Shown one piece after another: positions 1 through 19,230 of a stretch of DNA of 19,230 nt. The DNA lies in assembly GCF_014859565.1 (NCBI RefSeq), contig NZ_JACUUA010000058.1:1-19230 (forward strand), written 5' to 3'. The notes beneath the pieces are model-generated. The model did no database searches. It was not told the DNA's origin and saw nothing but the letters and a program-made list of their open reading frames with translations. Numbering within the stretch: position 1 is the first letter of the stretch; every line of letters starts with the position of its first letter. The stretch comes from Marinospirillum sp. (GTDB taxonomy: Bacteria; Pseudomonadota; Gammaproteobacteria; Pseudomonadales; Halomonadaceae). A program made the position numbers and the translations under genes.

Positions 1-1
1 T

Positions 2-67
2 AGCGCAGGCGGGGCAACGATTGAGACTTTGCGTGAGTATGTGCAGAGCCAAGCCACCCCTGAATAG
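2..67 (+). CDS. C-terminal tail of an unidentified protein (partial, cut by window start)
   Basis: Reading from base 2, an open frame runs for 21 codons and stops at TAG 65-67. The peptide ends TLREYVQSQATPE. It has no stop before base 65, and a terminator-like hairpin begins right at its stop codon, which supports it being the end of a real gene on the plus strand. Too little is present to name a family, and I do not recognise it. Confidence 0.45.
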   Translation, partial: SAGGATIETLREYVQSQATPE

Positions 68-83
68 AACCGCTGCGCGGTTC
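67..83 (+). terminator. Short GC-rich hairpin after the upstream gene
   Basis: GAACCGC (67-73) and GCGGTTC (77-83) form a 7-bp perfect stem around a 3-base loop, directly at the stop codon of the upstream gene. No T-run follows, so it may be a Rho-dependent 3' end or a processing hairpin rather than a classical intrinsic terminator. The 117 bases from here to rsmC hold no other gene; I saw no confident promoter there. Confidence 0.4.
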
Positions 84-200
84 CCGCTTATATCCCCGCC
101 CGATTGAGCGAGGGTTTACGCGGATTTTGCTAAAAAGTCTATCTTTACTCACCTTTCATGCCCCTCCTTATTTATCTAGCAGAGCAAGACTCGAATCGCC

Positions 201-1289
201 ATGCCAAATCCACCCAGCAACAGCCCAATCAACCAGTTTTTATTTCGTCAACGATCCCAGTGGCAAGATCAACCGTTAAATCTGCTGGCCGCTCCGGCTG
301 GTCTGAACTGGCAGGATCTGGCAGCAGATTTTCAGCATTCAGGGCAAACCCTGCAATTATGGACAGCCGACTGGCGCGCCCATCAACAAGCTACCCGTGC
401 TGGTATCCGCAGCTTTTTTAATGCCGAATCCGCACCGGAGCAACTGCCTGGTCGTACTTTGGTTTTCTGGCCAAAAGCCAAAGAAGAAGGCTACTGGTGG
501 TTAAAACAACTGCAAACCCTGATCCCGGAAGAGCTGCTGCTGCTGGGTGAAACCCATGGTGGTATCAAGGCACTGGCAAAACAGTTACAACAGAGTGGCG
601 TTGATATCGGCAAGATGGATTCAGCAAGGCGCTGCGCCCTTTATTCAGTGGATAACCTGCAACCGGCAATAGATCTGATTAATGAACACACCCTTATTCA
701 TCAATGGCAGGGGCCGGATCAACTGTCTCTAATCAGCCAGCCGGGTGTATTCAGTCATGGCCGGGTGGATGAAGGTTCTGCATTACTGCTGCAGGCTTTT
801 GCCCAGTCGTCAGACTTGCTCAACAAGGGGCGGCTGCTGGATATCGGTTGTGGTTGTGGTCTGCTGGGTGCCTGGTTGCTGCAACACCACCCTGATTTGC
901 AACTAACTGCCTGTGATGTCAGTGGATTTGCCCTGCAGGCAACCCGTGCCACCCTGTCGGCCAATCAATTGCCTGCCAATCCACAACAGCAGGCGCAGGT
1001 TTTTGCTGCGGATATTTTCACGGGTGTGGAATCCCACACACCCGCTGGAGGGTTTGATCTGATCATCAGCAACCCGCCTTTTCATACCGGCAAAGACACA
1101 GATTATGAACTGGCCAGTCGATTGATTCATCAGGCACCGGAGTTTTTAAAACCCGGTGGGCAGTTGTGGATTGTTGCCAATCGCTTTTTGCCCTATCCGG
1201 ATTTACTGGAACAAGCCTTCGGAAGCTTTACAAGTGTGGCGGAAAACGGCAAATTCCGCGTTTATCTGGCAATCCGAGGCAAACAATGA
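201..1289 (+). CDS. rsmC: 16S rRNA (guanine1207-N2)-methyltransferase RsmC
   Basis: RsmC methylates N2 of G1207 in 16S rRNA of the 30S subunit, using S-adenosylmethionine, in the cytoplasm. The 362-residue protein (E. coli RsmC has 343) shows the usual two-domain layout. The N-terminal half is a degenerate methyltransferase-like domain with the segment KMDSARRCALYS. A PGVFS linker follows near residue 180. The C-terminal half is the catalytic Rossmann fold, with the SAM-binding loop LDIGCGCG at 213-220 and the N2-guanine methyltransferase motif NPPF at 291-294. FLPYP near the C terminus also matches the family. The ATG at 201 gives a family-like N terminus. The gene overlaps cmoA by the bases ATGA, so it is the first gene of a translationally coupled rsmC-cmoA-cmoB unit. 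Confidence 0.95.
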   Translation: MPNPPSNSPINQFLFRQRSQWQDQPLNLLAAPAGLNWQDLAADFQHSGQTLQLWTADWRAHQQATRAGIRSFFNAESAPEQLPGRTLVFWPKAKEEGYWWLKQLQTLIPEELLLLGETHGGIKALAKQLQQSGVDIGKMDSARRCALYSVDNLQPAIDLINEHTLIHQWQGPDQLSLISQPGVFSHGRVDEGSALLLQAFAQSSDLLNKGRLLDIGCGCGLLGAWLLQHHPDLQLTACDVSGFALQATRATLSANQLPANPQQQAQVFAADIFTGVESHTPAGGFDLIISNPPFHTGKDTDYELASRLIHQAPEFLKPGGQLWIVANRFLPYPDLLEQAFGSFTSVAENGKFRVYLAIRGKQ

Positions 1290-2041
1290 CTTCTTCCTCC
1301 ATCCCGCGTGATGCACTATTTGCCAACCCGCTGGACAAGCTGGCCAGCTTTTCTTTTGATGAGCAGGTCGTCCGGGTTTTTCCCGACATGATCAAACGCT
1401 CGGTTCCCGGTTATTCACAAATCCTGGGCATGGCTGGTGTGATTGCTCGGCGTTATGTACCGGAAAACGGACGGGTCTATGATCTGGGTGCATCACTGGG
1501 TGCTGCCACCCTCAGCGTGGCACAACAGCTGAGTGATCTGCAGCAACTGGAACTGATTGCAGTGGATAATTCACCCGCCATGACTGAACGCTGTGCCAGC
1601 CTACTGGCTGAAACCCTGCCAGCACGCAAGGTCACCACCCTGTGCGCGGATATCCGCCAGCTGGATTACCAGCCCAGCGACCTGATTCTACTGAACTTCA
1701 CTTTGCAGTTTCTGCCACCGGAAGACCGCCAGCCCTTGATTAACCGCCTGTTTCAGGCGCTGCGACCCGGTGGCGCCTTAATTCTGAGTGAAAAAATTCA
1801 CTTTAATGATCCCCGTCAGGCACAGCTGCTGTATGAACTGCACCATGACTTTAAACGTGCCAATGGTTACTCCGATATGGAAATCAGCCAGAAACGCACC
1901 GCGCTGGAAGACGTGCTGCGCACCGACACGGCTGAACAGCAACTGCAGCGCCTGAATCAAGCCGGTTTCAGCTTTAATGCCCAGTGGTTCCAGTATCTGA
2001 ACTTTGCATCCTTTCTGGCATTAAAAGGAGACCAGCCGTGA
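1286..2041 (+). CDS. cmoA: Carboxy-S-adenosyl-L-methionine synthase CmoA
   Basis: CmoA makes carboxy-SAM from SAM and prephenate; CmoB uses it to form the wobble base cmo5U34 in tRNAs. The start is the ATG at 1286 inside the rsmC stop (ATGA), giving 251 residues against 247 in E. coli. An in-frame ATG at 1166 lies inside rsmC and would add 40 residues unlike the family. Family landmarks are FDEQVVRVFPDMIKRSVPGY near the N terminus, the SAM loop YDLGASLGAATLS from residue 65, DNSPAM, LNFTLQFLPP, and the highly conserved HHDFKRANGYSDMEISQKR segment. The SAM loop has Ala69 where E. coli has Cys. The gene ends overlapping cmoB by GTGA, consistent with coupled production of consecutive pathway enzymes. 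Confidence 0.96.
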   Translation: MTSSSIPRDALFANPLDKLASFSFDEQVVRVFPDMIKRSVPGYSQILGMAGVIARRYVPENGRVYDLGASLGAATLSVAQQLSDLQQLELIAVDNSPAMTERCASLLAETLPARKVTTLCADIRQLDYQPSDLILLNFTLQFLPPEDRQPLINRLFQALRPGGALILSEKIHFNDPRQAQLLYELHHDFKRANGYSDMEISQKRTALEDVLRTDTAEQQLQRLNQAGFSFNAQWFQYLNFASFLALKGDQP

Positions 2042-3090
2042 ACTCACCTGATTTTTCCGAGTTGCTGCAATGTATGGCAACAGAAGGTCGTCAATCTCCC
2101 GGCCTGCATACCTGGATGGCACAACTGCCTGAACAACTCAAAAAAGCTCTGGATACCCAGCGTTACCCGGAGTTTGTTGGCTGGTGGAAACGCATCGAAA
2201 AATTACCTTTGATCAACCAGTCACAACACTGGCTGGATTGTGCAGAAGTGGGTGCAACCGAGGGTGTGCTGGAACAAGGCGAACCCTTGAGTGACAACCA
2301 GCAGCGTATGATCCGGGGACTGCTGCAAGACCTGATGCCTTGGCGCAAAGGGCCTTTTCAGTTGCATGGCACCCATATTGATACCGAGTGGCGCTCAGAT
2401 TTTAAATGGAACCGGCTGGCACCTCACTTGAGTGATTTGCGTGATCGTAAAGTGTTGGACGTGGGGGGTGGTTCCGGTTATCACGCCTGGCGCATTGCCG
2501 GTGCCGGTGCCCGATTCATCCTGTGTATTGATCCCTCCCCCCGTTATTTTGCGCAGTTTGAGGCAGTACGCAAACTCATGGGTGCCACATCACTGGATGG
2601 CAAACCCCGACCGGCGGTTTTTCATCTGCCGCTAGGCATCGAAGATGTGCCCGCACAGATTGAAGCCTTTGACACGGTATTATCCATGGGGGTGCTTTAC
2701 CATCGCCGTTCCCCCATTGATCATCTGCTGGAATTAAAAGACTGCCTGCGCCCCGGTGGTGAGTTGGTGCTGGAAACTCTAGTGGTGCCCGGTGATGTAC
2801 ACCAGTGCCTGATGCCGGAAGATCGTTATGCGGCCATGGGTAATGTCTGGTTTCTGCCTTCAGTTGCGCTGCTGGAACTCTGGCTCAGACGCAGTGGTTT
2901 CACCAATATCCGTTGTGTGGATCTCAATCAAACCAGTACCGATGAACAACGCGCAACACAATGGATGACCTTTATGTCCCTGGCTGACTTTCTTGATCCA
3001 GATAATCCCACACTCACCCGCGAGGGTTATCCAGCACCTTTACGCGCCATTATGCTGGCGGATAAACCCGGCTCGGTGGGGAACAACTGA
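2038..3090 (+). CDS. cmoB: tRNA U34 carboxymethyltransferase CmoB
   Basis: CmoB transfers the carboxymethyl group of carboxy-SAM to 5-hydroxyuridine 34, giving cmo5U in tRNAs that read four-fold degenerate codons. I chose GTG 2038 as start: it overlaps the cmoA stop (GTGA) and has AGGAG at 2026-2030 seven bases upstream. The ATG at 1984 lies inside cmoA. The protein has 350 residues (E. coli 323). Conserved blocks include LMPWRKGPFQLHG, HIDTEWRSDFKWNR, the SAM loop LDVGGGSGYH at 140-149 (E. coli has Cys at the second Gly), CQFEAVRK-like FAQFEAVRKLMG, SMGVLYHRRSP, LKDCLRPGGELVLETLVV and SLADFLDP. It is the last gene of the unit; a 148-base gap follows. Confidence 0.96.
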   Translation: MNSPDFSELLQCMATEGRQSPGLHTWMAQLPEQLKKALDTQRYPEFVGWWKRIEKLPLINQSQHWLDCAEVGATEGVLEQGEPLSDNQQRMIRGLLQDLMPWRKGPFQLHGTHIDTEWRSDFKWNRLAPHLSDLRDRKVLDVGGGSGYHAWRIAGAGARFILCIDPSPRYFAQFEAVRKLMGATSLDGKPRPAVFHLPLGIEDVPAQIEAFDTVLSMGVLYHRRSPIDHLLELKDCLRPGGELVLETLVVPGDVHQCLMPEDRYAAMGNVWFLPSVALLELWLRRSGFTNIRCVDLNQTSTDEQRATQWMTFMSLADFLDPDNPTLTREGYPAPLRAIMLADKPGSVGNN

Positions 3091-3122
3091 CACACCCAAC
3101 CGTTTAGTCACTTAAGGTCTAA

Positions 3123-3151
3123 AAGATTATCTTTAAATAGCATAAGATTAT
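3123..3151. repeat. Direct repeat AAGATTAT spaced by two helical turns, upstream of fpr
   Basis: AAGATTAT occurs at 3123-3130 and again at 3144-3151, 21 bases apart start to start, in the AT-rich gap between cmoB and fpr. The same gap contains TAAAAT (3189-3194), a possible -10 box. Two identical half-sites on the same face of the helix could be an operator, but the region is AT-rich and chance similarity is possible. Confidence 0.3.
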
Positions 3152-3238
3152 AAAAACAAACCATTTCGCCCTGCTGCAACTTACTGGCTAAAATAGCTGA
3201 TCTTTTTACTTGGCTATTAAGCTGCACGAGGGCAATCC

Positions 3239-4012
3239 ATGAGCAAGTTTTACGCTGAACAAGTCACCGGGGTTCACCACTGGACAGATCACCTGTTCAG
3301 CTTCACCACCACCCGTGATGCCGGATTACGTTACAAAAATGGTCAGTTTGTGATGATCGGACTGGAAGTGGACGGTCGCCCGTTAATGCGTGCTTACAGC
3401 ATTGCCAGCCCCAACTATGAAGACCAGCTGGAATTTTTCAGCATCAAGGTACAAGACGGCCCGCTGACCTCGCGTCTGCAGCACCTTAAAAAAGGTGATC
3501 AGCTGATGATCAGTAAAAAACCCACCGGCACCCTGGTGCTGGATGATTTAAAACCCGGTAAAAACCTTTATCTATTCAGCACTGGCACGGGTCTGGCTCC
3601 TTTCCTTAGCGTGATTCAGGATCCGGAAACCTACGAGCGGTTTGAAAAAGTGGTTGTGCTGCACGGTGTACGCTGGGAAAAAGATCTGGCTTATCGTGAG
3701 TTCATCACCCAGGAACTACCCAAACACGAATACCTAGGTGAACAAATCAAAAACCAGCTGGTGTATTACCCGGCAGTGACTCGCGAATCTTTTGTCCATC
3801 AAGGTCGCATCACCGATCTGGCAGCCAGTGGCCAACTGGCAAGTGATCTGGGATTACCGGAACTCAACCCTGAAACCGATCGCGCCATGATCTGTGGCAG
3901 CCCGCAGATGTTAAAAGACATCAGCAACATGCTGGATCAACGGGGTTTTAACATTTCTCCACGTCTGGGTGATCCGGGTGACTATGTGATTGAACGCGCT
4001 TTTGTTGATTGA
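3239..4012 (+). CDS. fpr: Ferredoxin-NADP+ reductase (Fpr, bacterial subclass I)
   Basis: Fpr moves electrons between NADPH and ferredoxin or flavodoxin through FAD, in the cytoplasm, and is often part of oxidative-stress and iron-sulfur metabolism. The 257-residue protein has an N-terminal FAD-binding barrel with RAYSIAS at 51-57 and a C-terminal NADP-binding domain with STGTGLAPF at 114-122 and CGSPQM at 219-224. It ends IERAFVD; subclass I enzymes of the Azotobacter/Pseudomonas type end in a closely similar AFVEK tail. The ATG at 3239 is preceded by CGAGGG at 3227-3232. The gene stands alone between two gaps of about 140 bases, so it probably has its own promoter. Its nearness to the sulfur operon may be incidental. 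Confidence 0.93.
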   Translation: MSKFYAEQVTGVHHWTDHLFSFTTTRDAGLRYKNGQFVMIGLEVDGRPLMRAYSIASPNYEDQLEFFSIKVQDGPLTSRLQHLKKGDQLMISKKPTGTLVLDDLKPGKNLYLFSTGTGLAPFLSVIQDPETYERFEKVVVLHGVRWEKDLAYREFITQELPKHEYLGEQIKNQLVYYPAVTRESFVHQGRITDLAASGQLASDLGLPELNPETDRAMICGSPQMLKDISNMLDQRGFNISPRLGDPGDYVIERAFVD

Positions 4013-4051
4013 TCGGTAATTACTCATCAAAGGAATGCGTTATGCGCCAAT

Positions 4052-4077
4052 AGAATAAAAGAATCACCTTTTATTCT
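4052..4077. terminator. AT-rich 10-bp perfect inverted repeat after fpr
   Basis: AGAATAAAAG (4052-4061) is exactly mirrored by CTTTTATTCT (4068-4077) around a 6-base loop. It lies 40 bases after the fpr stop and 74 before the cytochrome gene. It could end fpr transcription, but the stem has few GC pairs and lacks a downstream U-run. An operator for the sulfur operon is an alternative. Confidence 0.45.
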
Positions 4078-4091
4078 TTGTCGCTGTTAAA

Positions 4092-4106
4092 ACTCTGCGC
4101 TAGAGT
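4092..4106. promoter_or_regulatory. Possible operator in the promoter region of the sulfur operon
   Basis: ACTCT (4092-4096) and AGAGT (4102-4106) form a short dyad with a 5-base centre. It is 45 bases upstream of the cytochrome start and about 15 bases upstream of TACATA (4121-4126), a possible -10 box with no recognisable -35 box. A missing -35 box would fit activator dependence. This is inferred from position only. Confidence 0.25.
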
Positions 4107-4150
4107 CATCGCATTCTTGCTACATAACCTTAGAACAAGGCCGATCCATC

Positions 4151-4480
4151 ATGCTCAACAAACAGTCTTTTGTTACTTTTGCCAGCGCTGGGCTGCTCAG
4201 CCTGCTGGCTGTATCCAGTGTTCAGGCCGCCACAACTGAACAACGCCAGATTCAGGTACTGGCAGGCTCGTGCGCCAACTGCCACGGTACCGATGGCCGC
4301 CTGGCCGGTGCCATTCCAGCCATTGCAGGGCGTCCTGCACGGGTATTGGAAGCACAACTCCTGTCCTTTAAACGGGGTGAACAGCCCCATGCCACAGTGA
4401 TGGATCGACTGGCAAAAGGTTATACCGATGCCGAGCTGGCTGCTCTGGCTCAATACTTTGCCACCGTTGATAAAAAATAA
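4151..4480 (+). CDS. fccA: Monohaem cytochrome c, sulfide dehydrogenase cytochrome subunit (FccA/SoxE-like)
   Basis: This is a small exported c-type cytochrome, probably the electron acceptor subunit for the adjacent flavoprotein FccB in sulfide oxidation. Of 109 residues, the first 26 form a Sec signal peptide ending VQA. The haem site is CANCH (Cys41, Cys44, His45), followed by the GTDGRLAGAIPAIAG segment typical of class I c553/c4-type domains. Met84 in the stretch ATVMDRLAKGYTDAELAALAQYF is the likely sixth ligand. There is only one haem motif, unlike the dihaem FccA of Allochromatium. AAGG at 4137-4140 is the ribosome site, 10 bases from the ATG. The fccB start lies 12 bases after the stop, so the pair is co-transcribed. 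The symbol is assigned by context plus family resemblance; SoxE is an alternative name. Confidence 0.85.
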   Translation: MLNKQSFVTFASAGLLSLLAVSSVQAATTEQRQIQVLAGSCANCHGTDGRLAGAIPAIAGRPARVLEAQLLSFKRGEQPHATVMDRLAKGYTDAELAALAQYFATVDKK

Positions 4481-4491
4481 GGATACGCACC

Positions 4492-5811
4492 ATGAATGCT
4501 GATCAAAAAACTGCTCTGGTTTCCCGTCGCAGCCTACTGAAAGGTGCCGGTGCGGTATCCCTGCTGCCCTTACTGAGTGCCTGCGGCGCGACCGGAATTT
4601 CCAGCGGCACAGCCGGACGAGTGATCGTTGTGGGTGGTGGTTTTGGTGGTGCAACAGCAGCCAAATACATCAAGCGTGGCAACCCAGCTATTGATGTCAC
4701 CCTGATTGAACCCAACAAAACCTTCTATACCTGCCCCTTTTCTAATCTGGTGCTAGCCGGTGAGCGGAATATGGATTCCATCGGTCACAACTACCAAGAG
4801 CTGCAAGAGGTTTATGGCGTCAAGGTGATTCATGCCTTGGCAGAAGACGTTGATCCAGTTGCCCATACCCTGCGCCTGTCCACTGGCAGCACCTTAAAAT
4901 ACGACCGTCTGGTGCTTTCACCGGGTATCGATTTCCGCTGGAACAGCATCGAAGGTTACGATCAACAGGCAGCAGAACTGGCGCCTCACGCCTGGAAAGC
5001 CGGCCCACAAACCCTGTTGCTGCGCAAACAGCTGGAGCAGATGGACGATGGTGGTGTGTACATCCTTTCCGCTCCCGCCAATCCTTTCCGCTGCCCGCCC
5101 GGACCTTATGAACGTGCCAGCATGATTGCCCACTACTTCAGCCAGCACAAACCCCGCTCCAAGGTGCTGATTCTGGATTCCAAGGACAACTTCTCCAAAC
5201 AAGGGCTGTTCACTGCAGCCTGGAAAGAAGTTTATGGTGATCGTATTGAGTGGGTTGGCCTGTCCAATGATGGTCGGGTGACCCGTGTCGATGCCGCCAA
5301 ACGTGAAGTCATCACTGAATTTGGTACAGTACACAAAGCATCCGTACTTAACGTAGTGCCGCCACAAAAAGCCGGTGTGATTGCCGAGCGTGCTGGTGTC
5401 ACCAATGAAAGCGGCTGGGTGCCAGTGAATCCGCGCACCTTTGAATCCGAGCGGGTCAAGGATATCTACGTGGTCGGTGATGCCACCGTAGCTGCTCCCA
5501 TGCCCAAATCCGGTTTTGCTGCCAATGCTCAGGGCAAGGTTGCTGCAGCTGCCATTGTTGCCTCACTGGAAGGCACAGATACTGTTGATCCCTACTGGGC
5601 TAACACCTGTTACAGCCTGGTCAACCCGGAGTATGGTATCTCTGTTGCCGGTGTGTATCGTCTGAATGATGAAAACCGCATCATTGAAACACCCGGATCA
5701 GGTGGTCTCAGTGCTGCCAAAGCACCCTCCTCCATCCGTCGTAATGAAGCCGAATACGCGGTTGGCTGGTACAATGCCATCAGTCAGGATACCTGGGGCA
5801 CCAAACTGTAA
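4492..5811 (+). CDS. fccB: Flavocytochrome c sulfide dehydrogenase, FAD subunit (FccB/SoxF)
   Basis: FccB oxidises sulfide in the periplasm with FAD and a redox-active disulfide and hands electrons to the cytochrome. The 439-residue protein has a Tat-type signal (SRRSLLK at 11-17) followed by a hydrophobic stretch and LSAC at 28-31, which also fits a lipobox. The dinucleotide fold begins with VVGGGFGGA at 46-54. Cys81 in FYTCPFSN aligns with the cysteine that binds FAD covalently in Allochromatium FccB. Cys201 in FRCPPGPYERAS and Cys373 in NTCYS correspond to its catalytic disulfide. Other matches are HAWKAG, MPKSGFAANAQGKVAAAA and the C-terminal WYNAISQDTWG. AAGGA at 4479-4483 is the ribosome site. 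The TAA is directly followed by the next gene's ATG. Confidence 0.94.
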   Translation: MNADQKTALVSRRSLLKGAGAVSLLPLLSACGATGISSGTAGRVIVVGGGFGGATAAKYIKRGNPAIDVTLIEPNKTFYTCPFSNLVLAGERNMDSIGHNYQELQEVYGVKVIHALAEDVDPVAHTLRLSTGSTLKYDRLVLSPGIDFRWNSIEGYDQQAAELAPHAWKAGPQTLLLRKQLEQMDDGGVYILSAPANPFRCPPGPYERASMIAHYFSQHKPRSKVLILDSKDNFSKQGLFTAAWKEVYGDRIEWVGLSNDGRVTRVDAAKREVITEFGTVHKASVLNVVPPQKAGVIAERAGVTNESGWVPVNPRTFESERVKDIYVVGDATVAAPMPKSGFAANAQGKVAAAAIVASLEGTDTVDPYWANTCYSLVNPEYGISVAGVYRLNDENRIIETPGSGGLSAAKAPSSIRRNEAEYAVGWYNAISQDTWGTKL

Positions 5812-6831
5812 ATGATTGACCTGTATTACGATCTGCTGGATAACCCACAGCGCCTGGCGCTGTGGGGAACTGCACTGCTGGGATTGCTGCTTGGCGGCCT
5901 GATCCAGTGGAGTCGTTTCTGTTTATTGCGCGGTCTGGTCGAGCAGAAACAGCAGGGCAATAGCCTCAAGTTAAAAGCCTTTCTGCTGGCCATGGCCGTG
6001 GCACTGGCGGGCAGTCAACTGCTGGTCTATCTAGACTGGGTGAATCTTGGACAGTCTCTGTATGCCCAGTCAGCACCCTCCTTGCCGCTACTTTTACTGG
6101 GTGGCCTGATGTTCGGTTACGGCATGTCCCGTGCCAATGCCTGCGGTGCACGCAGCCTGGTATTACTAGCCAGTGGTAACCTGCGCTCTTTGTTAACCCT
6201 GTTTTGCCTGGCACTGGGTGCTGGCATTACCCTATCCGGTGTACTGGCTCCTGTGCGAGTTGAACTGGAAAACCTCACCCGTCTGAACCTTCCTTTTAGT
6301 GTTCTGCCACAAGTCTTCAGCCTGCCCCTGCTTGCACTGTTGCTGTTTGCCGCCTTCTACAAGGGGCAGCTACTGCAATCCCCAAAAAACCTGCTGGGCG
6401 GCCTGTTGATTGGCCTGTTGGTGCCTATCGGCTGGTGGTTAACAGGTGTAGTGGGTGCAGATGACTTTAATCCCATGCGCCTGGCTTCCCTGACGTTTAT
6501 TGCTCCGATTGCTGAAAGCCAGCAATACCTGATGTTATCCACCGGTACTCGTGCCAGTTTTGGCGTGGTACTGGTTGCCGGTGTTTTACTGGGTGCCGCA
6601 TCCCGCGCGGTGCTGAGTGGTGAGTTTCACTGGCAAAGTTTTGAATCCAGTAAACAACTGCAGAGCAGTATTATCGGTGGTTTGCTGATGGGTGTAGGTG
6701 GTGTACTGGCACTGGGTTGCTCGTTTGGGCAAGCGTTGACTGGATTTTCCACACTTGCTCTGGCAAGCTTCCCGGCTTTATTCGGTATTCTGGCCGGTGC
6801 AGGGCTGGGTATCCGACGCCATCAAAGCTGA
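5812..6831 (+). CDS. YeeE/YedE family sulfur-transport membrane protein (TsuA-like)
   Basis: This is an inner-membrane protein of the YeeE/YedE (DUF395) family, whose TsuA member imports thiosulfate. The 339 residues are mostly hydrophobic, with about nine predicted helices. The family's cysteine motifs are present: SRFCLLRG (Cys37), SRANACGARSL (Cys111) and LALGCSFGQALTGFSTLA (Cys303). In TsuA, conserved cysteines contact the passing sulfur compound. The length is near that of single-chain YeeE proteins, so this is not a half-size variant. It begins on the base after the fccB stop, implying translational coupling and a shared role. The transported species (thiosulfate, sulfide, polysulfide or other) cannot be told from sequence. 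Confidence is high for family and moderate for role. Confidence 0.88.
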   Translation: MIDLYYDLLDNPQRLALWGTALLGLLLGGLIQWSRFCLLRGLVEQKQQGNSLKLKAFLLAMAVALAGSQLLVYLDWVNLGQSLYAQSAPSLPLLLLGGLMFGYGMSRANACGARSLVLLASGNLRSLLTLFCLALGAGITLSGVLAPVRVELENLTRLNLPFSVLPQVFSLPLLALLLFAAFYKGQLLQSPKNLLGGLLIGLLVPIGWWLTGVVGADDFNPMRLASLTFIAPIAESQQYLMLSTGTRASFGVVLVAGVLLGAASRAVLSGEFHWQSFESSKQLQSSIIGGLLMGVGGVLALGCSFGQALTGFSTLALASFPALFGILAGAGLGIRRHQS

Positions 6832-6859
6832 ACAACATCACCACAACCCGGACTCAATC

Positions 6860-7654
6860 ATGATCAAGCGCGCTCTCCAACACCTGCTGCCCATTCATCT
6901 CATCTGTGGTCTGGTGTTATTGGCTGTTTCCAGCAATTTGCTGGCAGCCCAATGGCAAAGTTTTGCTCCAGTACAACAAGCTCTGCAAGGCCGTCAACCT
7001 GCCACCCAGGGATTAACTCTGGATTTACCACTGGTATCGGAGGATGGATCTGCAGTGCCGCTATCGGTTGTTTTTACTGCAAAACTGCCAGAAGGTGACT
7101 CATTAAAATCCCTGCGGATTTTTTCCACCGGCAACCCCAACCCTGAGATTATTGATTTTGTTTTTCATGACCCACGGGTTGTGGCCGATTTGTCCACGCG
7201 TGTCCGCCTGAATGAAAGCCAGACGGTGATTGCCCTGGCAACCAGTCATGCTGGACACACCTGGATTACTGAACGGGAAGTGAGAGTCACCGTGAGCGGC
7301 TGCCTGATGCGCAGTGATGAACAAGCGGATGGCGGAATGCAAAACCCGCGTATAGCCCTACCCAGACGCTTACAGGCCAATCAGAATGCCGAAATTCGCA
7401 CCCTGATCAACCACCCGATGGAAACCGGACTGCGCCGTAACAGTGAAGGGATGCTGTTGCCTCAGAACCTGATCAAAAGTCTGCGACTGACACTGGATCA
7501 ACAACCGGCGATGGAAACCCGCTTTTACACCGGCACCTCTGCCAATCCTTATGTACGTCTGAATCTGAAGTTAACACAAAGCAGTAAAGCGGCCTTTATC
7601 TGGCAGGATCAACAGGGTCAGAGTCTGATTGAACAGAGGGATCTGAACCTGTGA
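6860..7654 (+). CDS. Exported SoxY-SoxZ fusion, SoxYZ-like sulfur carrier
   Basis: SoxYZ is the periplasmic carrier that holds sulfur intermediates on a cysteine at the tip of SoxY. Here both parts are in one 264-residue chain. Residues 1-30 are a Sec signal peptide (ending LLAA). The SoxY-like domain spans about 31-150, with IFSTGNPNPEIIDFVF and the final strand EVRVTVSGC. The SoxZ-like domain spans about 165-264, with NPRIALPRRLQANQNAEIRTL, INHPMETGLRRNSEG and SANPYVRLNLKL. The usual C-terminal GGCGG arm of SoxY is replaced by SGCLMRS, with Cys148 now inside the linker between domains. This architecture resembles the SoxYZ-like carriers known beside quinoprotein dehydrogenases. The ATG at 6860 gives a clean signal peptide; the in-frame ATG at 6755 is inside the previous gene. 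There is no strong Shine-Dalgarno. It is the last gene of the operon. Confidence 0.88.
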   Translation: MIKRALQHLLPIHLICGLVLLAVSSNLLAAQWQSFAPVQQALQGRQPATQGLTLDLPLVSEDGSAVPLSVVFTAKLPEGDSLKSLRIFSTGNPNPEIIDFVFHDPRVVADLSTRVRLNESQTVIALATSHAGHTWITEREVRVTVSGCLMRSDEQADGGMQNPRIALPRRLQANQNAEIRTLINHPMETGLRRNSEGMLLPQNLIKSLRLTLDQQPAMETRFYTGTSANPYVRLNLKLTQSSKAAFIWQDQQGQSLIEQRDLNL

Positions 7655-7673
7655 TTTTGCTTACAGGAAACAA

Positions 7674-8441
7674 TCAGTTGATCGTTTCTGCAGATGCCGC
7701 ACCGCGTTTACTGGTCGCTTCGATATAATCAACCAGATAGTTACGCGCTTCGGTATCCATCGGCTGGAAGCGTGTGGCTATCCGGATTTTGTCAATACGG
7801 GAAGGGTGCAGTGGGTCGGCTTCCAATCGAATCACCTGGCAAGGCATCGTGGCTGTTTTTTCTGTACCAGGCAAAAGCAGCTTGATCTGAACGCTGTCAA
7901 AAACCGTCACCTGCCGCATTCCCTCGTGATCCGCCAGCACCTGAATGCCTGACAGTGAAACATCAATCAGGTCAGCCTCAATCAAATCACCACTGGCAAA
8001 CTTCATAAACACCTTCTGCCCACGTGCAGCGCGAATTCGTTCGGCATTACGCCGCTCCATGCGTCCACGCGCAAGAAACACTTTTTCTACCAGCTTTTTA
8101 GCCGTAAAAGGTTTGACCACAAAAGAAGTAGCGCCCAGCTGAACAGCAGTGACCAATGAATCCCGATCGCCTTTGGAGGTAATCATAATAAATGGCAAGT
8201 GCGCAGTGGCTGGATTATCCCGTACTGCTGCCAGCAGCTCATCACCAGCCATCACCGGCATTTCCCAGTCACAGAAGATCCAGTCGATATCAGGACGTTG
8301 CTTGAGCAGGCGTAATGCCTCCTGTCCGTCAGCAGCTTCAATTACTTCCTTGCAGAACAAGCGATCGCGCAGCACATTAATGATTGCTGTACGCGCTGTT
8401 GCTGAGTCATCTACCACTAGAACCACATCTTTATCGAGCAT
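7674..8441 (-). CDS. Response regulator with receiver and PilZ domains
   Basis: This is a cytoplasmic signalling protein that joins a phosphorylatable receiver to a C-terminal PilZ domain, the fold that binds cyclic di-GMP. I start at the ATG at 8441 (255 residues), which puts VVLVVDDS at the N terminus as receivers normally have. An ATG at 8534 would add 31 residues that lie in a repeat-bearing promoter region. Receiver residues are Asp11-Asp12, phosphoacceptor Asp58 (FCDWEMPVM), Thr88 and Lys110 (VVKPFTAKK). The PilZ part has RNAER at 131-135 and DVSLSG at 160-165, matching RxxxR and DxSxxG, so c-di-GMP binding is plausible. The gene converges on the SoxYZ fusion with 19 bases between stops. 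The cognate kinase is not in the window; chemotaxis or surface-motility control is a guess. Confidence 0.9.
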   Translation of the reverse strand: MLDKDVVLVVDDSATARTAIINVLRDRLFCKEVIEAADGQEALRLLKQRPDIDWIFCDWEMPVMAGDELLAAVRDNPATAHLPFIMITSKGDRDSLVTAVQLGATSFVVKPFTAKKLVEKVFLARGRMERRNAERIRAARGQKVFMKFASGDLIEADLIDVSLSGIQVLADHEGMRQVTVFDSVQIKLLLPGTEKTATMPCQVIRLEADPLHPSRIDKIRIATRFQPMDTEARNYLVDYIEATSKRGAASAETIN

Positions 8442-8515
8442 CTTCTTAACCCACGCAGGAGAGCATAATATTCTGTTAAGTTTAAGAGCATCTGAAAGCC
8501 CGTGATAGTCCATCA

Positions 8516-8548
8516 GATCACAAACTCGGATCACAAACTCGGATCACA
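8516..8548. repeat. Two and a half tandem copies of a 13-bp unit in a divergent promoter region
   Basis: GATCACAAACTCG occurs at 8516-8528 and 8529-8541, followed by the partial copy GATCACA at 8542-8548. It lies between the divergent receiver-PilZ gene (start 8441) and the membrane-protein gene (start 8639). The last copy ends 15 bases before TATAGT (8563-8568), a possible -10 box for the rightward gene, and covers the place where its -35 box would be. The array may be an activator site or a simple tandem duplication. Confidence 0.6.
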
Positions 8549-8638
8549 GGTGCAAACTTTGATATAGTAAGGCAGTTACACCTTAACCATGACATTATTT
8601 TCACCCTGGAAAACTCCGGGTTACATGGAGACCCCTGG

Positions 8639-9424
8639 ATGACAACGCCTTTTGCTTTTCGTATTTATGAAACCCACCGCTTTCTTAAAGCGGTACTTTC
8701 CAGCAGACAAGGCATCGGATTTTTATTCAGCCACCTGTTAAATACCCTGCTTCTGGCACTGGTGGTACTGCTGATCATCTCTCTGATGTTATTCGGACTC
8801 TTTGAGGGCATGATTCTGCGTCGGCGCACTCTGGTACTCAGCTTGGGTATGTTAAGCACCCTGTTGATTGTTGTGCCCATGGCCACCATGCCTTTTTTCT
8901 CTTTTAAGGATGTCATCAACCGCTGCGTCATTTTTTTCAGTCGCAAAGGGTTTTTTACCCACCTGAGTGAGCATGTGTTTTATCGTTTAACACTGGGCGG
9001 ACACATCAACCTGCACCTGGCAACAGCTCACCGGGTACTGGCAGAAAAACACCGACTGATGGCACACAAAACGGAATCGACCAACAATGTCAGCCGCCAG
9101 CTGGCATTTTCACTGGGTCGATCCATTAGGGATGCAGTTAAAATTTCCAGGGAGCTGGTGAAAAGCGGGCGTTTAAAGGCCGACCAGAAGATTGTTGGTG
9201 CCACCTACGGTTTTTTATTTGGTGCTGCCAGCAGCAAACTTAAGTTGCAGCGCCATCAACCCAGCCTGATCACCCGCAGCATCAGCGGTATTTTCTACCG
9301 CTTTGGTGCATTACACGCCGTGTTTATGTATTTCATCATCCATGACAAGCTGCCGCCATCCTTTGATCCGGTTTATTTTATGTCAACCGTAGGTGATGTG
9401 GTCGGCAGCAAGGTCATTCATTAA
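8639..9424 (+). CDS. Membrane protein of unknown function
   Basis: I do not recognise this 261-residue protein. GGAG at 8627-8630 precedes the ATG by 8 bases. Two strongly hydrophobic helices are visible at about 32-57 and 63-84, separated by the basic turn LRRRTL. A third weakly hydrophobic stretch lies at 216-235. Between residues 100 and 210 is a basic, mostly hydrophilic domain containing [30 protein letters not shown], rich in His, Arg and Lys and likely cytoplasmic by the positive-inside rule. There is no signal-peptide cleavage site or catalytic motif I can name. It is divergent from the receiver-PilZ gene, and its last 4 bases overlap the 3' end of the chemoreceptor gene on the other strand. 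A link to signalling is inferred from neighbours only. Confidence 0.8.
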
Positions 9425-11046
9425 TCCAGCTTGAACTCATCCACCAGCTTTTCCAGGTGATCGGCCAGCTTCACCAGATCCTCACTGACTCGTGAGGATT
9501 TACTGGCATCCGCGGAGGTCTGCTGAGCGATGGTGCCAATGTGTGATACCTGAGCACTGACCCGCGCGGCAACCTCCTGCTGCTCATCTGCTGCAGTTGA
9601 CATCTGGGCATTCAGGCTGCTGATGTTGGTCACTGCATCAGCAATCTGAGTCAGAGAGTTACCCACTCGCTCCACATCTGCAACACTTCTCTGGGCACCT
9701 TGTCCGGCTGTGTCCATCATCCGCACAGCACCCTTGGCCTCTTCCTGCAGACGATCAATGGTACGGCGCACTTCCTGGGTCGCTTCATGAGTACGGTTTG
9801 CCAGTGAGCGAACCTCATCAGCGACCACGGCAAAACCTCGGCCACTTTCACCGGCACGAGCCGCCTCAATTGCGGCATTTAATGCCAATAAATTGGTTTG
9901 CTCAGCAATACCGGTAATAATTTCCAGCACCTTACTCACATCATCACTGTATTCATCCAGCGCCTTGATCACAGCAGATGCTTTTTCAAGATGCTCGGTC
10001 AGCTGATGGATGCCAGAGATACTCTCCTGCGTCAGGGTACGACTGGAGCTGGCTTCATTATCAGCCTGTGATGATGCCTGATAGGTTCTTTGAGCATGCT
10101 CGCGCACTTCATTGGCACTGACCTGCATCTGTTCCATTGAGCTGGCCATCTGTTCCGATTCAGCTAACTGAGAGTCCACTGCACGCACCGTTTCATCCGC
10201 CACAGTGGCAATGGTGTAGGCAGAGGATTTCAGGGTACGGGTAGTGGATGCCACTTGTCGCAGGCTGGCAGAAAAGCGCTCCAGCATGGTGTTAAACGCA
10301 GCCGACAGAGTGCCAATTTCATCACGGCTTCTGACTGTATGAACCCGGATGCTTAGATCCGACTGTTCCTCAACCTGCTGCATGGCTTTGCGCAGGTAGC
10401 GCAAGGGGCGCAGGATGATTCGGTACAACACCCAGGAGATCAATAGCACACCAGCTATAAACAACAGCAGTTGCACACCACCCAGTTGCAGCAGATTCAG
10501 GTTGATACGACGATCCAAGTCAGCCAGTGAATAACTCAGGCGAATCACACCCAGCAACTGACCCTCACTGCCTACGTGGCAGGCTGTACAGTTGGTGCCA
10601 CGATAATTCGACTGGTTAATCACGGGACGAAGCACTGTCAGTACCCGGCCCTGACTGGTGTTCTGAATCACCTGAATCGCTTCACCCGACAAGGCACGTC
10701 GATCCAATTCGTCTCGTGGCTGGTCAATATCCGCCCCCGGACCAAAAAACTGCCGTACCGGCTCGGCTCGCAGAACCCGCGCTTCAGTAATACCAGGCTG
10801 ACTTAACACCTTTTCACGATGCACTTCACGAAACTGTGCCAGAGTACCGGTCAGCATCATAATATTCAGAGTGTCCAGATAGCTGTCAGTCATATCTCTG
10901 ACGTTCTGCTCCATGGCTTCTTCAACCATGGCTCGCTCACTGCGAATGGTGAAAAGCATTGAAACAACCATCACCACCAGCAACACACTCAAGAGCACCG
11001 CGTTTACTTTGGTCTGGATGGAGGTATCCGCAAACCACTTGTTCAT
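9421..11046 (-). CDS. Methyl-accepting chemotaxis protein with a periplasmic haem c motif
   Basis: This is an inner-membrane chemoreceptor that signals through CheW and CheA. Of 541 residues, helix TM1 is about 15-34, the periplasmic sensor domain 35-186, TM2 about 187-208 and HAMP 209-262. The long cytoplasmic coiled coil has the family's signalling tip, [22 protein letters not shown] at 379-400 continuing to [12 protein letters not shown]. The sensor domain ends with TNCTACHVG, a CxxCH motif (Cys153, Cys156, His157) that should bind haem c covalently once exported. The receptor is therefore likely to sense redox state, oxygen, NO or CO. There is no C-terminal NWETF-like pentapeptide for CheR/CheB tethering. 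GGAGAA lies 7 bases upstream of the ATG. Its stop codon overlaps that of the convergent membrane-protein gene. Confidence 0.93.
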
Positions 11047-11152
11047 TCAGTTTCTCCGCCTAGTGCCTAGCATAAACGCCAGACCACGACATAAAGGTTA
11101 CATGATCTTTTATTTAGAAGAGCAAGTCCATGATACAGGTCGGTAAAACATA

Positions 11153-11230
11153 TTAGAGCGACAGCTTTTCCGCCACAAAATCTGTATCTTTATCACCACG
11201 GCCAGAAAGATTGATCAGCACTGAAACATC
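11153..11230 (-). pseudogene. trpB: Remnant of the 3' end of trpB (tryptophan synthase beta chain)
   Basis: On the minus strand an open frame ends SVLINLSGRGDKDTDFVAEKLSL and stops at TAA 11155-11153. NLSGRGDKD is the hallmark near the C terminus of tryptophan synthase beta subunits. Only about 25 residues match. Upstream in this frame the peptide (QIVLAGYWRWLNHR) is unlike TrpB, and the other two minus frames show nothing obvious either. There is no room for a 400-residue gene, because the start of the next plus-strand gene lies at 11324. I read this as a deletion remnant whose left boundary is uncertain. The surrounding 277-base gap (11047-11323) otherwise holds only the upstream regions of the chemoreceptor and the 155-residue protein. 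Confidence 0.65.
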
Positions 11231-11323
11231 TGATCCTAACCTGTGATTCAGCCACCTCCAATAGCCAGCGAGAACAATTTGTATCTGCTGGCTCAAGAAA
11301 AGCCTTACATCAGGAGCACTTAA

Positions 11324-11791
11324 ATGCCTGCATCCACCTTTACACAAAATCACCAGCCTGAGCCATTAACTGCCAAACTGGAAACAAACTGGTCTTTCTG
11401 GCGAGTGAAAACACCGGCCTGCTGGTATCTTTATGCGGTGCAACCGGATCAAGCCTTGCACCTGGGGGCTTTTAATGATCCCGGCAGCCTGGCTGTTCAA
11501 CAACTGCGTTTTCTTGAAACCCCTAAAGCCACGGTCTTACTGCCACTGGACAGTGAGCAAGTAAACCTATGGCTGGAACACCCACAGGAGCAGACTGCCC
11601 CTCGATTTACCGGACAGCTGGGCAGCGCCTGGAGTGGTTATGGCATCAAAGCGATTGATGCTGCACAGGTGGAGGTGATTTATGCCGCAGACCTGCGGCA
11701 CGAATGGATGGGTGTTTTCAGCGAACCAGAAGCCTTTGCCGCCATTGAGCTGCATTATGACCGGCGGCGTAATCGTTGCCTGATCTGCTAA
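11324..11791 (+). CDS. Hypothetical protein, 155 residues
   Basis: I cannot assign this protein to a family. The ATG at 11324 has AGGAG at 11312-11316 seven bases upstream, which supports it as a real gene, as does its low overlap with other features. There is no signal peptide or membrane helix, so it is probably cytoplasmic. It is rich in Trp, Leu and Gln, with a central run of alternating hydrophobic residues (KATVLLPLDSEQVNLWLEH) typical of a small alpha/beta fold. It ends in a basic patch followed by cysteines (DRRRNRCLIC), which could bind metal or be a redox pair. It converges with dnaB, six bases from stop to stop, and stands alone. The position next to a trpB remnant suggests this spot has been rearranged. 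Confidence 0.72.
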   Translation: MPASTFTQNHQPEPLTAKLETNWSFWRVKTPACWYLYAVQPDQALHLGAFNDPGSLAVQQLRFLETPKATVLLPLDSEQVNLWLEHPQEQTAPRFTGQLGSAWSGYGIKAIDAAQVEVIYAADLRHEWMGVFSEPEAFAAIELHYDRRRNRCLIC

Positions 11792-11797
11792 AACAGC

Positions 11798-13210
11798 TCA
11801 ATCACTGTAAATAAGCCCGGCATCTTTATAAGCAGCCAGGCTGCCCGGCTCCAGATCATCAAAACGCGTAAATCGACCAGTGAACAGCAGATGCACACTG
11901 CCCACCGGGCCGTTACGTTGTTTGCCGATCACAATTTCCGCCAACCCTTTATTACCTTCTTTTTCCGGGTAATACACCTCATCCCGGTACACAAAAGCAA
12001 TCACGTCTGCATCCTGCTCAATCGCACCGGATTCACGTAGATCCGACATAATCGGGCGTTTGTTGGTGCGCTGCTCCAGGCCTCGATTCAGCTGTGACAA
12101 GGCCACAACCGGGCAACGAAATTCTTTCGCCAGCGCTTTTAACGAACGGGAAATCTCGGAAATCTCAGCGGTGCGGTTTTCGCTGTTGCCGGGCACACGC
12201 ATCAGCTGCAGGTAATCCACCATCACCAGTGCTACATCACCATTTTCCTTGGCAATACGTCGGGTGCGGGTACGTAGATCATTAGGTGACAGGCCGGGGG
12301 TATCATCAATATACAGCTTTTTGTCTTTTAACAAAGCCAGGGTGGAGCTGATGCGATCCCAGTCCTGATCCACCAACTGCCCGGTACGCACCTTGGTTTG
12401 ATCCACCTGCCCCAAGGATGAAAACATACGCATCAACAGCTGTTCTGCTGGCATCTCCATGGAAAAAACCAGTACCGCTTTATCGGTTGCCATCAGGGCA
12501 TTTTCCACCAGATTCATGGCAAAGGTGGTTTTACCCATGGAGGGACGACCGGCAATAATCACCAGATCTGAGGGCTGTAGACCCGACGTCATTTCATCCA
12601 GATCCTTGAAGCCAGTGGTCAGGCCGGTAATACCGGAAGCACTCAGATCCAGTGTCTCCAGCTTCTCCAGCAGCACTGCTGCAACATCATTAATATTACG
12701 AGGGCCACCAAATTTCGGGCGCTCCTCGGCAATGGTAAACACTTCCCGCTCGGCTTCGTTCAGCAGCTCATCGGAAGTTCGACCTTCCGGGTTGTAGGCG
12801 GAATCAGCAATACGCCGTGCTGCTTGAATCAGTTTGCGCCGCACGGAGCGTTCGCGCACGATCTGAGCATAGGCCAGAATGTTACTGGTGGAGGGCGTAT
12901 TACGCGCCAGTTCGATCAGATAAGGATCACCACCCACCTTGTCCAATAACTCGTGGGAGCGCAATTCAGCAGACAGAATCACCGGATCAAAGGGTGAGCT
13001 GCGCTTTGCCAGTTCCAGCATGATACTGAAGATATACTGATGGCCTGGTCGGTAAAAATCAGCCTCCACCAGCATTTCGGCCACCGCATCCAGGGAGGCA
13101 TTATCAATCATCAAGCCCCCCAGCACAGATTGCTCAGCCTCCAGAGAATAAGGCGGCAGTTTTACTGCTGCGGCTTCTTTGTCATCACTGAAACGTGCGT
13201 CATCCATCAT
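11798..13210 (-). CDS. dnaB: Replicative DNA helicase DnaB
   Basis: DnaB is the hexameric helicase that unwinds DNA at the replication fork. The sequence has the N-terminal primase-interacting domain (LPPYSLEAEQSVLGGLMIDN near 19-38) and the RecA-like motor. Using the residue numbering from the TTG at 13213, Walker A is GRPSMGKT at about 222-229, Walker B is VMVD at 331-333, and the arginine-finger region is KQRNGP at 431-436. No intein interrupts it. The upstream codon TTG (13213) is an unlikely start. ATGs at 13210 and 13207 are both possible; GAGG on the minus strand at 13218-13215 is 4 and 7 bases away respectively, so 13207 has the better spacing. The gene lies after the terminator of the ribosomal operon, so it likely has its own promoter or depends on read-through. 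Confidence 0.97.
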   Translation of the reverse strand: MMDDARFSDDKEAAAVKLPPYSLEAEQSVLGGLMIDNASLDAVAEMLVEADFYRPGHQYIFSIMLELAKRSSPFDPVILSAELRSHELLDKVGGDPYLIELARNTPSTSNILAYAQIVRERSVRRKLIQAARRIADSAYNPEGRTSDELLNEAEREVFTIAEERPKFGGPRNINDVAAVLLEKLETLDLSASGITGLTTGFKDLDEMTSGLQPSDLVIIAGRPSMGKTTFAMNLVENALMATDKAVLVFSMEMPAEQLLMRMFSSLGQVDQTKVRTGQLVDQDWDRISSTLALLKDKKLYIDDTPGLSPNDLRTRTRRIAKENGDVALVMVDYLQLMRVPGNSENRTAEISEISRSLKALAKEFRCPVVALSQLNRGLEQRTNKRPIMSDLRESGAIEQDADVIAFVYRDEVYYPEKEGNKGLAEIVIGKQRNGPVGSVHLLFTGRFTRFDDLEPGSLAAYKDAGLIYSD

Positions 13211-13231
13211 CAAGCCTCAAGCTTTAAACCC

Positions 13232-13264
13232 AAAAAAAAGGCACAGGTTAAGCCCCTGTGCCTT
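13232..13264 (-). terminator. Intrinsic terminator of the rpsF-rpsR-DUF2232-rplI operon
   Basis: On the minus strand the stem AAGGCACAGG (13264-13255) pairs with CCTGTGCCTT (13247-13238) around a 7-base loop and runs straight into eight T residues (13239-13232). This is a textbook intrinsic terminator, 55 bases past the rplI stop and just ahead of dnaB. A second potential hairpin, GAACCGG/CCGGTTC at 13270-13276 and 13290-13296, lies between it and rplI. Confidence 0.9.
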
Positions 13265-13318
13265 GATCAGAACCGGGGCCGGTGATTCACCGGTTCGGCT
13301 CAGTGTACTGCAGAAAAC

Positions 13319-13768
13319 TTATTCGGCAACAATCGCCACACGCAGTACAGCTTCAACTTCAGTGTGCAGGTGAACCTGAATCTCGAATTCACCAATGTGA
13401 CGCAGCGGGCCGTTCGGCAGACGCACTTCACTTTTGTTCAGCTCAACGCCGGCAGCAGTGGTTGCTTCAGCCAGGTCACGACCACCAATAGAACCAAACA
13501 GCTTGCCTTCATCACCCGCTTTGGAAGCGATGGTGACACGCTCCAGTGCTTCCAGTTTCTCTTTACGAGCCTGGGCAGCAGCCAGACGCTCAGCAGAAGC
13601 CGCTTCCAGCTCAGCGCGACGCTGTTGGAAAGCTTCACGGTTCTCAGCTGTTGCAGGAACAGCTTTGCCTTGTGGAATCAGAAAGTTACGGCCATAACCG
13701 TTTTTTACGTTAACTTCCTGACCCAGTGCACCCAGTTTGCTGATTTTTTCGAGCAGAATAACTTGCAT
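13319..13768 (-). CDS. rplI: 50S ribosomal protein L9
   Basis: L9 binds 23S rRNA near the L1 stalk and helps keep reading frame. The 149-residue length matches the family (E. coli 149). The N-terminal rRNA-binding domain shows [36 protein letters not shown], the L9 signature. The connecting helix (about 41-75) is rich in Ala, Glu and Arg, and the C-terminal domain carries [18 protein letters not shown] lies about 8 bases ahead of the ATG. It is the last gene of the rpsF operon and is followed by the strong terminator. Confidence 0.97.
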
Positions 13769-13786
13769 TTTTACATCCTCAAGACG

Positions 13787-14677
13787 TTAGGCCTCACCAT
13801 CCCCATCCTGCGGAGGAGGGGGCGGAGGAGCCAGTCGGTGACGAAAGTTCATCAGACTGTCCGCCAGGGCGATCAGTACGAGCAGAACACTCATGTAGGG
13901 CTGGGCAAACAGCAACGAGACATACAACAGACCCAGCCAGAAGCTGTTGTATTTTTTAATACCAAATACCCCGTGAACCAGTGCAACACCAGCCACAAGA
14001 TGAGGAACCAGCAGCACAGGAATCACCGGCATTAACCAGGACTGACCAGCAGCAACCAATACCAGAACCACAGGGAGCAACAATCCAGACCAGGCAGGTA
14101 ATCTGATGGAATGAAATTCCCGCTGAAAACCACCGGGGTTGTACAGCAGACTTTGCCACCAGCGCGCCAGCAGCACACTGCCCAGCACCATCAATAACTG
14201 CAAGGAGGTAATGGCACCATTCAGCAGCAGATCAAGCATCACCACCAGTCGCTGCATATCTGCAGCACCCAGTTCGAATTGCTCAGTCATGCCCTGGTGT
14301 TCCATCAGTGCCGTAACCAGAGTATTCATCAACTCCGGTGGCAACCACTTCAGGGTCAGTGCTACAACAGCAGCCAGCAAAGCACCCACCAGCAATAACT
14401 GGCTCCAGGCCTTACCTTCACGCAGGAAATCGGCCAGCAAAGCTGAACCAACCAGCGCCAGCAGCACATCAGGGCTGTCCATTGCCAGCCAGTAATACAA
14501 ACCGGGCAAGCAGGCAGCCAGCAGCACTTTTAAACCATGACTACGCCCTGCATACAGCCAGACCAGCGCCACTATGGCACCGCTGAACAGCGTCAGGAAC
14601 GGAATCATGGAGGTTACCACGGCAGAACCTATGGCTCTACCGGGGCTTTTCATTACGAACTCTGCAATTGCACGCAT
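13787..14677 (-). CDS. DUF2232-like membrane protein encoded in the ribosomal operon
   Basis: This is a multi-pass inner-membrane protein of unknown function, found in this exact place (between rpsR and rplI) in Pseudomonas and related bacteria. Its 296 residues contain about eight hydrophobic segments and end in a polyproline/acidic tail (APPPPPPQDGDGEA). The N terminus MRAIAEFVMKSPGRA resembles Pseudomonas relatives. The ATG at 14677 lacks a good Shine-Dalgarno; a hairpin (14684-14704) stands 6 bases upstream, which could lower translation relative to the ribosomal genes. The stop is 18 bases from rplI. The family assignment rests on context and hydrophobic pattern, so it is moderate; co-transcription with S6, S18 and L9 is strongly suggested. 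Confidence 0.82.
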   Translation of the reverse strand: MRAIAEFVMKSPGRAIGSAVVTSMIPFLTLFSGAIVALVWLYAGRSHGLKVLLAACLPGLYYWLAMDSPDVLLALVGSALLADFLREGKAWSQLLLVGALLAAVVALTLKWLPPELMNTLVTALMEHQGMTEQFELGAADMQRLVVMLDLLLNGAITSLQLLMVLGSVLLARWWQSLLYNPGGFQREFHSIRLPAWSGLLLPVVLVLVAAGQSWLMPVIPVLLVPHLVAGVALVHGVFGIKKYNSFWLGLLYVSLLFAQPYMSVLLVLIALADSLMNFRHRLAPPPPPPQDGDGEA

Positions 14678-14683
14678 AATATC

Positions 14684-14704
14684 AGGGTCAGACCTGCTGA
14701 CCCT
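14684..14704 (-). promoter_or_regulatory. 8-bp hairpin between rpsR and the DUF2232-like gene
   Basis: AGGGTCAG (14684-14691) and CTGACCCT (14697-14704) form a perfect 8-bp stem around a 5-base loop. It fills the 32-base gap after rpsR, next to its stop codon and just upstream of the membrane-protein start. No T-run follows on the minus strand, so it is not a simple terminator. An RNA-processing or translation-damping hairpin is likely. Confidence 0.5.
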
Positions 14705-14709
14705 TCAAC

Positions 14710-14937
14710 TTATTCGTGGCTGTCAGAGAAAGGCAGCAGCGCCAGGAAACGGGCACGCTTGATAGCAGTAGACAGCTGACGCTGATACTTGGCTTTGGTG
14801 CCAGTGATACGGCTGGGAACAATCTTGCCGGTTTCAGTGACATAGCCTTTCAGCAGATCCAGATCTTTATAATCGATCTGTTCGATGCCTTCAGCTGTAA
14901 AGCGGCAGAACTTACGGCGACGGAAAAAACGAGCCAT
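14710..14937 (-). CDS. rpsR: 30S ribosomal protein S18
   Basis: S18 forms a dimer with S6 on the 30S platform. The 75-residue protein matches the family in length and sequence: [17 protein letters not shown] at the N terminus, [27 protein letters not shown] in the middle and [21 protein letters not shown] near the end. GGAGAATCACC lies just before the ATG. It follows rpsF by 23 bases. The primosomal gene priB, which sits between rpsF and rpsR in enterobacteria, is absent. Confidence 0.98.
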
Positions 14938-14960
14938 GGTGATTCTCCTGATTTTAAAAG

Positions 14961-15377
14961 TTATTCGGCGTCTTCAGAATCGTTGTCAGACTGCTCATCG
15001 CGGTCATCTTCACGATCTTCACGATCATCGCGGTCATCACGACGACGATCTTCGCGGGACTCAGTGCTCTTCATGGGAGAAGGCTCAGTCACTGCTTCGT
15101 TCATACGAATAATCAGGTTACGGATCACGGCATCGTTGTAGCGGAAGATTTCTTCCAGCTCACTGACTACGTTTTCCGGGCACTCAATGTTCATCAGAAC
15201 ATAATGAGCCTTGGTGATTTTGTTGATCGGGTAAGCCAGGTGACGGCGACCCCAGTCTTCCATGCGGTGCACGGCGCCCTGGTTTTCAGTCACCAGAGTG
15301 GTGTAACGCTCGACCATTGCAGGAACCTGCTCGCTCTGGTCAGGGTGAACCATAAAAATAACTTCATAATGACGCAT
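14961..15377 (-). CDS. rpsF: 30S ribosomal protein S6 with an extended charged tail
   Basis: S6 binds 16S rRNA together with S18. The start is the ATG at 15377 ([14 protein letters not shown]), with AAGGAG six bases upstream; an upstream ATG at 15452 would add 25 non-family residues. The protein has 138 residues. The globular part (1-100) is standard, including [19 protein letters not shown] and [14 protein letters not shown]. From about residue 106 the tail is almost entirely Asp, Glu and Arg, with repeated RD, RE and DD steps, ending DNDSEDAE. In E. coli the S6 C terminus is extended by RimK with glutamates. Here much of the acid charge is genome-encoded, mixed with arginine. It is the first gene of rpsF-rpsR-DUF2232-rplI. 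Confidence 0.97.
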
Positions 15378-15402
15378 TGAATGCTCCTTACGGATTAACA
15401 GC

Positions 15403-15435
15403 CTTTTAATCGGTGATTCAAACCGATATAAAAAG
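15403..15435 (-). promoter_or_regulatory. Leader hairpin upstream of rpsF (possible S6:S18 autoregulatory site)
   Basis: In the rpsF leader, ATCGGT and ACCGAT (15409-15414 and 15422-15427) form a 6-bp stem with a 7-base loop. It can be extended by an imperfect AT-rich arm (CTTTTA near 15403-15408 against TAAAAAG at 15429-15435). The structure sits about 30 bases before the start codon. S6:S18 leader motifs with a CCG element are known to regulate rpsF in many bacteria; whether this hairpin is one cannot be settled by eye. Confidence 0.4.
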
Positions 15436-15452
15436 CAAGGAGGAAACTGCAA

Positions 15453-15492
15453 ATTCTAACAAGAGCGATCTTTTAACAAGAATCAGCCTGCC
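15453..15492 (-). promoter_or_regulatory. Possible sigma-70 promoter of the rpsF operon
   Basis: On the minus strand TTGTTA is followed after 15 bases by TAGAAT, within the 191-base gap between rpsF and rlmB. The spacing is short of the ideal 17, but this is the best -35/-10 pair seen there, about 75-115 bases ahead of the rpsF start. Exact coordinates are approximate. Confidence 0.35.
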
Positions 15493-15530
15493 AGTGCCTG
15501 AGCCAATTTCCGACAACTACCCAAGCAAGC

Positions 15531-15562
15531 GCGGGATTTTACCCGCTTCACTGCTTGCAGTG
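15531..15562 (-). terminator. Candidate hairpins after rlmB
   Basis: Two short dyads lie just past the rlmB stop: CACTGC/GCAGTG (15549-15554 and 15557-15562, very tight loop) and GCGGG/CCCGC (15531-15535 and 15542-15546, 6-base loop). Neither is followed by a clear T-run on the minus strand, so they are weak candidates for ending rnr-rlmB transcription. Confidence 0.35.
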
Positions 15563-15568
15563 CAAGTT

Positions 15569-16342
15569 TTAAAGCCGCTGGCGTACGGCCTCATACAGGG
15601 CAATACCACTGGCAACCGACACATTCAGACTGGATACTTCACCAGCCATTGGCAAACGCACCAGCTCATCACAGTGCTCACGGGTCAGACGACGCATTCC
15701 GCGACCCTCTGCACCCATCACCAGTGCCACCGAGCGGGTCAGATCCACCTGATAAATCAGTTGTTCAGCCTCACCTGCCGTGCCCAGCACCCACACCCCA
15801 TAATCACGCAGACTGCGCAGGGTTCTGGACAGGTTAGTCACCTGGATCAGCGGCAACACCTCCGCGGCACCACAGGCCACCTTGCGTACAGTCGGACTCA
15901 GCCCCGCAGACTTATCACGCGGTACAATCACCGCAGCGGCTCCGGCTGCATCAGCAGAACGCAGGCAAGCACCCAGATTATGCGGATCAGTAACCCCATC
16001 CAGCACCAGTAGCAGCGGTGGCTTTTCTGCCTTTTCCAGCAACTGCTCCAGATCGGTTTCACTACCGGCCTGACGTGGATGCACCCAGGCAACCACACCT
16101 TGATGCACACCGTCTGTTTCCCGATCCAGAGTTTCACGGGGCTGGACTTCGATTTTGATATTTGCTGCCTGAGCCGCTTCCACCAACTCTTGCATACGGG
16201 CATCATCCCGCCCTTGCTGCACCCAGATGTAGGCAATATGCTTTGCCCGGTGGCGTATCAGGCTGGTTACGGCGTGAAAGCCAAATACACCGGCCAGACT
16301 ATGGGTTGCTTCTATTTTTGGTTTGCGCGGTTTTTTATTCAT
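15569..16342 (-). CDS. rlmB: 23S rRNA (guanosine2251-2'-O)-methyltransferase RlmB
   Basis: RlmB methylates the ribose of G2251 in the P loop of 23S rRNA. The 257-residue protein is a SpoU/TrmH-family enzyme with an N-terminal substrate-binding domain (GFHAVTSLI; DGVHQGVVAWV) and the three knot motifs: LDGVTDPHNLGACLRSADAAG (motif 1, Asn122 to Arg128), LVMGAEGRGMRRLTREHCDE (motif 2, 208-225) and LPMAGEVSSLNVSVASGIALYE (motif 3, from 230). The N terminus is about 13 residues longer than in E. coli, with a basic start (MNKKPRKPK). It begins nine bases after the rnr stop, and the rnr-rlmB pair is conserved in gammaproteobacteria, so the two are co-transcribed. Confidence 0.96.
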   Translation of the reverse strand: MNKKPRKPKIEATHSLAGVFGFHAVTSLIRHRAKHIAYIWVQQGRDDARMQELVEAAQAANIKIEVQPRETLDRETDGVHQGVVAWVHPRQAGSETDLEQLLEKAEKPPLLLVLDGVTDPHNLGACLRSADAAGAAAVIVPRDKSAGLSPTVRKVACGAAEVLPLIQVTNLSRTLRSLRDYGVWVLGTAGEAEQLIYQVDLTRSVALVMGAEGRGMRRLTREHCDELVRLPMAGEVSSLNVSVASGIALYEAVRQRL

Positions 16343-16351
16343 GCTGCTTCT

Positions 16352-18898
16352 TTATTCAGCCTTGTTCTTGCGAGCCCGTTCTTTTTTGCCGGGGCGCTTT
16401 TTACGTTTTTTACTGCTCTTTTTCTTGCCATCATCTTTGGAAACAACCACCGCTTTAGCAGCCGCTTTTTTAGCGCCGGACTTTTTCTTCTTTTTCTTGC
16501 GCTTGGCCTCGGTCTCTGGCTGCACTTCTACCGTCATTACCGGCGGCTTAACTTTTTCGCTCTGTTCAGCCACCTGGCTGGCAGAAGGACGCGTTACACC
16601 ACCGCGACGCGCAACGGGTGCCGAACGCTTGCGTGGAGCCCGCGTCGGTTTTGCCAGGCTCTCGGTTAAATCAAAGTCGATCTTGCGTTCATCCAGGTTA
16701 ACGCGGGATACAATAATTTCCACACGATCACCCAAACGCCAGCTGCGACCGCTGCGCTCACCCTTCAAACGCTGCTTTTGTGGCTCAAAGTGATAATAAT
16801 CACCCGGCAGAGAACTGATATGCACCAAGCCCTCCACAAAAAACTCATCCAGCTCGACAAACAGACCAAAACCCACTACCGAACTGACACGACCAGTGAA
16901 CACTTCACCCAGATGGGCAGAAAGGAATTCACACTTTAGCCAATCAGTGACATCCCGCACGGCTTCATCCGCACGGCGCTCTGCCATAGAACAATGTTCA
17001 CCCAGCTCCAGCATTTGCTGTGGGCTGTAGGGCAACCATTTTTCCAGCTTCTCGGTGGGGGTGGTGTCCACCCGCTGCACATGGGCTGTTTCACGACCAC
17101 TGCGAACCAGGCCACGAATAGCACGATGCACCAGCAAATCAGGATAACGGCGAATCGGTGAAGTGAAGTGGGCATAAGCCGGATAAGCTAAACCAAAATG
17201 CCCTTCATTCACCGGAGTATAAACAGCCTGACGCATGGAGCGCAGCATCATGGTCTGAATCACCTCGGAATCTGGTCGACCACGGATTTTGCTGAACACT
17301 TCCTGATAATCCTGCGGCGTGGGTTTATCACCCCCTTCCAGCACAATACCCAGCTCACCTAAGAATGCTCGCAGACTTTCGAGGCGTTCCGCTTTTGGCC
17401 CTTCATGCACCCGGTACAAACCGGCCAGCTTATGTTTCTCCAGAAAACGTGCTGTTGCCACGTTGGCACTTAACATGCACTCTTCAATAATCTTGTGAGC
17501 ATCGTTACGCACCACCGGCACAATTTTTTCGATCTTTTTATCCGCACCAAACACAATACGCGTTTCGCGGGTTTCAAAGTCAATGGCGCCGCGCTCATCA
17601 CGGGCTGCACGTAACGCCTTGTACAAAGCATGTAACTGCTGCAGCGGGTTGATCAATGCTGGATAACGATCTTTCAATTCCTTCGCCATCTGTCCTTCTG
17701 GCTCATCCAGCAATGCACCCACCTGGGTATAAGTCAGACGCGCCTTGGAGTTCATCACCCCTTCAAAAAACTGGTAACGGGTTAAAGCACCCGTTTTGCT
17801 GATGTTCATCTCACAGACCATACACAAACGATCAATATGAGGATTTAACGAACACAGGCCATTGGACAAGGCCTCTGGCAGCATCGGAATCACCCGACCG
17901 GGGAAATACACCGAAGTGGCACGTTTTTGTGCCTCATGATCCAGCGGTGAATTCACCGTGACATAGTGGGAAACATCCGCAATCGCCACCCAAAGCTTCC
18001 AGCCGCCATTGTGGTTTTTTTCACAATACACCGCATCATCAAAATCCTTGGCATCTTCACCATCAATAGTGACCAGCGGCAGCTTGCGTAAATCCACTCG
18101 GTGCAGCTTATCCGCGTCAGCTACTTCACTGCTGAGTTTTTTAGCCTGCTGGGCAACCGGTGCAGGCCATTCAAATGGCAGGTTGTAACTGCGCAGTGCT
18201 ACTTCGATCTCCATACCGGCAGCCATAAAATCACCCAGCACTTCAGTGATTTTACCCACCACCATACGGCGTGGGCCGGGATGCTCCAGAATTTCGACCT
18301 GAACAATTTCACCCTCGCGTGCGCCACCCATTTGATCCGGTGGAATCAGCACTTCATGGTGCAGAGAGGTGTTTTCCGGGATCACTACAGCAAAACCGCC
18401 TGGCTGAAACTTCAGACGACCAACCAGCTGGGTCACACCCCGCTCCAGAATCTCAACAATCACCCCTTCACGGCGGCCACGTTGATCGGTACCCATTTCG
18501 CGTACCAGCACCAGATCACCATCCCACACCTTGGCCAGCTGCTTGTTGTGCAGGTAAAGATCGCCACCGCCACCTTCTGGCACCAAAAAGCCAAAACCAT
18601 CACGGTGCGCCTGTACCCGGCCCTTAATCAAATCCAGTTTATCAATCAAGGCATAAGCGCGGCGGCGGTTAACCAGCAACTGACCATCCCGCTCCATGGC
18701 AATTAATCTGCGACGCAGGGCTTCTATCGAGGTTTCATCCGACATGTCATAAGCACGGCACAACTGCTCATGGGTCATCGGGCGACCGGCATCTTCCAGG
18801 CATTCCAGAATGTATTCACGACTGGGAACCGGATGTTCGTATTTTCCTGCCTCACGATTGGCATAGGGGTCTTTATCAAGTGACCAGATGGCTGGCAT
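16352..18898 (-). CDS. rnr: Exoribonuclease R
   Basis: RNase R is a 3'-to-5' exoribonuclease of the RNB family that degrades structured RNA. I start at the ATG at 18898, which begins MPAIWSLDKDPYANREAGKYEHPVPSREYI and has AAGGA about 9 bases upstream; the ATG at 19000 would add 34 unlike residues. The protein has 848 residues (E. coli 813). In order it shows an N-terminal helix-turn-helix region, cold-shock domains (HRDGFGFLVPEGGGGDLYL), the RNB catalytic block with TIDGEDAKDFDDAV near 277-290 (Asp279, Asp285, Asp287 and Asp288 likely bind metal), SPIRRYPDLLVHRAI, and an S1 domain at about 663-749. The last 100 residues are strongly basic (runs of Lys), longer than usual, and likely bind RNA or ribosomes. 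It is the first gene before rlmB. Confidence 0.96.
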   Translation of the reverse strand: MPAIWSLDKDPYANREAGKYEHPVPSREYILECLEDAGRPMTHEQLCRAYDMSDETSIEALRRRLIAMERDGQLLVNRRRAYALIDKLDLIKGRVQAHRDGFGFLVPEGGGGDLYLHNKQLAKVWDGDLVLVREMGTDQRGRREGVIVEILERGVTQLVGRLKFQPGGFAVVIPENTSLHHEVLIPPDQMGGAREGEIVQVEILEHPGPRRMVVGKITEVLGDFMAAGMEIEVALRSYNLPFEWPAPVAQQAKKLSSEVADADKLHRVDLRKLPLVTIDGEDAKDFDDAVYCEKNHNGGWKLWVAIADVSHYVTVNSPLDHEAQKRATSVYFPGRVIPMLPEALSNGLCSLNPHIDRLCMVCEMNISKTGALTRYQFFEGVMNSKARLTYTQVGALLDEPEGQMAKELKDRYPALINPLQQLHALYKALRAARDERGAIDFETRETRIVFGADKKIEKIVPVVRNDAHKIIEECMLSANVATARFLEKHKLAGLYRVHEGPKAERLESLRAFLGELGIVLEGGDKPTPQDYQEVFSKIRGRPDSEVIQTMMLRSMRQAVYTPVNEGHFGLAYPAYAHFTSPIRRYPDLLVHRAIRGLVRSGRETAHVQRVDTTPTEKLEKWLPYSPQQMLELGEHCSMAERRADEAVRDVTDWLKCEFLSAHLGEVFTGRVSSVVGFGLFVELDEFFVEGLVHISSLPGDYYHFEPQKQRLKGERSGRSWRLGDRVEIIVSRVNLDERKIDFDLTESLAKPTRAPRKRSAPVARRGGVTRPSASQVAEQSEKVKPPVMTVEVQPETEAKRKKKKKKSGAKKAAAKAVVVSKDDGKKKSSKKRKKRPGKKERARKNKAE

Positions 18899-18985
18899 AA
18901 ATGTAAATCCTTCTAAATTGAGTGGTTGCAAAAACCTGCATTCAAGCAGTTTAACACGTTGCCACAAGGCTGCCCGAATAAGCGT

Positions 18986-19000
18986 TTGAAAAATTTTCAA
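18986..19000. promoter_or_regulatory. Perfect AT-rich palindrome upstream of the tRNA promoter
   Basis: TTGAAAAATTTTCAA (18986-19000) is a perfect 15-base palindrome with a single central base. It ends 8 bases before the -35 box of the tRNA promoter and lies about 90 bases upstream of rnr on the other strand. It could be an operator or an UP-element-like AT-rich site; the 153-base gap from rnr to the tRNA has no other feature. Confidence 0.4.
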
Positions 19001-19008
19001 GAAAACAC

Positions 19009-19036
19009 TTGCCAGACAACCTGGAGTCTGTAGAAT
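19009..19036 (+). promoter_or_regulatory. Promoter for the tRNA-Leu genes
   Basis: TTGCCA (19009-19014) and TAGAAT (19031-19036) are separated by 16 bases, a good sigma-70 layout. The GC-rich sequence ACGCC follows the -10 box, as in stringently controlled stable-RNA promoters. The tRNA begins 16 bases downstream. Confidence 0.7.
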
Positions 19037-19052
19037 ACGCCTCCGTTGGGAT

Positions 19053-19139
19053 GCCCAGATGGCGGAATTGGTAGACGCGCTGGTTTCAGGTATCAGTGAT
19101 CGAAAGGTCGTGGAAGTTCGAGTCTTCTTCTGGGCACCA
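19053..19139 (+). tRNA. tRNA-Leu (anticodon CAG)
   Basis: The acceptor stem GCCCAGA pairs with TCTGGGC (19129-19135), followed by A and an encoded CCA. The anticodon stem CTGGT/ATCAG encloses the loop TTCAGGT, giving anticodon CAG, which reads CUG. A long variable arm, as class II tRNA-Leu requires, and the T loop TTCGAGT are present. The D arm GCGGAATTGGTAGACGCGC closely resembles E. coli tRNA-Leu(CAG). The length is 87 bases. Confidence 0.97.
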
Positions 19140-19168
19140 TCTCAACAAACAGCACTGCAGCACTTCTT

Positions 19169-19230
19169 GCCCAGGTGGCGGAATTGGTAGACGCGCTGGT
19201 TTCAGGTATCAGTGATCGAAAGGTCGTGGA
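19169..19230 (+). tRNA. tRNA-Leu (anticodon CAG), second copy, cut by window end
   Basis: Beginning GCCCAGG at 19169, it repeats the first tRNA-Leu almost base for base through the variable arm, and the window ends before the T arm. The seventh acceptor base is G instead of A, so the missing 3' side should have a matching C. The loop TTCAGGT again gives CAG. The spacer between copies is 29 bases, so they probably share one transcript. Confidence 0.92.

Follow-up and report, generated by a model that had tools for sequence, protein, structure and literature searches.

Flavocytochrome c sulfide dehydrogenase (FCSD) oxidises sulfide in the periplasm to zero-valent sulfur, and the cysteine of the carrier protein SoxY is able to hold sulfane or polysulfide sulfur. 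In Paracoccus, SoxF, whose gene is homologous to fccB, is said to maintain or reactivate the SoxYZ cysteine, and sox clusters elsewhere group soxF, soxT and soxYZ. Polysulfide chains can sit on the SoxY cysteine (PMC5336275). The consulted sections of the SoxT1A study describe the transfer of sulfane sulfur from the periplasm to the cytoplasm of sulfur oxidisers as poorly understood, report that SoxT1A imports sulfur, and name it as the only importer shown experimentally (PMC11582611). The tree described in those sections is restricted to organisms with soxXABYZ, and would thus omit the carriers of the module described here. For fccAB, the available part of a published survey reports no conserved neighbours (PMC6382920).

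A four-gene locus encoding FccAB, a YeeE-family transporter and a SoxYZ fusion

In the window analysed here, a stretch of 19,230 nucleotides from Marinospirillum sp., fccA, fccB, a YeeE-family gene and a soxYZ fusion lie head to tail on the plus strand, separated by 11, 0 and 28 bases (Table 1). This co-directional arrangement had been described in an earlier note, and both the coordinates and the Pfam families bear it out; the outer limits given there, 4151-7654, are correct, with SoxYZ starting at 6860. The flanking genes (3239-4012 and 7677-8441) encode a reductase and a response regulator. As the note had said, soxAX, soxB and soxCD are absent from the 14 window proteins scanned by profile, and a promoter and terminator scan of the locus gave nothing exceeding shuffled sequence. 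Export signals were assigned by eye.

Table 1. Coordinates of the module genes and of their conserved residues in the window.
Feature	Position	Strand	Description
fccA	4151..4480	+	109 aa exported mono-haem cytochrome c, electron acceptor subunit; PF00034
FccA haem-c motif CANCH	4271..4285	+	both Cys and His in 70/70 sequences
fccB	4492..5811	+	439 aa flavocytochrome c sulfide dehydrogenase flavoprotein; PF21706 + PF09242
FccB Cys81	4732..4734	+	aligns with 5n1t/1fcd; 70/70
FccB Cys201	5092..5094	+	aligns with 5n1t/1fcd; 70/70
FccB Cys373	5608..5610	+	aligns with 5n1t/1fcd; 70/70
yeeE/soxT-like membrane transporter	5812..6831	+	339 aa; PF04143
YeeE Cys37 (= St-TsuA C22)	5920..5922	+	alignment with Spirochaeta TsuA; 70/70
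YeeE Cys111 (= St-TsuA C91)	6142..6144	+	alignment with Spirochaeta TsuA; 70/70
YeeE Cys303 (= St-TsuA C293)	6718..6720	+	alignment with Spirochaeta TsuA; 70/70
soxYZ fusion	6860..7654	+	264 aa exported SoxY-SoxZ carrier; PF13501 + PF08770
SoxYZ Cys148 (VSGCLM), carrier cysteine	7301..7303	+	70/70; in interdomain linker

FccB contains the FCSD flavoprotein domains PF21706 (167.7 bits, cut-off 27) and PF09242 (98.2 bits, cut-off 26) and matches the PDB chains 5n1t_A (E 4e-151) and 1fcd_A (E 5.5e-133). The three key cysteines that the note had picked out are all present; we take Cys81 to occupy the FAD-linking position and Cys201 and Cys373 to be the active-site cysteines. The PDB relatives of the adjoining cytochrome FccA include the FCSD subunits 5n1t_B and 1fcd_C, and all 69 of its relatives (69/69) have a single CXXCH. 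Judged by its domains, cysteines and cytochrome subunit, FccAB is a predicted FCSD with putative sulfide:cytochrome c activity. The FccB N-terminus carries a twin-arginine motif (SRRSLLKGAG) followed by a lipobox-like LSAC with Cys31; assignment as a lipoprotein was dropped, as Cys31 is found in just 22 of 70 sequences.

The transporter has the TsuA fold and its three channel cysteines, while C132 is variable (48/70). The note's YeeE-type protein with cysteine motifs is borne out, but the NCBIfam TsuA models do not support its TsuA-type thiosulfate import: the protein scores 59.7 bits against an NCBIfam cut-off of 400 and 58.6 bits against one of 645. In addition, no TusA-like YeeD domain occurs among the 14 window proteins scanned. 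Because the TsuA models are missed, thiosulfate import is treated below as a rival and not as a given. The note's suggestion that the product is passed outward gained no support. The fold lists held no SoxT structure, an absence that carries no weight.

The SoxYZ fusion scores below the canonical SoxY model TIGR04488 (83.8 versus 125 bits) and, instead of a C-terminal GGCGG arm, has an internal cysteine (SGCLM) in a lower-confidence linker of residues 141-160. Among the 47 of 70 rows matched by a regular expression, the equivalent of Cys148 lies 13-16 residues from the SoxZ start motif, with one case of 20. A quinoprotein dehydrogenase-associated SoxYZ (TIGR04557) was ruled out by score (102.6 bits, cut-off 140); the module relatives L037, L057 and L067 reach 110.8-134.5 bits, also below 140, while four SoxYZ paralogues in carrier genomes reach 190-196 bits. 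Of the 49 carrier genomes, 14 have additional SoxY copies; six of these 14 were assigned, four to TIGR04557, one to an unfused soxY-soxZ (L114) and one to a Bauldia duplicate (L070).

Conservation of the module and the sulfur genes of its carriers

The four genes are conserved together. Synteny in relatives, on which the earlier note had staked its proposal beforehand, holds: among the 80 best relatives from named genomes, 69, spread over five classes or phyla, have all four genes on one strand in the same order, and this shared strand and order make the arrangement more than chance. The remaining 11 comprise two loci truncated at a contig edge but otherwise consistent, two uninformative at contig edges, two Bauldia copies without yeeE, four with divergent fccAB and one without fccAB. 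The genes flanking the module recur mostly at the genus or family level, with two exceptions. The listed cysteines of FccB, YeeE and SoxYZ and the haem motif are invariant across the 70 sequences. Pairwise identities of the four module proteins correlate at 0.32-0.78, values reached in none of 500 shuffles. In the FccB tree, the 70 module rows form one group (support just 80/92 for the whole group), with Verrucomicrobiota and Kiritimatiellota nested within.

A plasmid of Paracoccus alcaliphilus carries an unfused version, fccA-fccB-yeeE-flavoprotein-soxY-soxZ, and SoxB was not found on that plasmid record. Searches of plasmid records gave 64 matches to SoxYZ, all below 60% identity, and one match to the module transporter; a phage collection gave no match to the module SoxYZ. 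Cultivated genera with the module include Halomonas/Billgrantia, Marinospirillum and Nitrincola. Many carriers are heterotrophs, and their names often point to alkaliphiles.

Gene absence was assessed with curated cut-offs in 49 carrier genomes of relatives, several of them MAGs; the searches covered SoxB, SoxA and DsrA. SoxB exceeded its cut-off in 0 of 49 carriers and in 74 of 185 genomes of a class sample, and DsrA in 0 of 49 and 59 of 185, comparisons that are not corrected for kinship. SoxA exceeded its cut-off in 0 of 49, in a search run without a positive control. Other FccB carriers in the class sample have SoxB in 48 of 65 cases, and 47 of the 49 module carriers have a single FccB. 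Marinospirillum celere encodes a full-length SoxB-like protein below threshold (225 bits, cut-off 550). A complete sox cluster elsewhere in the genome was the other outcome that the note had named as refuting its proposal. With no carrier above the cut-offs for SoxB and SoxA, the canonical Sox cycle is ruled out for the 49 genomes tested, and the note's view that the standard cycle does not explain the gene set holds in the relatives.

Persulfide-dioxygenase-like genes were seen at the two loci examined, in Marinospirillum alkaliphilum and Billgrantia (L132 and L133). A DNA pattern built on what we take to be the persulfide dioxygenase motif was too strict and hit 3 of 49 genomes, while a protein search for the fold hit 49 of 49. 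The searched fold includes glyoxalase II, so our claim is limited to L132 and L133. In M. alkaliphilum, a Tat-type SQR-III-like flavoprotein adjoins the dioxygenase, and the module may therefore not be its sole sulfide oxidase. Expression of yeeE, yedE and pdo has been reported to rise upon soxCD deletion with thiosulfate (PMC9959259).

A candidate route for sulfide sulfur and its alternatives

Our current hypothesis, to which we assign a probability of roughly 60%, is that the genes form a stand-alone module in which FccAB oxidises sulfide, the SoxYZ fusion carries the sulfur and the SoxT-like transporter imports it. Oxidation of toxic sulfide would probably take place on the outer side of the inner membrane, followed by carriage and import of the sulfur, and we infer the hand-over steps from FccAB to SoxYZ and on to the transporter. 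FccB would oxidise HS-, passing electrons via FAD and FccA to respiration, and the sulfane sulfur, rather than escaping as free polysulfide, would move to Cys148 of the fusion. Once loaded, the fusion would present this sulfur to the three-cysteine channel; after import, sulfur transferases and an oxygen-dependent persulfide dioxygenase could yield sulfite and thiosulfate in the cytoplasm, or the sulfur may enter assimilation. Carriers would likely use the module to detoxify sulfide and to gain some additional electrons. A bypass of SoxYZ by free polysulfide is conceivable, and the yeeE-less Bauldia copies also speak against a relay. A stronger form, held with somewhat less than even odds, is that the module is a transferable, self-contained relay from sulfide to cytoplasm, in which the fused SoxYZ would be a dedicated acceptor of the FCSD persulfide and would pass sulfur to its own SoxT-type importer, so that heterotrophs without SoxA, SoxB or rDsr could supply cytoplasmic enzymes with sulfide oxidised in the periplasm.

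It is unlikely, in our view, that co-regulation without a relay accounts for the operon, with FccAB detoxifying alone by releasing free polysulfide, a TsuA-like YeeE importing thiosulfate or polysulfide for assimilation, and SoxYZ acting as a loosely linked scavenger. The transporter does share family, fold and the three cysteines with TsuA, and the available text of one report describes conversion of the FCSD product to polysulfide with glutathione, followed by PmpAB-type transport (PMC12345210). However, the TsuA models are missed, the window proteins scanned include no YeeD/TusA-like domain, and TsuA without YeeD failed to rescue growth according to the consulted part of another report (PMC11073785). 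The constant co-occurrence with a SoxYZ whose cysteine is invariant, and the re-assembly with unfused SoxYZ on the Paracoccus plasmid, also argue for more than co-regulation.

The homology of fccB to soxF and the clustering of soxF, soxT and soxYZ elsewhere would suit a SoxF-like maintenance role, in which FccAB preserves the SoxYZ cysteine or restores its activity while the carrier serves some other oxidation; this we consider improbable, since the SoxYZ-using enzymes SoxA and SoxB exceed their cut-offs in none of the 49 carriers, leaving little to maintain a carrier for. Least probable is signalling, with SoxYZ-borne sulfur reaching a cytoplasmic sulfane-sulfur regulator via the transporter, as proposed for SoxT1B in the sections consulted (PMC11582611). 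Five Nitrincola loci do have a PAS sigma-54 activator directly downstream on the opposite strand, but no such regulator lies beside the module in other loci at the clustering used, and the presence of the oxidase itself in the operon fits flux rather than sensing.

Published phenotypes bear on the proposed stand-alone module from both sides. In the available part of one study, the Halomonas type strains MCCC 1A11036, 1A11058 and 1A11081 have fccAB, are not named among the strains with sqr, and received a weak score for oxidising sulfide (PMC8014003). These strains contain the module (loci L035, L015 and L017, respectively), and only the L017 genome is within the 49-carrier set. The same part states thiosulfate as the product for the Halomonas set overall, with sqr strains the strongest, and reports that all six new Halomonas species also oxidise sulfide anaerobically on nitrate (PMC8014003). 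A dioxygenase cannot act without oxygen, which counts against our proposal.

Comparison with described systems

Each part of the module is of a known kind, and no description of them as a stand-alone set turned up in the literature searched. Four genes here comprise an oxidase, a carrier and an importer on their own, and none of the 49 carriers tested exceeds the cut-offs for SoxA, SoxB or DsrA; as the module is also present in cultivated genera, the sulfur-transfer question is directly testable. If true, the proposal would explain how a periplasmic FCSD could feed a cytoplasmic dioxygenase, and the SoxYZ carrier, so far known mainly from another pathway, would gain a role apart from thiosulfate.

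The locus resembles FCSD (1fcd, 5n1t) in both subunits, the three FccB cysteines and the c-type haem motif, and its FccA is short, like 5n1t_B (102 residues). It differs in that fccAB is tied to genes for a transporter and a SoxYZ fusion within one operon. The fusion shares the SoxY and SoxZ domains and the carrier cysteine with the Sox system, in which SoxY and SoxZ are separate and the cysteine sits on a free C-terminal arm; here the domains are fused and the cysteine lies inside the linker. TIGR04557 and SoxYZ-S2/S4 proteins are likewise SoxY-SoxZ fusions and can share a genome with the module fusion, but identity to the module fusion was ∼23% in the two cases aligned by tblastn, and the available text describing them reports carbon-metabolism neighbours, unlike the module (PMC11237559). 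SoxT1A of Hyphomicrobium denitrificans belongs, like the locus transporter, to the YeeE family, with ∼330-350 aa and three conserved cysteines. It is a partner of SoxYZ-bound sulfur, a partnership that we propose for the locus as well; SoxT1A acts after SoxXAB on thiosulfate, whereas the locus would instead take in sulfur from sulfide via FccAB.

Conservation of the four-gene unit

Named genomes were scanned with an alignment of the SoxY-SoxZ fusion, which gave at least 568 relatives, and the best 80 of these were retained. In 69 of the 80, the four genes share a strand; by script count, 68 of the 69 keep the order fccA-fccB-yeeE-soxYZ and 67 have every gap at or below 350 bases. The sole order outlier, locus L053, reflects a wrong start call, and the gap exceptions thus reduce to one, L043, which carries a 2.8 kb insert. 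Among the other loci, two (L021 and L038) are truncated by a contig edge, with the remaining part fitting the module, and two (L064 and L080) begin at one. fccAB lies on the strand opposite to the fusion in L074, L075, L077, and L078, and no fccAB was found beside the fusion in L076. The fusions of the four opposite-strand loci, from Boseongicola, Silicimonas, and Devosia, are more distant (∼31% identity). In two Bauldia loci (L069 and L070), yeeE is missing and fccAB adjoins the fusion, which suggests that the carrier can function importer-free or borrows another importer.

Residues were surveyed in 70 sequences, consisting of the 69 four-gene loci and the window. The haem motif, FccB C81 (the position of the FAD-linking Cys), C201, and C373, YeeE C37, C111, and C303, and the carrier Cys SoxYZ C148 are unchanged in all 70. 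YeeE C132 (present in 48/70) and the lipobox-like FccB C31 (22/70) are variable. The pairwise identities of the four proteins are correlated (Spearman 0.32–0.78, with no value matched in 500 row shuffles), which is partly expected because the rows are related.

Open reading frames flanking the module were also clustered over the loci. A TRAP transporter gene makes up the largest of these clusters, with 21 loci, exclusively in Halomonadaceae. Two clusters are exceptions. In Halomonadaceae and in two Ectothiorhodospiraceae, universal-stress-protein genes come directly downstream on the opposite strand, within 600 bases of the module at 10/69 loci. A PAS sigma-54 activator, convergent on the minus strand directly downstream of soxYZ in five Nitrincola loci (L010, L014, L025, L032, and L039), is a possible regulator of the module. 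The reductase-like gene upstream of the module has a match beside the module in the two loci from Marinospirillum (L001 and L002) and in no other of the 80. Farther along the window, the chemotaxis protein with its haem-c-like motif may bind haem and serve as a receptor for redox state or a gas.

Coordinates of features in the window and in related loci
Feature	Location	Strand	Organism	Remarks
Ferredoxin-NADP reductase-like gene	window 3239-4012	+	Marinospirillum sp.	directly upstream of module
Methyl-accepting chemotaxis protein (HAMP, MCPsignal)	window 9424-11046	-	Marinospirillum sp.	CTACH haem-c-like motif before HAMP domain
SoxB-like protein, full-length	L124 6775-8442		Marinospirillum celere	sub-threshold, about 225 bits (cut-off 550)
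Tat-type SQR-III-like flavoprotein, small membrane protein, persulfide-dioxygenase-like protein, TIGR01244 sulfur transferase, SulP permease	L132 2809-7741		Marinospirillum alkaliphilum	cluster
Unfused module: fccA-fccB-yeeE, second flavoprotein, separate soxY, soxZ	L135 3892-8672		Paracoccus alcaliphilus	plasmid NZ_CP067126.1
Flavoprotein-soxY-soxZ	L114 ∼4540-6720		Paracandidimonas soli	stand-alone unit

Sulfur-oxidation genes in carrier genomes

For 50 of the 80 loci the genomes, 49 in all, of unstated completeness and including several MAGs, were searched for SoxB, SoxA, DsrA, FccB, and SoxY. No carrier has SoxB above the curated cut-off (550 bits). Weak SoxB matches occur in 21/49, the best (223.5 bits) in M. 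celere, where the gene adjoins type II secretion genes and the protein has no Pfam match. SoxA, searched with no positive control, and DsrA are likewise absent above cut-off from all 49, with weak matches in 17 and 32. As positive controls, SoxB was recovered in 74 and DsrA in 59 of 185 genomes from the carriers' class, M. alkaliphilum included. FccB is present in all 49 carriers, in exactly one copy in 47. SoxB accompanies FccB in 48 of the 65 other FccB carriers of the class sample (Fisher p 5e-18, uncorrected for kinship); the remaining 17 have FccB without SoxB, and this state is therefore not unique to the module. One SoxY domain was found in 35 carriers and two in 14. The four second copies that were scored are of the TIGR04557 quinoprotein-dehydrogenase type (190–196 bits versus a cut-off of 140), whereas those module fusions that were scored fall below that cut-off (window, 102.6; three relatives, 110.8–134.5).

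The window's nearest relative, M. alkaliphilum (FccB 88%), has no SoxB match and only weak, below-cut-off SoxA and DsrA matches. Its L132 cluster is a possible second sulfide route. The SQR-III-like flavoprotein there scores 212.8 bits against a cut-off of 525, and the metallo-beta-lactamase protein is similar to the Blh dioxygenase half, at 393 bits where the full-length fusion has a cut-off of 625. A Billgrantia locus (L133) encodes a similar dioxygenase. Every one of the 49 carriers gave some match to a dioxygenase query, but glyoxalase II has this fold as well.

History and unfused versions

In an FccB tree of 90 rows, with a small comparison set of 20, the module's 70 rows form one group with modest support (80/92). 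It takes in just four further rows, from the two modules truncated at a contig edge and the two yeeE-less Bauldia loci. Verrucomicrobiota and Kiritimatiellota rows are nested among Gammaproteobacteria, which suggests that the module moved between phyla.

The P. alcaliphilus plasmid carries fccA, fccB, and yeeE at 48, 61, and 43% identity, and SoxB was not found on that record. An equivalent functional set therefore exists with a different, unfused carrier. Its additional flavoprotein, between yeeE and soxY, is FCSD/SQR-like (FCSD, flavocytochrome c sulfide dehydrogenase), and transposases lie further downstream. In the P. soli unit, the flavoprotein has Gly (FWSGPMSN) at the FAD-linking Cys position and soxY ends in GGCGM.

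Proposed function of the module and published systems

The recurrence of the four-gene combination argues for one joint function, in which sulfide would be oxidised, the resulting sulfur would be transferred to and held on SoxYZ, and the held sulfur would pass to the importer and be taken up. Rival readings are an FCSD acting on its own alongside import of thiosulfate or polysulfide, a SoxF-like maintenance role, and a signalling role. In published work, FCSD is described as yielding polysulfide, for which glutathione is the carrier (PMC12345210), YeeE alone transports thiosulfate, with growth not rescued without YeeD (PMC11073785), SoxY can carry sulfane and polysulfide (PMC5336275), and yeeE, yedE, and pdo go up in a soxCD mutant given thiosulfate (PMC9959259).

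PMC8014003 describes aerobic sulfide oxidation by 14 Halomonas strains, each of which has fccAB and eight of which additionally have sqr. We found the module in the type strains MCCC 1A11036 (L035), 1A11058 (L015), and 1A11081 (L017), which are missing from that sqr list and scored weak for sulfide oxidation; the latter two tolerated sulfide at 12 mM. Each of the six new species also oxidised sulfide on nitrate without oxygen. The methods name SoxXZYABCD among the proteins sought; soxY, soxZ, and YeeE do not appear there as single words.

A published survey reports no conserved fccAB neighbours (PMC6382920), other SoxYZ fusions adjoin alcohol, formate, or methanol dehydrogenase genes (PMC11237559), and the tree of the SoxT1A study is limited to organisms with soxXABYZ (PMC11582611). 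Among the text retrieved from openly licensed PubMed Central papers, we found no account of these four genes as a unit. The parts belong to known families, and their stand-alone combination differs from the standard Sox cycle.
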